A stretch of 64,000 nt of DNA from Aporhodopirellula aestuarii (GTDB lineage: Bacteria > Planctomycetota > Planctomycetia > Pirellulales > Pirellulaceae), in assembly GCF_023701485.1 (NCBI RefSeq), contig NZ_JAMQBK010000062.1, positions 1 to 64,000 of the forward strand, in the 5' to 3' direction. Each line of letters starts with the position of its first letter. Positions within the stretch are counted from its first letter, which is position 1. Positions 1-64,000 of the stretch are shown here, in pieces. The translations under genes were made by a program, and so were the position numbers. A model generated the notes under the pieces. It had not been told where the DNA came from. It did not search any database and saw only the letters and a list, made by a program, of their open reading frames with translations.

Positions 1-430
1 AGTGGAAAAAGTCGAGCTAAAGGCCAGTTCTTTTTCAATGTCATGCGCATGCGAGCGACGTTTTTCAATGATTTCGGGATGGTGAGATCTCGGCCACCCA
101 GAAGTCGTTACGTAAGGCATGGCTGGTGGCTTCGAAAGAGTGATTGGCCCTGTTTAGGACACTGGCATGCCTCGAAAACCCCGTTGCAAAGCCGCTGGTC
201 CCGCGGACGTGTAGGTCGTTCACGCTGTGAAGCGGTGTGCTGGCGATATCGGTGGAGGATGTTGACCACAAAATGGTCGAACGACACGAAAGTAGCGAGA
301 GGTTCTCGAAAGTTCCTTCATGACCGTTAACGCTGGGGTTGGCTTTCACATCACCAGCATGGAAGACTGCTTGTTGGCGAGCGGCAGAATGACTGCTAAG
401 CAGGTGGGCAGGAATAATTGGGAAAAATCC

Positions 431-515
431 TATGAGCCATTCGGGCGTTAGCCTGGACTGCTAAGTCTCTGGACCGCTAAATCGTTGCGAAGACGTGGGA
501 ATACAAGGCCACGCC
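431..515. repeat. diverged direct repeat, copy A
   Basis: This segment, beginning TATGAGCC and ending in GGCCACGC, is repeated in the same orientation at 1033-1100. Both copies contain a CCTGGA(C/T)TGCTAA block and then a block of the form TTGC(G/A)A(A/G)(G/A)ACGTGG(G/A)AAT(A/G)CAAG(G/A)CCACGC. Copy A carries about 16 extra bases between the two blocks. It is probably a decayed interspersed repeat, not a coding sequence. Confidence 0.55.
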
Positions 516-702
516 AGTATTGCTTCCGTTTTAGGTCGCGATAGCGACGGCAGGCGAAAGCCCGGGACGCGAGTCCGGGGTCGACGCCGCCTCCACACAT
601 CCCAAGTCGCGAAGCGATGACAGATGCCGTACCCGGTGATTCATTCGTGCGCACGGGGTTTGTGTCGTCGCGTTGCGACTTGCTTCTCTTCGTTTGCCCA
701 AA

Positions 703-722
703 CCACGGACTCACGTCCGTGG
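703..722. repeat. perfect 8-bp hairpin
   Basis: CCACGGAC (703-710), a TCAC loop and GTCCGTGG (715-722) form a perfect inverted repeat. No T-run follows on either strand and no gene ends next to it, so it is not an obvious rho-independent terminator. It may be part of an interspersed repeat. Confidence 0.5.
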
Positions 723-1032
723 CTTCTGGATGTCGTCACTATCGTGACTAACCATTCGCGAAAATCTGGATTCAGCTAAACAAAAATAGGACAGCGACAC
801 ATCTTGTCCATAACGAAGTTTTGGCATTTCAGCGATAGCTTTGGTTGGGAGTAGGAACCACGGTTAGCATCAAATGAAAGATATACCGAAAGTCTCTAGC
901 CTACGTGCTTAGCAGCCTGGCATATTCATCGCTCGACCCAATTCCTCATCTAACGATCGCCTGTCGCTGTGTCTGCCGAGTTGCTGAACGATGTCCAGCC
1001 AATCGTTTCGAGAGTGCCGGTAGTTTGAATTT

Positions 1033-1100
1033 CATGAGTCAATTAGGCGTTGCCCTGGATTGCTAACTCATTGCAAAAACGTGGAAATGCAAGACCACGC
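1033..1100. repeat. diverged direct repeat, copy B
   Basis: This is the shorter partner of the repeat at 431-515, aligned through CATGAGTC, the CCTGGATTGCTAA block and the terminal CCACGC. It lacks the ~16-base insert of copy A. The two copies lie about 600 bp apart in the same orientation. Confidence 0.5.
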
Positions 1101-1342
1101 AAGTTTGAGTCAATTCTTAGTCGTGGATCGCTCCGTCGATCCAGCGTTTCGGCGACCTGGAATGGTTGTGCGCCAACTTTTGATTTGGCTTAAAAAGCGG
1201 CTGATTGGCAACAATCGCGTCATGCCTTGTCATTGGACCGCGGACGAGCTGGAAAACGCCAATTTCTGGCGGCGTGTTAGAGTTCTCGACCCTCACGTAG
1301 CGAAGCCTCTCCGAGGCTACGAAAGCAGAAACGCCCGCGATC

Positions 1343-1453
1343 CTCGGTCTCGGGGACGTCGATTGTTTTAGTGCACTTTTTACCGGACGGCTCGCGCCGT
1401 TCCGCTACTTTTGAAATCCCGCAGTGATTAAATCGACGTCCCGAGAGACCGAG
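1343..1453. repeat. 111-bp element bounded by ~22-bp inverted repeats
   Basis: The left arm (1343-1364) starts CTCGGTCTCGGGG and ends ACGTCGATT. The right arm (1431-1453) is its near-perfect reverse complement, differing by about one substitution and one inserted base. The interior has GATTGTTTTAGTGC on the left, a 25-base block at 1382-1406 shared with repeats near 41.1 kb, and TTGAAATCCCGCAG before the right arm. A shorter relative of the same left-interior-right order lies at 50870-50942. There is no coding capacity, so a MITE-like or REP-like non-autonomous repeat is the likeliest reading. Confidence 0.6.
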
Positions 1454-1495
1454 CTACGTGAAGAGTGGCGCCGTGCAGTCTGGGACTCACCCGGT

Positions 1496-1519
1496 AACAA
1501 ACATCGCCACAGCGCGATG
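1496..1519 (-). terminator. candidate rho-independent terminator
   Basis: On the minus strand CATCGC, a 6-base loop and GCGATG are followed by TTTGTT. The structure starts about 13 bp beyond the stop codon of the gene ending at 1532, where a terminator for the three-gene minus-strand operon would be expected. The stem is only 6 bp and the T-run is interrupted, so the call is tentative. Confidence 0.4.
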
Positions 1520-1531
1520 ATTCCTCGCCGG

Positions 1532-2767
1532 TTACTCAGTGGGTGGCAATAACAATGGGGGACGAATGTCGAACGGATGAATTTTCTCTTCTCGAGGTAA
1601 ATCGTGGCGGTCCCAGCTGCCTGCCTGTAACCGAACCGTCCGACCGGGACGAATTCCTTCTAGCAATTCGTTCATGCGAAAACGGAGACGGAATCCGCTG
1701 CTACCCGGAGCGATTATTGGATTAGAAAGTGATTCGCTAACGTTAATTAACTCAGTGACCCGAACAGATTGACCATCATTATGGGCGTCATGAGTTCGCA
1801 GTGAGGATTCCGCAACAATGACCCGTGCCGACTGATTTGAAGGAAAGAAATCGGCATGCTTTGTCTCAAAACCGGTATAGAACTCGACCGTGACGATGCC
1901 TGCGCCCTTTTCCAGGTATTCAATCGCGGACACCATTGCTGGAAAACCACGATCTCTGATCTGCTGATCAAACACCCGCTGTTGTCGTTCCGAAGCGGCG
2001 GCCCGGCTGGCGGGGTCAATCCAGAGATCGGTCACCCGCCCCGGCCCATACATGGTCGCCCAAGTGAGATTAAACAACACCGTTTGCCCGACGGCCAAAT
2101 CGGCCCAATCCCCCATTTTATTTGCCTTCCAGACGCGGGTTGCAAGGGTGTAATCCAAGATCTGTTTTCCTCGTAGGCCTTCCACGGTGGGGAACCCGGA
2201 AAGTTCGGGCAATCTGGATTCCTTTTCGAGCGGTACCTTTTCAACCGTCAGTTTTTGCTGAGCAGAATCAATAGCGAGAATCTTCCAACCTTGGTTCTGC
2301 CGTTGATAAAAAGTGAAATCGTCTTCCAATCGCAGCGCTTGGCTAAGCGGTGAATCCGGCGACCGATCAATGGGTTGGTTTTTGACAGTGGCTGCGTAGT
2401 CGGTTTCCATCAGCTCGACGGGAAAATTACCCGCAGGCCCCAAGTGGAACCAGCCATGCAAATGCGTCCCGAGGGGAATGTCAGCAAGCGAGGCCGTCGC
2501 TCCGTTATAAAAGATCGCACCGTACGGCAGCATGCTAAACGCCAGCGGTAGATCTTGGTGGTATTTGATTCGTGAATCCAGACGATCGCATCTTAGGATC
2601 CCCATCCGATTGACATGATCCACCATCGTCAATTCTCCGGCGATCACGTGAGAGGTTCCCGGGGTCGGAAAGGCATCTGGGGTTGCTACCGTCGCGGTCT
2701 GCTGAGCCATTGCCGCGGTTGCCATCAGTGTCCAACCGCACATCGCCAGGAAACGAAGACGCCTCAT
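1532..2767 (-). CDS. exported hypothetical protein of the DUF1552/DUF1592 operon
   Basis: A 411-residue protein with a clear Sec signal peptide: basic MRRLRF start, hydrophobic core, and an AMA-Q cleavage-type site near residue 21. The rest has no domain that I recognise; it seems to be mostly beta-rich, with repeated short segments reminiscent of small OB-like or SH3-like modules, which is only an impression. Its ATG overlaps the stop of the upstream DUF1552 gene by 4 bp (ATGA), so the two are very likely co-transcribed and translationally coupled. By position it is the third gene of the operon that begins at 6595, and it probably acts outside the cytoplasm with the other two products. Function is unknown. 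Confidence 0.8.
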   Translation of the reverse strand: MRRLRFLAMCGWTLMATAAMAQQTATVATPDAFPTPGTSHVIAGELTMVDHVNRMGILRCDRLDSRIKYHQDLPLAFSMLPYGAIFYNGATASLADIPLGTHLHGWFHLGPAGNFPVELMETDYAATVKNQPIDRSPDSPLSQALRLEDDFTFYQRQNQGWKILAIDSAQQKLTVEKVPLEKESRLPELSGFPTVEGLRGKQILDYTLATRVWKANKMGDWADLAVGQTVLFNLTWATMYGPGRVTDLWIDPASRAAASERQQRVFDQQIRDRGFPAMVSAIEYLEKGAGIVTVEFYTGFETKHADFFPSNQSARVIVAESSLRTHDAHNDGQSVRVTELINVSESLSNPIIAPGSSGFRLRFRMNELLEGIRPGRTVRLQAGSWDRHDLPREEKIHPFDIRPPLLLPPTE

Positions 2768-4128
2768 GATTCAATCTCCGATACCGTGCTGACACTGTCC
2801 GCAAACGCTTCTGTATCGACTCCCATCTTCTGTGCCATCGTAAGCAGCACGTTGCTAAGTCGTCCTTTATCGTTAGTGGGTCGAGAACAGATGCCGTAAT
2901 GCTTTTTGGGATCACTTAAATCGTAGCCATCGAAGTGTCCGAGGTTGTAATCAATATGCTGTCCGTGACGCAGACCTAAGTTGCTGCCGCCCGCCAAAAT
3001 GGTCGGCACGTTTGCATTGCCGTGACTGTGCCCGTACGCCATGCCACTGCCGTACAGCACCATCGTGGTGTCGAGCAATTTTCCGTCGGCGTCTTCCACT
3101 GCTGAAAGTCGATCTAGCAAATAAGCAAATTGTTCAAAATTGAAAGTATCACTTTCGGTCAAACGACGAAGTTGCTCGGGATCCCCGTTGTGATGGGAGA
3201 GTGAATGACGAGTTTGATTGATTGAGATCTCGGGGATCGGTAACCCTTTGCCTTCGTCGCCGCTACTAAACGTAACAACTCGGGTCATATCGGTTTGAAA
3301 TGCAAGCACGATCAGGTCGTACATCATGCGAAAATACTCACCCACCTTCTGCTGAGAGACGTCACGATTAATACGGCGCTCGTCGTCTGCCGCGACCTCG
3401 GGTCGAGGAACGTCAAGCCATTGATCGGCTCGTTGTGTCCGGATTTCGACTTCCCGAACCGAGGAAAGATATTGGTCTAAACGCGTGCGGTCTTGAACTC
3501 CAATCTCACGTTGAAGGGCTCGTGACTCATCGAGAATCGCGTCCAACACACTTTTCGTCTGTTGCAGTCCGCGGCGTTCTTTTTCCACCCCACCATCGGG
3601 CGCGTAAAAGAGACGTTTAAACACCTCCATTGGCTTTATCTCCGCTGGCAATGCGATCCCATCGCTGTTGTAAGACAACGATCGACCCGTGTTGCTCAAA
3701 ACGAGCGAAGGGAAGCGGGTCATGGGTGCCGTTTTCTCGGCCATCAGTTGATCGATTGAAATCGAATTTCGTTCCGTTGGACCGATCTTGCCGCCAGTCA
3801 ACCAGATGCTTTGACACCCGTGGTGATGCCCGAGAGCGTGCGGATGATGCAGCCCGCTGATCGGCGTCAAATGATCACGATGTCTTTCGAGTGGCTTTAG
3901 CGATTTGCTAAACGTGTAGCCCTTACCGGATTCGAGAATTTGGTAGTCGAGTGTATTCACCCCATTGGGAAGATAGATGAAAACGCTTCGGCCGGGTTTC
4001 GAATCGTTGATCGAAGCAGCGCGAACAGGTCGCATGCAATCGAGAAGAGGTAACGCAACCGACGCGCCAGCTCCACGAAGCAAGCGACGACGCGAAATCC
4101 GCCGCTGTTGAGAATGAAAGTATGCCAT
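2764..4128 (-). CDS. DUF1552 family exported protein (Tat-type signal)
   Basis: The start region carries a twin-arginine-like motif (RRRLLRGAG) followed by a short hydrophobic stretch, indicating export of a folded protein. The body matches my knowledge of the planctomycete/verrucomicrobial DUF1552 family: an early YLPNGVN segment, the GLHHPHALGHHHGC block, a LVLSNTGRSLS-like block, a YGSGMAYGHSHGNANVPTILAGG block and a C-terminal LSNVLLTMAQKMG segment. These proteins occur beside DUF1587/1592 cytochrome-like genes, as here (28-31 bp gap upstream), and resemble DUF1501/sulfatase-fold proteins; their substrate is not known. I take the ATG at 4128; a TTG one codon earlier is possible. The stop overlaps the next gene by 4 bp. 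Conserved His-rich motifs may bind metal (inference). Confidence 0.88.
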   Translation of the reverse strand: MAYFHSQQRRISRRRLLRGAGASVALPLLDCMRPVRAASINDSKPGRSVFIYLPNGVNTLDYQILESGKGYTFSKSLKPLERHRDHLTPISGLHHPHALGHHHGCQSIWLTGGKIGPTERNSISIDQLMAEKTAPMTRFPSLVLSNTGRSLSYNSDGIALPAEIKPMEVFKRLFYAPDGGVEKERRGLQQTKSVLDAILDESRALQREIGVQDRTRLDQYLSSVREVEIRTQRADQWLDVPRPEVAADDERRINRDVSQQKVGEYFRMMYDLIVLAFQTDMTRVVTFSSGDEGKGLPIPEISINQTRHSLSHHNGDPEQLRRLTESDTFNFEQFAYLLDRLSAVEDADGKLLDTTMVLYGSGMAYGHSHGNANVPTILAGGSNLGLRHGQHIDYNLGHFDGYDLSDPKKHYGICSRPTNDKGRLSNVLLTMAQKMGVDTEAFADSVSTVSEIES

Positions 4129-4159
4129 CAAATTTTTCTTTAGAAATCGGGGAGGTGGC

Positions 4160-6595
4160 TTATCGTTTCAAAAAAAGGTCCGACAAGACAAAATGTTCCA
4201 AAATGTTTTGCAGTCGAAACCCTTCTTTTTGACTGGCAATGACAATCGCATGAATCGCCTCGCGATCGTCAATCGTCATCGGACGCCGTAGCGCATAGGT
4301 GGCAAGCTTTTCAACGAATGCCAACGCAAATTGATTCGAATGGTTGAGCAACAATTGCTTAAATTGATCTGGTCCATCAAATGTTTGACCGTTGGGCAAT
4401 TCACCACTCGCATCCACCGTGGGGTGTTTGCCCTGGCCGTGTTGCACAAATTCTTCGGTACGCCATCTTCCCACTGCGTCGTAATTATCGAAAGCGAATC
4501 CCAGGGGATCGATCTTACGATGACAAGCTGCACACTGCGCATGGACTGTGTGCGCCGCCAATTTCATGCGTATCGTTGCTCGGGGCTGGTCCACCGGATT
4601 AGGTTCAATCGCGTCGATGTTGGCGGGGGGCGGATTGGGCGTCCTTCCGAAAATGACTTCCGAAACCCAAATGCCACGATGGACGGGGCGATGACGCGTT
4701 CCGTCGGATGTCAGAGACAACACGGATGCCTGAGTTAGCAGCCCACCCCGATGACTTTGTTTGTTCAACATGACTCGTTGAAATCCTGCGTCACCCGGCG
4801 GGGGCAGTTCATAGTGCGTCGCCAATCGAGGATTCACCATCGTCCAATCGGAATGCAAGAATTCTCGAATCGACAGGTTGCGTCGAAACACCTCTGCGAA
4901 GAACAGGGTTGACTCCAACACCATGCTTTTTTCCAACCAAGGATCGTAGTCGGGGTACAACTTTTCGTCGGGTGGAAACATGCCAACTTTGGCAAGCTGC
5001 AACCACTGTCGTGGGAAGGAATCGCAGAAACGGTCGATCTTCGGATCCGCGAGCATTCGCCGCAGCTGAGACTTTAATGTCGCCGGTTCATGCAATGAAC
5101 CTTGTTCTGCGGCGGCGATCAATTCTGCGTCCGGCATCGAACTCCACAGAAAGTGCGATAAGCGTGACGCAAGTTCCCAAGAAGTGAGCGTTTCACGATG
5201 CTGGCCCGGGACACCCTCGCGAAGGTAATAGAAATTCTGTGACGCCAGGATTCCCAACATTCCCATCTTGAATGCATCACGTGGCGATGTTCCGGCCTGG
5301 AGTTCGCTGTTGACGACACTTAAATACCGATCGATCTCATCAGGTTTCGCCGGACGCCGCCAAGCGAGACTTGCAAAACGCGATAGTGATTCTCGAACAT
5401 CGTCAATCGCACGTTCATCGGGCGGAAGAAATCGCGTTTGCTTTGCTAGACTCGTTTCGTCAACAATCGGACCTTCCCACTCAATCGAGTCAAAGATCAA
5501 AAACGGATACAACGCATTGCCGTCCTCGTCCGTCATCTTGCGCTGCCATGGGGCACGCGAAAGTGGGTGATCTAACGTCGTAAAGACATGCTGACCACTT
5601 GGTCGCCCCGCGCGCCCCGAGTTGGACGGACCGGGCACTTCATTGGTGACCGACATCGTGATCTTGCCTTCCAAATAGGTTTCGAACTCAAGCGTCACCG
5701 GCTGCAGTTCGGGCGCAATCACATCTTGTTCAAAAATCATTCGATCGAGTTGTTGGCAATAAATCGCAACGTGAGGCGGTCGCCCCTCTTTCGATGGCAG
5801 ACCACTGAGCCTTAATTTGGCTCGATAGATGCCGGGCGGCATCACATACCCTCCGTGCGCCGGTTCGACGTACGACATACGATGTCCCGGCCAAATCAAA
5901 GTGCGGACTTGGTCTTCGATCCCTTGTTCCTGAAACACAACTCGGCGCCCGCGATTGGGCCAATCGATATCGATGGCATCCTTTTTCCAGGTCCGTGAAT
6001 TTGCCAACGTTTGCGGATACGCGATATCGAGAATCTCGCGAGCTGCCACGAGATACTTTTCAACGTGGGATGGCGAGAGAGAAAGCAGCGAGCCGATGCG
6101 TTCAAATCCTTTCCACTCAGGATCTGCCGTCATGCGGCCGGGCGCTGCCGTGTCATAATGAACGCCAAGCAAATCAAAAATGGAATGGGAATACTCTTCG
6201 CGGCTGAGCCGATAGAACGCAACCGATGAACGCTGCGACATACGGCTGTGCTCACCTTCTTTGATTTTTCTCCCAATCCAATCGACCACCTGTTCGATTT
6301 CTGCCGCACTGGGGCGAGATTGGTCAGGCGGGGGCATTTCACCCGAATTGATTCGGCCGATGACTTCATCCCATCGTTCTGCGGTATGGATTGCATGAAA
6401 ATCCAGTTGCAAGTTGTCGAGCCGAAAGTCACCCTCCTGAGTGTTTTGGTCGTGACAATCGAAGCAGTGCGTTTCGAAGAACGGAAGGACGGTTTGTTCA
6501 AAAGATCTTACGTCGTCAGCGACAGCGACCACCGTGAGAGTGGGAAGGACAACCAATGCAGCCAACGCAAGCGTGCGTATGACGGAGTCTTTCAT
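4160..6595 (-). CDS. DUF1587/DUF1592/DUF1588/DUF1585 cytochrome-like protein
   Basis: An 811-residue exported protein. From the ATG at 6595 it has a good signal peptide (hydrophobic residues 6-25, ending VAVA-DD). A cytochrome c motif CFDCH follows at residues 44-48. The order then agrees with the planctomycete multi-DUF family: a DUF1587 region (FYRLSREEYSHSIFDLLG), central DUF1595/1592 regions, a DUF1588 region (SDGTRHRPVHRGIWV and a second haem motif CAACHRKIDPLGFAFDNYDAVG) and a C-terminal DUF1585 region (FVEKLATYALRRP). Frame remains open 30 codons further upstream, but that segment has no signal-like character. It is the first gene of the operon with the DUF1552 and hypothetical genes. 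The role is unknown; a periplasmic haem-dependent oxidation is inferred from the two CxxCH motifs. Confidence 0.9.
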   Translation of the reverse strand: MKDSVIRTLALAALVVLPTLTVVAVADDVRSFEQTVLPFFETHCFDCHDQNTQEGDFRLDNLQLDFHAIHTAERWDEVIGRINSGEMPPPDQSRPSAAEIEQVVDWIGRKIKEGEHSRMSQRSSVAFYRLSREEYSHSIFDLLGVHYDTAAPGRMTADPEWKGFERIGSLLSLSPSHVEKYLVAAREILDIAYPQTLANSRTWKKDAIDIDWPNRGRRVVFQEQGIEDQVRTLIWPGHRMSYVEPAHGGYVMPPGIYRAKLRLSGLPSKEGRPPHVAIYCQQLDRMIFEQDVIAPELQPVTLEFETYLEGKITMSVTNEVPGPSNSGRAGRPSGQHVFTTLDHPLSRAPWQRKMTDEDGNALYPFLIFDSIEWEGPIVDETSLAKQTRFLPPDERAIDDVRESLSRFASLAWRRPAKPDEIDRYLSVVNSELQAGTSPRDAFKMGMLGILASQNFYYLREGVPGQHRETLTSWELASRLSHFLWSSMPDAELIAAAEQGSLHEPATLKSQLRRMLADPKIDRFCDSFPRQWLQLAKVGMFPPDEKLYPDYDPWLEKSMVLESTLFFAEVFRRNLSIREFLHSDWTMVNPRLATHYELPPPGDAGFQRVMLNKQSHRGGLLTQASVLSLTSDGTRHRPVHRGIWVSEVIFGRTPNPPPANIDAIEPNPVDQPRATIRMKLAAHTVHAQCAACHRKIDPLGFAFDNYDAVGRWRTEEFVQHGQGKHPTVDASGELPNGQTFDGPDQFKQLLLNHSNQFALAFVEKLATYALRRPMTIDDREAIHAIVIASQKEGFRLQNILEHFVLSDLFLKR

Positions 6596-7508
6596 ATCGA
6601 AAACTAAACGGTGGGGAGATGCAGGCGGGAGAGCCAAACTCGCGGGCATTTCTAGAAGCGAGGCTCTTTGCAGCGATCGACGCACTTTTCGGCGATCGGC
6701 TCAGAGGCTAATGGCGCAGACCCGAGAAATATCACCGAGTTTCTTTTTTTTTACTGAGGGGAATCTGTCTGGTTCGGAGACGTCCCCTCTCACATCAGTA
6801 TGCTGGCGGTTAAATGCCCCGTCGCCTGCACGATGATCCCCTGCTGAGCCACCGCGGCGATTGCATCACAAACGCACTGCCCGCACCAAGCGTTATTCGA
6901 TCCAATGGTTTTGGGGTTGAGTTTGGTTGACAGGCAACGCGACCGGTTCCATTTAGCCGCCTCCTGATGAAGATGCATGGGAATACTGAGGGCACTCGTC
7001 GTTCTCCCCAACCTGCCACCGAGACGTTGTCTAAACGGCAAGCACCCGGTGTCGACTCTCGATTCCTTTGAGCTGTCTTGCGTACCTGTGATGATCACGA
7101 TCGTCACAAACCTGCTATTGCGTCGTCTGACCTGAAATGGTGAGTTGCTCGAACCGGAGGGCTCGCGTCTTACCGCTAGAAAGCTTAGCGGTGCGGCGCA
7201 GGCCGCCCGGTGTTACCCCAATTTGGAATGCTGGCGAAGCACTCGCACTTCTTGTCGCGCTCTGTGACGAGTGAGACCATCTGCACAGTTTCAAAGCGTT
7301 CGCCGCCCACGTCATCTACGATTGCGGTCTTTTCCACGCACGCTGTTCGGAAGAATGGCCACATACAGGAGACCTGAGGATTTCGGAATAACATTTGCCT
7401 GCTCAGAGGATGGTCAAGCGAGAGAGGGCGTCGGCGATGTTTCAAAGCAGTTTGGGTAGGTCAAGACCGATTGGCGTTGGCAAGGTCCGAATCGGTCGCG
7501 AGTCAGGT
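6596..7508. other. intergenic region between divergent operons
   Basis: No credible gene is seen in this ~0.9-kb spacer between the DUF1592 operon (minus) and the TPR-CHAT operon (plus), so both promoters should lie here. A 66-bp interspersed repeat (7146-7211) sits in it. In-frame codons run upstream of the CHAT start to 7395, but the translated residues do not look like a protein N-terminus. Confidence 0.55.
7146..7211. repeat. 66-bp interspersed repeat, copy at 7.1 kb
   Basis: Begins TGCTCGAACCGG and ends GCCGCCCGGT. It aligns without gaps to 41051-41116 at about 53 of 66 positions. An internal hairpin is visible (ACCGCTA - GAAAGCT - TAGCGGT). The last ~25 bases, read on the minus strand, also resemble 1382-1406. 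It lies upstream of a gene and has no coding content, so it is a REP-like candidate. Confidence 0.55.
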
Positions 7509-10500
7509 ATGCGCGCGATGAGGCGTTCCCGGTTCGGACTCTGGTTTGTGTTGATCGGGATGGTCGCGACGGCTTTCGCAGCCGACGGACCGGAGGGAAC
7601 GAACGAACCGCTGTCACCAACATCGGTATCAACTTCCGATCCGCTGCTAGAAGCCAAATCGCTGTTCGCGAAGCAGCAGGGGCAAGCGGCGATTGCTGCA
7701 GCCGAAGCGGTCCTTCCACGCATCGGCGAAGCCCCCGATGAACCTCATTGGGTGACACCATTGACCTGGTTGGCTGCTCGCTATGAGGAACAGGGCGATT
7801 GGACCGGTGCACTCAAGAATTGGCAACGAGCTTACAACGCGCAGGTTGCTCTTGCGGGCCGCGAGCACTGGCGGTCGCTGGGGATCGGTGCAGAGATTGG
7901 CTTTGTTCAGGGAGTGCTCAATCGAGAGGAATCGCACCAAAACAAGATTCAAGATGCTGGCGAACGGCTCTTCAAGGCGAAGTCACTCCGCGAACAAGGC
8001 AAGTCCGATGAAGCGGTGAGGTTGCTGCGGCAAGTGCTCGAATCATATGAGCAAACCGGGTTCACGAACTCGCATCGCTATGGATTAACGTTGATGGAGT
8101 TGGGGATTTGTTTTCGTGAACAAGACGAGCTGGACCAATCGGAGACACGATTGCGACAGGGGATGGAAGTGATTGCCAGCATGGTTGGCGATTATCATCC
8201 GTTAACCGCAGAGTGCATGGCCGAGTTGGCTTGGGTCTTTCATTCCCGGTCTGAAACCTTTTTGACACGGCAGTGGATGAGATGGTCTGCGGAATCACTG
8301 CAGCAAACCGTCGGCGAGCAAGATCGGCGTTTTATCTTGAGAGTCGAACATCTGGCGATGATGCTCACGCAACAGCTTGATTACGATTCAGCGCTCGACT
8401 TATTAAAGTTCGCATTGGGACTTCGCGAGAATTTGAGCGGTAAAGGGTCGCCCACTTACATCAAGACCTTAACGAACCTCGCCGCCGTGTTCGTATTGCG
8501 AGGTGAATTGCAAAACGCCGAGCCGCTGCTTCAGGAATCACTCGCGTATTATGAATCTGCTCGGCACAACGATCCTTCGGGCTATGCCAATGCGCTGAAC
8601 TACCAGTTCTATATTGCGATGCAGCGACAGGACATGCTGACGGCGGAAAAGCTCATGTTACGCAAAATTGAGCAGCTTGCCTTAGCTGGCGATACGCCAC
8701 CGATCCAACTGGCGCAGGACTACAAAAGCCTGGGGGCGGTACAACTCGGTTTAGACAAATGCGTGCGAGCCCTCGATGCCATCAACCAATCACTTCGGAT
8801 CCACGAAGAAATCGGTGATACTTCGTCTCTGCAATACGCTCAGACGCAAGTTCATTTGGCAATCGCGTATCAAGCCTTGGGACAAATCGAAGCGGCGAGG
8901 AAGACCTATGAGGTTGCGGTCGCCGTATTTGTCGACTCCCAACAAACCCTGACCGATGAATACGCCGTTTGTCTGGAGAACATGGCGCACCTGGAAGAAC
9001 AACAGGGGCAGTACGTGCGGGCGGAACACGCTTACACCCTGGCGCTCGAGGTCCGAGAAAAAATTTCGGGAAAGGATAGCTTCGAGTATCTCAGCGCGAT
9101 GGCGCAAATCGCGAAATTAACAGCCGATCGCGGTTATGTGACCAGCGCTCGCGAAAAATGGACGCAGCTCAGCAGGCTGGTCGAAGAATCACAAGGGACT
9201 TCCAGTGAAGCCTACGTGTATTGCTTGCTCGGAACAGCGCGGACCTATCGAGATGACGATCCAAGGAAACTGCAGGAGCTTAAGAAAGCGATTGCGACGG
9301 CAAAGTCGGTTGCCGGGGAGCAAAGCTTTGTGTTTCGCGAAGGTCTCGATGAATTAGGAAAGTACCATGCCAGTCAGGGGGAGATTGAAGAAGCCATCGA
9401 GGTGTTTCGTCGACTCGCCAGAATCGAAAAGGAATTTGTCGGCGAGCAAAGTCGGAGTCACCTGCAAACGCTTTCCAGCTTAGCGAGGATGTATCTCAGA
9501 CAACAGGATTGGGAACAATCGACGTTGCTTTTCGAACAGATCCTCGCTCATCAGCAGCGTCGATGCGGCGAGGAAAATCTGGTGACGATTCAGGCTCGGG
9601 CGGAACTGGCGGAAGCCTTGGTGCAAGCTGGTGAGTTTTCAAAGGTCACCAAACACTATGCCGAGAATGCACGCGTCAGCGAGCAGCTCTACGGAAAACA
9701 CGCCTTCGAAACAATCAGGTATTGGGTGGCCTTGGCCGATAATCACATGCGTTTGAAAAATCAATCGGAGGCTGAGAAGCTTTATCGAGAGATGCTCCAA
9801 CGCGAATTGAAGTCAAGCCAGACCGAGGCGGTGCGTTGGTCGATCGTCCAGCACGTTCGCAGCAGCGGGCTACGCCGTCATTTGCTCAACGCCATTTTGA
9901 CTCTCAGTCGCGAGCGTCCCACCCAAGCGTCCGAGAACTATCGGTTTGTGCTGGCTTGGAAAGGCCAACAGCTATCCTCTAATCTGCAGGCCCGATCGCA
10001 GGGAGATCCTGAGGTGAAGGCACAATTAGCCGAATTGCAACGACTTGATACGCTGTTGTCGGCACATTTGCTCCAAGACACCGACCCCATCGATCCACTC
10101 TCGTGGCAACGAAAAGGTGAGCAGCTTATGCAAGAGAAAGAACGAGTCGCTTCGTTGCTTTCTCAGCAGGCAAATCGCATGGCGAATCAGGCTTCAACCG
10201 TCGATGTCCAAGCCGTCATCGAGTCGCTTCCTCATGACGTCGTCTTGGTTGATATTGTCGAGTTTCAGTCCGATCCGTGGCGTCAACCTTCACGCCGTGC
10301 TGGTGGTCAGGACAGCCAGCAGGACGATCGAAACTTGGTCGCGTTTCTTCTCGGTTCCGGTTTTCCGATTCAGGCAGTTCATCTTGGGCCATCAGCCAAG
10401 ATTGACGAACAAATCAATCTTTGGCGAAACGATTTTGGGAACTCGCGCGACAGCCATCAGGCTGGCGTGGATCTGCGGCGTCTGCTTTGGGAGCCGCTGC

Positions 10501-11549
10501 TGCCTTTTGTACGTCAAGCACAACACGTTTTGATTTGTCCTGATGGCCCCGTCACCCAAATTCCACTGGGGGCTCTGCCGGGTGCGAAACCGGGGACTTA
10601 TTTGATCGAAGAAACATCGCTCAGCGTGTGGCCCGCGGCCCGTGTTCTACCCGACCTGCTCACCGAGGACGGATGGCGTGACGAAGAACGCTCGATCCTG
10701 CTGGTGGGCGGGGTCAACTATGACTCGGACGTTTTGGGAGAGTCCGCGGGAACCGGTGACAGCCCGACGCCGTCGAGGGAGCCGGCCATGAAATTTCGTC
10801 CCCTGCCGGGAGCGGAACAGGAGATCCGGCAAATTCACGACTTACATCAGGAGCTTTGGCCCCAAGAGAAACGCGAGTCGCTGACTCAGGATGAACCCAT
10901 TGAATCGGTAATTCGCGATCGATTGCCACATTATCAATATGTTCATCTGGCAACGCATGGTTTTTACTTTCCCGCTCAGGCCGCTTCCGTAACGGTCAAG
11001 AACGAATTCGTCGACGAGTTGATTTCGCTGTTCATCGATCGGATGCAGAATTTGGCTCAAAGTCCGGGAATCCTTTCCGGAATGGCACTGGCAGGGGCGA
11101 ACCGGCCCTATGCCGAATTCGATGGTGTGTTGACCGCGGAGGAGGTTGTGTCGCTGGACTTGTCACGGGTCCAATTGGTCGTGCTGTCAGCGTGCGAAAC
11201 AGGACTCGGGTTCGATTTGCACGCCAGCAGTGAAGGGCTCTTTGGCCTCCAACGCGCCTTCCACGTGGCCGGGGCCAGATCCGCCATCGCGAGTCTTTGG
11301 ACGGTGCCTGATCAGGGCACCCGCGAACTCATGGAACGCTTCTACGCGAATCTATGGGAAAGGAAAATGGGAAAAGCCGCTGCACTTCGCGAAGCGCAAT
11401 TGTGGATTTTGAATGATCATCGTTCGGTGGAAGATGTGGACTCATCCCGAGGGTTGACCGCGATCGACGAGCAGACCGAACGCTCCGTTCCAAAACGATT
11501 GCCCCCCTATCACTGGGCCGCCTTCACTCTCAGCGGAGATTGGCGATGA
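7509..11549 (+). CDS. exported TPR-repeat protein with C-terminal CHAT protease domain
   Basis: About 1346 residues. From the ATG at 7509 the N-terminus is MRAMRRSRFG followed by a hydrophobic core ending AFAADG, a typical signal peptide; earlier in-frame starts precede it with non-signal sequence. Residues ~60-850 consist of tandem tetratricopeptide repeats of ~42 residues (Kinesin-light-chain style, with recurring AEPLL, AL.I, LA..Y patterns). The C-terminal ~350 residues are a CHAT domain, a caspase-clan peptidase fold: the histidine lies in HLATHGF (His1150, codon 10956-10958) and the cysteine in VLSACETGLG (Cys1229, codon 11193-11195). Both catalytic residues are intact. The stop overlaps the start of a caspase-fold gene by 4 bp, so the two are one translational unit. 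Targets are unknown; the signal peptide makes a periplasmic location likely, unlike cytoplasmic TPR-CHAT effectors. Confidence 0.9.
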   Translation: MRAMRRSRFGLWFVLIGMVATAFAADGPEGTNEPLSPTSVSTSDPLLEAKSLFAKQQGQAAIAAAEAVLPRIGEAPDEPHWVTPLTWLAARYEEQGDWTGALKNWQRAYNAQVALAGREHWRSLGIGAEIGFVQGVLNREESHQNKIQDAGERLFKAKSLREQGKSDEAVRLLRQVLESYEQTGFTNSHRYGLTLMELGICFREQDELDQSETRLRQGMEVIASMVGDYHPLTAECMAELAWVFHSRSETFLTRQWMRWSAESLQQTVGEQDRRFILRVEHLAMMLTQQLDYDSALDLLKFALGLRENLSGKGSPTYIKTLTNLAAVFVLRGELQNAEPLLQESLAYYESARHNDPSGYANALNYQFYIAMQRQDMLTAEKLMLRKIEQLALAGDTPPIQLAQDYKSLGAVQLGLDKCVRALDAINQSLRIHEEIGDTSSLQYAQTQVHLAIAYQALGQIEAARKTYEVAVAVFVDSQQTLTDEYAVCLENMAHLEEQQGQYVRAEHAYTLALEVREKISGKDSFEYLSAMAQIAKLTADRGYVTSAREKWTQLSRLVEESQGTSSEAYVYCLLGTARTYRDDDPRKLQELKKAIATAKSVAGEQSFVFREGLDELGKYHASQGEIEEAIEVFRRLARIEKEFVGEQSRSHLQTLSSLARMYLRQQDWEQSTLLFEQILAHQQRRCGEENLVTIQARAELAEALVQAGEFSKVTKHYAENARVSEQLYGKHAFETIRYWVALADNHMRLKNQSEAEKLYREMLQRELKSSQTEAVRWSIVQHVRSSGLRRHLLNAILTLSRERPTQASENYRFVLAWKGQQLSSNLQARSQGDPEVKAQLAELQRLDTLLSAHLLQDTDPIDPLSWQRKGEQLMQEKERVASLLSQQANRMANQASTVDVQAVIESLPHDVVLVDIVEFQSDPWRQPSRRAGGQDSQQDDRNLVAFLLGSGFPIQAVHLGPSAKIDEQINLWRNDFGNSRDSHQAGVDLRRLLWEPLLPFVRQAQHVLICPDGPVTQIPLGALPGAKPGTYLIEETSLSVWPAARVLPDLLTEDGWRDEERSILLVGGVNYDSDVLGESAGTGDSPTPSREPAMKFRPLPGAEQEIRQIHDLHQELWPQEKRESLTQDEPIESVIRDRLPHYQYVHLATHGFYFPAQAASVTVKNEFVDELISLFIDRMQNLAQSPGILSGMALAGANRPYAEFDGVLTAEEVVSLDLSRVQLVVLSACETGLGFDLHASSEGLFGLQRAFHVAGARSAIASLWTVPDQGTRELMERFYANLWERKMGKAAALREAQLWILNDHRSVEDVDSSRGLTAIDEQTERSVPKRLPPYHWAAFTLSGDWR

Positions 11550-13849
11550 TCAACTCCGATCCTCATGGTCGATCAACGCATGTCGAATTGGGCGGGCAGA
11601 GTTGTTTCCTGGCCGGTTCTGTTTTAAAGATTCTGTTGGTACCGGTGACTTGGTGGTGTTTGTCGCTGGGCTGGTTGGTGATTTTTGCATCGGACGCGCA
11701 TGCTGATGACAGAGATGAACACTCACCTCGTCGGCACGCATTGCTGATCGGTTGTACTCGATACGATCATCTCCCCGAACATCTCCATTTAGTCGGTCCT
11801 GACAACGACGTTCTGCTGATGCGCTCGGTACTTGAAACGGCAGGCGTTCCTACCGATCAAATCACCGTACTGTGCGATGCTCTGGAGGAGCCATCACTGC
11901 GTCCGACACGCGACAACATCGTTTCGCAATTCAAGCGACTGGCAAAACGTGTCGGACCGCATGATCAGGTATTCATTCACTTATCAGGACACGGCAGCCA
12001 GCAGCCCAATGATCTCGGAGACCAACTTGCCGACATTGAACCGGATGCCCTCGATGAAGTGTTCTGTCCTGCTGACGTATCAACCGCCTCACCCGGCAAT
12101 CCCGCAAGGATTCCCAGCGGCATCACCGACGACGATTTTCGTGTTTGGCTCGATGCGATTCGTGACGCCGGCGCAAGCGTGTTTCTGATCGCCGATACGT
12201 GCCATTCGGGGACGATTACTCGGGCCAGCGACGAACGAGTCATTCGCAGTCTGCGTCCGGAATCCTTGGGAATCCGGACAGGTCACGCCCGAACACAAAA
12301 CGCTCGAATGGCGACGGATCCCGGCATCGCGGAACCGAACATCGAACGGCCTGACAGGGTAGCGAAACCGAATGGATTTCCGCGAGGACGTTTGTTGGCG
12401 ATCTACGCGGCCCAGCCTGGCGAGGTCACCTTTGAGACTCAGCTTCCGCTTGGCTCACCCCAAGCGAAATGTTACGGAATGTTGACGTACACGCTCGCCA
12501 AGCATTTGATGGGTGAACCCTCGCTGAGCTGCCGCGAACTGGTGCGACGGATTCACGCGGAGTACATCGCCTTAGGGATTCTGTCGCCGACCCCTTTCGT
12601 GGAAGGAGAGCAGACCGAGCAATCGATTTTCGGGCGTCCAATTCTTTCGGAAGCATCGCGGGGGCGGTACACCTTGCAGCAGCGCCCCGAAGGACTGCTC
12701 GTCAACGCGGGCGAATTGCATGGCCTCACCATCGGCAGCGTCTTTGCGATTGACTTGAAACCGGACCCCCGCGTCCTCCAGCGGATCGCGCACGTGCGTG
12801 TCGTCGGATTGGGACCGCTTTCCTCGACGGTCCAGCCTTGTGCGTATGACGGCGTACCGGCAATGGCGACGCTCTCGACACCCGTAGCCGCCCGACTCGT
12901 TCATACTCAGCTTGCCGGACGACCGATTCGCGTGAGCATGGCTTCGAAACCAATGGCGAGCGATTTGCAGGAAAAATGGAAAGCGGTTTCGGCCCGTTTG
13001 AACAGTCTCCAATCATCGTCAATTCAGTTGGTCCAAACGCACGATCAGGCTGACTGGATGATTCGCGACGCAGACGACGGGCTCTACTTGACGCCCTTGG
13101 CTTCACTTGACCGATTCGCGACAGCCCCGAGGGATCAGGCGACGACAATGCGCATCGGCCCGATTCCCGATCATGAACCTATCGATTGGTTGGCAACGCG
13201 ACTGAAACGCGTGGCTCGTGCACAGCACCTCATTCAACTGGCTGTATTCGCGATGAGGAATCAGTCCCAGGCACCACCGCTGTCAGTGAGTTTGGTGGTC
13301 TACAGTGGTCTGGAGGATTCGCACGGTCGGGTCGTCGACATGACAGCAGGGCGACCACGCGTGGCGGCGGGAACGATCGTCGGATTCGAAATTCAAAACC
13401 AAAGTCGCGTGACGCTGGACGCTAGCCTGTTTTTTGTTGATTCGCATTTTGGCATCGAGTCCGTCTTTCCCGTCGAGGGCATGGCCGACAATCGGATCTT
13501 GCCCGCAGGCCGCTTTCGCACTCGTCGCTATCGGGTCAATACTCAAACAACCGGTTTGGAGCATGCGGTGGCGATTGCCGTGCGAGGCCGACCCGCTCAA
13601 CAGCCGACCACCTTCCCGTTCTTATCACAGCCCAGCGTCGAAGTCGGCGATCCTGTCCATCGCACTTCCCAATCAGAGCCACGTGAGCAACGACCCTTCT
13701 TCGAGTCGCTGCTACAGAAACTCGACAATTCGCAAACCCAACGCGATCGACCGCTTGCAGGAGAAAGCTCGCGCGACTGGACAATGCAACTGCTCTCTTG
13801 GACAACCACCGTCAACTCAACCAAGGACGAATCCGTTCCCGAGTCGTAG
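11546..13849 (+). CDS. exported caspase-fold (peptidase C14) protein
   Basis: 767 residues from the ATGA overlap with the upstream CHAT gene; an ATG two codons earlier (11540) is equally possible. A long basic N-region and a hydrophobic segment end in AHA-DD at about residue 53, a signal peptidase I type site, so export is predicted. The caspase-like p20 domain spans ~60-300: HALLIGCTRYDHLP at its start, catalytic histidine in LSGHGSQ (His149) and catalytic cysteine in ADTCHSGT (Cys219), followed by an IYAAQPGE segment and a YGMLTYTLAKHL segment typical of bacterial metacaspase-like proteins. The C-terminal part (roughly 560-690) resembles DUF4384 (a surface/effector-associated beta domain), with VVYSGLEDSHGRVVD and SVFPVEGMADNR. 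Together with its neighbour it may form a proteolytic pair; activation and substrates are unknown. Confidence 0.88.
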   Translation: MINSDPHGRSTHVELGGQSCFLAGSVLKILLVPVTWWCLSLGWLVIFASDAHADDRDEHSPRRHALLIGCTRYDHLPEHLHLVGPDNDVLLMRSVLETAGVPTDQITVLCDALEEPSLRPTRDNIVSQFKRLAKRVGPHDQVFIHLSGHGSQQPNDLGDQLADIEPDALDEVFCPADVSTASPGNPARIPSGITDDDFRVWLDAIRDAGASVFLIADTCHSGTITRASDERVIRSLRPESLGIRTGHARTQNARMATDPGIAEPNIERPDRVAKPNGFPRGRLLAIYAAQPGEVTFETQLPLGSPQAKCYGMLTYTLAKHLMGEPSLSCRELVRRIHAEYIALGILSPTPFVEGEQTEQSIFGRPILSEASRGRYTLQQRPEGLLVNAGELHGLTIGSVFAIDLKPDPRVLQRIAHVRVVGLGPLSSTVQPCAYDGVPAMATLSTPVAARLVHTQLAGRPIRVSMASKPMASDLQEKWKAVSARLNSLQSSSIQLVQTHDQADWMIRDADDGLYLTPLASLDRFATAPRDQATTMRIGPIPDHEPIDWLATRLKRVARAQHLIQLAVFAMRNQSQAPPLSVSLVVYSGLEDSHGRVVDMTAGRPRVAAGTIVGFEIQNQSRVTLDASLFFVDSHFGIESVFPVEGMADNRILPAGRFRTRRYRVNTQTTGLEHAVAIAVRGRPAQQPTTFPFLSQPSVEVGDPVHRTSQSEPREQRPFFESLLQKLDNSQTQRDRPLAGESSRDWTMQLLSWTTTVNSTKDESVPES

Positions 13850-14137
13850 GGCCTATTTCGACAGGGCCACTTCCGAGCCAATCGCAACGCGAAGCGCAAG
13901 CTTGGAAGGCAGTTGCGAATAATCCGACGCTGACGCTGCGGGTTACCTTGGATTCGTTGATATGTCATGCGTCCGAATCAATTTGAAAACTCACCGCCTG
14001 GAGTGTTTCTAGGTGACCGGAGCAATCCAGGACATTGCCTTCTCGATCGTGACGTGTACTTGCCCAAGAGCTGGTCCGATCACCTACTCCGCATGACGCG
14101 AGCAGGAGTTCCTGAGCAAACGCCATTGGAAGAATCG

Positions 14138-16558
14138 TTAGAGGGGCCGAACCTCTAGTAGCGACACGCTTTTTGAGTCGAGATCGAATTCGGACGCAAC
14201 CGATTTTCCAGTAAACAAGTCGGTCACGGAAATGCTGGTGTGGTCCTTGATACCGATCTTCAATTTGGCATTGTTCTTTCCAATGTTAAGGATGCTCACC
14301 AGATAGCTTCCATCGTCTCGTTTCACCGCCAGCCAACGGCAGCCTTTGTGGTCGCTTCCGTTATCTTCGTCAAGCGTTACGTCGGGCAGGCCGCTGACTA
14401 TTTTTCCAAACGAGAAGTCTCGGATTTGTGCGGTGCTCTCCTCACCGCTGAGAATGATGAGCTCGCCGTTTCCTTGATTCAGGCTCTTGCTATGTGGCTC
14501 CCCGTATTCGTTTTTGCTCAAGCTCCTCTCGCTATCGATGATCAAGGTGCCTCCCTGATCCAGGTAGGACTGGAGCGAGTCGAGTTCGCTATCGGTGACG
14601 AATTCCGTCCGATAAACCAGAATCGCATCCCACGACTGATTGTCCTGCTTCTTGATGATGTTCTCCGTTGCAAATCCCACGGGAAACCCTTCAAAGAAGA
14701 GTTTTTCATAAACCGCGAACTGCTGTGTCATGTGGTTCTGTTTATTGATCGCCGATGTTTCCGAGTGGAAGAGCCGCAACGGGCGGCGCTGTTGCCGCAA
14801 GGCGATGATTTCTTCGGAAAAGCTGTTCAGGTCATACATCACCTGTGTGTAGGCGTTGGCGATGTGCGGTTGTTGGTTAACAGAGCCTGCAAAAGATCCT
14901 GCAAGCGCAAGGTCAGCGAACTCCAACTCGCCTTCCAGTCGATCTTCGGGCGATCCATCGGGATCTCTCGCCCAGAACCATGCCATGTTAGCGTCCATGC
15001 CCTGTAGCGTTGCCAGCCAATAAACACTCTCCACATACTCGACCGACGTATCGAGTTTTCTCCAACGAGAGGCGGATAAGAAATGAGACTCTGAGTTGAC
15101 GTGGATCTTCTCCGGAGAAACCGACTCCATAAAGTCGTAAGACATGCTCAACTCCTCCCAGCAATAGGCGTAATGTTCCTCCCAAGCTTCTGGTGTGTTT
15201 GGATAACTCATTCGCGTTGGCCGAGTTTTGGCATCATCCCCAATCATCGAAGTGAGTTCGGTCAGGGCTTCGAGGTCAATTCCGTGCGCACGATCATTGT
15301 CGGAATAAAGGTGTGTGCTGTTCTTGATGTGAGTGTCCGCATCGGGATTGCCGGTGCGAAGTTCGCCTTGAATGAACGCGTACCAATCGATGGCACGGTC
15401 CATGCTGTAGCGTGCCCAATCGTAGAACATCGGTGTGCCACGTGTTTGGGAAGGAATTGGAATTTCTATTTCCACCGTTTCAAAACTGGTGAAATCGGCT
15501 CCCCAGTTTTTGTTGAGCTGATCGAGATCGCCGTCGTATTTTTTTCGCAACCAATTACGAAATCCGTTGAGAGTGTAAGACGAAATTTGCTGCATTTCGC
15601 CGGTGCGTTTGGTCCAACCGCTCGCGATCGAATGCCAGTGGGGTTCGTTGGCGAGAATGTAGCCAAGCTGAGTCACCTTTTTTCCTTTGGTCAGGGCACC
15701 GGTTTCTCTGGCAATCGTTCCCCAAACCTCTCTCACCAGAGGGTTGTCGATGTCGAATCCCGTGAACGTCGAACGGCCAAAACGCACTTCCGGTTCGAGC
15801 TTCTCTACCCACTCGGGAATCCCCTGGTTCCAGTAGATCAGAAAGCCAACGTTGGACTCTGAAATCCCGGTGACCTCGCGCAGAAGTTCCTGATCGAAGG
15901 TGCGATCTTCCTTCAACAAAAAGGAATTGATCGCCCGGTCATGCTCAGGTGGATAAAGATTTTCGCCACCGTGGAAGATAGCACCGAGATGATCGTTGTA
16001 GACGCTGGTATCGGTCAGAGGCCGACCGACCGATTTGGAGAAGTAGTCATAGAGAAAGACGGGGCGGCCATTGCTGTTGATCAGCATGTTGTCACCGACT
16101 TCGATGTTTTGCCAGTCCACCTTGTTGACCGGGCGTCGCTTGATTTCACCGCTGATGACACGAGATAGTTCGGCAATCCCGCCGTCCAGAATTCCAACGA
16201 CTTTCTTACGTTGGAAATCCGGGATCTCGGCGGCGAGTTTGTCCTTGTCTTCCTTGTAAGGCGCATACTCCCCGAATAAATAGGCAACCGCATCCTGATT
16301 CCTTTCATCCCAATCCGCATATTTCAAAAACTCCTTGGCAAACCAAACGACCGTTTCCTCCCGGGTGACATCGATGCCGTTGGTCTGTGCCTCCTCCATT
16401 TTGGATTCCAGCGTTGTGATCTTTGCCAACGCTTCTTTGGTCAATGGGTTGGTTGCTGATGCCGTGACGGTGTCATCCGAGAAACAAGGATTAGGTGCGG
16501 ACAGCAGGCTGAGCAGTGCGAGTGCGGCAATCGTAAGGTGCGACAGTGTCCGGTTCAT
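14138..16558 (-). CDS. exported GH42-like beta-galactosidase/agarolytic hydrolase
   Basis: 806 residues starting at MNRTLSHLTIAALALLSLLS, a clear signal peptide; frame is open 42 codons upstream but without signal character. The catalytic domain looks like a GH42-type TIM barrel: FLIYWNQGIPEW early, GYILANEPHWHS with the predicted acid/base Glu after Asn, FRNWLRKKYDGDLDQLNKNWG (a hallmark of GH42 'NxxWG' segments), and a HVNSESHFLSAS segment that could hold the nucleophile Glu. A glutamine-amidotransferase-like trimerisation region (DAILVYRTEFVTDSEL, YLDQGGTLIIDSE) and a small C-terminal beta domain follow. It lies divergently to a GH50-like gene, a context that suggests agar or related galactan use. 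Exact substrate cannot be read from the sequence. Confidence 0.8.
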   Translation of the reverse strand: MNRTLSHLTIAALALLSLLSAPNPCFSDDTVTASATNPLTKEALAKITTLESKMEEAQTNGIDVTREETVVWFAKEFLKYADWDERNQDAVAYLFGEYAPYKEDKDKLAAEIPDFQRKKVVGILDGGIAELSRVISGEIKRRPVNKVDWQNIEVGDNMLINSNGRPVFLYDYFSKSVGRPLTDTSVYNDHLGAIFHGGENLYPPEHDRAINSFLLKEDRTFDQELLREVTGISESNVGFLIYWNQGIPEWVEKLEPEVRFGRSTFTGFDIDNPLVREVWGTIARETGALTKGKKVTQLGYILANEPHWHSIASGWTKRTGEMQQISSYTLNGFRNWLRKKYDGDLDQLNKNWGADFTSFETVEIEIPIPSQTRGTPMFYDWARYSMDRAIDWYAFIQGELRTGNPDADTHIKNSTHLYSDNDRAHGIDLEALTELTSMIGDDAKTRPTRMSYPNTPEAWEEHYAYCWEELSMSYDFMESVSPEKIHVNSESHFLSASRWRKLDTSVEYVESVYWLATLQGMDANMAWFWARDPDGSPEDRLEGELEFADLALAGSFAGSVNQQPHIANAYTQVMYDLNSFSEEIIALRQQRRPLRLFHSETSAINKQNHMTQQFAVYEKLFFEGFPVGFATENIIKKQDNQSWDAILVYRTEFVTDSELDSLQSYLDQGGTLIIDSERSLSKNEYGEPHSKSLNQGNGELIILSGEESTAQIRDFSFGKIVSGLPDVTLDEDNGSDHKGCRWLAVKRDDGSYLVSILNIGKNNAKLKIGIKDHTSISVTDLFTGKSVASEFDLDSKSVSLLEVRPL

Positions 16559-16689
16559 GGGTTTCTCGTTAGGAACGGAGGAAGCTGTAGGGTAAGACCG
16601 AGTGGAGAGCGCGGGACGTGACACAAAAAGGAGGCGGGCGAATCGTGTTGGGCTCGATTGACTCCGCCATCTTATCAGCATCAAATGAG

Positions 16690-16706
16690 GTATTATAGTA
16701 CAATAC
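16690..16706. promoter_or_regulatory. small inverted repeat in divergent hydrolase promoter region
   Basis: GTATT (16690-16694), a 7-base spacer and AATAC (16702-16706) form a short AT-rich inverted repeat in the 290-bp space between the divergent GH42-like and GH50-like genes. It could be an operator or part of a -10 region (TATAGT lies inside it). With 5-bp arms chance is a real possibility. Confidence 0.25.
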
Positions 16707-16851
16707 GACTGCTCGGCAGGTGAATGTCGTGATTACTCGTTGCATCAATATCTCTTCATCTGTTCCGATTTTCGGTCTGCCACTGTGATGCTTGCGATGA
16801 ATGATTTCTGCACCACCTGATTTCAACCAATTGCTCCAAGGATCTGAAAAA

Positions 16852-18342
16852 ATGATGACTGTCGTTCGTGTGGCTGGATGTGTTTTTGCTTTCATCGGGA
16901 TGGCGTTACCACTCGTTGCATCCGAGCGTGTGCTGGTCGATATGTCCGGCGATGCGGCGTTGGAAGCGAGCGTAGCGGCAGGATCCAAACTCTCGCTGGT
17001 CTCAAACGAGTCTGGCCCCGCTCTTCGAGCCGTGCTGGGCCAGACTCACAAGTGGCCTGGTGTATCCTTTCCATTCAATGGAGGAATTGATGCGTCGGCT
17101 TACGGGCGATTGACGTTTCAGATGAAGAACTCGGGGGACTCGCCCCTACGAATCCGCTGTCGGATCGACAGTCGCCCGAAAGGCTCGGATGACTCAGCCA
17201 ATCTAACTCGCATGCACGATGTCGCGCTTGCGCCGGGTCAAACAAAAGAGGTTCGCATCGCTTTGATACCTCATGTCGAGTACGAAGGAATTTCGCCGAA
17301 GGATTTCTTTGGGATGCGTGGGATACCCTTTTTCAGTAAGGAATCGATGCACCTGGAAAATATCACCCAGGTTTTGTTCTTTGTCGTTCAGGATCAAGTG
17401 CCACATACATTTGAGGTCGGAACGATCCGCCTTGTCGGCACGCCTTCGCCGGCTTCATCGACATCGATACCCGAGAAAGTCTTTCCATTCATCGATGAGT
17501 TCGGACAGTTCAAACACAAGGACTGGCCGGGGAAGACTCATTCGCTCGACGAATTGTTGCAGTCGGTCGAGACCGAAACACGGACTCTTGCTGCGACATC
17601 GCCACCGGACTCATGGAATCGCTATGGTGGCTGGAAGAACGGTCCAAAGCTTGAAGCTACCGGTTGGTTTCGCACGGCGAAGCACGAAGGTCGATGGACT
17701 CTGGTCGATCCGGATGGCAGGCTATTTTTCTCGTTGGGCATCGATGGAGTCGCCCTGAAGCTGGGCACTATTCTCGATGAACGTCACCACTGGTTCGAGA
17801 ACGTGCCTCCAGACATTGCCGCGAATAGTGAGTTCTACCATGCTTGGAAACCGAACCTGGAGAGATCCCACTTCTATAACAAATCGGTCCGAGCGTTCAG
17901 CTTTCACAAGTACAACGCGATGCGCAAGTACGGACCGGACTGGGAAAATCGCTTCGCTGAGGTTTCTACAAAGCGACTGCCCGCATGGGGCGTCAATACA
18001 CTGGGAAACTGGTCCTCTCCAGAGATTTGTTCGTTGGGCAAACTTCCCTATGTCGCCTATGTGCGGCCTGACTCGAAATCGGTTGAGGGATCATCCGGGC
18101 ACTGGGGGAAATTCAAAGACGTGTTTGACCCGAGTTTTGAAGCAAGCATCCGCAAGCAGCTTGAAGGCAAGGTGCTGGCTGGGACTGTGAATGACCCGAT
18201 GTGCATTGGGTATTTCGTCGACAACGAGTTAACGTTTGGCGATGACACCAACTTGGCTTTCGCAGTTCCGCAGCCGGACGCGATATCGCTGTATTGCTTT
18301 GTCGTCTGTGGACTGGCGAACCACTTTCGACGCTCTCGTTAG
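16852..18342 (+). CDS. GH50 beta-agarase-like protein, 3'-truncated
   Basis: About 496 residues from the ATG at 16852, preceded by AAGGATC. A signal peptide (hydrophobic residues ~3-22) leads into an N-terminal carbohydrate-binding-like beta domain (to ~200) and a GH50-type barrel: WTLVDPDGRLFFSLGIDGV, AWGVNTLGNWSSPE, LPYVAYV and MCIGYFVDNELTFGDD. The Glu in DNEL corresponds to the GH50 acid/base. Full-length GH50 enzymes are about 750-800 residues with the nucleophile ~160 residues further on; here the homologous reading ends at about 18265 and ~25 unrelated residues follow before a stop. The nucleophile half is therefore missing and the product is probably inactive. It is divergent to the GH42-like gene, so the pair may be a decayed galactan locus. 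Confidence 0.7.
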   Translation: MMTVVRVAGCVFAFIGMALPLVASERVLVDMSGDAALEASVAAGSKLSLVSNESGPALRAVLGQTHKWPGVSFPFNGGIDASAYGRLTFQMKNSGDSPLRIRCRIDSRPKGSDDSANLTRMHDVALAPGQTKEVRIALIPHVEYEGISPKDFFGMRGIPFFSKESMHLENITQVLFFVVQDQVPHTFEVGTIRLVGTPSPASSTSIPEKVFPFIDEFGQFKHKDWPGKTHSLDELLQSVETETRTLAATSPPDSWNRYGGWKNGPKLEATGWFRTAKHEGRWTLVDPDGRLFFSLGIDGVALKLGTILDERHHWFENVPPDIAANSEFYHAWKPNLERSHFYNKSVRAFSFHKYNAMRKYGPDWENRFAEVSTKRLPAWGVNTLGNWSSPEICSLGKLPYVAYVRPDSKSVEGSSGHWGKFKDVFDPSFEASIRKQLEGKVLAGTVNDPMCIGYFVDNELTFGDDTNLAFAVPQPDAISLYCFVVCGLANHFRRSR

Positions 18343-18482
18343 GATTTGGCTTGTCGCATCCGGACAGCGCGTCGAACTTGGTTCGCAGAGCAAAAAAACG
18401 CCAAGGGAAATTCAAGGCTACCCGAGATGCTATCGAGGCGATCAAACAAACACTCGGCCTGCAAACCGAAAACCTAGCCTGA
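18268..18482 (+). pseudogene. C-terminal fragment of an unidentified protein
   Basis: In a different frame from the truncated GH50 gene, an open reading runs from about 18268 to a TGA at 18480-18482. Its translation contains LWTGEPLSTLSLGFGLSHPD and RRAKKRQGKFKATRDAIEAI, a basic helical tail of a kind common at the end of transposases or other DNA-related proteins. I do not recognise the family. Its position right after the GH50 break suggests that a deletion or insertion joined the tails of two genes. Confidence 0.35.
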
Positions 18483-18745
18483 ACCCGGCGAGAGCTGCCC
18501 GCTCGGATCTTGCTCAACCATCGGAAGAGCAGTGGAAAGAACTTTGAGCAGATCGATGTAATCGTAGTCTCCACCACTTTGCACATTCAACTGACGGGTC
18601 TCGACGAGGCCGACAAGAACATCGTCTGCTCCACTATCCGTTGATCATTTCTGTAACAACCCGGGCGGGAATACGCTTGATAGTGTGAGCGCTCTGACGA
18701 CGTCAGAGCGGGCATGCTTTATTCAACCAACACAAAGGTTCCGCA
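18343..18745. other. intergenic region after GH50 break
   Basis: Apart from the gene fragment that ends at 18482 and the perfect inverted repeat at 18690-18710, I see nothing coding in these ~400 bases. The promoter of the RTX metalloprotease should lie in the last part. Confidence 0.45.
18690..18710. promoter_or_regulatory. perfect 9-bp inverted repeat upstream of RTX protease
   Basis: CGCTCTGAC (18690-18698), spacer GAC, and GTCAGAGCG (18702-18710) form a perfect palindrome 36 bp before the ATG at 18746. There is no T-run after it, so an operator or 5'-UTR hairpin is likelier than a terminator. Confidence 0.45.
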
Positions 18746-20887
18746 ATGACTTTTTCAACCCTGGCTTCGAAACGCCCCTTGAAACTGCGAAAGCGAATCT
18801 TCGAGCAGCTCGAACCACGGCACTTGATGACCTCGTACATCTACGTGGATTTCGGCGACGCGTGGGCCGACGGCCAACTGAACTTAGGGCAGTCCGCGGA
18901 ATTGCTGACCGACGATGCTTTGAACGGCCCCAGCAGCTTCGCCGGCGGTATCGAGATGATGACACCCTTCGGTTCGGGAATCGAGGCGGGAGTCGACTTC
19001 AACGGAGACGGCCAGTCAAACGATACGGACACCCGTCTGGTGATTTCTGAGACTCTTGCGGAGGTAGGCCGGATCTTTGCGCCCTTCGACATCGCCATCG
19101 AGCAGGTGTCCGCAGCCACATTGGACGACGTTGGCGACCGGCTGGCTGAACGAAGCAGCAAGGATGCCTACATCCTCGTTGGGAGTGAGCACAACCCTGA
19201 GGCAAGAGGCGTGGCGCCAGGATGCGACTTAGGCAATGAATTGGACAACACCGCGTTGGTCTTCGGCGCGTCCAGCATTTACTCTTCGAGCGACGGCCGC
19301 CTGCTGGTCAGTATCCTCGGCCTCGCGCGAACCATCGCCCACGAAGCTGCACACACCTTTGGCGCACAACATACGAAGGGGGAGATTGGCAAAAGCGATT
19401 TAATGCATAGCGACGGGCCGCACGATAGTGAGGCGCGGGTTACGAGGTTCGAACTGGAGTCCGCTACAGACTGTTCGGGCACGCAACAAAACACGTACCA
19501 ACTGCTGGCCGACACCCTCGGCACTCGCCCCAATTCGCCCGCCTACGTCAGCGGAACGGGAAAGCACGACGATATCCGGATTGTTGCCACGTCGACCAAT
19601 TCTGCGACCGTTACGATTGACGCTTACGACGACCCGAGTCGCACGACGTTGATCGCTTCTACGTCGTATCAAGTTGATACCACTTTTGGAATCATTGTCG
19701 AGGCGTTAGCCGGCGAAGACAACGTCCACGTGCTCAGAAATCGCTACGTCCGCGGCGACATCGTTCCCAACGTTGAGATGCGCGGTGGGTCCGGGAACGA
19801 CACGTTGATTGGCCTGAGCGGCAACGACGTTTTTGAGGGCGGTCGGGGCAACGACGTGCTCCGCGGAAACGGCGGCGATGACATTTATATCTTCCGCGAC
19901 ATCTACATCTACGGCGGAGGACTGCCAGTCCAGCACCACATGAATCTCGGATTGGACACGGTCGAAGAGACATCGGGCAACGATACGCTGGACTTTTCAG
20001 CGTTCCACCGCGGAGTTCGGGTTGAGCTGGACAGCGATGACGTGCAAACCGTCGAAAGGCGAGCCTACTTGATGTCTGAGGCGGGAACACAGGAGGAATA
20101 CGGTCCGGAAGTGGACAACCCCAGCTTACAGATCCAATTGAGAGCCGTCGGTAAATCGAATAACGGTGTCGACAACGTGATCGGCACGGCCTTCAGCGAT
20201 AACCTGATTGCCAGCGACCGTGGCAGCCGACTGGTGGGCAATGGGGGCAACGATCAACTCATTAGCGGAGCCGGTGACGACTTTCTCGATGGAGGACTAG
20301 GTGACGACATCTACCTGTTTCACGGTTCGCAGAATTTGGGTGCAGACACTCTGGCCGAGACTGCCATGTTAAAGACAAACGGCGTGGACACATTGACGTT
20401 CACCAACTTGGCGAGCCCCATTGACCTGGATCTCGCTGAGTCTGCAATACAGGTGGTGGCTCAGGGAATGCTTTCGTTGACTCTCGGAAATGGGAACGCG
20501 ATCGAGAACGTGTTCGGCACGCAGTACTCGGACGTCATTCGAGGCAACTCGAGAGCCAACGAGTTTCATGGCGGCGACGCCGCCGACCAATTGTACGGAC
20601 GACTGGGAAACGATCGTCTCTATGGTGGCGGAGATGTGGACTACTTGTTCGGCGGCGGCAATGACGACACGCTGTTCGGCGGCGAGGGCGACGACCATTT
20701 GTTCGGTGAGGATGGATTAGACATCCTGTACGGACAATCCGGCAACGATTGGTTAGATGGCGGCAACGACGAATTCGCTGACGAACTGTGGGGCGGCGCA
20801 GGCAGCGACAGCTTCATCGCCTGGACTAACGCGATCGCTGAAAGCAACAAGGACCGCCAGCGCTACGAGTCACTGATTTGGCAATGA
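18746..20887 (+). CDS. secreted RTX-repeat metalloprotease with planctomycete LEPR motif
   Basis: 713 residues. The N-terminus lacks a classical signal peptide and instead has the basic segment and LEPRHLM (residues 22-28), a motif that I know from large exported planctomycete proteins. Residues ~85-225 form a reprolysin/metzincin-like domain with IAHEAAHTFGAQH: zinc ligands His199, His203 and His209 and catalytic Glu200, followed by a possible Met-turn in SDLMHSD. Two groups of haemolysin-type Ca-binding nonapeptides follow (GGxGxD-like: GGRGNDVLRGNGGDD, then the block GGDVDYLFGGGNDDTLFGG and onwards near 640-700). The start is supported by AAAGG 10-14 bases upstream of ATG. It should act on extracellular protein substrates in a calcium-stabilised form. 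Confidence 0.88.
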   Translation: MTFSTLASKRPLKLRKRIFEQLEPRHLMTSYIYVDFGDAWADGQLNLGQSAELLTDDALNGPSSFAGGIEMMTPFGSGIEAGVDFNGDGQSNDTDTRLVISETLAEVGRIFAPFDIAIEQVSAATLDDVGDRLAERSSKDAYILVGSEHNPEARGVAPGCDLGNELDNTALVFGASSIYSSSDGRLLVSILGLARTIAHEAAHTFGAQHTKGEIGKSDLMHSDGPHDSEARVTRFELESATDCSGTQQNTYQLLADTLGTRPNSPAYVSGTGKHDDIRIVATSTNSATVTIDAYDDPSRTTLIASTSYQVDTTFGIIVEALAGEDNVHVLRNRYVRGDIVPNVEMRGGSGNDTLIGLSGNDVFEGGRGNDVLRGNGGDDIYIFRDIYIYGGGLPVQHHMNLGLDTVEETSGNDTLDFSAFHRGVRVELDSDDVQTVERRAYLMSEAGTQEEYGPEVDNPSLQIQLRAVGKSNNGVDNVIGTAFSDNLIASDRGSRLVGNGGNDQLISGAGDDFLDGGLGDDIYLFHGSQNLGADTLAETAMLKTNGVDTLTFTNLASPIDLDLAESAIQVVAQGMLSLTLGNGNAIENVFGTQYSDVIRGNSRANEFHGGDAADQLYGRLGNDRLYGGGDVDYLFGGGNDDTLFGGEGDDHLFGEDGLDILYGQSGNDWLDGGNDEFADELWGGAGSDSFIAWTNAIAESNKDRQRYESLIWQ

Positions 20888-20962
20888 CCTAGCCACCGCA
20901 AAGGTTCTCTCGGCTCGCTATGGCCGACAACGTTGCCCCGAGGTAAATCGGAGTAGCCATTA

Positions 20963-21017
20963 GCCATTTGCAGCCACGCATCTTTAGCCATTGAGCCATT
21001 GGGTGCCACGCATCTTT
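20963..21017. repeat. two-copy tandem repeat, period 32
   Basis: GCCATT, four variable bases and GCCACGCATCTTT occur at 20963-20985 and again at 20995-21017 (about 20 of 23 positions equal). Extra AGCCATT copies lie before and between them. Confidence 0.6.
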
Positions 21018-21068
21018 CATTTGGTGATTTGACGTTGTGGGCGCGTAGTGTGCTCTCTGAAAGCGTAC

Positions 21069-21176
21069 CTATCGCTTCCGTAATCGTCGTCTTTTAACGT
21101 GATGTCGCAGTTTTTCCATCAACTGAGCGGGATCGCATTGATCGGCGCAGAAGATGAGCCCATTGCTACCGGCGTT
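21069..21176 (-). pseudogene. possible transposase C-terminal scrap
   Basis: On the minus strand a stop-to-stop reading of ~35 codons contains IFCADQCDPAQLMEKLRHH and a very basic KRRRLRKR end before a TAG at 21069-21071. The CDQ(C)DP..L...L pattern recalls phrases in some IS transposases, but I cannot name the family. It is separated by a stop from anything upstream, so if real it is a remnant. It lies just downstream of the RAYT-like gene on the same strand. Confidence 0.25.
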
Positions 21177-21199
21177 TCAGAGTCGAGCAGCCATTGGAG

Positions 21200-22360
21200 C
21201 TAGATAAAACAGGCAGATGCGGAAGCTTGGCCTTGGTGATGATGCTTGCCGCAACGTTTCGCGTCGAGGCGCATCGAATCGGGCGAACCGACACAGCTCG
21301 ATTTGCCAAAATACTTCTGCCAATTCCAAACAAGGTCTCGCCACATTGCTGCGTCGATTCCGAGTTGCGTTAACGTGCTTGCAAGCGAACTAGGTATCGC
21401 TGCCGCCATTCCGTCGATGCTCTGTTTCGCTGTCCAACGCAGCAGCCTCAGGTATTCGCGCACCGACACCTGGAGGAACCCTTTGTCGCTCGCTCGCACT
21501 CCTTCCCGATTTACTTCCGCATCGCTGGATAGCTTGTTGGGCGACAACGTCAGCGGCGCCAACCAAGCGTCGCGTTTGATCCGCTTTCCTGTCGGGTTGC
21601 GTTTCTTCGCCTTCCGTTGCGCTCGTAGTTCATCAACACGCGTTTCACGGATCTGTTTAGCCGCTTCCTCGGTAGGGACCGGTTTTAAGTCGAACGCTGC
21701 AGAATCGATTCGTTTGCCCTGGCTCGCCTGAATGCGGTCAAACGCTGATGTGTGCGGAGCCTTCTCGGGATCTGAGGTCATTGCAGCACGAACCGGATTG
21801 AGATCAACGTACATGCTGCATGCCAGCAACCCGGCCTCGTCGACAATCCGCTGTGCCTTGAATCGTCCCTCCCAAAACCGACCGGTGCATTCGTCCTGCT
21901 TGTTGGCCAAGCGAGAAATCGGTTCGGCGAGCGACCGCATGAACCAGGAGATATCAGACATTCTCTGGCGAATTTCAGCGATCCGTTCCGAGTTTGCCGC
22001 TAGGACTTTGACCTCATGCTCGGTCGGTTCCGCGAGATGCTCTTCCATCCGCCGTCCAGGAAAAACTCGTAGCCATCGAATCGCAACCTCAGCGTCACTC
22101 CAACTGGCGACCACGTCAGGACGATTGCGCAAGATCACGTGCAGGTGATTGCTCATGATGGCATACGAGAGCACGTCAATTCCGAAAACAGAAGCAAGTG
22201 CCTCCATTCTTCGGCGAATCCACTCTTTTCGAAACGAGTAGTCCTTCCCGGTCGCAGCATCTACACCCGCGAGAAACGCACGCCGCACGCATCTCTGGAC
22301 GGCATGGACGATACATATCTCTCCCGTCTCAAACTGTTCTTCTCGATTAGGTCTCGGCAT
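21200..22360 (-). CDS. REP-associated-type tyrosine (Y1/HUH) transposase
   Basis: 386 residues. The HUH motif is HLH at residues 72-74 in AIMSNHLHVIL, and the catalytic tyrosine is probably Tyr184 in CSMYVDLNPVRAAM; the RFWEGRFKAQ segment (161-170) between them is typical of RAYT proteins, which are single-strand DNA transposases related to IS200/IS605 TnpA. The protein is longer than classical IS200 enzymes (~150 residues) because of a basic C-terminal extension (RKAKKRNPTGKRIKR region). RAYT proteins are usually domesticated and act on REP palindromes; several palindromic interspersed repeats occur elsewhere in this window. No flanking direct repeats were recognised. Frame and length look intact. 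Confidence 0.82.
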   Translation of the reverse strand: MPRPNREEQFETGEICIVHAVQRCVRRAFLAGVDAATGKDYSFRKEWIRRRMEALASVFGIDVLSYAIMSNHLHVILRNRPDVVASWSDAEVAIRWLRVFPGRRMEEHLAEPTEHEVKVLAANSERIAEIRQRMSDISWFMRSLAEPISRLANKQDECTGRFWEGRFKAQRIVDEAGLLACSMYVDLNPVRAAMTSDPEKAPHTSAFDRIQASQGKRIDSAAFDLKPVPTEEAAKQIRETRVDELRAQRKAKKRNPTGKRIKRDAWLAPLTLSPNKLSSDAEVNREGVRASDKGFLQVSVREYLRLLRWTAKQSIDGMAAAIPSSLASTLTQLGIDAAMWRDLVWNWQKYFGKSSCVGSPDSMRLDAKRCGKHHHQGQASASACFI

Positions 22361-22443
22361 TTTTCCGGCTCGTTGAAAGAGAAGTGATGCTGATTAAGTG
22401 TACCCATCACCCATTTCGAGTCAACCATTAGGTGGGTGGCACC

Positions 22444-22496
22444 ATTTGGGGTTCATTTGGGGTTATTTGGGGTTATTTGGGGTTCCATTTGGGGTT
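22444..22496. repeat. five copies of a 10-bp G-rich repeat
   Basis: ATTTGGGGTT occurs at 22444, 22455, 22465, 22475 and 22487, with spacers of 1, 0, 0 and 2 bases. Each copy has a GGGG run, so the plus strand could form a G-quadruplex. The array sits at the 3' end of the IS3-like transposase remnant (minus strand) and forms its last codons. Confidence 0.85.
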
Positions 22497-22770
22497 GCGC
22501 CAAAACGCTGTGGGGTCGATGTTCGTTGTAGTCAACTTGCCAAGCTTCGATCTTCTCCATTGGTTCGTCGAGCGACAAGGACCATTTTTCATTCTGGCAT
22601 TCAGCTCGGACGCCTCCGTCGGAGGATTCAATCAACGCGTTATCCGTCGGTTTTTCGGGCCTATTGAAGTCAAGCGTCACATTATCGTCATACGCACACT
22701 GATAAAAACTTTTGAGGTGAACTCGGGGCCAGTGTCGACGCAGATCGAGTTGGGCAGCTTGCAATCGCGG
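22453..22770 (-). pseudogene. IS3-family transposase (OrfB) remnant, frameshifted
   Basis: The minus strand encodes recognisable IS3-type integrase-core pieces in two frames. VDTGPEFTSK, with the second catalytic Asp, begins near 22739 in one frame; DFNRPEKPTDNALIES with the catalytic Glu and IEAWQVDYNEHRPHSVL follow in another. A frameshift therefore lies near 22690-22730. Further upstream (to about 23040) weak similarity such as VTALEHLAAIA may be more of the same gene. The C-terminus runs into the G-rich tandem repeat. No OrfA and no terminal inverted repeats were recognised. Clearly inactive. Confidence 0.75.
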
Positions 22771-23094
22771 CCAGATGCTCCAGTGCGGTGACGACATATC
22801 GCCCGCCGGGCCGCTGAGCAAACTTGGGAAGCAATATGCCCGGTGTCGTTCCCGGTGGTGTACTCGGGCGGAAACCTGCGATTCCTATCGTGGCGTCGCG
22901 ACTTGCTCGCAACATTTTCCAAAACACAGACTGGCTTCCGTAGTGATCGCATGCCGTCACTTGGTGCAGATTTTCTGCGATACACCCGCTCCGACCTAAC
23001 GTGAAACGGATGGACGGAGCGTCTTGGGCCGGAGGGGGCACTTACAGGCCAGTGTGATGAATAGGAGGTTGTTGATCGGTTCCATCCGCGCACG

Positions 23095-23123
23095 AAAAAA
23101 ACCCGTGAAGCACGGGGTTTTTC
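23095..23123 (-). terminator. rho-independent terminator after tRNA-Leu
   Basis: Read on the minus strand, CCCCGTG, a CTT(C) loop and CACGGG are followed by a run of Ts (complement of the A-run ending at 23100). It starts 4 bases after the 3' end of the tRNA, the expected place. Confidence 0.8.
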
Positions 23124-23126
23124 TGA

Positions 23127-23211
<85 letters not shown>

Positions 23212-23260
23212 GTTTGCTTCGTGTGGTGCTTTCTTTTGCAGTGGGGAGAGTGTGCGAAAG

Positions 23261-23956
23261 TTATCGCTCCGCGTCAACGCCCCTTTGGCGACACTGAGAC
23301 ACGAATTTTTGAATCAATTCAGGGGATTTGGTTCCTTTGGGAGATTCCACTCCACTGGCAACGTCGACGCGGCTCGCTCCGCTGACCCGGAACGCTTCGG
23401 CAACGTTTTCGCAGTTCAATCCGCCTGCCAGGATCCAATCTGGGGTGCCGTGCGGACGCGGATACGCGTGGCTCCAGGCGGCGATCGAGGGCCAGTCGAG
23501 TTGCTTGCCCCCGCCGCCGAATTGGGCACCCGCGTCGGCGTCGAGCAGGAGGCTGACGGGGAGGTCCTCCCAGGGACCGATGAACGTTTGGATTTCGGTT
23601 GGTGTCAGCGGCGTGGTCGGCAAACGGATCGCCCGGATGACGGGCACGCCGCAGTCGATCAGCGTTTTAGCGTCCGACGGCGCTTCGTCCCCGTGGAGCT
23701 GGACGGCGTCGAGATGCAGTGCATCGTTGACGTCAAGTATCGTGTCGGCCGGTTCGTTGACAAACAAACCGACGCGAACCAAACCGCAGCGTCGGGCACG
23801 CTCGCTGACGGATGCCGCGTTGGGCGAGCGGGGATCGAGATACCGAACGCTCTTGGGATAGAAATTCAGCCCCACGCAGTCGGCGCCGGCTGCCTCACAG
23901 GCGTGCACGTCGTCTTCGTTGCGGACGCCACAAATTTTGATCTCAAAGTCAACCAT
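23261..23956 (-). CDS. trpF: phosphoribosylanthranilate isomerase
   Basis: 231 residues, normal for TrpF. It catalyses the Amadori rearrangement of N-(5'-phosphoribosyl)anthranilate to CdRP in tryptophan biosynthesis, in the cytoplasm. The N-terminal FEIKICGVRNEDD contains the catalytic cysteine (Cys9); GADCVGLNFYPKSVR, VGLFVNE, DAVQLHGDE, the LLLDADAGAQFGGGG segment with the catalytic Asp, and the phosphate-binding ILAGGLNCENV and GVDVASGVE-like SRVDVASGVES follow in proper order. No other trp genes are adjacent, so it is a lone copy, as is common outside operon-type trp clusters. The tRNA-Leu gene lies just downstream. Confidence 0.95.
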   Translation of the reverse strand: MVDFEIKICGVRNEDDVHACEAAGADCVGLNFYPKSVRYLDPRSPNAASVSERARRCGLVRVGLFVNEPADTILDVNDALHLDAVQLHGDEAPSDAKTLIDCGVPVIRAIRLPTTPLTPTEIQTFIGPWEDLPVSLLLDADAGAQFGGGGKQLDWPSIAAWSHAYPRPHGTPDWILAGGLNCENVAEAFRVSGASRVDVASGVESPKGTKSPELIQKFVSQCRQRGVDAER

Positions 23957-24026
23957 TTCTTCGTGCTATCGTGCCAAGTGTTCTAATCGATACAAGTTTA
24001 CTGGACGTTCGAATCGTCGCGAGCCG

Positions 24027-24944
24027 ATGATACGGATATCTACGAATCCCGACTCTCTTTGGGTGTGTTTTCAGTTGAAGATCCTAACACGCTCCTTTCT
24101 AGCCGACATCGTGCTCGTTTCGCTGGGCTGTTTCACGCTGGTATGCGTGATCGGTCTATGGCGTGAAACGAAGTCGGGGCGAACGGAGGGGCGGTACAAC
24201 TACACGGTAGAGGTCGAGAGGGCGGAAAAGCCAGCGATGAAATTTCGCGTGGCCAATTCCTGCCAAACCGAAGACCAATTGCGAGCCGATTTGGTTCAGC
24301 GGTTGGTCGGTGCGCCGACGCCGCAGGTGGCACTCGTGCGTTGGTATCAGGAAACATCCGAGTTTTATGCCGCCTCGGTGGAAAATGCGACGCAACAGGC
24401 AGTAGCCGCCTCGGCCAATTCGCCGGGGATGTCTAGCACGCCGGGGACGTTTCGAACGGTAGCGGCCCGTCAAGGGACGAGCGGTTCGCCGCCGGAAGCT
24501 GCCGGGTTCGATACGGCATCGGCATGGCGGGACTATTGGGCGACACGAGAAGGCAAAGCGGAGGCGTGGTTGGCGTCGTACAGGGCCCGTGTCGATGCGC
24601 GAATGGCGGCCTTGGGGCACGCGATTCGAATCACTCAGCCGAGCGAATGGATGCCGCCGGTGGCGGTGCTGCAACTTGCGATCTTGCTCAGCCTCGTCGT
24701 GGCCGCTGTCGGGTACGTCTGGCGACTTGTGAACCCTCCGGTCTCGTTTGCCACTGACGGCGTGACGCTCGGTACCGAGCACGCGGGGCCATCGGAAGCG
24801 AGGACAGCGGCGATGTGTTTTCGTCAGTCGTGGGTTCGGATCCAGCAACCGATGGGTGTCACCCTGCGAGGATTGATGGGGTGGTCGATCGTGTTGGCCG
24901 CGATGGTCGCCGTCGCAATGTTGTTGATGTTCTCGCTGTTCTAA
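24027..24944 (+). CDS. hypothetical membrane protein, three predicted TM segments
   Basis: About 305 residues from the ATG at 24027; earlier in-frame starts would overlap trpF and add unconvincing sequence. One hydrophobic segment lies near residues 20-42, then an Ala/Ser/Thr-rich soluble region of ~170 residues, and two further hydrophobic segments (VAVLQLAILLSLVVAAVGYVW; C-terminal SIVLAAMVAVAMLLMF). The soluble region is probably outside the cytoplasm. I do not recognise the family. It is divergent to trpF with about 70 bp between starts. Confidence 0.65.
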   Translation: MIRISTNPDSLWVCFQLKILTRSFLADIVLVSLGCFTLVCVIGLWRETKSGRTEGRYNYTVEVERAEKPAMKFRVANSCQTEDQLRADLVQRLVGAPTPQVALVRWYQETSEFYAASVENATQQAVAASANSPGMSSTPGTFRTVAARQGTSGSPPEAAGFDTASAWRDYWATREGKAEAWLASYRARVDARMAALGHAIRITQPSEWMPPVAVLQLAILLSLVVAAVGYVWRLVNPPVSFATDGVTLGTEHAGPSEARTAAMCFRQSWVRIQQPMGVTLRGLMGWSIVLAAMVAVAMLLMFSLF

Positions 24945-25337
24945 AGCGAGTGCCGACAGGTCTGTCAAATCGGCCGCATCGTGTGCAGGCCCAGCGATCG
25001 GGGCGAGGACTGCACTGCAAGTGTTTGCGGGCCGATGAGCCGCTCGAAAATGGCGATCCGGTGATGGTATGCCGAACGATTCGGTCTGGAATGACGGTCC
25101 GTTCGTGCAACCGAAACTTCCATCACAGTTGATCGCGGCGGCCCAGTTTGTCGTACTCGAGCGGGTCGACTTGGTCTGAGCTCCGATGGACGGCGAACCG
25201 GCGGAAAAGACAGCGGCCAATCCGGGAAAAATGTCTTGCTGCTTCGTCACATCCGGGATGCGTTCCGGATAGAGTAATTTGACAATTCGTCAAAATTGGC
25301 GCGTTGTCATTTTTGAGAATCGGATCATAGTGGGGGG
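24945..25337. other. intergenic region before TetR operon
   Basis: No supportable gene in ~390 bp. Cysteine-rich short readings near 24960-25130 do not form a convincing domain. The last 90 bases contain two inverted repeats: ATCCGGGA-TGCG-TTCCGGAT (25251-25270, one mismatch) and the candidate operator at 25278-25294. Confidence 0.5.
25278..25294. promoter_or_regulatory. candidate TetR operator overlapping a -35 box
   Basis: TTTGAC (25278-25283), spacer AATTC, and GTCAAA (25289-25294) form a perfect 6-bp-arm palindrome, with further AT symmetry at its edges. It contains TTGACA (25279-25284), a consensus -35 hexamer, and is 44 bp before the TetR start. Autorepression of the TetR-RND operon by occlusion of the -35 is the likely meaning, which is inference. 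Confidence 0.5.
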
Positions 25338-26147
25338 ATGGCTGAATCGACGACTCATCACTTGACCCGGGAAAACTCAGGCGGCGGCCGCGTTTTGACG
25401 CCGAAACAACTGGAGATCCGCAATCGCGGCACTCGCATTCTTGATGCCGCGTTCCCGCTGGTCCGAGAGCATGGGTTGTCGGCGGTCAGCATGGAGTCGA
25501 TCGCCCGCGCAATGGACTGCACGCGGGGAACGATCTACAACCACTTTTCGAACAAGGAAGACATCCTGTTGGCCCTTGCCGCCCGCTCAGTGCGGCGGCG
25601 GATGGAGTTGTTTCGGTATGCCGTGACGCTGGGACAGGATTCGCGACAATGCTGCGCGGCGATAGGGATTGCTGCGGAAGTCTACGTCGACTGTCTGCCC
25701 GACGATTTCTCGATCGAGCAGATTACGCGGCACGATCCGGTGTGGCAAAAAACATCGCAGGCTCGTCGCAAGGTGTTGGCGGAATGCGAACAACAGTGCA
25801 TCGACTGCATCAGCGGCGTGATCTCGTCAGCGATCCGGAATGGTGATTTGGTGGTGGCGAAGAGCGTCACGCAGGAAACCCTCGTTCAGCGAATCGTCTT
25901 TGGACTGTGGTCGTTGGTCTACGGCGGCTTGGTGCTCGAATCGACGAGCCCTTCGCTTGGTATGGCGGGCATTTCGCAACCACGCGTCGCAATCCGGCGG
26001 AACTGCAACGCGTTGTTAGACGACATCGGATGGCGACCGCTCTTCGACCCGTCGGCCTACCAAAAATACGTTTCGAGTATCACGCCGAAACTACGACGGC
26101 AGGCGAAGAGTATCCAGAAGCGAACGTCGCAAGAGGTGTCAGCGTGA
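25338..26147 (+). CDS. TetR-family transcriptional regulator
   Basis: 269 residues. The N-terminal helix-turn-helix (about residues 32-80) reads TRILDAAFPLVREHG, then MESIARAMDCTRGTIYNHFSNKEDIL, the standard TetR pattern. The C-terminal ligand-binding part is not diagnostic. A G-run (GGGGGG) stands directly before ATG, unusually close for a ribosome site. The stop overlaps the GTG of the adaptor gene by 4 bp, so the regulator heads the efflux operon and probably represses it in response to a substrate of the pump. The palindrome at 25278-25294 is the best candidate binding site. Confidence 0.9.
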   Translation: MAESTTHHLTRENSGGGRVLTPKQLEIRNRGTRILDAAFPLVREHGLSAVSMESIARAMDCTRGTIYNHFSNKEDILLALAARSVRRRMELFRYAVTLGQDSRQCCAAIGIAAEVYVDCLPDDFSIEQITRHDPVWQKTSQARRKVLAECEQQCIDCISGVISSAIRNGDLVVAKSVTQETLVQRIVFGLWSLVYGGLVLESTSPSLGMAGISQPRVAIRRNCNALLDDIGWRPLFDPSAYQKYVSSITPKLRRQAKSIQKRTSQEVSA

Positions 26148-27742
26148 CAGCTTGCATGAACAAATCGAACGGGTTCCACGGGGCGGGCGAAGCGTGCAAC
26201 CGAAATGGGACCGCCCGCGTTTTGATGCTTGCCGCTGTGGTTGTCGTGGCCGTTGTGGCTGGTTGGTTTCTGCGCGATTTTGCTGCGTCTCGGATGGGAA
26301 CACTCGGCGTATCGGGTGAGTCGAGCGGTTTGGCGTCCGACGACTCGGGTTCCGAGGTTGGTCGCGTGGATGTGGCCGTGATTGTGGCGGGAGAGTTGAC
26401 GGCGCCATTGTTGTTCGAGCCCTATCGCGGGGAGATTCGTGCGAGACGATCGAGTTCGTTGTCGATGCGGCGCAGCGGTCGGTTGGCGGAAGTGTTGGTT
26501 CACGAGGGAGACACGGTCGAAGAGGGTGAGGTTTTAGCGAGACTCGATGTTGCGGATCTTGATGTTCGTGAAATGATGGCGGATGCGGAACTGGCGGCAG
26601 CCGTGGCGGCGGTGGATGAAGCCATCGCAGGTCCTCGGGAACAGACGGTGCGTGCGGCCTCGGCGCGAGTCCGACAATTGGCGTCTCAGTTGGCGTCGGC
26701 GGAGCGAAGGCTGGAGCGACAAGAGCTGCTTTCGCGACGCAGTGCGGGGACCGAACAGGAACTTGACGATGCCCGATATGCGGCCGACGAGTTGCGGGCG
26801 ACGTTGGCGGCGATGACGGCGCAGCTCGAAGAACTCCAAGAAGGTACTCGTCAAGAACAGATCGCGGCGGCCAAGGCAAATGTTGCTGCGGCGCAGGCGG
26901 CCCGCGAGCAGATTGATGTCGAGCGCGCCGACAGCCAAATCGTGGCTCCGTACTCGGGCGTGATCGCGATCCGATATTTCGACGAAGGCGAGATGATCGG
27001 TCCGAGCCAGGGTGTCTTGAAAATCCTTGAATCTGATCCGTTGGAAGCCCGCTTCGGTGTGCCGCCGCAAGTCTGTCGTGCGTGGCAAGTGGGCGATCGT
27101 TTGTGGGTGAGCGTTCGCACGCCGGCCGAGCCGCCTGAAACTCCCCGGCCGAAACGCTCGCAAGCGGGTTATTGGTGTGGGATAATCGTTCGCATGCAGC
27201 CGCAGGTTGACGAGGTGACGCGAACGCGGGGCGTGGATGTTGAATTGACATCGCCGGCAAAACAAGATGACGTGAGTGAACCTTTGCTGGCGAACGTCCA
27301 CATCGGCCAAACGGCAACATTGTGGGTCCCATTGGGAAGCGAAAACGCGGGCACGTTGCCCTCATCGTTGAGTGATCCTTTTTGGGTGCCGACGGAGTCA
27401 TTGGTGCGCGGTGTGCGTGGCTTGTGGTCGGTGTATGTCGCGATGCCAGATCACGAAGGCACGGCGTATCAGGAATTAGTTCCCAGTGTGCAATCCTCCG
27501 AAGCTGCGTTAACCTCGGAAACTTTGGCGAGTGGTGCGTTGGCAACGATCCAGCGACGTGAGATTCAAGTGCTACGCAGCGCCGGCCCCCTCACGCTCGT
27601 TCATGGAATGTTGACGCCGGGCGAATGGATTGTGTCCGAAGGCGTGGGGCAGATCGGCCCGGGGGTTAGCGTGCGAGTGCGGCCAAAAACGTCGAATTTG
27701 TCGTTGACGGAGATTTCACCGGGTGAGGCCGAACGACGGTGA
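26144..27742 (+). CDS. RND efflux periplasmic adaptor (membrane fusion protein)
   Basis: About 532 residues. I chose GTG at 26144 because it overlaps the TetR stop (GTGA) and has AGAGGT 6 bases upstream; ATG at 26156 is the alternative. A hydrophobic N-terminal segment (VLMLAAVVVVAVVAGWFL) anchors the protein in the inner membrane. A lipoyl-type half-motif (GRLAEVLVHEGDTVEEGEVLARLD) is followed by a long alpha-hairpin rich in Ala, Arg and Glu, the returning half (DSQIVAPYSGVIAIRYFDEGEMI), a beta-barrel domain and a membrane-proximal domain. It should link the RND pump to an outer-membrane factor, which is not encoded nearby. Its stop overlaps the pump gene start by 4 bp. Confidence 0.9.
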   Translation: MTACMNKSNGFHGAGEACNRNGTARVLMLAAVVVVAVVAGWFLRDFAASRMGTLGVSGESSGLASDDSGSEVGRVDVAVIVAGELTAPLLFEPYRGEIRARRSSSLSMRRSGRLAEVLVHEGDTVEEGEVLARLDVADLDVREMMADAELAAAVAAVDEAIAGPREQTVRAASARVRQLASQLASAERRLERQELLSRRSAGTEQELDDARYAADELRATLAAMTAQLEELQEGTRQEQIAAAKANVAAAQAAREQIDVERADSQIVAPYSGVIAIRYFDEGEMIGPSQGVLKILESDPLEARFGVPPQVCRAWQVGDRLWVSVRTPAEPPETPRPKRSQAGYWCGIIVRMQPQVDEVTRTRGVDVELTSPAKQDDVSEPLLANVHIGQTATLWVPLGSENAGTLPSSLSDPFWVPTESLVRGVRGLWSVYVAMPDHEGTAYQELVPSVQSSEAALTSETLASGALATIQRREIQVLRSAGPLTLVHGMLTPGEWIVSEGVGQIGPGVSVRVRPKTSNLSLTEISPGEAERR

Positions 27743-30700
27743 GAAATACCGGTGCCACCAATGCCACGGGTGATGAGAAGCCGGGTCTGCTCGTTCGGAT
27801 CGTGGCCGCGTTTTTTAATGATCAGCGATTACTCGTGCTGATCGTGTTGCTGATCTTGGTCGCTGGTCTGAGTTCGATGGTGGCGTTGCCACGGATGGAG
27901 GATCCAGTTTTGGCTCAACGCGTCGCGATCATCCACACCCGATTGCCGGGGGCGGATGCCAAGAGGGTTGAGACTCTCGTGACCGAAGTGATCGAAGATC
28001 GTGTGCGGGATATCGAAGAGATCAAGGAGATCCATTCGGTCAGCCGGGTGGGGATCAGTGCGGTATCGATCGAGTTGAGAGATGATACACAGGAAACCGA
28101 GAACATCTGGTCGCGGGTTCGTAGCCGGCTCGAAGACAGCATCGGTGAACTGCCGGTGGAGGCGAGCCGACCGGAGTTTCGCAAGCTCGAAGTGCGAGCC
28201 TACGCTTTGATCGTCGGGTTGACTTGGGATCGTCCTGAACCGGTTGACGTGCGGGTGCTGCGGCGGCTCGCTATTGAATTGCAAGATCGTCTCCAGGCGT
28301 TGCCAGGGACCGATTTGGTGCGACGTTTTGGCGATCCCGGTGAAGAGATCGAGGTTCGCGTCGATCCAGCGAGAGCGGCCGCGATGGGGATCACGCCGGC
28401 CGATCTGGCGGAGCGGTTGTCGTCTTACGATGTGAAGGGTTCGGCGGGGCAGCTGCGCGATCAATCGATGCAGATGCTGATTGAGATCGATAATCAGTTC
28501 GACACCGTTGATCAGATTGGCGCGACCCCAATCAGTACCAATGATGGTCGTGATGTTCGGCTCGATCAGATCGCTCAGGTGCGAGTTGGGATTCCCAATC
28601 CGCCGGACACGGCCGCTTGGCTGGACGGAAAAGACGCCGTGGTGCTCGGCGCGATGGTGCGTCCGCAACAACGGATCGATTCTTGGACGGAGGCGGCTGA
28701 AGCGTTGATCGACGAGTATCGGCAAACGTTACCGGCCGGTATCTCGATCGAGCGAATTTTGCGACAAAGCGATTACGTAAACAACCGGCTCCAATCGCTG
28801 ACATTCAATCTGATGTTGGGAACGATCGCGGTCGCGTGCGTGATTTGGATCCTGATGGGGTGGCGGGCGGCATTGATCGTGACGTTGACCCTGCCGCTGG
28901 CTAGCCTGATGGTGTTGTTCGGGTTGAATGTTTTCGGCATCCCGATCCATCAGATGTCGGTGACGGGGTTGATCATCGCGCTGGGGCTGTTGATCGACAA
29001 TGCGATTGTGATGGTCGATGAAATTCAGTCACGAATGCGGCGAGGAGACTCGCCGGTCGACGCGATGTCTTGGGGTGTGGCGCATTTGGCGGTTCCTCTG
29101 TTGGGTTCGACGTTAACAACCGCGTTTGCCTTTGCACCGATCGCGTTGATGCCGGGGCCGGCGGGTGAGTTTGTCGGGGCGATTGCAATCAGCGTGATCC
29201 TGGCAATCTTTTCGTCGTTGTTTCTGTCGATGACGGTGATCCCGACGGTTGCGGCCCGGCAACTGGCTGGCGGAGCAAACCTGTCGAGGGAATCACCTGG
29301 ATTGCATTTGCCGAAGTTGACGAAGTTCGTCGAGGCGACGTTGCGGCAATTCGTCCGTCGGCCGGTGCAAGGGATTGCGTTTTCGCTGGTGTTACCGATT
29401 GCCGGATTTGTGGCTTTTACAACATTGGAAGAACAGTTTTTTCCGGCGAGCGGGCGCGATCAAATTCACATCACATTGGATGGTCCCGCCACTGATTCCT
29501 TGGCTCGGACACGCGCGACGTCTGAGAAAGTGGATACGATCGCTCGGAAGGCGGGAGCGGTGCGGATCGATTGGTTCTTCGGTGAGAGTGCACCGCAGTT
29601 CTATTACAACGTGATCTCGAGTCGCCAAGGGACGCCGAATTATGCGCAGGGGCTTGTGAAGCTGCCGCCGGGAATGGAGCCCGAAGGATTGGTTAAATCA
29701 CTCCAGCGTGAGCTGAGTCGTGAGATCACATCATCTCGCGTGTTGGTGAAGCAGCTCGAACAGGGGCCGCCTTTTGGTGCGCCGATCGAGGTGCGGTTTT
29801 TTGGTCCGGATTTGGAAGTGCTGCGTCGGTTCGGTGATGAGACGCGAGCGATCCTGAGTCGGATGCCACAGGTAATCTCGGTGCGGACGGATCTCGCGGA
29901 CGTGTTGCCACAAATCAGTTTCGATATCGACGAAGCGAGTGCCGCGCAGGCGGGGATCTCGCCAAAGGAAATTGCTCGCCAGCTCTCAACATCACTGGAA
30001 GGGCAAAGCGGCGGCAGCGTTTTACAAGACAACGAAGTCGTGCCGATTGTGGTGCGAGTCGGTGATGCCGATCGCAGTGAACTGGCTCGAATCGCGAGCT
30101 TTGATCTCGTGCTGCCCGCGATCAACGCCGGCGAGTCAGGATTGAGAGTGACGCCGCTCTCCGCGTTTGCGACCGTGTCGCTCGAACCCGAGCCCGCTGC
30201 GTTACCGCGGCTGAATCGGATGCGGATGAACGAAGTTGCCGCCTACGTCGAAGCCGGCGTGTTGCCGAGCGAAGTGCAGCGGGCACTGGAAGTCGGGTTG
30301 GCTGACTTAATCGACCGGCTACCGAGCGGCTATACGGTCTCGTTCGGAGGCGAGGCGTCCAAGCGGGATGATGCGGTGGGCAATCTGTTTTCGACGGTGG
30401 GAGTGTTGGCGGTGTTGATGTTGGCGACGTTGGTGCTTTCGTTCGGTTCGTTTCGGATGGCGGGGATCATTTCGGCGATCGCGGCATTGTCGGTGGGATT
30501 GGGAATGGGCGCGTTGGCGTTGAGCGGTTATCCGTTCGGCTTCATGGCGATTATCGGGACGATGGGGTTGATCGGTGTTGCCATCAACGATTCCATTGTC
30601 GTGTTGGCGGGGATCCGGGCCAATCCGATCGCCGCGCGTGGTGATGTGGATGCGATCGTGGGTGAAGTGATGCATTCATCACGGCACGTGGTCGCGACGA

Positions 30701-30876
30701 CCCTGACGACGATGGCCGGGTTCACTCCTTTGATTCTCGATGGCGGCGGGTTCTGGCCGCCTATGGCGGTTTCGATTGCTGGTGGAGTTGCCGGGGCAAC
30801 TTTGCTCGCGTTGGTGTTGGTTCCGTCGCTGTATCGCTTGCTCTGCATGGGCCGCGCCGCGGCTCGTTCGGTTTGA
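27739..30876 (+). CDS. RND-family efflux transporter permease
   Basis: 1045 residues, the usual size of an AcrB-type pump with twelve TM helices and two large periplasmic loops. GTG at 27739 overlaps the adaptor stop. Family blocks seen: VALPRMEDPVLAQRVAII near the first helix, PADLAERLSSYD in the first porter domain, and the GLLIDNAIVMVDEIQ helix 4. In AcrB the equivalent helix has two Asp residues; here the second is Asn, so the proton relay is not of the strict AcrB type. Helix 10 has GVAINDSIVVLAGI without the AcrB-type lysine at the usual place. The subclass is therefore uncharacterised for substrate; xenobiotic or lipid-like export is inferred from the family. Confidence 0.92.
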   Translation: MRNTGATNATGDEKPGLLVRIVAAFFNDQRLLVLIVLLILVAGLSSMVALPRMEDPVLAQRVAIIHTRLPGADAKRVETLVTEVIEDRVRDIEEIKEIHSVSRVGISAVSIELRDDTQETENIWSRVRSRLEDSIGELPVEASRPEFRKLEVRAYALIVGLTWDRPEPVDVRVLRRLAIELQDRLQALPGTDLVRRFGDPGEEIEVRVDPARAAAMGITPADLAERLSSYDVKGSAGQLRDQSMQMLIEIDNQFDTVDQIGATPISTNDGRDVRLDQIAQVRVGIPNPPDTAAWLDGKDAVVLGAMVRPQQRIDSWTEAAEALIDEYRQTLPAGISIERILRQSDYVNNRLQSLTFNLMLGTIAVACVIWILMGWRAALIVTLTLPLASLMVLFGLNVFGIPIHQMSVTGLIIALGLLIDNAIVMVDEIQSRMRRGDSPVDAMSWGVAHLAVPLLGSTLTTAFAFAPIALMPGPAGEFVGAIAISVILAIFSSLFLSMTVIPTVAARQLAGGANLSRESPGLHLPKLTKFVEATLRQFVRRPVQGIAFSLVLPIAGFVAFTTLEEQFFPASGRDQIHITLDGPATDSLARTRATSEKVDTIARKAGAVRIDWFFGESAPQFYYNVISSRQGTPNYAQGLVKLPPGMEPEGLVKSLQRELSREITSSRVLVKQLEQGPPFGAPIEVRFFGPDLEVLRRFGDETRAILSRMPQVISVRTDLADVLPQISFDIDEASAAQAGISPKEIARQLSTSLEGQSGGSVLQDNEVVPIVVRVGDADRSELARIASFDLVLPAINAGESGLRVTPLSAFATVSLEPEPAALPRLNRMRMNEVAAYVEAGVLPSEVQRALEVGLADLIDRLPSGYTVSFGGEASKRDDAVGNLFSTVGVLAVLMLATLVLSFGSFRMAGIISAIAALSVGLGMGALALSGYPFGFMAIIGTMGLIGVAINDSIVVLAGIRANPIAARGDVDAIVGEVMHSSRHVVATTLTTMAGFTPLILDGGGFWPPMAVSIAGGVAGATLLALVLVPSLYRLLCMGRAAARSV

Positions 30877-30954
30877 ATGAATTATACGGGCGCCGTGGCA
30901 ATAGATGGAAACTTTACCGGTTGATCGGCTGAGTAAAGATGGGCCGAGGGGTCG

Positions 30955-32856
30955 ATGAGTTGTCTTACGCGACCGACGTGCATTCGTCATGGTCGTGTTG
31001 AGTGTCTCGATTCCACACTCGGTTCTCTGCTCTCCTCCTCCATCCAGGTAGAAGACAACGTGTCCACACCGCCACCAAGTTATTTGAAGCTTCATCTCAG
31101 TGATCGCGACTCCGATGCGGGCACCGCAGGAAGTGCAACGGCACCGGTGCGAATTGAGATCGAGGACCGGGATAGTGGGCGAACAGTCGAAGGGTTCTGG
31201 CGGACGTACACCGAAACAACCGGTTGGCGGATCGACGCTGCCCCAAACACACGCGACGCCCAGGCGACCGTTTCGGAAGATCGGCCACCAGTGTTGACCG
31301 CTGGTGACGCGCAGCGTCTCGCCGACGCGGCACGTGCGATGGCGGAAGAAATGCAACAGCAAAAGGCCATCTTGCGATCGCAGCAAGCCGAACTCGCTGC
31401 TCGTGCGGCAGTCATCCTGGACGTTGCGAAAGCCGAGAACGGTTGCGACCAGATCGATCGCATTCTCGCGGACGCTGCGCTCGCAACCGGGACTGATGCC
31501 GCCGTGGTTTATCTTCTCGACGAAGAAACCGAGCGGTTGTCGACGCGTTTTGTCTTCGGTTTGTCAGCGGCGCAGCGGATCGGCACCTCCCGCCCTCTGC
31601 GAGGGGCTCGAGGCGATCTCGAAGCGATGATCCAAGGCGTGGTGGCCATCGAGGATCTGCAGGGTGGACCAATCAATCAATACACTCCCCCGGAGCCTTT
31701 TGCATCGGGGATTTGCGTTTCACTAGGCGGCGTTGAACTGCCGATTGGCACGATGTGGCTGTTTAGTCGCACTGTGCAGAAGTACAACGACTGTGCGACC
31801 GCGTCGGCACGTTTGGCGTCATCCAATGTCTGCAATATCCTGTCTTCGATGAGTCATGTAACCGCGTCACCGAATCGAGTTCAACTGAACGTCGCCGAAC
31901 CGGTTGAAACGAATTTTGTTGACGAGGAACTCGAGCGAATGCTCGCCATCGATTTCAATGACGCCGACTTGGATGTTGATTCGGACCTCGATGCCGAATT
32001 TGATGCCGACCGATTCGTTGCGGCGATGGATCCGTTGCCGTCTCAGCCACAGCTTGTCGAAACGGCAGTGCCGCCAACGATTCGTTCTTGGACCAACCAA
32101 GTTTCGGATTGGCAGCACGACACTTTACCCATCGGGGTTCGTCTGGCTCCCAGTTGGTCGGTGGATGGGTTGGTGGAATCGCCGTTGGATGTCGCACAAA
32201 GTTGGCATCACTGGGACGTTTTACCCGATGGCGTGATCGCATTGTCCATGTGCCAGTTTGGTGCCGGATGGGATCCATCATGCAACTTGGTCAACACACT
32301 CGACGGCGCCGTTGCCCGGGCGGCACTGCAAGCCCACGCGAGCTATCGACACACCCCGCACGACGCGATCATGCGAACGTTGCATACGTTGTTGCAAGTT
32401 CGCGACGCGGCGATCGATGAAACCGGCTGTCCGAACCTGTCGTTGCTTTACGCACACATTGATCCTGAAACGGGACACGCACGGATGTCCTCGGTCGGCC
32501 AGTGGTCGAGCTTGATCGTATCGAAATACGGTTACCGCCCGGTCAATATCGGACGTCCCGCGAAAGTCCGCGCCGACGAGTTCATGGGTGAGCAGACTGC
32601 GATGAACCATGAAACAACGTTACTTAACGGCGAAGTACTACTGATCGGTGGAGCTGATTGGATGGGCGTCGCCGAAGACGTGGCCGAAACCAGTCTGCCA
32701 CCGAACGAATCGGCTCAAAATCGTATCGGTTCGGCGATCAAGGAAGCGTTGCGAGAAGGCGAACGGAGTCCACTCTCGGCACTACGCCGGTTTACGGCGT
32801 CGTTGCCGCTGCGTCGTGAGCGAACTGCCATCGCGTTGATGCACGAAGGTGTGTGA
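30955..32856 (+). CDS. GAF-domain PP2C/SpoIIE-type phosphatase-like protein
   Basis: 633 residues as the longest form; a GTG at 31060 (VSTPPPSYLKLH) may be the true start, since the ~35 residues before it look unlike protein N-termini of this kind. A short coiled-coil region (~120-150) precedes a GAF domain (~155-290; ATGTDAAVVYLLDEETERLSTRF). An acidic linker leads to a C-terminal SpoIIE/PP2C-like region (~375-630: WDVLPDGVIALSMCQFGAGWD, ARAALQAHASYRHTPHDAIM, LLYAHIDPETGHARMSSVG, EVLLIGGADWMGVAE). The metal-binding Asp pattern of active PP2C is only partly visible (for example DG in LPDG replaced in other spots), so activity is uncertain. Probable role: signal-controlled phosphatase of an anti-sigma-antagonist switch. 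It starts 78 bp after the RND gene and may be separate. Confidence 0.75.
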   Translation: MSCLTRPTCIRHGRVECLDSTLGSLLSSSIQVEDNVSTPPPSYLKLHLSDRDSDAGTAGSATAPVRIEIEDRDSGRTVEGFWRTYTETTGWRIDAAPNTRDAQATVSEDRPPVLTAGDAQRLADAARAMAEEMQQQKAILRSQQAELAARAAVILDVAKAENGCDQIDRILADAALATGTDAAVVYLLDEETERLSTRFVFGLSAAQRIGTSRPLRGARGDLEAMIQGVVAIEDLQGGPINQYTPPEPFASGICVSLGGVELPIGTMWLFSRTVQKYNDCATASARLASSNVCNILSSMSHVTASPNRVQLNVAEPVETNFVDEELERMLAIDFNDADLDVDSDLDAEFDADRFVAAMDPLPSQPQLVETAVPPTIRSWTNQVSDWQHDTLPIGVRLAPSWSVDGLVESPLDVAQSWHHWDVLPDGVIALSMCQFGAGWDPSCNLVNTLDGAVARAALQAHASYRHTPHDAIMRTLHTLLQVRDAAIDETGCPNLSLLYAHIDPETGHARMSSVGQWSSLIVSKYGYRPVNIGRPAKVRADEFMGEQTAMNHETTLLNGEVLLIGGADWMGVAEDVAETSLPPNESAQNRIGSAIKEALREGERSPLSALRRFTASLPLRRERTAIALMHEGV

Positions 32857-32883
32857 CCGTGAATTCGCGTGCGGTATGGAGTC

Positions 32884-34152
32884 TTAGGCAGTAAATCGTC
32901 TTGATGACATCACATTCACAATCGCATCGCACAGGCGTTCGAGGAGTGTGTCAGGCAGGTTGAGTGGCGGGGTGATGTAGACGCAGTCGCCGAACGGACG
33001 CAGCCAGACTCCCGTGTCAACAAAGGCTTGTCGAAGTTCGTCGAGACGAGGCAAGGCTTCGACTTGGATCACTCCGATTGCGCCGCGGCAGCGAACCTCG
33101 ACCACGCCCGAAATATCACGGCAGGGCGCCAGTCCGGCGAACAATTTGGCTTCCATGTCCGCCGCCCGTCGCACCTGTGGCTCTCGTTCAAATAGGTCCA
33201 TCGACGCGTTCGCCGCGGCGCAGGCGAGCGGATTTGCCATGAAGGTGGGGCCGTGCATCAACGCGTCACCGGGATCGTCGGACCAGAACGCGTCAAAGAC
33301 CTCCGAGCGAGCCACCGTCACCGCCATCGACATCGTCCCGGCGGTTAACGCTTTGCCCAAACAAATGATATCGGGGACGATTTCGCAAGTGTCGATTGCA
33401 AACATGGCTCCGGTGCGACCGAAACCCGTGGCGATCTCATCGGCGATCATGAGGACTTCATTTGCATCGCACAATTTGCGAATGCGTTGTACCGTGGCCG
33501 CATCGTGAAACCGCATTCCGCCCGCTCCCTGGACGAGCGGTTCGAGGAAAACGCCGGCAATCTCGTCACGATGGCGAGCGAGTATTTCGCTCAGAGCGTT
33601 TTCGCTCGCGTCATCCTTGGGCAGCGGGCAGTGCCATTGTTTGAGGATCGCGTTTCCATAGTCGGCATGCATGCTGCGCTGCGGATCGCAGAGCGACATC
33701 GCGCCGGTGGTGTCTCCGTGATACGCATGATCGAACGATAGGAAGCGTTGCCGGTTGGGGCGACCTCGACGACGCCAGTATCCGATCGCCATCTTCATCG
33801 CGACCTCGACTGCGACGCTGCCGCTGTCAGCGAAAAAGACGTGTTTGAGATCCGCGGGTAACATCGCGGCGAGCCGCGCGGCCAATCGTTCGGCCGGTTC
33901 ATGCGTGATGCCACCGAACATCACGTGCGGAAGTCGTTCGAGCTGTTTGTTAACGCTCTCGACGATATGTGGGTGTGCGTACCCATGGCAAACGGACCAC
34001 CACGAGGCCATGCCATCGATGAGCTTGCGGCCGTCTGCGGTCGTCAACTCGAAATCATTCGCCGACACGATTTCGAGAGGTGCGGGAGCCGTTTTCATCT
34101 GGCAATAGGGACGCCAGATGGCATTGCGGTCAGGTGATGATGGATGTGGCAT
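32884..34152 (-). CDS. bioA: adenosylmethionine-8-amino-7-oxononanoate aminotransferase
   Basis: 422 residues, normal for BioA, a PLP-dependent class III aminotransferase that converts KAPA to DAPA with S-adenosylmethionine in biotin synthesis. Visible blocks: IWRPYCQMK (the IWHPYTQ-type BioA start), GMASWWSVCHGYAHP (GMSSWW motif distinctive of BioA), FADSGSVAVEVAMKMA for PLP phosphate binding, FDHAYHGDTTGAMS, LIADEIATGFGRTG with the PLP Asp, and the Schiff-base lysine in CLGKALTAG (Lys267). The MHGPTFMANPLACAAANAS segment is also typical. It is convergent with the phosphatase gene (27 bp apart). No other bio genes are adjacent. Confidence 0.95.
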   Translation of the reverse strand: MPHPSSPDRNAIWRPYCQMKTAPAPLEIVSANDFELTTADGRKLIDGMASWWSVCHGYAHPHIVESVNKQLERLPHVMFGGITHEPAERLAARLAAMLPADLKHVFFADSGSVAVEVAMKMAIGYWRRRGRPNRQRFLSFDHAYHGDTTGAMSLCDPQRSMHADYGNAILKQWHCPLPKDDASENALSEILARHRDEIAGVFLEPLVQGAGGMRFHDAATVQRIRKLCDANEVLMIADEIATGFGRTGAMFAIDTCEIVPDIICLGKALTAGTMSMAVTVARSEVFDAFWSDDPGDALMHGPTFMANPLACAAANASMDLFEREPQVRRAADMEAKLFAGLAPCRDISGVVEVRCRGAIGVIQVEALPRLDELRQAFVDTGVWLRPFGDCVYITPPLNLPDTLLERLCDAIVNVMSSRRFTA

Positions 34153-34254
34153 GGAGCCGGTGTTTGATGAGATCGCCGAAACGGCGGGCTAGTAATGGAT
34201 TGATGAGGTCGCAAGCCGTAAGGAGCAGACACGGCAGCGTCGATGTCGTATCGA

Positions 34255-36444
34255 TTAGTTTGTCGGCATCGCTTTGACTTTCACAACAACGCCCTTGAAC
34301 GCTGGCGTTTTGCTTTGTGGGTCGGCGTAACGAGCGACGAGGACATTGCATTCGGGATAATACATCAAAGCGTTGCCGGGGCGAATGTTTTCGTAACCTC
34401 GCGCGAGGATGGAGTCCATGTGACCGGTTTCGTTCTCAACGCGGACGCGTTGGTCATGCGTGAGACACAGCCGAGTGAGGTCATCCGGGTGCATCAAGAT
34501 GATGTCACGTCGTTCTTGATTGCGATACACGTCTTCTTCTTCGTAGACGACGGTGTTGAATTGGCCTTCGCTGCGAACGGTCATCAACCGCAGTTCGTCG
34601 TCAGAAGTTCCTTTAAGCGGAGGTAACGTGTGAGCGTGCATTACCGCCCGTCCGTCTTCGGTTCCAAAGCTGGGCTCGTGGTAGATGCGGCCGCCGATGT
34701 GGAATTCTTCTTTGGTCGTGCCGATCGCTTGGATCTTTTCATAGCCCGGGACGACGCCACCGATCCATTGGCGGATCGTTTCGGTGTGCTGCATTTGGTC
34801 CCAGTCGATACCCTCGGCGTTAGGCAGTAATCGCTGTCCGAGGGTCGCGATCACTTGGACTTCGCTCCTGGGACCGGGTAAACGTCGCGGGCCTCCGTCG
34901 CTCAATCGCACGTAGTTGAACATCGATTCTTGCGTCGTCGATTCAGGTTCTTCATCGCGAGCAAGCACGGGCAGGATGATGGTTTCGTCCGCGAGTCCGT
35001 GCACGTGGCCGGTGTTCATTGTCGTGCTCATCATCACATTCATGTCCAAGTTCGACAGCGCCCGGTTGGCAAAGTTCGCGTCGGGGTTGGAGCCGTACAG
35101 ATTGCCGCCGAGGCAAAACGCGGCTTTGACGGATCCTTCAGCGGCGGCTTCCATGCAGGACAGAGTGTCAAGTCCGGGAGTGGTCGGCAGGATGACATTG
35201 AATTTGGTTTGCAACGAATCAAAGATCTGTTGCTTGAGTTTCGGTGTTACCCCAACGCTGCCGATACCCTGCACGTTGGAGTGGCCACGGATCGGCATCA
35301 ATCCCGCGCCGGGCCGACCCACCATGCCACGACACATCGCGAGGTTTGCGATCGCTTGCACGTTTTCGACGCCGTGTGCATGGTGCGTGATGCCCATCGT
35401 CCAAGCGAACACGGTCCGCTCACTGGCAGCGTACATTTCGGCGAGGGTTTCGATTTCATCTCGGGCGACGCCCGATTTGCTCTCGATTTCCTCCCATGAC
35501 AGCTCGTCAATTCGCGAGAGAAAATCTTCCTCACCACGACAGTGCTTCTTAAGAAAATCGATTTTGATCTGATCACGATCCCGCAGTACTTTGGCGATGC
35601 CCCACAGGAGAGCGAGGTCGCCGCCGATGTGAGGCATCGTGTAGTGCGATGCGATCTTGCTTCCCTTGAGCAATGAGATCGGATCGGATGGGATGCGGAA
35701 ATTGACCAGTCCGGTTTCTTTGGCCGGATTGATAACGATGATTTTGCCGCCATGACGTCGGACGTGAACGAGGCTGCTCATCAATCGGGGGTGGTTGCTC
35801 GCCGGGTTGCCACCGATCAAGAAGACCAAGTCCGCTTTCTCAAGATCGTTGAGATCGATCGTTGCCGTGCCGCTGCCGACGCTCGTCTGCAACCCCACGC
35901 CGCTGGCTTGGTGGCAGTAGAAACTGCAATTGTTGACGTTGTTGGTTCCATAGACTCGAGCAAGCAATTGCAGGACGAAGCCGGCCTCGTTGCTGCTTCG
36001 ACCGCTGAAGTACCAAAACGTCTCGTCGGGCGAGAGCGAGTTGAGTTTTGCGACGATGCTATCGAACGCTTCTTCCCAAGTGATTGTTTCGAAATGCGTG
36101 GCACCGGCCCGATATCGAATCGGATGCAGCAAACGTCCGAGGTACTCGAGTTCGCGGGGCGAGAGCTTTTGCAGTTGTTCGATGGACGTGTTTTTCCAAA
36201 ACGTCGGCTCGATTCCCGGTTGCATGTCCGACACCATCGCCTGCATGCTTTTCTTGCAAACTTCCGGGAACGAACCCTTCTCGTTCACCATGCCGCCTTT
36301 TTGGCCGCCCATGCCGAGGGCGCAGGTCTTGCACGTGTTACGTGATCGCATCGCTTTGAAAAATTTCCAGTAGCCTCCCGCTTCACGCCCCTTTTTTAGG
36401 GAGTAAAAGATGGCTCGAAAACCGCCGCCGCTGCGTACCGTCAT
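34255..36444 (-). CDS. YdeP/FdhF-like molybdopterin oxidoreductase
   Basis: About 729 residues from the ATG at 36444; a GTG 13 codons upstream is possible. The protein follows the YdeP-type (TIGR01701 'oxidoreductase alpha subunit') pattern: CKTCALGMGGQKGGMVNE near the N-terminus, FWYFSGRSSNEAGFVLQLLAR, NNCSFYCHQASGVGL, the molybdopterin-binding IGGNPASNHPRLMSSL, WTMGITHHAHGVENVQ, MPIRGHSNVQGIGSVGVTP, CLGGNLYGSNPDA, and a C-terminal MTVRSEGQFNTVVYEEEDVYR molydop-binding domain. The active-site position has no Sec codon. Homologues bind bis-MGD and lack a clear substrate; formate dehydrogenase-like activity is often annotated without proof. No fdhD or mob/moa gene is adjacent. It is 100 bp upstream of bioA on the same strand. 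Confidence 0.88.
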   Translation of the reverse strand: MTVRSGGGFRAIFYSLKKGREAGGYWKFFKAMRSRNTCKTCALGMGGQKGGMVNEKGSFPEVCKKSMQAMVSDMQPGIEPTFWKNTSIEQLQKLSPRELEYLGRLLHPIRYRAGATHFETITWEEAFDSIVAKLNSLSPDETFWYFSGRSSNEAGFVLQLLARVYGTNNVNNCSFYCHQASGVGLQTSVGSGTATIDLNDLEKADLVFLIGGNPASNHPRLMSSLVHVRRHGGKIIVINPAKETGLVNFRIPSDPISLLKGSKIASHYTMPHIGGDLALLWGIAKVLRDRDQIKIDFLKKHCRGEEDFLSRIDELSWEEIESKSGVARDEIETLAEMYAASERTVFAWTMGITHHAHGVENVQAIANLAMCRGMVGRPGAGLMPIRGHSNVQGIGSVGVTPKLKQQIFDSLQTKFNVILPTTPGLDTLSCMEAAAEGSVKAAFCLGGNLYGSNPDANFANRALSNLDMNVMMSTTMNTGHVHGLADETIILPVLARDEEPESTTQESMFNYVRLSDGGPRRLPGPRSEVQVIATLGQRLLPNAEGIDWDQMQHTETIRQWIGGVVPGYEKIQAIGTTKEEFHIGGRIYHEPSFGTEDGRAVMHAHTLPPLKGTSDDELRLMTVRSEGQFNTVVYEEEDVYRNQERRDIILMHPDDLTRLCLTHDQRVRVENETGHMDSILARGYENIRPGNALMYYPECNVLVARYADPQSKTPAFKGVVVKVKAMPTN

Positions 36445-36662
36445 AGTGGGGACACTCAAAGGAATGAACGATGAAAAGAGCACTCAGAGTCTAGCAGAGA
36501 GGCCAGAACGATTCGAGTTGCTCACGCTCAAGTCATGCGGGTGGGGCGAGAGACAAGATGATGTTCTGTGCCCGCATCTGATTCCAAAGAATGGCCGCGT
36601 CTCATTCGAGTTTGCCACCGTTTGGTTCAAACCTTTGAGAGGAAGCCGTGTTCCCAGGGACG

Positions 36663-39293
36663 CTACAAATCCAGCCGGGAATTGCCCGTCATGACGAATG
36701 CGGCCCAGAAGAACGGGTGCGCGGCACCGTAACGTTCGCGACGCGCAGCAATTAGCCGTTGCTGTGTCGTCTGTAAGGACGAGGCAACGTCTTTGGACTC
36801 GGCGAGTGAATCGAAGAAGCCTTGCATCAGCAACATGGTGTCGCGATCAGGGATTTCCCACAACGACGACAAAACGGATCTCGCCCCGGCGATGTGGAAC
36901 GCGCGACGTAGGCCCACCACGCCCCCGGTTGCCTCCAGTTCTCCCAGGCCCGTTTGGCAAGCACTTAGAACCGCCAATCGCGTGCCCGATAGGTCGGTCC
37001 CAGCGATTTCCAACCCGGTCAACACGCCATCATTCTGCAGACTCGCGATGGACTCGTTCCCGTTCGCACCCGCCATTAACAGCCCGCACTTGAGAAGCGG
37101 ATTGGTTCCGTCGTCAGTGGAACCGAATGTGAATCCGTGGGTGCTGACGACGATCACTGATGGGCTGGTTAGTTCCTTGAACTTGGACTCCAAGGCAGCG
37201 TCCTGCATCATCGTCTTCGGTTCGTTACCTGTGATCCGCGAAATCGCGGGAGAGATCATTTCAGCTTCAACGGCGGAGAACGCTAGTCGACCGACGGATC
37301 GTAATTTGATTGGTTCGCCGTCGGCAGACTTTAGCTTGTCCGCCGACCGTAGTTGATCGGGCGATGTCGATTCAAGTTCGACGTCGAAATTGGGATCGGC
37401 AAAAATCACGCCAGGCTTGTTCGACGCGGTGACATCGGATTGAATCAAATCACGACCGCTGAGCTGCAATTGAATCGAATGGGTTTCGGCGACGAATGTC
37501 TCGCCGTCCGGATTCAATAAAGCGGACCAGGGCAATAGCCATAGGCTTTGGTCTGGCGAGATCAGGACGTCTGGCTTTCTATCGCAGGCTTTCAAAATCG
37601 GATGCCATATCAAGCGACTGGCTGCAGTCAGTTGCGGTATCAGTTGCTGGTAGGCGGTTTGCTCGCCGTGTTGTCGGATTTGTGCGACCGACTCGCCGAT
37701 GCCGTGCGTGAGATCCTTGACCGCATTGTCGATGGGCTCGGCGGGACCAAGGTCAATGAACCGAGCATTGCCGGTGTTCGTCAAAATCCACGCAGCGTAA
37801 CGCTGGCCGGTCGATGACGGAGTCGCGTCCGCGTCAAACTCAAAATCAAGGTACGACAGGACATCGACAAAAACCTCGTTGTCGGAGAGCGTGCCGCGAA
37901 TATCGTCGCACGTTACCCAGGGTTGGCTGGCCCAAGCTTCTCGTTTCTTCAGGTCTAGTGTCGCGCCACCTTGAACCGATTGAGCTTCTTCGACCAACCC
38001 TTTTCCATTGATCAGCCATTCCGCCGACATATCGGAAACCTGCGGGACGTGGGCAAAGTCAACGGCGAGCGAAATCGACGAGAAAAATGTGTAACTGTCC
38101 GCTTGGGCGAGGTGCTCGCGTTGTTCGAGAGCGTTCATGCCCCACAATTCTTTGCGGATCGTGGTCCTCAATTGCCGCAGCCGACTGTCGACCATGGCAA
38201 ACGCTTGCTGGGTTTGGCCGGCTTGCAGATGACTTGCTAAGAGCAAGCGTTGTTGGGATCGGATGTATGGCACCAGGTTAGGGAATTTCTTTTCCAACTC
38301 AGCGATCGACCGACCGAATGCTTCCATGGACTCGGAGTCATTGGAATTCAATTTCGCGGACGTGAGTCGCAGACGCTGTAGAGCGATCGTTTCGGATTGA
38401 TCCGGATGATGTTTTTCCAGATTCGTGACGACCGCTTCGTAGATCGAGACCGCTTCTTTTTTGCGGTCAAGCGATACGAGCTGTTGTGCGATCTTTGCGT
38501 TCGTCTTGAGCGTCATGAGATGGGTATCGCCGTAGCTCTTACGGAACACCCGGTGTGCCGTTTGATAAATCTTGAGTGCATCTTCGTATTCTTGGATTTG
38601 TTCCATTGCGTGGGCAAGGGGCAATGTCGCGCTGATCGCGTCGGGGTGTTCTGCGCCTAACGCATCCCGATTGATATTCCAAGCTTGGCGAGCGAATTGG
38701 ATCGCCTTCTTGAGCTCGTGTCGATGGTTTGAAAGGTTGGCCAGGTCGATGCAGATCTCCGCCGTTTGAGTCGCCGCCTTGCCATATAGCCTGCTGTGAA
38801 CATCGAGTGCATCGTTGAGCAGTGTTTCCGCTTGGGCATACGCTCCCGCGTTGGCGGCGACGATGCCCGCGTATTGAACCGCGGTGGCCGCATGGGGGTG
38901 TTTGTCATCCCAAAAGCTGCGTAGCTTGCGAGTGCAATCCAAAGTCAATTGAAGTTGATCTGTCGTTGCAGACCGTGCATTGACGAACTCTTCGATTTGC
39001 GACATCTGCTGCCAAAGGCCGGCCTCCTCGGCGAGTTGAGCTTTGGTGAGGGTTTTCTGTTCTGCTTTGGACTTAGCGATCCAAAATCGCGAAAGTGATT
39101 TTGGTTCAACCGCAAGCAGCCATTCGTCTCGAACTTCCAACGCGTAGAACTCGGTGTCTCGCTTGATGTCGGCGACGCGCGTGGGCCCGTCCATGAAACC
39201 AGCGTCATCGTTCGTCACAACATACACCTGAGCCGACACATTGATCGACAAGAAGATTCCCACAAGGATGATGATTGATCGAACGGTGCTCAT
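36663..39293 (-). CDS. exported SH3-like/TPR protein with CHAT protease domain
   Basis: 876 residues. Signal peptide MSTVRSIIILVGIFLSINVSAQ, then a bacterial SH3-like domain (~23-75: GPTRVADIKRDTEFYALEVRD), tetratricopeptide repeats (~100-380), a helical linker, and a C-terminal CHAT domain. His719 lies in VVSTHGF and Cys779 in VLSACQTGLG, so the catalytic dyad is intact; the final FFWAAFVMTG is the usual CHAT ending. It is a shorter paralogue-type relative of the protein at 7509-11549, which has no SH3-like domain. The caspase-fold partner is missing here; the neighbour upstream is a GH29 fucosidase gene, 135 bp away on the same strand. Probable periplasmic protease or scaffold; substrates unknown. 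Confidence 0.88.
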   Translation of the reverse strand: MSTVRSIIILVGIFLSINVSAQVYVVTNDDAGFMDGPTRVADIKRDTEFYALEVRDEWLLAVEPKSLSRFWIAKSKAEQKTLTKAQLAEEAGLWQQMSQIEEFVNARSATTDQLQLTLDCTRKLRSFWDDKHPHAATAVQYAGIVAANAGAYAQAETLLNDALDVHSRLYGKAATQTAEICIDLANLSNHRHELKKAIQFARQAWNINRDALGAEHPDAISATLPLAHAMEQIQEYEDALKIYQTAHRVFRKSYGDTHLMTLKTNAKIAQQLVSLDRKKEAVSIYEAVVTNLEKHHPDQSETIALQRLRLTSAKLNSNDSESMEAFGRSIAELEKKFPNLVPYIRSQQRLLLASHLQAGQTQQAFAMVDSRLRQLRTTIRKELWGMNALEQREHLAQADSYTFFSSISLAVDFAHVPQVSDMSAEWLINGKGLVEEAQSVQGGATLDLKKREAWASQPWVTCDDIRGTLSDNEVFVDVLSYLDFEFDADATPSSTGQRYAAWILTNTGNARFIDLGPAEPIDNAVKDLTHGIGESVAQIRQHGEQTAYQQLIPQLTAASRLIWHPILKACDRKPDVLISPDQSLWLLPWSALLNPDGETFVAETHSIQLQLSGRDLIQSDVTASNKPGVIFADPNFDVELESTSPDQLRSADKLKSADGEPIKLRSVGRLAFSAVEAEMISPAISRITGNEPKTMMQDAALESKFKELTSPSVIVVSTHGFTFGSTDDGTNPLLKCGLLMAGANGNESIASLQNDGVLTGLEIAGTDLSGTRLAVLSACQTGLGELEATGGVVGLRRAFHIAGARSVLSSLWEIPDRDTMLLMQGFFDSLAESKDVASSLQTTQQRLIAARRERYGAAHPFFWAAFVMTGNSRLDL

Positions 39294-39428
39294 GAGGGTG
39301 GCTTCCGTGGTGGAACAATGGAAATGTGGGCCGAATGACCGCTTGATATTGATACTCCCGCCATCAACTCGGCTTCGGAGTGTTCCACGCTCTGGCGAGC
39401 GTAGCGGCGGCGAACAGTCGCTGTGGAA

Positions 39429-40862
39429 TTAGTTTGCGATTTCCAGGCAAATGACTGACGCGTTAGGGTCGGGAGCTTGCTCGGGGAGGGTGATGGAAAT
39501 GCTGCTTGCACCTTGATCAACATCGAGTGGTGCGTGGGTGGGGTCCGCGAGCAAATAAGCGGTGGAGATTTTTTTCTCGAGCGAGGGCATCGTGAGTTTT
39601 TCGGCTGGCCAAGTGAGGACGTGGATATAGAGCTTGCCGGGTTGCGTTGTCGCTCGCCACTGCTTTTGGGCGATGAACTTTGGACGTCCCTTGCTGTCTT
39701 TTTCCGTCTTGCTGTAAGCGCCCAGTTCGTCGCCAAAAGGTGTTGGACCGCAGTTGTAGATGGCTTTGCCGTTGATCTCCAGCCATTGACCGATCTCATT
39801 GAGACGTTCGACGCTGGGTTTAGGAATCACGCCGTCACCGGTAGGTCCGACGTTGAGGAGGTAGTTACCGCCTTTGCTAGAGATGTCGACGAGGTTACGG
39901 ATCAGCGAGCCGGCGCTCTTCCATTCCTCATCGGCTTTGTTGTACGCCCAGTGTCCGTTAAGCGTCATGCAAGTTTCCCAAGGACTCGTCGAGACTTCCG
40001 GAGGAATGGTTTGTTCAGGTGTGCCGTAGTCACCCAAGTCGTTGCCGACGCGTTGATTGACGATGCAGTTAGGCTGTAGCTCGCGGATCATTTCCAACAT
40101 CTCTTTGCTTTCCTCCGGAGAGATCAGTTCCGGGGTATCAAACCACATCACGTCGATGGGCCCATAGTTTGTCAACAGTTCGCGGACTTGCGGCATGGCT
40201 TTGCGTTTGAAGTACCGATTGAAGACCTTGTTCTTTTCATCGGGAAAGTCGATCAGATTACTGCGCCACCCGGACATGCCTTTGCCTTTACCCGTCGGCA
40301 CGTCTGGATCTTCCCAGTCGCGTCCGAGGGAATAGTAGACTCCGAAACGAATGCCTTGTTTTCGGCAGGCTTGGGCAAGCTGTCGGATCGGATCCCGTTT
40401 CAAACGGGCGAGTTTCATGATGTTGTGATCACTTACTTTCGAATCAAACATCGCGATCCCATCGTGATGCTTCGAAGTGATGATCATGTATTTCATACCT
40501 GCGTTTTTCGCGATCGTGACCCATTGATCCGGATCAAAGTCTTTCGGATCGAAGGTTTTGGCAAACTCGGTGTATTCCTTGAGCGGGATTTTGGCAGTGA
40601 ATTGGAGCCACTCGTGGTGATCGGTTTCACCCTTCCACTCGCCGCCAGCTTTCGAATAGGCGCCCCAGTGAATGAACATGCCGAACTTGGCTTCCTTCCA
40701 CCAATTCATGCGTTCGGGAAGCTCCCCGTCTTGAGACCTCGCCCACGCGTCTGCCGCCGCTGCGGCATCCTCGGCATTGTCCTTCTCCGCTGCCGGAGCA
40801 ACGAGTGCATTGCCGGTGAAAATTGCCAGGGCGAACAACAAGTTCAAACATCGTCGAGTCAT
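39429..40862 (-). CDS. exported GH29 alpha-L-fucosidase
   Basis: 477 residues with a signal peptide (hydrophobic residues 6-22, APAAEK). The GH29 retaining-fucosidase barrel is clear: WWKEAKFGMFIHWGAYS, FDPKDFDPDQWVTIAKNAGMKYMIITSKHHDG (fucose-binding HH), YYSLGRDWEDP, the nucleophile Asp in GPIDVMWFDTPE, and the later LVDISSKGGNYLLNVGPTGDG block. It ends with a C-terminal beta-sandwich. It should release alpha-L-fucose from polysaccharides outside the cytoplasm, fitting a marine planctomycete that degrades algal fucose-containing polymers (inference). No sulfatase gene is in the window. Confidence 0.92.
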   Translation of the reverse strand: MTRRCLNLLFALAIFTGNALVAPAAEKDNAEDAAAAADAWARSQDGELPERMNWWKEAKFGMFIHWGAYSKAGGEWKGETDHHEWLQFTAKIPLKEYTEFAKTFDPKDFDPDQWVTIAKNAGMKYMIITSKHHDGIAMFDSKVSDHNIMKLARLKRDPIRQLAQACRKQGIRFGVYYSLGRDWEDPDVPTGKGKGMSGWRSNLIDFPDEKNKVFNRYFKRKAMPQVRELLTNYGPIDVMWFDTPELISPEESKEMLEMIRELQPNCIVNQRVGNDLGDYGTPEQTIPPEVSTSPWETCMTLNGHWAYNKADEEWKSAGSLIRNLVDISSKGGNYLLNVGPTGDGVIPKPSVERLNEIGQWLEINGKAIYNCGPTPFGDELGAYSKTEKDSKGRPKFIAQKQWRATTQPGKLYIHVLTWPAEKLTMPSLEKKISTAYLLADPTHAPLDVDQGASSISITLPEQAPDPNASVICLEIAN

Positions 40863-41019
40863 GGCTCAAGTCGCAAAAGAGTGACGGTTTACTTCATAAA
40901 AGGCTTGATTCATCTTACGCAAATGAGCCGGAGCGAGTTAACGGGGCGTCTACAAATATTACAGGCAATGGCTCGAAGGTCCGGTTTGCCGATGTGTGGG
41001 GCGACTTGTGCGTCGTCGA

Positions 41020-41060
41020 GCTTGAACTTTGGAGGGCTTGAACTTTGGAGTGCTTGAACC
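41020..41060. repeat. 16-bp tandem repeat, 2.5 copies
   Basis: GCTTGAACTTTGGAGG at 41020-41035 is followed by GCTTGAACTTTGGAGT at 41036-41051 and a partial GCTTGAACC. The third, partial copy is the start of the 66-bp interspersed repeat. Confidence 0.8.
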
Positions 41061-41116
41061 GGATAGCTCGCGTCTAGCCGATAGAAGTTATAGCGGAGCG
41101 GCGCGAGCCGCCCGGT
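41051..41116. repeat. 66-bp interspersed repeat, copy at 41.1 kb
   Basis: Ungapped relative of 7146-7211, about 53 of 66 positions identical, in the same orientation. The final 25 bases (AGCGGAGCGGCGC... CCGGT) are, in reverse complement, 23 of 25 identical to 1382-1406. Confidence 0.6.
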
Positions 41117-41166
41117 AGAATTCGAGCATCTTACTCACTGCAACCGGGAGGCGTGCGCCGCTCCGC
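41093..41166. repeat. large imperfect hairpin (BIME-like)
   Basis: The 3' part of the 66-bp repeat (from GCGGAGCGGCGC to CCGGT, ending 41116) is followed after ~25 bases by an inverted relative (ACCGGG to GCGCCGCTCCGC, 41143-41166). The arms pair at both ends with a mismatched middle. Opposed copies of a REP-like unit are the layout of bacterial interspersed mosaic elements. Confidence 0.5.
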
Positions 41167-41404
41167 CAAGAATGTAGATGGCATCGGGCTCAAGCCGTCC
41201 GGTCCCACACCGAGTTTAATTTGGAGTTTTCCCTTCTCACGCAGCTGAGCCTCGCTGAGGCTATCGAAGCGGGTAACGCCCGCGATTTTGGTTTCAAAGA
41301 GACCAGAGCGATGTGAAAAGCGAGGTTGTGCTGCTGCGGTAGCGCATTTCGTCGAGCTTCTCGGTTCGCCGGTCATAGCGATCTCCGCGGCGAGATATGC
41401 GTCT

Positions 41405-44400
41405 TCACTCGCGGCGACCGATCGACTCCCGATCGTTTGCGGGTGATCCGTTCGACGCTGCTTCTGAGGCGAAATCGCTGCGATGTCGATCGATCAATGA
41501 AGCCACCATTTCGGTCAGCTTGGGACCGTTGATGGGTTTGGGGAAATATTCGTCGCACCCCATCTCGATGCAGGATTCTCGTTCGCCTTCCATTGCGTCG
41601 GCAGTAATCGCGATGATCGGAAGAGTGAAGCCTTCTTGTCGCAATGTCGCGACGGCCTCTCTGCCATCCATGATTGGCATTTGCATGTCCATCAGGACTA
41701 GCGAAAACGGGCGGCCGTTTTTTTCTGCGTCGCGAACCGCTTCCACGGCCTGTTGCCCGTTTTCAGCGATCGTGACTTCCGCACCGCATCGTTCGAGAAA
41801 AAATTTGCCGATTCGCCAGATGTCGCGGCGGTCGTCGGCCAGCAAGACACGTGACTCGATCCGTGGGTAGTTTGCCGCACTGTTGTCCGCGTCTTTTGTC
41901 TTGCCACTTCGAAGATTTGTCACGTCGATCGTTGAGCCGGCTTCCGCATCCGATAGCGGCAATGACAAAGTGAATCGGCTGCCACGACCGATCTCGCTTT
42001 CGGCATGGATTGTTCCACCCATGCCTTCGGCGAGACGCTTGGAGATGCTTAAGCCAAGGCCGGTGCCACCGAATTGCCGGGTTGTTTGTTTGCTGGCCTG
42101 ACTAAACGGAACGAACAGGCGTTTCATCTGATTCGGCGTGATTCCGATTCCGGTGTCACTGATGGATATCTCGAGCCGAGAATGTTCGTCATCGTTAACC
42201 AAATCGGTTTGTACGACGACTTCACCTTCCGGTGTGAACTTAATCGCATTACGAATGAGGTTCACCAAAATCTGGCGAATCCGAACTTCATCACCCATGA
42301 TTTGCGAGGGCAACCGGGCGGCGTATCGAAATCGCAAGGTTACGTTATCTTGTTCGGTTCGAGGCTGCATCAGTCGTTCGACTTCACGAACAACGCGGAG
42401 AATGTCCAGCGGTTGCTTTTCGAATTTTAATTTTCCGGCTTCGATCCGTGATAAATCCAAAATGTCGTTTAGCAGAGAGAGTAGGTACGAGCCGTTTCGC
42501 TTGATGATGTCGACCTTCTCCAGGAAATCGGGATGATCCGATTCACTTCGGAGCATGTCCGCGAATCCCAGTACGGCGGTCATGGGGGTCCGCAGTTCAT
42601 GCGACATTGTTGCCAAGAATGCGTTCTTCGCTTCGTTCGCTCGTTGGCTGGCTTCGTTTGCTTCCTTCAACGCTTCTTGCGCGAGGATCTGGTTTGTGAT
42701 GTCGTGTTGAACGCCGACGAAGTTGCACACTTTCCCGTCCGATCCGTAAACGGGGGCGATCTGTAGATCGTTCCAAAACGATTTACCATCTTTTCGATAG
42801 TTTAAAATCGCAACTCGAACGGGTTGACCACGGTCGAGGCCATCTCGAATCCTCCGAATCGTTTCGGTGTCGGTCTCGGGGCCTTGCAGGAACTTGCAGT
42901 TGCGTCCGATGACTTCATCCAGTTCATAGCCGGTCAGGGTTAAGAAACCCCGGTTTGCGTACGTGATCGGATTTCCTTCGACGCGTGGATCGGTGATGAT
43001 GATACCGTTGACCGCCGACTCGATGGCAAGCTGTTGAAGCCGGATCTCTTTTTCCGCGGCAGCAAGTGTTGCAATATCAACTAAGGTGAGAACAACCCCT
43101 CGCGTCTCATCGCTGCTCTGATAAGGCAGCATCCGCACCAAGTACGGTGTGTCATTACTGTCACGAACTGTTACCTCCCTTTCGGACTGTGATTGCATCA
43201 CCTGGCGCAGTTCATCCAACAACTCCGGGTGATTTAGCATGTGGGCGATCTTTTCCATCGAACGACCCATGTCGTGTTCGTCCAGATCGAAGACACGAGC
43301 GATTTCTGGTGTGAACCGGCGAATGTAGAGTCCGTCGTCCAAGAAGATCACGCCGACGCGGGTCGTTGCCAATAGGTTGTCCATGTCGTCGTTGGCCAGG
43401 GCCAGTTCTTCAACGCGACGTTGGTGTTCCGCGTTGACCGTGTAAAGTTCCTCGTTGACGCTGTGTAATTCTTCGTTGGTGCTTTGCAATTCCTCATTGC
43501 TTGCGACCAATTCTTCATTAGTGGCCTGCAATTCTTCATTGGAGGTTTCCATTTCCTCGATCGTCGCCTGCAGGTTTTCTTGCGAAAACCGCAGTTCGGA
43601 TTCAAGCAAATGCATACGTGCGTGTTCGGCTCGATCATCCGACTGGCTCTTTGACGACTCGATCAGAATTGGCAACTGCTCGAATTCCACTAGCACTTCA
43701 CATGGTTCATTGCTGGTGGAGGCAAGAGGCTGTACTGATATCCGCAGCATTTCCTCTTGTTGTTGGCTTCGGCACTGCGTTGCCGCGTATTGAACCGTCT
43801 CACGTTTGGCCAACGCATGATGCCAAGCGGTCGAGATCGAATTTTTTAGCGATTCGTCAATCATTTCGAGTAGATGATTGGATGGCCTGCCGCCGCGTTG
43901 GCGGAGATACTTTTCGGCACCGCCGAAGATGTGCAACATGTCGCCGCTTTCGCTGACGAGGATGCTGCACCCCATCTTTTTCGCCAGTAACCGGTCGTAC
44001 GTTTTGATCAGGTCGGCAGTCACTCGGTTACTTTTAGCCGGAGCGATGGTGGTCGGCGAATACGGCATCGTTTCTAAGCGTCGTCCTATCGGTACTCGTG
44101 ACCCAAGTGGCAAGCGTACGTCGCGTCGTTTCTTGAAAATGCGCCAACGTTTGTTGATCGGTTGAAATTCGTCACTCAGCTCGCCTGGGGATTCACTGGG
44201 ACCAAGAAACAGAACCCCATTGCCGTTCAACGCAAAATGAAACAGAGACAGGACTTTTCTCTGAGCCGTCGGTTGCAGATAGATCAGCATGTTGCGGCAA
44301 CTCACGAGGTCCATCTGGGTGAACGGCGCGTCGTTGATCAGATTCTGCGGTGCGAAAACGATCTTGTTGCGGAGGTAACGCTGAACTTGGTAGCCATCAC

Positions 44401-45568
44401 GTGTGCGAGTGAAATACCGATCGCGTCGCGATGGCGTCACTTCGCTTAACGCTTCTTCGCTGTAGACGCCCTTGCCCGCAATTTGAAGTGAGCCTTTGTG
44501 TTCGTCGGTTGCAAAGATTTTGAAATCTAAATCGGAAGCGAGTTTTTGAATCTCTTCATCAATCAAGATGGCGAGCGAGTAGGCTTCCTCGCCGGTCGCG
44601 CAGGCTGCAACCCAAACTCGCAGCGGCTCGCCGTTATTTCTTGCGCCGATCAGTTTTTCGATCGCTTGGGTGCGCAGTGATTCGAATGCATCTCGATCGC
44701 GGAAGAATTTGGTGACGCCGATCAGAAGATCTTTGTAGAGTTCATCCTGTTCGTGTTCGTCGTTTGTCAAACGCGACAAATAGTCTTCCAATTCTCTCAG
44801 CCCCAACAGCTGCATTCGACGGTTGATGCGGCGTCCGACGGTGCTCGACTTGTACTGGGAAAAATCCAGCGTGGTGCGGCGATGCAGGAGATGTAGAATT
44901 TTTGCTTCGACCTCCATGTTTCCAAATGCGAGGTCTTCTTCGGCCAGTTTCTCGCGGCTGATGCCTTCTTGGGTGTAGCGAACGAGCGCTTCGGCGATGG
45001 CGATCGGCGGCAAAACAACGTGCACCATTCCTGTTTCGCGGGCGCTGCCAGGCATCCCATAGAATTTGGCCGATACGTCGTCTTGGGCGATAACCAAGCC
45101 GCCGGCCTCGTGAATGTCGCGAACGCCGCGTGCGCCATCGTTGCCGGTGCCCGACAGGACCACACCGACGGCATAGCGTCCGACGTCGGTGGCCAGGGAG
45201 CGGAAAAACTGGTCTACCGGATGGACCATCGTCCGGTCCGAACTGCGCTCAGTCAACAGCAGCTTGCCCTCGTTGATCACCATCTCCATCTTGGCAGGAA
45301 TGAGATAGATATGGTTTGGCCGGACACGCTGCCCATTTTCAACGCGATGGACCGGAATACTGGTCTGTCGTGCCAGCAATTCTTCCATGTGGCTTTTGAA
45401 ATCTGGCGACAAGTGCTGAATAACGACAAATGCCATCCCGCTGTCCGCCGGAATGGCTCGAAAAAATGCCTCAAGTGCTTCGAGACCTCCCGCGGAGGCA
45501 CCGACGCCGACGATGTGGAACTCATCGCAAACTTCCGTGTCCGTCTGCGCTGTATCGAAATCGTCCAT
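41405..45568 (-). CDS. CheB-CheR-PAS-LOV hybrid histidine kinase with receiver
   Basis: 1387 residues, no signal peptide or TM helix, so cytoplasmic. Order: CheB methylesterase (~16-200) with intact triad Ser25 in GVGASAGG, His52 in QHLSP and Asp144 in GTGNDG; CheR methyltransferase (~212-480; VWVAACATGEEAYSLAI for SAM binding, LVSCRNMLIYL); a Glu/Asn-rich coiled coil (~655-735) built of NEELQ-type heptads; a PAS domain (~735-835); a LOV domain (~842-960) with GRNCKFLQG (reactive Cys891) and NYRKDGKSFWNDL; HisKA with His990 in MSHELRTP; HATPase (NAIKF, SDTGIGI, GGTGLGLSI); receiver with Asp1294 in LMDMQMP. The LOV signature predicts FMN binding and blue-light sensing. It is divergent to a paralogue at 46207. 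Targets of CheB/CheR are unknown, as no MCP gene is near. Confidence 0.92.
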   Translation of the reverse strand: MDDFDTAQTDTEVCDEFHIVGVGASAGGLEALEAFFRAIPADSGMAFVVIQHLSPDFKSHMEELLARQTSIPVHRVENGQRVRPNHIYLIPAKMEMVINEGKLLLTERSSDRTMVHPVDQFFRSLATDVGRYAVGVVLSGTGNDGARGVRDIHEAGGLVIAQDDVSAKFYGMPGSARETGMVHVVLPPIAIAEALVRYTQEGISREKLAEEDLAFGNMEVEAKILHLLHRRTTLDFSQYKSSTVGRRINRRMQLLGLRELEDYLSRLTNDEHEQDELYKDLLIGVTKFFRDRDAFESLRTQAIEKLIGARNNGEPLRVWVAACATGEEAYSLAILIDEEIQKLASDLDFKIFATDEHKGSLQIAGKGVYSEEALSEVTPSRRDRYFTRTRDGYQVQRYLRNKIVFAPQNLINDAPFTQMDLVSCRNMLIYLQPTAQRKVLSLFHFALNGNGVLFLGPSESPGELSDEFQPINKRWRIFKKRRDVRLPLGSRVPIGRRLETMPYSPTTIAPAKSNRVTADLIKTYDRLLAKKMGCSILVSESGDMLHIFGGAEKYLRQRGGRPSNHLLEMIDESLKNSISTAWHHALAKRETVQYAATQCRSQQQEEMLRISVQPLASTSNEPCEVLVEFEQLPILIESSKSQSDDRAEHARMHLLESELRFSQENLQATIEEMETSNEELQATNEELVASNEELQSTNEELHSVNEELYTVNAEHQRRVEELALANDDMDNLLATTRVGVIFLDDGLYIRRFTPEIARVFDLDEHDMGRSMEKIAHMLNHPELLDELRQVMQSQSEREVTVRDSNDTPYLVRMLPYQSSDETRGVVLTLVDIATLAAAEKEIRLQQLAIESAVNGIIITDPRVEGNPITYANRGFLTLTGYELDEVIGRNCKFLQGPETDTETIRRIRDGLDRGQPVRVAILNYRKDGKSFWNDLQIAPVYGSDGKVCNFVGVQHDITNQILAQEALKEANEASQRANEAKNAFLATMSHELRTPMTAVLGFADMLRSESDHPDFLEKVDIIKRNGSYLLSLLNDILDLSRIEAGKLKFEKQPLDILRVVREVERLMQPRTEQDNVTLRFRYAARLPSQIMGDEVRIRQILVNLIRNAIKFTPEGEVVVQTDLVNDDEHSRLEISISDTGIGITPNQMKRLFVPFSQASKQTTRQFGGTGLGLSISKRLAEGMGGTIHAESEIGRGSRFTLSLPLSDAEAGSTIDVTNLRSGKTKDADNSAANYPRIESRVLLADDRRDIWRIGKFFLERCGAEVTIAENGQQAVEAVRDAEKNGRPFSLVLMDMQMPIMDGREAVATLRQEGFTLPIIAITADAMEGERESCIEMGCDEYFPKPINGPKLTEMVASLIDRHRSDFASEAASNGSPANDRESIGRRE

Positions 45569-46206
45569 AGTGTCGGATAATCAAGCAGTTTCGTGTGGGG
45601 TGTTCGGCGTCTGATCGTTTACCTCGCGAAGTTAGCAAACCGCAAAAACCTGAATGATTTCACCACCGGTGATCATTTTGTTCTCCGCAATGGAAGTAAC
45701 GTCAACTATCCCCACCACGCGAAAGCACTTTGCGTGCCCATTGTGGTGACTTCCCGTTGAGTCCAACCGGATGAGCAGGTTTGACGGGGTAATTGGTGAT
45801 CGGATGGGGCATCGTAGTGATGCGATCGGTGAAGTCGGATTGATACGGTTACTGCCTTGCCATGGACTGGGCGGGTGGCGATACCGTTTCTTGGAGCGGG
45901 TCGATGCCCCGCCAGGCGTGATGAAGGCCCACCTTGGCTTGACGAGGTAATCAAGGTTTCGGTCGGGTTGGCCGACGGGGCGAAACCGAAACCAAGTTTG
46001 AGGTTTGCATCGATCTAGAGTTTGAATTGGAGTGGGGAGCCTTGTAGGTCATCGCTCCCGCGATTCGTTTTAGCTTCCACGTCGAGCGATCGCGAAAATG
46101 CCGGAGGAATGCCGCTATAAAGACCACGTGCGGATCGCTACAATCCCGTTTTCGGCGGCATCGGCTCGATGTCAACCTTAAGTGAACCAGCGTTTCAACT
46201 AATGCC
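45569..46206. other. divergent promoter region of the two hybrid kinases
   Basis: 638 bp without a credible gene separate the divergent starts of the LOV-CheB-CheR kinase and its relative. Both promoters must be here. I see no strong palindrome or convincing -35/-10 pair. Confidence 0.5.
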
Positions 46207-49200
46207 ATGAAGCATGCCACCGCTAAGGAACCTGAACATCGGAAAACGCTGCTGGTTGTCGGGGTTGGTTTCGGAATTGAAAGTTGGGACCTGGTGGCGC
46301 GAGTTGTCAATGAGTACTCCGCAAACCGGAGTGATGACACCGCCGCTGGCGAAACGGAGTATGGCGAGTGCGATCCCCATGCGGCGGTTGCGACCGTCCT
46401 CTCGCTCGCGGTAACGCCAAACGGATCGGAAGGCTGCGATGATAACGAGCAAGCGTGGAGCCGAGAGTCCAAAATTGAAAACTTGACGGTCGTTCATCGA
46501 AATGAGTCAGTCGACCTTCAGCCAGGCGGCGTCTACATCGCAGAAGCTGGACGAGCGTTACAAGTTCGAGACGGAAGCCTTGTTGCAGTGGAGCTTCCCG
46601 CCGACAAGCAAAACGCTCCGATCGATCACTTATTCGGCAGCTTGGCTGATCAGGTTGGAGAATTAGCCGTCGGCGTGATCCTTTCGGGTGGAGGTACGGA
46701 CGGCACCCAGGGGCTGCGTAGTATCAGCGACGCGGGTGGCATGACGATTGCTCAGCGGGTCGACAGTGCCAGTAACCGTTCGATGCCGCAAGCCGCTTCC
46801 GCGTTGGGCGTTGTCGATCATGTTCTTTCGCCGGATCAGATCGCTGACGAGATTCGAATACATACCCAACACATGCATGAGACCGATGAACGCGACGATG
46901 TCAGTGATCTCAATCGGAAGATCATTGTGGCCATCCCCCAGATCGCCTCGGCGGTCGAAAAGCACACTCAGAACGATTTCAAACACTACAAGACGACGAC
47001 GCTGGCAAGGCGGATTCGGCGGCGGATTCACGTCTTGAAATTGCCCAGCGTTGACGCTTATGTCGAATTGTTGCAAGCGTCACGGGATGAGACGCTGCAG
47101 CTATTCCGAGATCTGTTGATCAGCGTCACGGCTTTCTTTCGAGATCCGAGAGCGTTCGATTCGCTGGCCAGTATGGTGTTGGAGCCGTTGGTGGATCAGC
47201 ACCAGAGCGATTCTCCGATTCGCGTTTGGGTGCCCGGATGTGCAACGGGACAGGAAGCTTATTCGATTGCGATCCTGATGGCCGAAGTCATTGAGAAATC
47301 CGGTCGCGACGTTACTTTTCAGATCTTTGCGACCGATTTGGACGAGCGGGCGCTCTCGATCGCCCGTGCCGGGGGCTATCCGATCGGTATCCAAGATGAA
47401 GTGTCGCCGGAACGGTTGTCGAAGTTCTTTACCAAACGCGGTAACCGCTACTTTGTCAATAAAAAGCTCCGCGATACGATCGTATTCTCGGCTCACAATC
47501 TGATCAGCGACCCGCCGTTTACGAAGCTTGATCTGGTCTCTTGCCGAAACCTGTTGATTTATTTAGGTAGCCATCTTCAGAAGAAATTAATTCCGCTGTT
47601 CCACTACGCGACCAAGCCGGGTGGATTCCTGTTTCTGGGGCCGGCCGAATCGCTGTCGGTTAACCGAGAGTTGTTCCGGACGTTGGATCAAAAACATCGC
47701 TTGTTTCAACGCCGTGTCACGGCAATCGATCCCGCCGCCACCGTGGATCTGCCGCGGGTGAACCTCAGTCGCTTTTCTCGTTCGGTGGAAGACGACGCTG
47801 GTGAGTTCGATTTGTTTCGATACGCTCAGCAGATCGTCTTGGGAGAGTTCTCTCCACAATGGGCGGTTGTGGATGACGACGGTGAGATCCAGACGTTATC
47901 GTCAGATCCATCACCGTTTTTGCAGATGACATCCGGAAAGTTCCAAAACAACATCATCGCAATGGCGCATGACAACGTGCGGATTGGGCTGCGTGCGGCG
48001 TTTGCAGATGCCAAACGCCATCGCCGCCGCGCCTTAGCCGAAGACATGTCGATCCCGGTCGATGGCGGAATCCAACGGGTGCACATCACCGTTCAGCCGA
48101 TGCCGCAGATGGGTGAAGAGGCGAGCTTGCATCTTGTTGCCTTTCACCGCATCGGAACACCGCTGGAAGTCAATGGCGATCAGCAGATCGAGTCCAATGG
48201 TAATGTGGCCCGGGCGGACGACCGAACGGTTGGGAAGGTGATTGAACAGCTAGAGTTGGAGCTTTCACGTACCCGCAATGCCCTCGAGCGGACGGTCCAG
48301 GAACTTGAGACCTCGAACGAAGAGCTGAAATCGTCAAACGAAGAACTGCTCTCGATGAATGAGGAATTGCAGTCGGCTAATGAGGAATTGGAAGCGTCGA
48401 AGGAAGAATTGCAGGCGGCCAACGAGACGTTGATTCGCGCCAACAACGACACCGCGAACCTCTTGCGCAGCACTCAAATCGCAACGATTTTTCTGGACAA
48501 GGATCTGCGAATTCGCGGGTTCACCCCCGCCGCGACCAAAATCTACAGCTTGGTCGAGAGTGATGTGGGGCGCCAGTTAACGAAGTTCGCATCCGAGATC
48601 GAGGACATGCCGCCGTTGCCGGACGTCGCAAACCTCGGCGACGACCAGGTGAAGGAGCAGTTGGTCGGGTCGGTCAATGGACGGACCTACCTTCGACGCG
48701 TTATCCCCTACCGGTCTACCGAAGGAGAAAATGACGGCATCGTTGTGACGTTTAGCGACGTCACCGAGATTAGCGAAAGTGAAAGCCTGATTCGCACGAT
48801 TGCCGAAAACTCGACTAACGCGTTGATCATGATGAACGATCACGGGTATTTAACTTATTGCAATCAAGCGATGCTGGACATGTTTGGTTTCAGCGCCGAG
48901 GAGCTTCGTCAAAAACCGCTGCACGACATCATCCACCATCACTACCCCGATGGCCGTCCATATCCAATGTCACAATGTCCGATTGATCGGGCGTTGCCGG
49001 AAGATTTCAGTGTTCGCGCGCACGAAGATTTGTTCTTCCGCAAGGACGGTAGCACCGTGCCGGTGCTCTGTGCAGCCAGTCCGATTTTTAAGAACGGAAA
49101 ACCGGTGTCAACGGTTATCGAAGTTCGTGACATCACCAAACAGAAGAACGACGAGGAAGAACTGCGCAGCCGCGAAGCTCATTTGCGCCGCATTCTCGAC

Positions 49201-50715
49201 GGAACACTTTGTTTCGTCGGGGTTTTGGATCTGGAAGGGCGTTTGGTCGAAGCCAACGATCCGGCGTTGAGGTCGGCCGGGGTGACTCGCGAGGAGGTCA
49301 TCGGCTTGCCGTTTGCCGAAACGGTTTGGTGGAATTTTGATGACCGCGTCAAGCAACAGGTCAATGACGCGATCGCGCTGGTCGCGTCGGGTGGTTCGTT
49401 TCGAGAAGATCTTCGGTATCAGGTCGCGGGCAAAATAGAACGCTGGGTCGATTTCAGTTTGAATCCGGTTTTTGACCATGACGGCACAGTCGCTTTTATG
49501 ATTCCCTCAGGTTTTGATATCACAGATCGTTACGAAATCGAGGCGAGGCTGGAACAAGCCCGAGCGGCGGCGGAGGCTGCAAGTGAATCCAAGAGCGCGT
49601 TCCTGGCTAACATGTCGCACGAAATTCGCACGCCGATGACGGCGATCTTGGGATATGCCGACCTGATCGCGGAGAAAGTCGGCGATCAAGAAACGGCTTC
49701 CTACGTCGACACGATTCGCCGAAACGGTGGCTTTCTGTTGGAGATCATCAACGACATCTTGGATCTTTCCAAGATCGAAGCCGGTAAGTTGGATGTCAGC
49801 GAAGAAATCTTTTCGCCGCGTCAGTTGATCGAGGACGTTCAAAGCATCATGGGCGTGCGTGCCAAGGAAGGTGGGATCGAGCTCAGTGTGGAATTCCACA
49901 GCCAAGTGCCTTCGCTGATTATGTCTGACACCAAACGCCTCAAACAAATCCTGATCAACTTGGTTGGCAACGCGATCAAGTTCACGCCCGAGGGGAGCGT
50001 GGACGTTGCGGTCTCGCATTCCGGCGAAATGCTTCGCGTCGAAATTACCGACACGGGCATCGGGATGAGTGAGCAGCATCTTGAAAATTTGTTTCAGCCG
50101 TTCTCGCAAGGTGACGGTAACGTCAACCGAGAATTCGGCGGCACCGGCTTGGGATTGGCAATCAGTCGGCGACTGGCGGAAATTCTGGGTGGTCAAATCA
50201 CCGTGACTAGCGAATTGGGCCGAGGCAGCACATTTACCGTCGACGTCCGGGCTAGGCCGATTGTCGGCCGTGCGGACGCGTCAACTGAGGAATCTCAAGC
50301 GTCGTCCGATAAGACGCTCGATGCCAAATCTGTGCGGCTGGAGTGTGACGTCTTGGTCGTTGATGATCGGCGTGACATACGATTCTTGAGTCGCAGTATC
50401 CTGCAACGAGCGGGCGCGACGGTCGAGGAAGCCGAAGATGGTGAAGTGGCGATCGCGGTTGTTAAGGAACGCCTCGAACGATCACGCCCCTTCGGCTTGA
50501 TCGTTCTCGACATGCAAATGCCGCGACTCGACGGCTATGCCACGGCGAAGATTCTGCGAGAGCTCGGCTATGTCGGCCCCATCATCGCACTGACCGCCGA
50601 TGCCATGCAGGGCGACATGAAGCGATGCTTGGAAGCCGGCTGCAACGACTACCTTAGCAAGCCGATTGATTCGGCGATCTTGCTGAGGAAATCAGGAGAG
50701 CTGTTGAGGGGCTAG
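46207..50715 (+). CDS. CheB(degenerate)-CheR-PAS hybrid histidine kinase with receiver
   Basis: 1502 residues, cytoplasmic. Order: a CheB-like domain (~14-220), CheR methyltransferase (~235-505; VWVPGCATGQEAYSIAI, LVSCRNLLIYL), a coiled coil of NEELKSSNEELLSMNEEL-type heptads (~670-750), three PAS domains (~750-855, 865-978, 988-1108), HisKA with His1138 in NMSHEIRTP, HATPase (NAIKF, TDTGIGM, GGTGLGLAI) and a receiver with Asp1435 in VLDMQMP. In the CheB part, the nucleophile motif GASAGG is replaced by GFGIES and the QHLSP histidine is absent (VLSLAV); only the Asp of GGTDG (Asp165) remains, so esterase activity is very unlikely. The PAS domains lack the LOV cysteine motif. It shares architecture with the divergent neighbour, suggesting duplication and division of labour. 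Confidence 0.92.
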   Translation: MKHATAKEPEHRKTLLVVGVGFGIESWDLVARVVNEYSANRSDDTAAGETEYGECDPHAAVATVLSLAVTPNGSEGCDDNEQAWSRESKIENLTVVHRNESVDLQPGGVYIAEAGRALQVRDGSLVAVELPADKQNAPIDHLFGSLADQVGELAVGVILSGGGTDGTQGLRSISDAGGMTIAQRVDSASNRSMPQAASALGVVDHVLSPDQIADEIRIHTQHMHETDERDDVSDLNRKIIVAIPQIASAVEKHTQNDFKHYKTTTLARRIRRRIHVLKLPSVDAYVELLQASRDETLQLFRDLLISVTAFFRDPRAFDSLASMVLEPLVDQHQSDSPIRVWVPGCATGQEAYSIAILMAEVIEKSGRDVTFQIFATDLDERALSIARAGGYPIGIQDEVSPERLSKFFTKRGNRYFVNKKLRDTIVFSAHNLISDPPFTKLDLVSCRNLLIYLGSHLQKKLIPLFHYATKPGGFLFLGPAESLSVNRELFRTLDQKHRLFQRRVTAIDPAATVDLPRVNLSRFSRSVEDDAGEFDLFRYAQQIVLGEFSPQWAVVDDDGEIQTLSSDPSPFLQMTSGKFQNNIIAMAHDNVRIGLRAAFADAKRHRRRALAEDMSIPVDGGIQRVHITVQPMPQMGEEASLHLVAFHRIGTPLEVNGDQQIESNGNVARADDRTVGKVIEQLELELSRTRNALERTVQELETSNEELKSSNEELLSMNEELQSANEELEASKEELQAANETLIRANNDTANLLRSTQIATIFLDKDLRIRGFTPAATKIYSLVESDVGRQLTKFASEIEDMPPLPDVANLGDDQVKEQLVGSVNGRTYLRRVIPYRSTEGENDGIVVTFSDVTEISESESLIRTIAENSTNALIMMNDHGYLTYCNQAMLDMFGFSAEELRQKPLHDIIHHHYPDGRPYPMSQCPIDRALPEDFSVRAHEDLFFRKDGSTVPVLCAASPIFKNGKPVSTVIEVRDITKQKNDEEELRSREAHLRRILDGTLCFVGVLDLEGRLVEANDPALRSAGVTREEVIGLPFAETVWWNFDDRVKQQVNDAIALVASGGSFREDLRYQVAGKIERWVDFSLNPVFDHDGTVAFMIPSGFDITDRYEIEARLEQARAAAEAASESKSAFLANMSHEIRTPMTAILGYADLIAEKVGDQETASYVDTIRRNGGFLLEIINDILDLSKIEAGKLDVSEEIFSPRQLIEDVQSIMGVRAKEGGIELSVEFHSQVPSLIMSDTKRLKQILINLVGNAIKFTPEGSVDVAVSHSGEMLRVEITDTGIGMSEQHLENLFQPFSQGDGNVNREFGGTGLGLAISRRLAEILGGQITVTSELGRGSTFTVDVRARPIVGRADASTEESQASSDKTLDAKSVRLECDVLVVDDRRDIRFLSRSILQRAGATVEEAEDGEVAIAVVKERLERSRPFGLIVLDMQMPRLDGYATAKILRELGYVGPIIALTADAMQGDMKRCLEAGCNDYLSKPIDSAILLRKSGELLRG

Positions 50716-50869
50716 CTCACCGGGGGATCGGGTGGCTTGTGCACCGACTTTGCCTAGGAGGCTGCCGCCTTCGGTCCGACCTTCACCGCGGTACCACCGC
50801 GTCGAATCGACGTCCTGGCATGAGTGTTGCGGGCCTCTCCATGATTTGAATTCGTTGATTTGCGGTGGG

Positions 50870-50942
50870 GGATTGATTGTTTTAGTGCTGTTTTTAGCGG
50901 AACGGCGGATTTGAAATCCCGCAGTAGCTAAATCGACGTCCC
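50870..50942. repeat. shorter copy of the 1.3-kb inverted-repeat element
   Basis: GATTGTTTTAGTGC at 50875-50888 equals the left interior of the element at 1343-1453, and 50911-50942 (from TTGAAATCCCGCAGT to GACGTCCC) matches 1411-1442 at about 29 of 32 positions. The middle is shortened and the left terminal arm is decayed. Confidence 0.55.
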
Positions 50943-50984
50943 TATGCAAACGCCGGCTTCTTTTCGCTCGTAGCAACAAACCTG

Positions 50985-50990
50985 TATAAT
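50985..50990 (+). promoter_or_regulatory. consensus -10 box (TATAAT)
   Basis: A perfect TATAAT lies 6 bases before an ATG at 50997 and about 100 bases before the metallophosphoesterase start. The -35 is weak (TTTCGC-like at the right spacing). Transcription would begin at or very near the ATG of the small ORF, giving a leaderless message if that ATG is used. Confidence 0.45.
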
Positions 50991-50996
50991 GCCGGG

Positions 50997-51092
50997 ATGA
51001 ATCAGTCACTAATGCCCAACAGTCCGCTGACGACCGATTATGTTACGTCTCGCGAAGGAGTACTTGAACACGACGACGTGGCGGCAAAATGA
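50997..51092 (+). CDS. possible 31-codon leader ORF
   Basis: ATG at 50997 opens a 31-codon frame whose TGA (51090-51092) overlaps the ATG of the metallophosphoesterase by 4 bp (ATGA). No Shine-Dalgarno precedes either start at normal distance; GAAGGAG at 51054-51060 is 28 bases before the downstream ATG. Coupled translation from a leaderless uORF would explain how the downstream gene is initiated. The peptide has no recognisable feature, so it may also be chance. Confidence 0.35.
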   Translation: MNQSLMPNSPLTTDYVTSREGVLEHDDVAAK

Positions 51093-52006
51093 GTCGATTT
51101 GTAGCAGTAGGGGACATTCATGGTTGCAGTCAGACGCTGGCGAAAATGCTGGAGATCTTGGACCTGGCCCCGGGCGACACGTTTCTGTCATTAGGTGATC
51201 TGTCGTCCAAGGGAGAGGATTCTCGGGGCGTTCATGACCAGTTAATACGTCTGGAAGACCGTGGCATCAATCTGGTTGTTCTGCTGGGAAACCATGAGGT
51301 CATGTTGCTCGCGATGCAACGCATGGTCGGTGCCAACGTGGACCTGAGTGCGTTCCCCGAGTCCATTTTTCGCGGAGCCGATATCAGTAGTCTGATGCGA
51401 AGCAACGAGACATGGGCGACCTTGAAGTCCTACGATTTGGAGGGTGCCGAGGCCCGCGAATTCTGGGCGTTTCGATACGATGATCCTGTCCGGCATTTTG
51501 AAAACGTATCGCAGAGACTCGGGCAGGTGGACTGGGAGCTTCCGCAAGAGCATCTTGATCTGTTGAGTCGATGCAAGACTCATTACATCGCCCGTAATTG
51601 TCTCTTCGTGCACTCGGGAATCCGGCCAGAACACATTCAGGTTGACAGCGCTGAACGCGCCATCGACTTGCAGATCCAAGAGGACGCGAGGGATCTGTGC
51701 TGGAGCCGAGAGTGGTTGGGGCAAACGCCCGGTTTCCCGGAACTTGTCGTGCATGGGCATACGCCGCTGTGCTATTTGTATTCGTTCATTCCAGATACAA
51801 CCCCATGGCGAGACGATGACCTCGTCTTTAAGTCCGTTGTCCACAACGGCGCGCTCAATTTGGATAGCGGCGTTTTTCTGGAATCGGGGCATCTGACGGC
51901 GGTCGAGATACCCGAAAGCGGCAGTCCGTCCGAGTTTCGCTTCCTGCGAGTCCCAAGGTTGGACCCGGTCTGCAAGGACCGACTGAGCCATTTCAATTAC
52001 ATGTAG
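51089..52006 (+). CDS. PP1/diadenosine tetraphosphatase-like metallophosphoesterase
   Basis: 305 residues. Calcineurin-like phosphoesterase motifs are clear: VAVGDIHGC (metal ligands Asp and His), LSLGDLSSKGEDS (GDxxxKG), LLGNHEVM, and a C-terminal VVHGHTP. This pattern is that of bacterial PrpA/ApaH-like Ser/Thr protein phosphatases, so the substrate may be a phosphoprotein or a dinucleotide polyphosphate. In-frame stops just upstream fix the start at 51089. It follows the short leader ORF at 50997. Cytoplasmic; no partner kinase is adjacent. Confidence 0.88.
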   Translation: MSRFVAVGDIHGCSQTLAKMLEILDLAPGDTFLSLGDLSSKGEDSRGVHDQLIRLEDRGINLVVLLGNHEVMLLAMQRMVGANVDLSAFPESIFRGADISSLMRSNETWATLKSYDLEGAEAREFWAFRYDDPVRHFENVSQRLGQVDWELPQEHLDLLSRCKTHYIARNCLFVHSGIRPEHIQVDSAERAIDLQIQEDARDLCWSREWLGQTPGFPELVVHGHTPLCYLYSFIPDTTPWRDDDLVFKSVVHNGALNLDSGVFLESGHLTAVEIPESGSPSEFRFLRVPRLDPVCKDRLSHFNYM

Positions 52007-52498
52007 CCTGCCGGAAGGGAGTTGGGAGTTGGGAGTTGGGAGCGATTGGTTCGTCTGCTTTCGGTGTGATCCGTTTCTGCGGATGCAAGCACGTTCTTTT
52101 CCGTGACTCCTTGCCTTTGTGAGAGATTGACTCACGGGGGAGATAGCTCGCGGAGGCACTAAGGCACGGAGGTTAGGTAGCGGTCAGCTTGGCGGCGACG
52201 GCTTTCAGAAGTTGCTGACTGAGAGCGTGGGAGCAGGTGCTTGAGCTCGTCGCATGACGCATTCGGTTCCGCGATTTGCGTCGGCCATTCTGATGGCCGG
52301 CAATCTTTCGCTTGGGGCGTGAAAGATGTGGGCTTTGCCTGGAGAATGTTTACACCGCCGGCGATCGGAATTCCGGCACGCGAGTTGGTGCTTCGGCGTT
52401 AAGTTTTGATCCCTTTTCTGACACAGACTTGCCGAAAAGATCTCCCCAAGAAGGGATCGGAGGTCAAGCATTGACCACGTGAAAGACGGGCAAAAAAA
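52007..52498. other. intergenic region before tRNA-Pro
   Basis: No credible gene in ~490 bp. It begins with a 7-bp tandem repeat (52017-52042). A short minus-strand reading (52205-52510) overlaps the tRNA and has no protein-like features. Confidence 0.5.
52017..52042. repeat. 7-bp tandem repeat (GGGAGTT)
   Basis: GGGAGTT is repeated 3.7 times directly after the metallophosphoesterase stop codon. Four GGG runs are present. Confidence 0.85.
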
Positions 52499-52572
52499 TC
52501 GGGGCGACACGATTCGAACGTGCGACCTTCTGGTCCCAAACCAGACGCTCTGCCAGGCTGAGCTACGCCCCG
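52499..52572 (-). tRNA. tRNA-Pro (anticodon TGG)
   Basis: 74 nucleotides: acceptor stem CGGGGCG/CGCCCCG, D-arm TAGCTCAGCCTGGCAGAGC, anticodon stem-loop TCTGG-TTTGGGA-CCAGA giving TGG, T-arm CACGTTCGAATCGTG. C1 pairing with G72 and the TGG anticodon identify proline. CCA is not encoded. A T-run follows on the minus strand (complement of 52492-52498). Confidence 0.95.
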
Positions 52573-52751
52573 GTGTTTTTTGCTATGAGTCGACCGATGG
52601 ACTCGTTCGTGGGGGGCGAAAAATCGCTCGCTCCCGCGAAGTCGCCAGAGAGTAGCGGAAGGAGCCGTTTGTGGAAAGGTTCGCTTGCAAATTTTTTTGG
52701 GATAGTTGTTTGCTAAGCGTTTTCCTTACCCGACGGCTCCGTTTCGCCGCC

Positions 52752-53216
52752 TTACAGCTCTTGCTGTTCGGCGACCGGTTCGCCGGTACCGAGTTGGGCA
52801 AGGACTTGGAGGATGCCGTTGAGATGGGCCATGCGGGGGCCGAAGCGGTCGATGAATTCATTGAGCATGTATTCACCTTCGACCAAGTGATCACCGCAAT
52901 CGTCGATCTCATCGGTGATCGACTGCAGGAATTCCGTTTGGACTTCACTGAGGGTTTCCGCGGCCCGGCGACAGGCTCGTGAGAGTTGCGGGTGGGCGTC
53001 CTTCCACTGCTGCAACTCGCCCGCCCGTTGTTTATGCATGGCGGCATTTTGTTGGACCAGTTCTGAGAGGAGCTTTGTCTGCTTTTGCTGGCCGAGGAGC
53101 ATTTGGCGGAGCAATTGCACCGTCAGTTCTTCATTGGTCATCGATGAACTGGACTCGGTTTTGGCTGAAACGTCGATGCGAAACATGGGCGACAGTGGGT
53201 TGTCTTCGAGTGACAT
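52752..53216 (-). CDS. small coiled-coil hypothetical protein
   Basis: 154 residues, soluble, highly helical and Gln/Glu-rich, with a likely coiled coil in residues ~25-75 (LLRQMLLGQQKQTKLLSELV) and a second helical bundle region (~80-145; FLQSITDEIDDCGDHLVEGE). No known domain is recognised. It lies upstream of tRNA-Pro and downstream of a histidine kinase on the same strand, with 246 bp between. The coding frame is more protein-like than the overlapping alternatives on both strands. A structural or adaptor role is possible but not shown. Confidence 0.65.
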   Translation of the reverse strand: MSLEDNPLSPMFRIDVSAKTESSSSMTNEELTVQLLRQMLLGQQKQTKLLSELVQQNAAMHKQRAGELQQWKDAHPQLSRACRRAAETLSEVQTEFLQSITDEIDDCGDHLVEGEYMLNEFIDRFGPRMAHLNGILQVLAQLGTGEPVAEQQEL

Positions 53217-53363
53217 GTGAAAACTTCCTGCGCTCGTTCGGGGATAAGAAATTGTGTCGTAAAAGCGTCGAGTGAGAGTATAACCAGGAGCACTCGCTAT
53301 TGTCGACTAAATCATGTTTTTGGAGCTTTTGCGGGCATTTCACACGCCTTTCGTGAGGGTGCG

Positions 53364-53385
53364 CGGGACCTTAACGGTCCCGTTT
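53364..53385. terminator. hairpin in kinase/coiled-coil intergenic region
   Basis: CGGGACC (53364-53370), loop TTAAC, GGTCCCG (53376-53382) and TTT. It lies 78-99 bp beyond the stop of the minus-strand histidine kinase. The short T-run is on the plus strand, so termination strength on the minus strand is doubtful. Confidence 0.3.
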
Positions 53386-53462
53386 GACGCTTCGTCTCGG
53401 TGTCTCCGGCGGTGGATCGCAGTTGCGACAGGTGGCCCGCGAAGCGGCCTTTCTTTGCCACC

Positions 53463-54587
53463 CTATTCGGCGTTGATTGGAGGCTCGGGCGCTGGCACCG
53501 GCGGCTCGGACATCAGCCGGGCTTCGGTGAGCGTGATGTCGAATCGAGTTCCTCGGGTCGGTTGCGAGGCGGCGTCGGTTGTTTCCGGATCTGCGGAGAC
53601 GTCGGCGTCACCGATGTTGATTCGTCCACCTAAAGCGTGGGTGACGTTCCGGACGAGGTACAGGCCCAGGCCGGTGCCGGGTTTGCTGCGTTCGAGTTCG
53701 TTGCCGAGTCGAACGAATCGTCCGAACACCTTTCGTCTCAGGTTCGCGGGGATGCCGGCGCCGTTATCACAGACCGAAACGGTGACCTCGCCGGCTTTGT
53801 CGGTTTGCATCCGAGCGGTCACCCGGACGTGGGGCGGGGTACCACCGTACTTGATTGCGTTGTCGATGAGATTTCGAAACAAGATTTCAACCTGGACAGC
53901 TGGAGCATGCAGCACGATGTCTGGGCAGTCGATGCAGACGGTTTCGGCCGGCATCTTGTGACGCACGCACGCGGCGGAACTGACGTTGGAAAGCAGCTTG
54001 GACAGTTGGAAGTCTGTCGCCTCCTCAGGTTCGGTGCCCCGTTCGACCCGGGCGGCATCGAGCAGGTGGTTAATCAGCGAGTCGAGCCGTTCGACATCGT
54101 CGAGCATGATTTTGTGGAATTCCTGTTGTTGTTCGGCGTTGACCGTGTGCCGCGACATCGTTTGCAGGTAGAGCTTCAGCGACGCGATCGGGCTCTTGAG
54201 TTCGTGGGTCACTGCATCGATGAAGTTGGATTGGCGACGGTTCAGGTTGAATGCTTTGACGCTCAGGGTCAGGTACGCGATCACACCGGCGAGCACGGCG
54301 ATCAGCAACACCGATCCGGCGAGCAGCATCACCCAGAACAGTTCAGGCGAGGCTTGCCCACGCAACAGCCCCCACAACGTGCCGGTCACCCACACCGCAC
54401 TGAGGATGACGACCAGGACAATGAGCACGACACCCAACGTGATGGGGGCGCGGAGCGTGATGGGGCGGACGAGCGGTTTGGGGCGTGTTTTTGTCAACTT
54501 GGGAGGTTTCTCGTCGTTTGGGCGTGTCTTTTGCACCTGGGAATCGCTGCCTACAGGTGTGCGGTCGGACGGATTTGGCGTGGACAT
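53463..54587 (-). CDS. membrane sensor histidine kinase
   Basis: 374 residues. A basic, proline-rich cytoplasmic N-terminus (~50 residues) precedes two TM helices (ITLGVVLIVLVVILSAVWVTG and ELFWVMLLAGSVLLIAVLAGV) with only a short loop between them, so no large sensor domain. HisKA follows with the phospho-His in VTHELKSPIASLKL, then the HATPase with NLIDNAIKYGG, DNGAGIP and GTGLGLYLV. No response regulator gene is adjacent, so it is an orphan kinase. It is divergent to the operon starting at 54794 (206 bp), which it may or may not control. Confidence 0.9.
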   Translation of the reverse strand: MSTPNPSDRTPVGSDSQVQKTRPNDEKPPKLTKTRPKPLVRPITLRAPITLGVVLIVLVVILSAVWVTGTLWGLLRGQASPELFWVMLLAGSVLLIAVLAGVIAYLTLSVKAFNLNRRQSNFIDAVTHELKSPIASLKLYLQTMSRHTVNAEQQQEFHKIMLDDVERLDSLINHLLDAARVERGTEPEEATDFQLSKLLSNVSSAACVRHKMPAETVCIDCPDIVLHAPAVQVEILFRNLIDNAIKYGGTPPHVRVTARMQTDKAGEVTVSVCDNGAGIPANLRRKVFGRFVRLGNELERSKPGTGLGLYLVRNVTHALGGRINIGDADVSADPETTDAASQPTRGTRFDITLTEARLMSEPPVPAPEPPINAE

Positions 54588-54793
54588 TTAAAAATCAGGC
54601 CTGCGAACCTTGTTGCCGCTGAAGCGTCGATCGGCGGCCGGGCCGATCTGTCCCGCCCGATGAACTCGGGGCAAGGTCAGAAAGCAAGGATAATACGAGA
54701 AAATTTCCGTTCTCGCCGATGACGTGGGCTTCCTGTTCAGCAATAATAACTCTACCCGGCGAAAGAGCCGGTTCGTGTTAACGGAGGTTCAAA

Positions 54794-55240
54794 ATGCGCG
54801 CTCAAGCCCCCCAACGACAATTTTCCGAAAGGGTATTACGCCAGGTCCGTTCGGATAGTGGCCGGGCCCTCGTTCGCGCGAACTTCTGTCTCGAGAGCAG
54901 CGAGATCATCAACCTGCGATGTGTTGATGACCGATGCGAAACCGATCGTCAATTCGGAAACCAGCTTTGGTACTTTGAAGGTATCGGTGTTGACGAAACA
55001 CGCAACCGCCAAAACATCCATGGCGTCGTCGAATACTCGGTTCAGTACGGCCTGCAAGAGTTGGTCGAAGATGGTGTGTTTGATACCGCGGCGGAGCGCG
55101 AGCGTTTTCGCAGTCTCTACAACCGCGAAGTCAACGAGCCGTCATGGCGGCAGCCTGCCCACCGCTTATTGCTCGCCGGTGTGATTGCCATGACCGCGGC
55201 AATGTTGTTGTATCTGATGCTGCGGAACTTGCTGGCGTGA
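54794..55240 (+). CDS. small membrane-anchored hypothetical protein
   Basis: 148 residues. A good Shine-Dalgarno (GGAGG at 54783-54787) stands 6 bases before the ATG. The N-terminal 110 residues are soluble (LRCVDDRCETDRQFGNQLWYF region) and a single C-terminal TM helix follows (LLLAGVIAMTAAMLLYLML), as in tail-anchored proteins. Family not recognised. Its stop overlaps the GTG of an ABC ATPase by 4 bp, so it heads the ABC operon and may be a partner of the transporter. Confidence 0.7.
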   Translation: MRAQAPQRQFSERVLRQVRSDSGRALVRANFCLESSEIINLRCVDDRCETDRQFGNQLWYFEGIGVDETRNRQNIHGVVEYSVQYGLQELVEDGVFDTAAERERFRSLYNREVNEPSWRQPAHRLLLAGVIAMTAAMLLYLMLRNLLA

Positions 55241-56286
55241 GCCGATCAGAGGCTTCCAGCAGCAGTATCATTTCCGTTGACGCGCTCGAGAAAACCTATC
55301 GGGGTGGCAGTTTTTTTCGGCGGGGAGACGTTCATGCACTTCGCGGCGTCTCGTTGCATGCCGAGCGGGGCCAAGTCTTCGGGTTGCTCGGGCCAAATGG
55401 CGCGGGCAAGACAACGCTCATCAAAATTCTGCTCGGTGTGATCCGTAGTACCGGTGGACGTGCGTCTCTGTTTGGGTTGCCTGCGGGATCGACGGAAGCA
55501 CGCAGTCGGGTGGGCTATCTGCCTGAGTCGTTGCGCGTCGACCGGCATCACACGGCTCGATCGGCGCTGCGTTTTTACGGCAAACTCAGTCGATTGGATT
55601 CGCAGACGATCACGCGTCGCAGCGACGAACTGCTGGCCGTGGTGGGTTTGGAAGGTCGAGACCGCGAAAGCGTGAAGCGATTCAGCAAAGGGATGTTGCA
55701 GCGACTCGGTCTCGCCCAAGCGTTGATGCACGACCCCGATTTGTTGATCCTCGACGAACCCACCGACGGACTCGACCCGGTCGGAAGGACGGAGGTCCGG
55801 CGGGTGATCGAGCGATTACGCGACGCGGGGAAAACGATTTTCCTCAACAGTCATATCTTGCACGAGGTCGAGTTGGTTTGTTCGCACCTCGCGATCATGG
55901 CCGGTGGAAACGTTTTGGCGACTGGACCGATTGCCGAGATGGGTGGCCGGTCAGCAGCGGAGAACGAATCCATCGCGATTGAAATTGAGTTTGAACTTCC
56001 GCATGCCGATGGTGACGCGATTTCGAACGAAGACGTGCTGTCGCAGTTGCTCGCTCCAGCCATTTCGGGTTCGGTCCAATGGCTCAGCGAACCGATCGAT
56101 CTGGAGTGCTCGCGTTCACGATACGCGTGTCGGTTGTTGTGTCATGAACAGGCTGCACTCGATGAGATTGTCGATCGGGTGCGAGGCACAGGTGGCTCGT
56201 TGATCCGTTTGCTTCCCCATCGCCAATCGCTCGAAGAGACGTTCATGAGATTGATGGAATCACAAGTTTACGTGGCGGCGCCATGA
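55237..56286 (+). CDS. ABC transporter ATP-binding protein
   Basis: About 349 residues from GTG 55237, which overlaps the upstream stop (GTGA). Earlier in-frame ATG would run through the preceding gene. Walker A GPNGAGKTT, Q-loop region VGYLPES, signature FSKGMLQRLGLAQAL (degenerate LSGGQ), Walker B LLILDEPTDGLD and H-loop LNSHIL are all present. The pattern is that of CcmA/NatA-type ATPases. A ~100-residue C-terminal extension follows. It pairs with the permease whose ATG overlaps its stop by 4 bp. Substrate unknown. Confidence 0.93.
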   Translation: MSRSEASSSSIISVDALEKTYRGGSFFRRGDVHALRGVSLHAERGQVFGLLGPNGAGKTTLIKILLGVIRSTGGRASLFGLPAGSTEARSRVGYLPESLRVDRHHTARSALRFYGKLSRLDSQTITRRSDELLAVVGLEGRDRESVKRFSKGMLQRLGLAQALMHDPDLLILDEPTDGLDPVGRTEVRRVIERLRDAGKTIFLNSHILHEVELVCSHLAIMAGGNVLATGPIAEMGGRSAAENESIAIEIEFELPHADGDAISNEDVLSQLLAPAISGSVQWLSEPIDLECSRSRYACRLLCHEQAALDEIVDRVRGTGGSLIRLLPHRQSLEETFMRLMESQVYVAAP

Positions 56287-58934
56287 GGCCCTATCTGGCG
56301 ATCATTTCCGATTCATTTCATTCCGCACTCGCGTCGCGAGTTTTGTGGGCTGCGTTCTTGGCGATTTGGGTGTTGTTGGCCTCGCTCGCCCCGATCGGAA
56401 TCAAAGAAGACTACACGACGTCATTTCGATGGTTCGATGTCTACAACGGCACGCGGATGAAGGCATTGCTCGCTCAGGGCATTGTCGATCCAAAGTCACA
56501 AGATAAGGCGATCGGACGAATCGCGAAGGCGATGCCCGAAGAGATGCAGCGGCAGTTGCGGCGTGTCGGGGAAGGCGACGAAGTTCGGATTCGTTTGACG
56601 TTATTGACCCACGCTCTCAACGATCTCATCGAGTCGGATGCAAACCGCGGCAACCAATCGGTTGCGGACACGGCAGACGCCGATTCCGACGAAGCGACGC
56701 AATCGGATTGGTATGACTCGGAAGCGTGGAAGGATACGGTTCGGTTGCGTGAATTGCGTGAGTTGGATGAAACACCTGATGACGAGCTTTCGGATTCGCT
56801 GCTGCGACGACGCAGTCGATTGCGTCTCGAAGCGGCACTGCCGGGTGTGTTCGAATCGCGGAGTTCGCGATCCGTCTTGCTGACTTACGCGGGGCTCGAG
56901 TTTCCGACGGATTTTCAGATCGATCGGGTGCAATTCGAAACGCTGTTCAATCAATTCGTGATCCCGATTCTCGTGAATTGGTTACTCGGTTTGGTGCTGG
57001 TTTTCTTGGGAGTGTTGGTTACCGCGTCGATCGTGCCGGACATGTTGCAAACCGGTTCGTTGCACTTGTTATTGAGTAAACCGATTTCGCGGAGTGCGTT
57101 GTTGGTGGCGAAGTTCATTGGCGGATGTGCCTTTGTGCTGTTATGCGTGACGCAGTTGGTGTTCGGGTTGTATCTGATCGCGGCGTTTCGATTGGGCGTT
57201 TGGAACACGCGGATTTTGTGGTGCATTCCCGTCGCGGTGGTGATCTTTGCGGTCTTCTACAGCGTCTCGGTATTGGCCGGGTTGAAGTGGCGATCGGCAA
57301 TCATTTCGATCGCTGCGGCCGGAGCGTTGGCGGCGGTGTGCGTGGTGGTCGGGGTGATTGGTGGTGTCGTTGATGCTCGCGTCGTGGCGCCCGACCGGAT
57401 CGTCGGCATGACGACGGCGGGAGACGATTTGTTTGCGGTGACCGGCGGCAGCGGGTTGGTGCAGATGGATACGTCCGAAGAAGTTTGGAGTCCGCTGATC
57501 GAAGGTGAAGCGGGATCGAATGATCGCGTATTGCAACCGACAACTCTTGATGCGGATCATGTGATGACGGCACGGATTCGCAACGGGCGTTTCAACCCGT
57601 TCGGGTCGGGATCACTCGACCTGATCGTGCTTTCTCGCGGTGACGATTGGAGCCCGCAACCGAGTTTGCGCTTGCCCACCGCGACGGAACGGTTGGTCTC
57701 AATCGATCGCGATGCGGTGGTTGCGATCAACACGGCTGACCTGCTGATCACGAGTCGGGATTCGATCCTCGATGCGATTGGCGAAGAAGCGTCCGAGGAT
57801 GCGACAGGCGAAGAGTCCGGTTCCGATGACGGGACAGCGGATTCGACGGCGAAAAGTGTTCCGCGGATCGACAATTCCGTTGGTGCGTGGTTGAAAGCCT
57901 TGGTTACGATGCAGGGTGGCGCTACGGAATCATTTGTCTCAATCCTTCCGCGTGACGTCGTCATGAGCCCGCCGACGCGGGTTTCCAGAATCCGCGGAGA
58001 ACGTGCCTTGATCCTCTTGACCGGAGATCGGATGCAACGCATCGAACCGGTTGGGAACGACATGATGAGTACTTGGGAAACCTCGACGCGTGCGAACTTG
58101 CAACGGGAGTCGGATCGCGCGTCTCATGTGATCGCCTCGTCATCGCGATGGGTGGTGGTGGCTCGCGGCGATCTGCCGTTGAAAATTTATGATGCGGTGA
58201 CGTTGCAGTTCGCCGGGCAATGGGATCGCGATGCGAAGCGATCGTTTGTTTCGGGAACGCCGTTAGAGCTGATCGCGATTTCAGAAAATTGCTTTTTACT
58301 GCGAACGTCGTCAGGTCATTGTGACGTCATAGAGGTTGTGAGGGGCGATGAACAACTGAGTACTCTCGTTTCGACAACCTCGCAAGAATTATCTGACGCG
58401 ACGGCGGATGATGACGTCCAAAACGCGGGAGCTGATTCCAATCTGTCTGATCAGGCGATGACAATTCGAACGCTCGAACGATTGCCCGTGGACGAGATCG
58501 AATCGGTGCATTGGCGACCGGACGTCTCGGTGTCGAGCGGAGGTCGGTTGTATGTCGCTCATGACGTCGATCGGTTGACGGTGTTCTCGATGTCCGTCAC
58601 GCCGCGGGATGAACAGTCGATTTCCGTTGGTGCAAATTTCAGTGACATCGAAATTTCGAAGCTGAGATCGGTTTCACCGGTGGGATCGGTGTGGCGTTGG
58701 GTTGATCGATATGTGGTAGGTGGGCTTGAGTTGTTCACGCCGCAGGTGTTGCAATTGGGCGATACGACCGCCGCGATGGTGTCCGGCAATGATTCGTTGG
58801 TAATCGGGGCCGGCGAGTCGGGGGCGGCGGAAGTCATTCGGTATCAGATTTTGTGGCCGTTGGTGAGTTGCGGCATTTTTATCGCGGTGATCTTGTTGAT
58901 CAGTTGTATGTACTTTTCTCGCAGTGATTATTAG
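56283..58934 (+). CDS. ABC permease with large extracytoplasmic domain
   Basis: 883 residues. One N-terminal TM helix (~17-37), a soluble acidic stretch (~40-215), a cluster of TM helices (~218-360, including LVNWLLGLVLVFLGVLVTASIV), then ~480 residues without hydrophobic segments (~370-850), and a final TM helix (FIAVILLISCMY). The ABC-2 type permease core is recognisable by position and by the LQTGSLHLLLSKPISRSALLVAKF segment. The inserted soluble part has repeated short beta-like segments and could be a propeller or sensor domain outside the membrane. Overlaps the ATPase stop by ATGA. Probable role: export or membrane remodelling; substrate unknown. Confidence 0.82.
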   Translation: MRPYLAIISDSFHSALASRVLWAAFLAIWVLLASLAPIGIKEDYTTSFRWFDVYNGTRMKALLAQGIVDPKSQDKAIGRIAKAMPEEMQRQLRRVGEGDEVRIRLTLLTHALNDLIESDANRGNQSVADTADADSDEATQSDWYDSEAWKDTVRLRELRELDETPDDELSDSLLRRRSRLRLEAALPGVFESRSSRSVLLTYAGLEFPTDFQIDRVQFETLFNQFVIPILVNWLLGLVLVFLGVLVTASIVPDMLQTGSLHLLLSKPISRSALLVAKFIGGCAFVLLCVTQLVFGLYLIAAFRLGVWNTRILWCIPVAVVIFAVFYSVSVLAGLKWRSAIISIAAAGALAAVCVVVGVIGGVVDARVVAPDRIVGMTTAGDDLFAVTGGSGLVQMDTSEEVWSPLIEGEAGSNDRVLQPTTLDADHVMTARIRNGRFNPFGSGSLDLIVLSRGDDWSPQPSLRLPTATERLVSIDRDAVVAINTADLLITSRDSILDAIGEEASEDATGEESGSDDGTADSTAKSVPRIDNSVGAWLKALVTMQGGATESFVSILPRDVVMSPPTRVSRIRGERALILLTGDRMQRIEPVGNDMMSTWETSTRANLQRESDRASHVIASSSRWVVVARGDLPLKIYDAVTLQFAGQWDRDAKRSFVSGTPLELIAISENCFLLRTSSGHCDVIEVVRGDEQLSTLVSTTSQELSDATADDDVQNAGADSNLSDQAMTIRTLERLPVDEIESVHWRPDVSVSSGGRLYVAHDVDRLTVFSMSVTPRDEQSISVGANFSDIEISKLRSVSPVGSVWRWVDRYVVGGLELFTPQVLQLGDTTAAMVSGNDSLVIGAGESGAAEVIRYQILWPLVSCGIFIAVILLISCMYFSRSDY

Positions 58935-59053
58935 GTAGAAATCAAAATCGGTGTCGCCGCGGCCCGGTGCCGAGTTCCTCGTGGCTCGTTGCAAGCCGCG
59001 TTTGTCTTCGATCGGCTGTTCCCATTTGATGTTCCTTGCTTTGTTATTTTGAC

Positions 59054-59530
59054 GTGTCTGAACCTACCACTACGAATTCGAAAGAAGTTGAGTCTGCATC
59101 GTCGTCCGAGCGTCGGCGGTTGGATCGCAAGGTGCATCCTTCGGCGGTCGATTGGTGGTTGGCGGTCCTGTTAGGGTTCCCGGTGGTTGCGGCTGTCGTC
59201 TTGGCGGGGTACTTGATCGCCATCGGTCGGCCGGGCGACGCGTCGGTCATGTTTCTGACGGGGGCGGGGATCTTGGGCATCACGGCCATTTTTACGGTGC
59301 CATGCCGCTACACGTTGCTTACTGATACCCTGTCGATCCGATGTGGTGTGATCTGTTACCAGGTTCCCTACAACACCATTCGCGAGGTGCGGATGTCGTC
59401 GACACTGCGGAGCGGTCCGGCGTTGTCGCTGCGGCGCGTCGTCATCCAGACGGACCGCCGTGAGCACATCCTATCGCCCGTGGATCGCGAACGGTTTATC
59501 AAACAGCTCAACCAGAGAATCTCGGCCTGA
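59054..59530 (+). CDS. PH-like domain membrane protein
   Basis: About 158 residues from GTG 59054; TTG at 59036 is an alternative and no in-frame ATG is available. Two TM helices (AVLLGFPVVAAVVLAGYLI; VMFLTGAGILGITAIF) are followed by a bacterial PH-like (YdbT/DUF304-type) domain with YTLLTDTLSIRCGVICYQVPYNTI and ILSPVDRERFIKQL. Such domains occur in small membrane proteins of unknown job. It lies 120 bp after the ABC permease and 40 bp before hrpA. Confidence 0.75.
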   Translation: MSEPTTTNSKEVESASSSERRRLDRKVHPSAVDWWLAVLLGFPVVAAVVLAGYLIAIGRPGDASVMFLTGAGILGITAIFTVPCRYTLLTDTLSIRCGVICYQVPYNTIREVRMSSTLRSGPALSLRRVVIQTDRREHILSPVDRERFIKQLNQRISA

Positions 59531-59572
59531 CCGCTGAACAGAATCATTTCTACCAACGCCGACTAAAACGTT

Positions 59573-62500
59573 TTGAACCAGAAACCCGCGAGCCCCAACC
59601 TGACCTCACCGCCGCCGAGCGTTCAGGCATCGCCGCCCTCATCCGACGAGCACCTCGACCTCGATGACGTGACTTTAACACGTGCTGATCGGGCGCGATT
59701 GAAGCGGCAAAAGTCTCGCCTCCGCCGCGGCCCAGAATCTTCTGCCGGTCAAGCCGAAGAGCAATTTGCCGCCCGGGTATCGGCGGCGGCTGCCCGCGCC
59801 GAGGCTCGGCAAACTGCGGAAGTCAAACTCGAATTCCCCGCGGAGCTGCCAATCTCGGAGCACCGCGTGAACATTGTTTCTCTGCTCCGCGAGAATCAGG
59901 TCATCGTCGTTTGCGGTGAGACGGGGAGTGGTAAGAGTACGCAGCTTCCTAAAATGTGCGTCGAAGCCGGGTTTGGCCGAGATGGGATGATCGGGCACAC
60001 GCAGCCTCGACGTCTGGCGGCGCGAAGTATCGCGGCGCGACTCGCTGAAGAGACCGGGACGATCCTCGGCAACGAGATCGGCTACCAAGTTCGGTTTGGT
60101 GACAAGACGAGTGATCGGACGCTGATCAAGCTGATGACTGACGGGATCTTGCTGGCCGAAACCGGTTCGGATCCTGACTTGCTCGCATACGACGTGATCA
60201 TCATTGACGAGGCGCACGAACGATCGCTGAACATTGATTTTCTGTTGGGACTGCTGCGTCGGATCATGGATCGGCGTCCCGAACTGCGGATCATCATCAC
60301 ATCGGCCACGATCGATGCCGAGCGGTTTGCGGAACACTTCGGCAAACCCGACTCGGAAACTGGGGAGATTATCCCCGCCCCCATTTTGCAAGTCGAAGGG
60401 CGTGGTTATCCCGTCGAGCTGCGTTATTTTCCGTGGGAGGATGTGAACTCGGGTGCATCGCGTGGCTACGATTTGTCGATGCATGTCACCGCGGCGATCG
60501 ATTTGCTGCGGCGCGACGGATCAGGCGATACGCTCGTGTTTCTGCCGACGGAACGTGACATCCGCGAGGTGTCGCATGTTGTCGCCGGCCACTTTAAGCG
60601 CGCCGGGCTTGAGAATCGTGTTGAGTTGTTACCGCTTTATGCAAGATTGCCCCAGTCCGCTCAGCAGGCGATCTTCCATCCCACCGGTGGCAAGCAGCGG
60701 ATCATTTTTGCGACCAACGTCGCGGAGTCGTCGTTGACGGTTCCCGGGATTCGGTACGTGATTGATTCGGGAACGGCGCGGATCAGCCGATACAGTGTTC
60801 GCAGCAAGGTTCAGCGGTTGCCGGTCGAACCGGTCAGCCGCGCGAGTGCGAATCAACGCAGCGGTCGATGTGGTCGGATCGGTCCGGGCATTGCCGTGCG
60901 ATTGTACGACGTCGAGGATTTTGAGAGTCGCGATGCGTTCACAACGCCCGAGATCCGGCGAACCAATCTGGCGAGCGTGGTGTTGCAGAGCAAGGTCCTG
61001 CGGCTCGGACGGCTCGAGGATTTCCCGCTAATCGATCCGCCCCGCGTCGACGCGATTCGCGAGGGATTTCGAACGTTGGCGGAACTCGGGGCCGTCGATG
61101 CCGATGGTGAGTTGACCGAGATCGGTTGGCAGCTCGGGCGCATGCCCGTTGATCCTCGCGTGGGCCGGATTCTGATTGCGGCCGAGCAGCACGGCGTGCT
61201 GCCTGAAGTGTTGCCGATCGCCGCTGCGATGGAGATCCCGGATCCTCGAGATCGTCCGCCGGACAAGCGTGCGGCGGCGGATCAGGCCCACGCCCAATTT
61301 GCGGACCCCGAGAGCGACTTTTTGAATTTGCTTCGGATTTGGCGATTCTATGACGAGATGAGTTCGAAGTACGGACGTGGGAAGATGACTCGCGTCTTGC
61401 GACAGAATTTTCTGTCACCCAATCGGATGCGTGAGTGGTCCGACGTTTATCGTCAGCTCAAGGAGATGGCCGCGACCAATCTCGGAGCGCTAGATCCGGT
61501 GAACGATCGAGCCGTGCAAAAAGACAAACGCGAGAAGAATCGCCAGCGTGATTCACGAAAAGGCAGGCAGCGAGGACGCTTGCATATTGGGCCGATTCGG
61601 TACAGCGATACCGAACCGGCACATGGGGATGACATTGCTCCGATTGTCGACGAGGATCGCTATGCGCAGATTCATCAAGCGTTGTTGACCGGTTTGTTGT
61701 CGGGCGTGGCGATGGCTGGCGAAAAGAATGAATACACTGGAGCCGGTGGGCTGAAGTTGTTCTTGTGGCCGGGCAGTGGTGTGTTTGAGGCGAAGCCGAA
61801 GTGGATCGTCGCCGCAGAGTTGGTCGAAACCGCCAAACAATACGCGCGGACGGTTGCCAAAATTCAGCCATCGTGGATCGAAGCGGTCGGCGATCACATG
61901 TTGAAGTCATCTTTTAGCGATCCGCACTGGAGTCGTAAGGCGAGTGGTGCGTTTTGTTATCAGCGTCGATCGTTGTTCGGCCTTCCCGTCGTGCTCCGAC
62001 GCCGCGTTCCGTTGGCCCCGATTGATGCGATCGAAGCCCGTAATCTTTTGATCCGAAACGGATTGGTTGGAGGAGAACTGCCGACGACCGCGAAGTTCGT
62101 ACGGCACAACCGTGCATTACTCGAGTCGATCGAAAAGCTCGCTGCGAAGACACGCCGTCGTGATCTGGTCGTGGACGATTATGTGTTGCAAGCGTTCTAT
62201 CAATCGCGTTTACCAGATTGGGCGTGCGACCGCGCGAGACTCGAAAAGTTTGATCGTGCGTGTCAGGTTCCTGATTGGGCGGGCCGTTTGAAAGACGACG
62301 TCGATCTCGCCACTTGGTTGGCCGATCCGCCGAGCCCGTCGGTTGAAGATGAGGTGCCAGACGCTGCGCCGGGGGACAGCGAGGGGACGCCGTATCTACG
62401 TCCTGAAGATTTACTAGAGACAACCGCGTCGAAAATTGACAATGAAGATTTTCCTGATGAACTCGCCTCGGGAGCGACGCGTTTGCCGCTCGAGTATCAC

Positions 62501-63817
62501 TTTCGTCCCGGTACGGAGGATGACGGGATCCATTTGACGATTCATCCGGCGGCGTTGCCCCAGGTGAGCGATGAGGCTCTCGATTGGTTGGTGCCGGGGC
62601 AACTCGAGACGAAAGTGATCGCGATGATCAAGTCGTTGCCGAAGCGATTGCGACGGTTGTTGATTCCGGCGGCCGATGTGGCGAAGAAGGTGACCGAGGA
62701 GATCGCTAGCAAACGCGGTCAGTCCGCTTTCATGCCGACGCTGTGTGAGGCGTTGACCCGGCATGCCGAAACGAGGATCAGCCCCGACGACTTCCAAGAA
62801 GACAAACTCGAACAACATCTGCGTTTTTTGGTCCGCGTGGTCGACGACGAGGGTAAAGTCCTCGCGCTGGATCGCAGTGTTGATTCGATCAAGCAGAAGC
62901 TCGGATCGGTTTCGGAAGCGACGGACGTGAGTTCGGAAGAATCGAGCAGCGAGGACGATTGGTCACGAGAGAAAATGACCGCTTGGGATATCGAGCGTTT
63001 GCCAAAGGAAGTGATCCGCAAACGCGGTGGAGTGCAGGTGGCACAATTCCCCGGTTTGGTTGATCGTGGCGATTTCGTCTCGACACGGTTGTTTGCAGAC
63101 GCGACGATCGCTGAGTCGAACAGCCGACTGGGATTGGCTCGGTTGTTTTCGATTGCGTGTCGCAAAGATCTTCGTGCCCAGGTGCGGCATTTGCCGAAGT
63201 TGGCGGATGCGAAACTGAAGCTCGGCCCGATCGTGTCGGCAGGAGTCATCGAGTCGTCATTGGCTGATTTGCTCGCCCGGCTTGCGGTCGTCGAGAAACG
63301 TCCGATCGTGCGTTCGCCGGACGAGTTTGCCGCGAGACTAGCGGAAGCCCCCGCGAGAATCGGCGAAGCAACTCAGGACGTGGCCACGTGGCTTACGAAA
63401 TTGACGGATGCCTACCACGCGGCGCGTGTCGCTCGGGAAGAGATGACGTCGAACAAGTTTGCTGATGTGGTTGCGGACGTGGATTTGCAGATGCAGTGGT
63501 TGTTTGCCGATGGGTTTCTTTCGTGGACCCCCTGGCAACACTTGCAGCACGTGCCTCGCTATCTCAACGCGATTGCCTACCGGCTTGATAAAGTCAGGTC
63601 GGGCGGTGAGCAACGCGATGCGGAGTCACGGCAGGTCGTTGGTTCGTTGTGGGATCGTTGGCTGGCGTCAAGGCATCCAGATGAACAGAACCCACGGGCG
63701 AATGCGGATTCCGAGTTTCGGTGGTTGATCGAAGAACTCCGTGTTAGCCAATTCGCACAACCGCTTGGGACGGCGGTGAAAGTATCGCCCAAACGATGCG
63801 AGAAATTGTTGATATGA
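59573..63817 (+). CDS. hrpA: ATP-dependent RNA helicase HrpA (DEAH family)
   Basis: 1414 residues, slightly longer than typical HrpA (~1300). No ATG is available before the domain, so TTG 59573 is the assumed start. DEAH motifs: GETGSGKST (I), TQPRRLAARS (Ia), TDGILL, DEAHERSLNIDFLLG (II), SATIDAERF (III), FLPTERDIREV (IV), FATNVAESSLTVPGIRYVIDSG (V) and QRSGRCGRIGPG (VI). HA2/OB-NTP-binding regions and the long C-terminal DUF3418 region follow, as in HrpA. It acts on mRNA or ribosome rescue; the role in planctomycetes is not shown here. The stop overlaps coaE by 4 bp. Confidence 0.95.
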   Translation: MNQKPASPNLTSPPPSVQASPPSSDEHLDLDDVTLTRADRARLKRQKSRLRRGPESSAGQAEEQFAARVSAAAARAEARQTAEVKLEFPAELPISEHRVNIVSLLRENQVIVVCGETGSGKSTQLPKMCVEAGFGRDGMIGHTQPRRLAARSIAARLAEETGTILGNEIGYQVRFGDKTSDRTLIKLMTDGILLAETGSDPDLLAYDVIIIDEAHERSLNIDFLLGLLRRIMDRRPELRIIITSATIDAERFAEHFGKPDSETGEIIPAPILQVEGRGYPVELRYFPWEDVNSGASRGYDLSMHVTAAIDLLRRDGSGDTLVFLPTERDIREVSHVVAGHFKRAGLENRVELLPLYARLPQSAQQAIFHPTGGKQRIIFATNVAESSLTVPGIRYVIDSGTARISRYSVRSKVQRLPVEPVSRASANQRSGRCGRIGPGIAVRLYDVEDFESRDAFTTPEIRRTNLASVVLQSKVLRLGRLEDFPLIDPPRVDAIREGFRTLAELGAVDADGELTEIGWQLGRMPVDPRVGRILIAAEQHGVLPEVLPIAAAMEIPDPRDRPPDKRAAADQAHAQFADPESDFLNLLRIWRFYDEMSSKYGRGKMTRVLRQNFLSPNRMREWSDVYRQLKEMAATNLGALDPVNDRAVQKDKREKNRQRDSRKGRQRGRLHIGPIRYSDTEPAHGDDIAPIVDEDRYAQIHQALLTGLLSGVAMAGEKNEYTGAGGLKLFLWPGSGVFEAKPKWIVAAELVETAKQYARTVAKIQPSWIEAVGDHMLKSSFSDPHWSRKASGAFCYQRRSLFGLPVVLRRRVPLAPIDAIEARNLLIRNGLVGGELPTTAKFVRHNRALLESIEKLAAKTRRRDLVVDDYVLQAFYQSRLPDWACDRARLEKFDRACQVPDWAGRLKDDVDLATWLADPPSPSVEDEVPDAAPGDSEGTPYLRPEDLLETTASKIDNEDFPDELASGATRLPLEYHFRPGTEDDGIHLTIHPAALPQVSDEALDWLVPGQLETKVIAMIKSLPKRLRRLLIPAADVAKKVTEEIASKRGQSAFMPTLCEALTRHAETRISPDDFQEDKLEQHLRFLVRVVDDEGKVLALDRSVDSIKQKLGSVSEATDVSSEESSSEDDWSREKMTAWDIERLPKEVIRKRGGVQVAQFPGLVDRGDFVSTRLFADATIAESNSRLGLARLFSIACRKDLRAQVRHLPKLADAKLKLGPIVSAGVIESSLADLLARLAVVEKRPIVRSPDEFAARLAEAPARIGEATQDVATWLTKLTDAYHAARVAREEMTSNKFADVVADVDLQMQWLFADGFLSWTPWQHLQHVPRYLNAIAYRLDKVRSGGEQRDAESRQVVGSLWDRWLASRHPDEQNPRANADSEFRWLIEELRVSQFAQPLGTAVKVSPKRCEKLLI

Positions 63818-64000
63818 CATCAGGCACCAACACACGCGTGATCGGCATTATCGGGCCCCCGTGCAGCGGGAAATCAACGGTGGCCGAGTTTGTTCAATCG
63901 CTCGGCGGGGTCTGGCTCAATGCGGATAAGATCGCGAAGGAGCAACTCGGGAATCCCGATGTGATCGGTCAACTCGTTGAATCGTTTGGCAACGGGATCC
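63814..64000 (+). CDS. coaE: dephospho-CoA kinase, 5' part (cut by window end)
   Basis: ATG at 63814 overlaps the hrpA stop (ATGA). The first ~62 residues read RVIGIIGPPCSGKSTVAEF (P-loop) and WLNADKIAKEQLGNP, the CoaE pattern of P-loop plus 'xDAD(x)IA(r/k)'. The last step of coenzyme A synthesis is the expected reaction. The remaining ~130-150 residues lie outside the window. Confidence 0.85.
   Translation, partial: MTSGTNTRVIGIIGPPCSGKSTVAEFVQSLGGVWLNADKIAKEQLGNPDVIGQLVESFGNGI

Follow-up and report, generated by a model that had tools for sequence, protein, structure and literature searches.

Background

Three kinds of described system stand closest to the locus analysed here: the LOV histidine kinases, the CheB-CheR-PAS hybrid histidine kinases and the adaptation machinery of chemoreceptors. 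In the latter, methylation sites follow the consensus [ASTG]2-x2-[EQ]2-x2-[ASTG]2; for the class of CheB-CheR hybrid kinases, no report of a methyl substrate was found in the literature searched. One survey sorts 1390 LOV proteins from bacteria into classes, with kinases making up roughly half, and a word search of its main text finds neither CheB nor CheR named (PMC4844311). In the engineered LOV kinase YF1, control by light depends on the heptad register of the linker (PMC6798134, PMC5431215, PMC11164954), for which 7n and 7n+1 registers have been described (PMC6798134, PMC5431215). Our searches on CheB or CheR combined with LOV domains or photoreceptors, or occurring in fusions, returned, in those parts of the literature that they reached, no description of a CheB-CheR-LOV protein, by which absence from print is not claimed; since public genomes carry such a protein, a database listing of the architecture probably exists.

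In this work, we describe a protein of this architecture encoded in the window, i.e. the whole stretch of 64,000 nucleotides that was analysed, from Aporhodopirellula aestuarii (contig NZ_JAMQBK010000062.1, positions 1 to 64,000).

Results

Architecture of the protein

The 1387-residue protein (Table 1) is confirmed as a genuine LOV domain set within a genuine CheB-CheR hybrid kinase. CheB, CheR_N, CheR, PAS_10, PAS_9, HisKA, HATPase_c and Response_reg each exceed the Pfam gathering score, PAS_9 (residues 855-958) being the label given by Pfam to the LOV region, and the hybrid histidine kinase set is complete, with H990 in HisKA, the HATPase and D1294 in the receiver. Downstream of the kinase gene lies an alpha-L-fucosidase (PF01120, 39429-40862) and, beyond it, a TPR-CHAT protein (36663-39293).

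Table 1. Location in the window of the kinase gene, of its domains and of the divergent neighbouring gene
Feature	Position	Strand	Evidence
LOV CheB-CheR hybrid histidine kinase, 1387 aa	41405..45568	-	ORF; Pfam architecture; six full-length relatives
CheB methylesterase domain, residues 20-195; Ser25, His52, Asp144	44984..45511	-	Pfam E 2e-57; alignment to 1chd, 6ymz
CheR_N all-alpha domain, residues 223-271	44756..44902	-	Pfam
CheR SAM-binding methyltransferase domain, residues 285-476	44141..44716	-	Pfam E 9e-52; best PDB match 5ftw CheR
Probable cryptic PAS-like domain, residues 518-632	43673..44017	-	Predicted alpha/beta order, Pfam without match; inference
Glutamate-pair coiled coil, residues 664-723	43400..43579	-	Column conservation; predicted helix
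PAS_10 domain, residues 729-832	43073..43384	-	Pfam E 4.8e-24
LOV domain, residues 843-962	42683..43042	-	Pfam, NCBIfam, PDB phmmer, AlphaFold2, Foldseek
Adduct cysteine codon, Cys891	42896..42898	-	ORF position; Cys conserved in relatives
HisKA, residues 980-1045, phospho-acceptor His990	42434..42631	-	Pfam; His in 51/51 rows
HATPase_c, residues 1092-1206	41951..42295	-	Pfam
Receiver domain, residues 1241-1355, Asp1294	41504..41848	-	Pfam Response_reg; residue conservation
Divergent CheB-CheR hybrid kinase, 1502 aa: degraded CheB, CheR, EE coil, PAS_10, two PAS, HisKA, HATPase, receiver	46207..50715	+	Pfam

The original prediction had placed a full LOV signature at residues ~842-960, with the photoadduct cysteine Cys891 in a GRNCKFLQG motif, and was right in both respects. 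The motif starts at residue 888, with the adduct cysteine in a GxNCRFLQ context, save for Lys in place of Arg after the cysteine; a second motif, NYRKDGKSFWNDL, starts at N923, and FVGVQHD, containing Q954, marks the end of the domain. The interval first given, 42780-43080, is somewhat displaced: it corresponds to residues ~830-930 and loses the last strand, with the FVGVQHD end and Q954, the whole domain being that listed in Table 1.

The LOV assignment is well beyond what chance would give. Among PDB sequences, phmmer found 9vf7 as the best match (E 1.5e-39), and the further matches include LOV domains of aureochrome, YtvA and phototropin. An AlphaFold2 model, for which 13 LOV sequences were used, reaches a pLDDT of 90.2, and Foldseek superposed it with TM 0.96 and rmsd 0.7 on 9vf7, the LOV domain of Meiothermus ruber Mrub_1259, i.e. 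on a PAS fold of the LOV type; structure prediction and alignment, the checks proposed at the outset, both support the LOV fold. The NCBIfam model for YtvA-family blue-light photoreceptors scores 156.1 bits over residues 848-973, and its whole-protein cut-off of 250 is not reached: the 1387-residue protein is a relative of YtvA_fam, not a member. The pocket residues N890, C891, Q895, N923, N933 and Q954 are all present. N923, N933 and Q954 align with those of the aureochrome LOV domain and, by equivalence to AsLOV2, we take them to be the FMN-contacting Asn/Asn/Gln, so that the lack of pocket residues, named in advance as what would speak against the assignment, was not seen.

A recurrent architecture of the lineage

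Related proteins were searched in 241 genomes of the family, own genome included, with the window's LOV domain alone (E <= 1e-28), a procedure that scored a capped number of candidates in each genome, so that its counts are lower bounds, biased to query-like domains. At least 73 places in at least 55 genomes were matched, and the surroundings of all 73 were typed by profiles derived from seven orthologues. The combination of LOV with CheB and CheR had been considered unusual; within this lineage it is instead common, being found in a single protein at no less than 47 of the at least 73 places, in at least 44 of the 241 genomes, and in 13 out of 13 genomes of the genus, that of the window included. 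Pfam agreed with this architecture in all four such proteins submitted. One of the 26 other LOV proteins, L207, starts at a contig end, where a CheB-CheR part may have been lost.

When the same 241 genomes were searched with the full-length protein, six further proteins were found to align with it nearly end to end, over ~1360 residues with 56-70% identity, and to share its architecture. Together with the at least 47 family members, they rule out a rare chance fusion or an assembly artefact. Loss of the LOV motif in one relative (L004) was also considered and ruled out, the alignment containing NRNCRFLQS. The position of the LOV domain varies, either lying directly between PAS_10 and HisKA, as here, or leaving space for more domains before or after it. 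A second CheB-CheR-LOV hybrid kinase, of 1793 residues, is encoded in the same genome (contig C46, L166:2708-8086), with PAS domains separating LOV from HisKA and a LOV-to-His spacing of 279.

Across 392 genomes of the phylum, 17 genomes gave LOV matches, at a total of 18 places; two of these places belong to the window's own genome. Ten of the other 16 were inspected: two (G544 and G504, from another family of the same class) have CheB and CheR, and the remaining eight show no CheB-CheR, although one of them (L240) starts at a contig end, where such a part may have been lost. For the last six places, the open frames that hold the match are 410-848 residues long. A cross-phylum scan for CheB-CheR kinases, based on coil patterns, listed at least 80 loci, 76 of the listed ones having a CheR reading frame; a LOV domain in the CheR frame was called in two of the loci listed, from an uncultured Pirellulaceae and from Rhodopirellula europaea, and a profile repeat of the strict-motif scan returned the same loci. 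The listed scan loci also supplied 34 genomes from other phyla, and a search of these (E <= 1e-25) found nine LOV-like places in six genomes, none within a CheB-CheR frame. The search for other CheB-CheR-LOV architectures, suggested with the original prediction, has so returned many in the family and two beyond it, both within the class. Common in the lineage and, in this limited sample, not seen outside the class, the architecture is not a mere curiosity but a recurrent, strictly maintained variant.

A tree was built from 91 LOV segments, its resolution being limited by the few columns available; in it, CheB-CheR LOV domains group together, with 4 label changes compared to 29.9 in shuffles, at least two of them being forced by well supported branches. 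This fits an origin by one or few acquisitions, followed by descent.

Conservation of the active residues

All six pocket residues are found in 47 of 47 CheB-CheR LOV domains of the family and in 15 of the 26 other LOV matches, a contrast favouring the first group, the search query having been the window's own LOV domain. Two other positions vary, which would count against the light reading: the residue after the adduct cysteine, Lys892 here, is R in 43 and K in 4 of the 47, and R908 is replaced in six of them. The adduct cysteine is retained in all 47 and in 22 of the 26 others; the four exceptions (L207, L210, L220 and L221) are LOV-like domains of the same family, without CheB-CheR, where Met, Arg or Ala takes its place, and are possible light-blind flavin sensors. 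A Cys-less LOV-like domain has been linked to phenazine/redox input (PMC8846402), and the flavin of the protein described here might likewise serve mainly as a sensor of redox state or oxygen, not of light. Redox sensing should not need the adduct cysteine, so that its retention throughout the CheB-CheR group, against its loss in four of the 26 others, makes such a role distinctly improbable.

Residues of the other domains were scored on 51 rows, taken from the family and from the two CheB-CheR-LOV proteins of another family, and corresponding to 49 distinct proteins, as L067 was taken as L168 and L059 as L217, identical in LOV sequence; L135, having no LOV domain, was excluded from the census. 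An alignment to the CheB structures 1chd and 6ymz puts S25, H52 and D144 of CheB within the catalytic motifs; these residues presumably form the catalytic triad by equivalence to Salmonella CheB, and are kept in every row. Pfam finds no receiver N-terminal to this CheB, in contrast to chemotaxis CheB: the domain starts at residue 20, and the sole receiver is the C-terminal one. CheR, which aligns to solved CheR structures, 5ftw being the best, consists of CheR_N and a SAM-binding domain with a GxEE-type motif, in which G326, E328, A329, D355, R425 and N426 are kept in 51 out of 51 rows, while T325 and E327 vary. In the kinase part, H990 and the receiver residues D1246, D1294 and K1344 are equally invariant, D1245 being changed to Glu in four rows. 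The variable positions among the key residues tested are just five (K892, R908, T325, E327 and D1245). As the key residues are otherwise invariant across the 51 rows, the chemistries of LOV, CheB, CheR, HisKA and receiver appear to be maintained together. CheB, CheR, HisKA and receiver all look active, as first suggested, judging from their key residues.

CheB decay does occur in proteins of this kind. The 1502-residue product of the divergent gene (L274, Table 1), where no LOV motif was found, matches the CheB profile only from position 48, and the Ser and His motifs are not seen in its alignment; its CheR and EE coil look intact. Its CheB thus seems to be a pseudo-esterase next to an intact paralogue. 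By the same route, CheB and CheR of the 1387-residue protein could have become non-catalytic relics, with a structural or ligand-binding role, in what would simply be a LOV hybrid kinase. The conservation of the CheB triad and of most SAM-site residues in all rows argues against it, as does the identity of CheB between orthologues, 63-82%, exceeded only by that of HisKA for five of the six relatives, and we consider this explanation improbable.

The divergent pairing itself is not a conserved feature, a similar CheB-CheR neighbour being present at only two (G006 and G210) of nine other LOV loci. The CheB motifs of the G006 neighbour are intact; at a further locus, G143, the neighbour resembles the 1502-residue protein only in the kinase end. 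A search between the two genes for canonical promoters or terminators gave 0 promoter-like sites and 2 terminator-like ones, against 1.2 expected, and the idea was set aside.

Link between LOV domain and kinase

The distance between Q954 and His990 is 36 residues in 15 rows, which represent 14 distinct proteins, and a single row has 50 (36+14), i.e. wherever LOV adjoins HisKA, the 36-residue spacing is found in 14 out of 15 distinct proteins. The other 35 rows have spacings of 160-281, among which 279 (18 rows) and 168 (12 rows) prevail, with space for one or two further domains. A fixed spacing of the helix between LOV domain and kinase is what a coiled-coil lever needs. YF1 (4gcz), of known structure, aligns with the protein through both LOV domain and kinase (E 1.5e-54); by a count on this alignment, its corresponding spacing is 38 residues. 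The difference makes the light polarity of YF1 not transferable: being two residues short, the linker is neither 7n nor 7n+1 in the terms of the heptad rule, and prediction of polarity on this basis was dropped. On the strength of the conserved anatomy and of the analogy with LOV kinases, blue light is likely to control the kinase activity of the protein. The fixed-register link of the LOV domain that the sequence offers is to HisKA only, and nothing that would tie it to CheB or CheR was seen. The coupling of light to methyl-ester chemistry, as first suggested, is hypothetical.

A glutamate-pair coil as candidate methylation substrate

Residues 518-632, following CheR, are a probable PAS domain missed by Pfam, as suggested by the alpha/beta order in the model and, weakly, by tandem-PAS proteins among the Foldseek matches, which have low TM. 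A helix of 92 residues is predicted at 644-735, with pLDDT 91-97 over ~656-725 within a model of mean pLDDT 76.3 and pTM 0.34. The coil core contains, within residues 668-711, six heptads of the form [small][small]xEExx, and its Asn and Leu repeat at heptad spacing, a pattern that fits a putative parallel dimer with the Glu pairs turned outward. In 24 sequences, mean column conservation is higher in the coil (0.906) than in PAS_10 (0.625) and in the cryptic-PAS segment (0.485).

The coil follows CheR also in its distribution. Four to six motifs are present in 47 out of 47 CheB-CheR LOV proteins, compared to none in 25 of the 26 other LOV proteins and two in the last. In a sample selected by PAS_10 alone, which comprised 23 places from 59 genomes and in which the own genome accounts for six places, 3-7 motifs precede PAS_10 in 19 out of 19 proteins with CheR, and the coil is found in none of the four without it, where at most one stray match occurs; the association has a Fisher probability of 1.1e-4, overstated since the proteins are related. 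One of the coil-negative proteins, L275, is a kinase from the own genome that has CheB only. On contig C148 (L248:906-7445), the own genome encodes a hybrid kinase of 2180 codons with CheB and PAS_10, where neither a CheR match nor the glutamate-pair coil is found.

The coil being the most conserved of the three segments and occurring, in the PAS_10 sample, only with CheR, it could plausibly be what CheR acts upon. The canonical chemoreceptor consensus has no match in the 1387 residues of the protein, and six if it is shifted by one residue and Val is allowed as well. The neighbour keeps its coil despite a dead-looking CheB, which would count against such a role, and dimerisation or the docking of CheR could by themselves explain why the coil is conserved. 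By analogy with chemoreceptors, the protein's own coil may tentatively be named the best candidate substrate of CheR and CheB, a doubtful assignment on balance.

A serious rival is methyl chemistry on receptors in trans, where CheB and CheR would act on the cell's chemoreceptors, light would reset chemotactic adaptation, and the kinase half would feed a separate pathway. Other substrates do exist in the genome, where three MCPs exceed the Pfam cut-off; it also has a chemotaxis cluster, which is however provided with its own separate CheB and CheR. The best structural match of CheR is 5ftw, which we take to be a CheR needing no receptor pentapeptide, and no WxxF-type tail is found at any of the three MCP ends; on the other hand, the canonical methylation consensus was not found in one of these MCPs, and the CheB-CheR fusion goes together with a conserved coil within the same protein. 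Action in trans is therefore a possibility of some weight, though in our judgement not a probable one. Two of the MCPs, L250 and L251, have one or no canonical consensus site, and no WxxF-type tail.

Discussion

Taken as a whole, the protein may be pictured as a probably dimeric receptor kinase for blue light, which binds a flavin and carries a methylation module. Blue light would lead to a Cys891-FMN adduct in the LOV domain; the LOV pair would then twist the short coiled coil that enters HisKA at the 36-residue spacing, and the twist would alter how His990 is autophosphorylated and how the signal is passed on to Asp1294 in the C-terminal receiver, as anatomy and the literature on LOV kinases suggest. 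CheR would add, and CheB remove, methyl groups setting the sensitivity of the same kinase, with the coil at residues 668-711, between CheR and PAS_10, acting like the methylation helices of chemoreceptors. We thus hypothesize control, by light or by the protein itself, through methylation, and the design hints at a kinase that might tune how strongly it responds to light. In its full form, where methyl esters are written and erased by CheR and CheB on the six glutamate-pair heptads of the protein's own dimeric coil, and a blue-light receptor so sets its own gain, we judge this scheme rather unlikely.

If true, the presence of the coil in every sampled CheR-bearing PAS_10 protein would point to a general, unrecognised form of receptor adaptation, and, were the coil the substrate, methylation-based adaptation would reach beyond chemotaxis receptors. 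Light is an easy and fast input, and the LOV fusion offers a handle on CheB-CheR kinases, with methylation and phosphorylation as readouts. The occurrence in 13 out of 13 genomes suggests that blue-light sensing is common in the genus group to which Rhodopirellula europaea belongs.

Compared with known LOV histidine kinases (Mrub_1259, Brucella LOV-HK, YF1), the protein is alike in the LOV fold, in the adduct cysteine and in the helix directed toward the kinase, with a LOV-to-His spacing of 36 residues here and 38 in YF1. It differs in the additional N-terminal CheB, CheR, probable cryptic PAS, EE coil and PAS_10, and in the C-terminal receiver. With the CheB-CheR-PAS hybrid histidine kinases of many phyla, it shares CheB or CheR, the EE coil and PAS_10 ahead of the kinase; the difference lies in the domain preceding HisKA, here a LOV with its adduct cysteine, as in two of the at least 80 loci listed. 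The same two enzymes that serve in chemoreceptor adaptation (MCP, CheR, CheB) are found here, as is a helix rich in Glu-Glu pairs near small residues. The canonical consensus is lacking, in contrast, and CheB has no receiver of its own, while enzymes and possible substrate are joined in one polypeptide.
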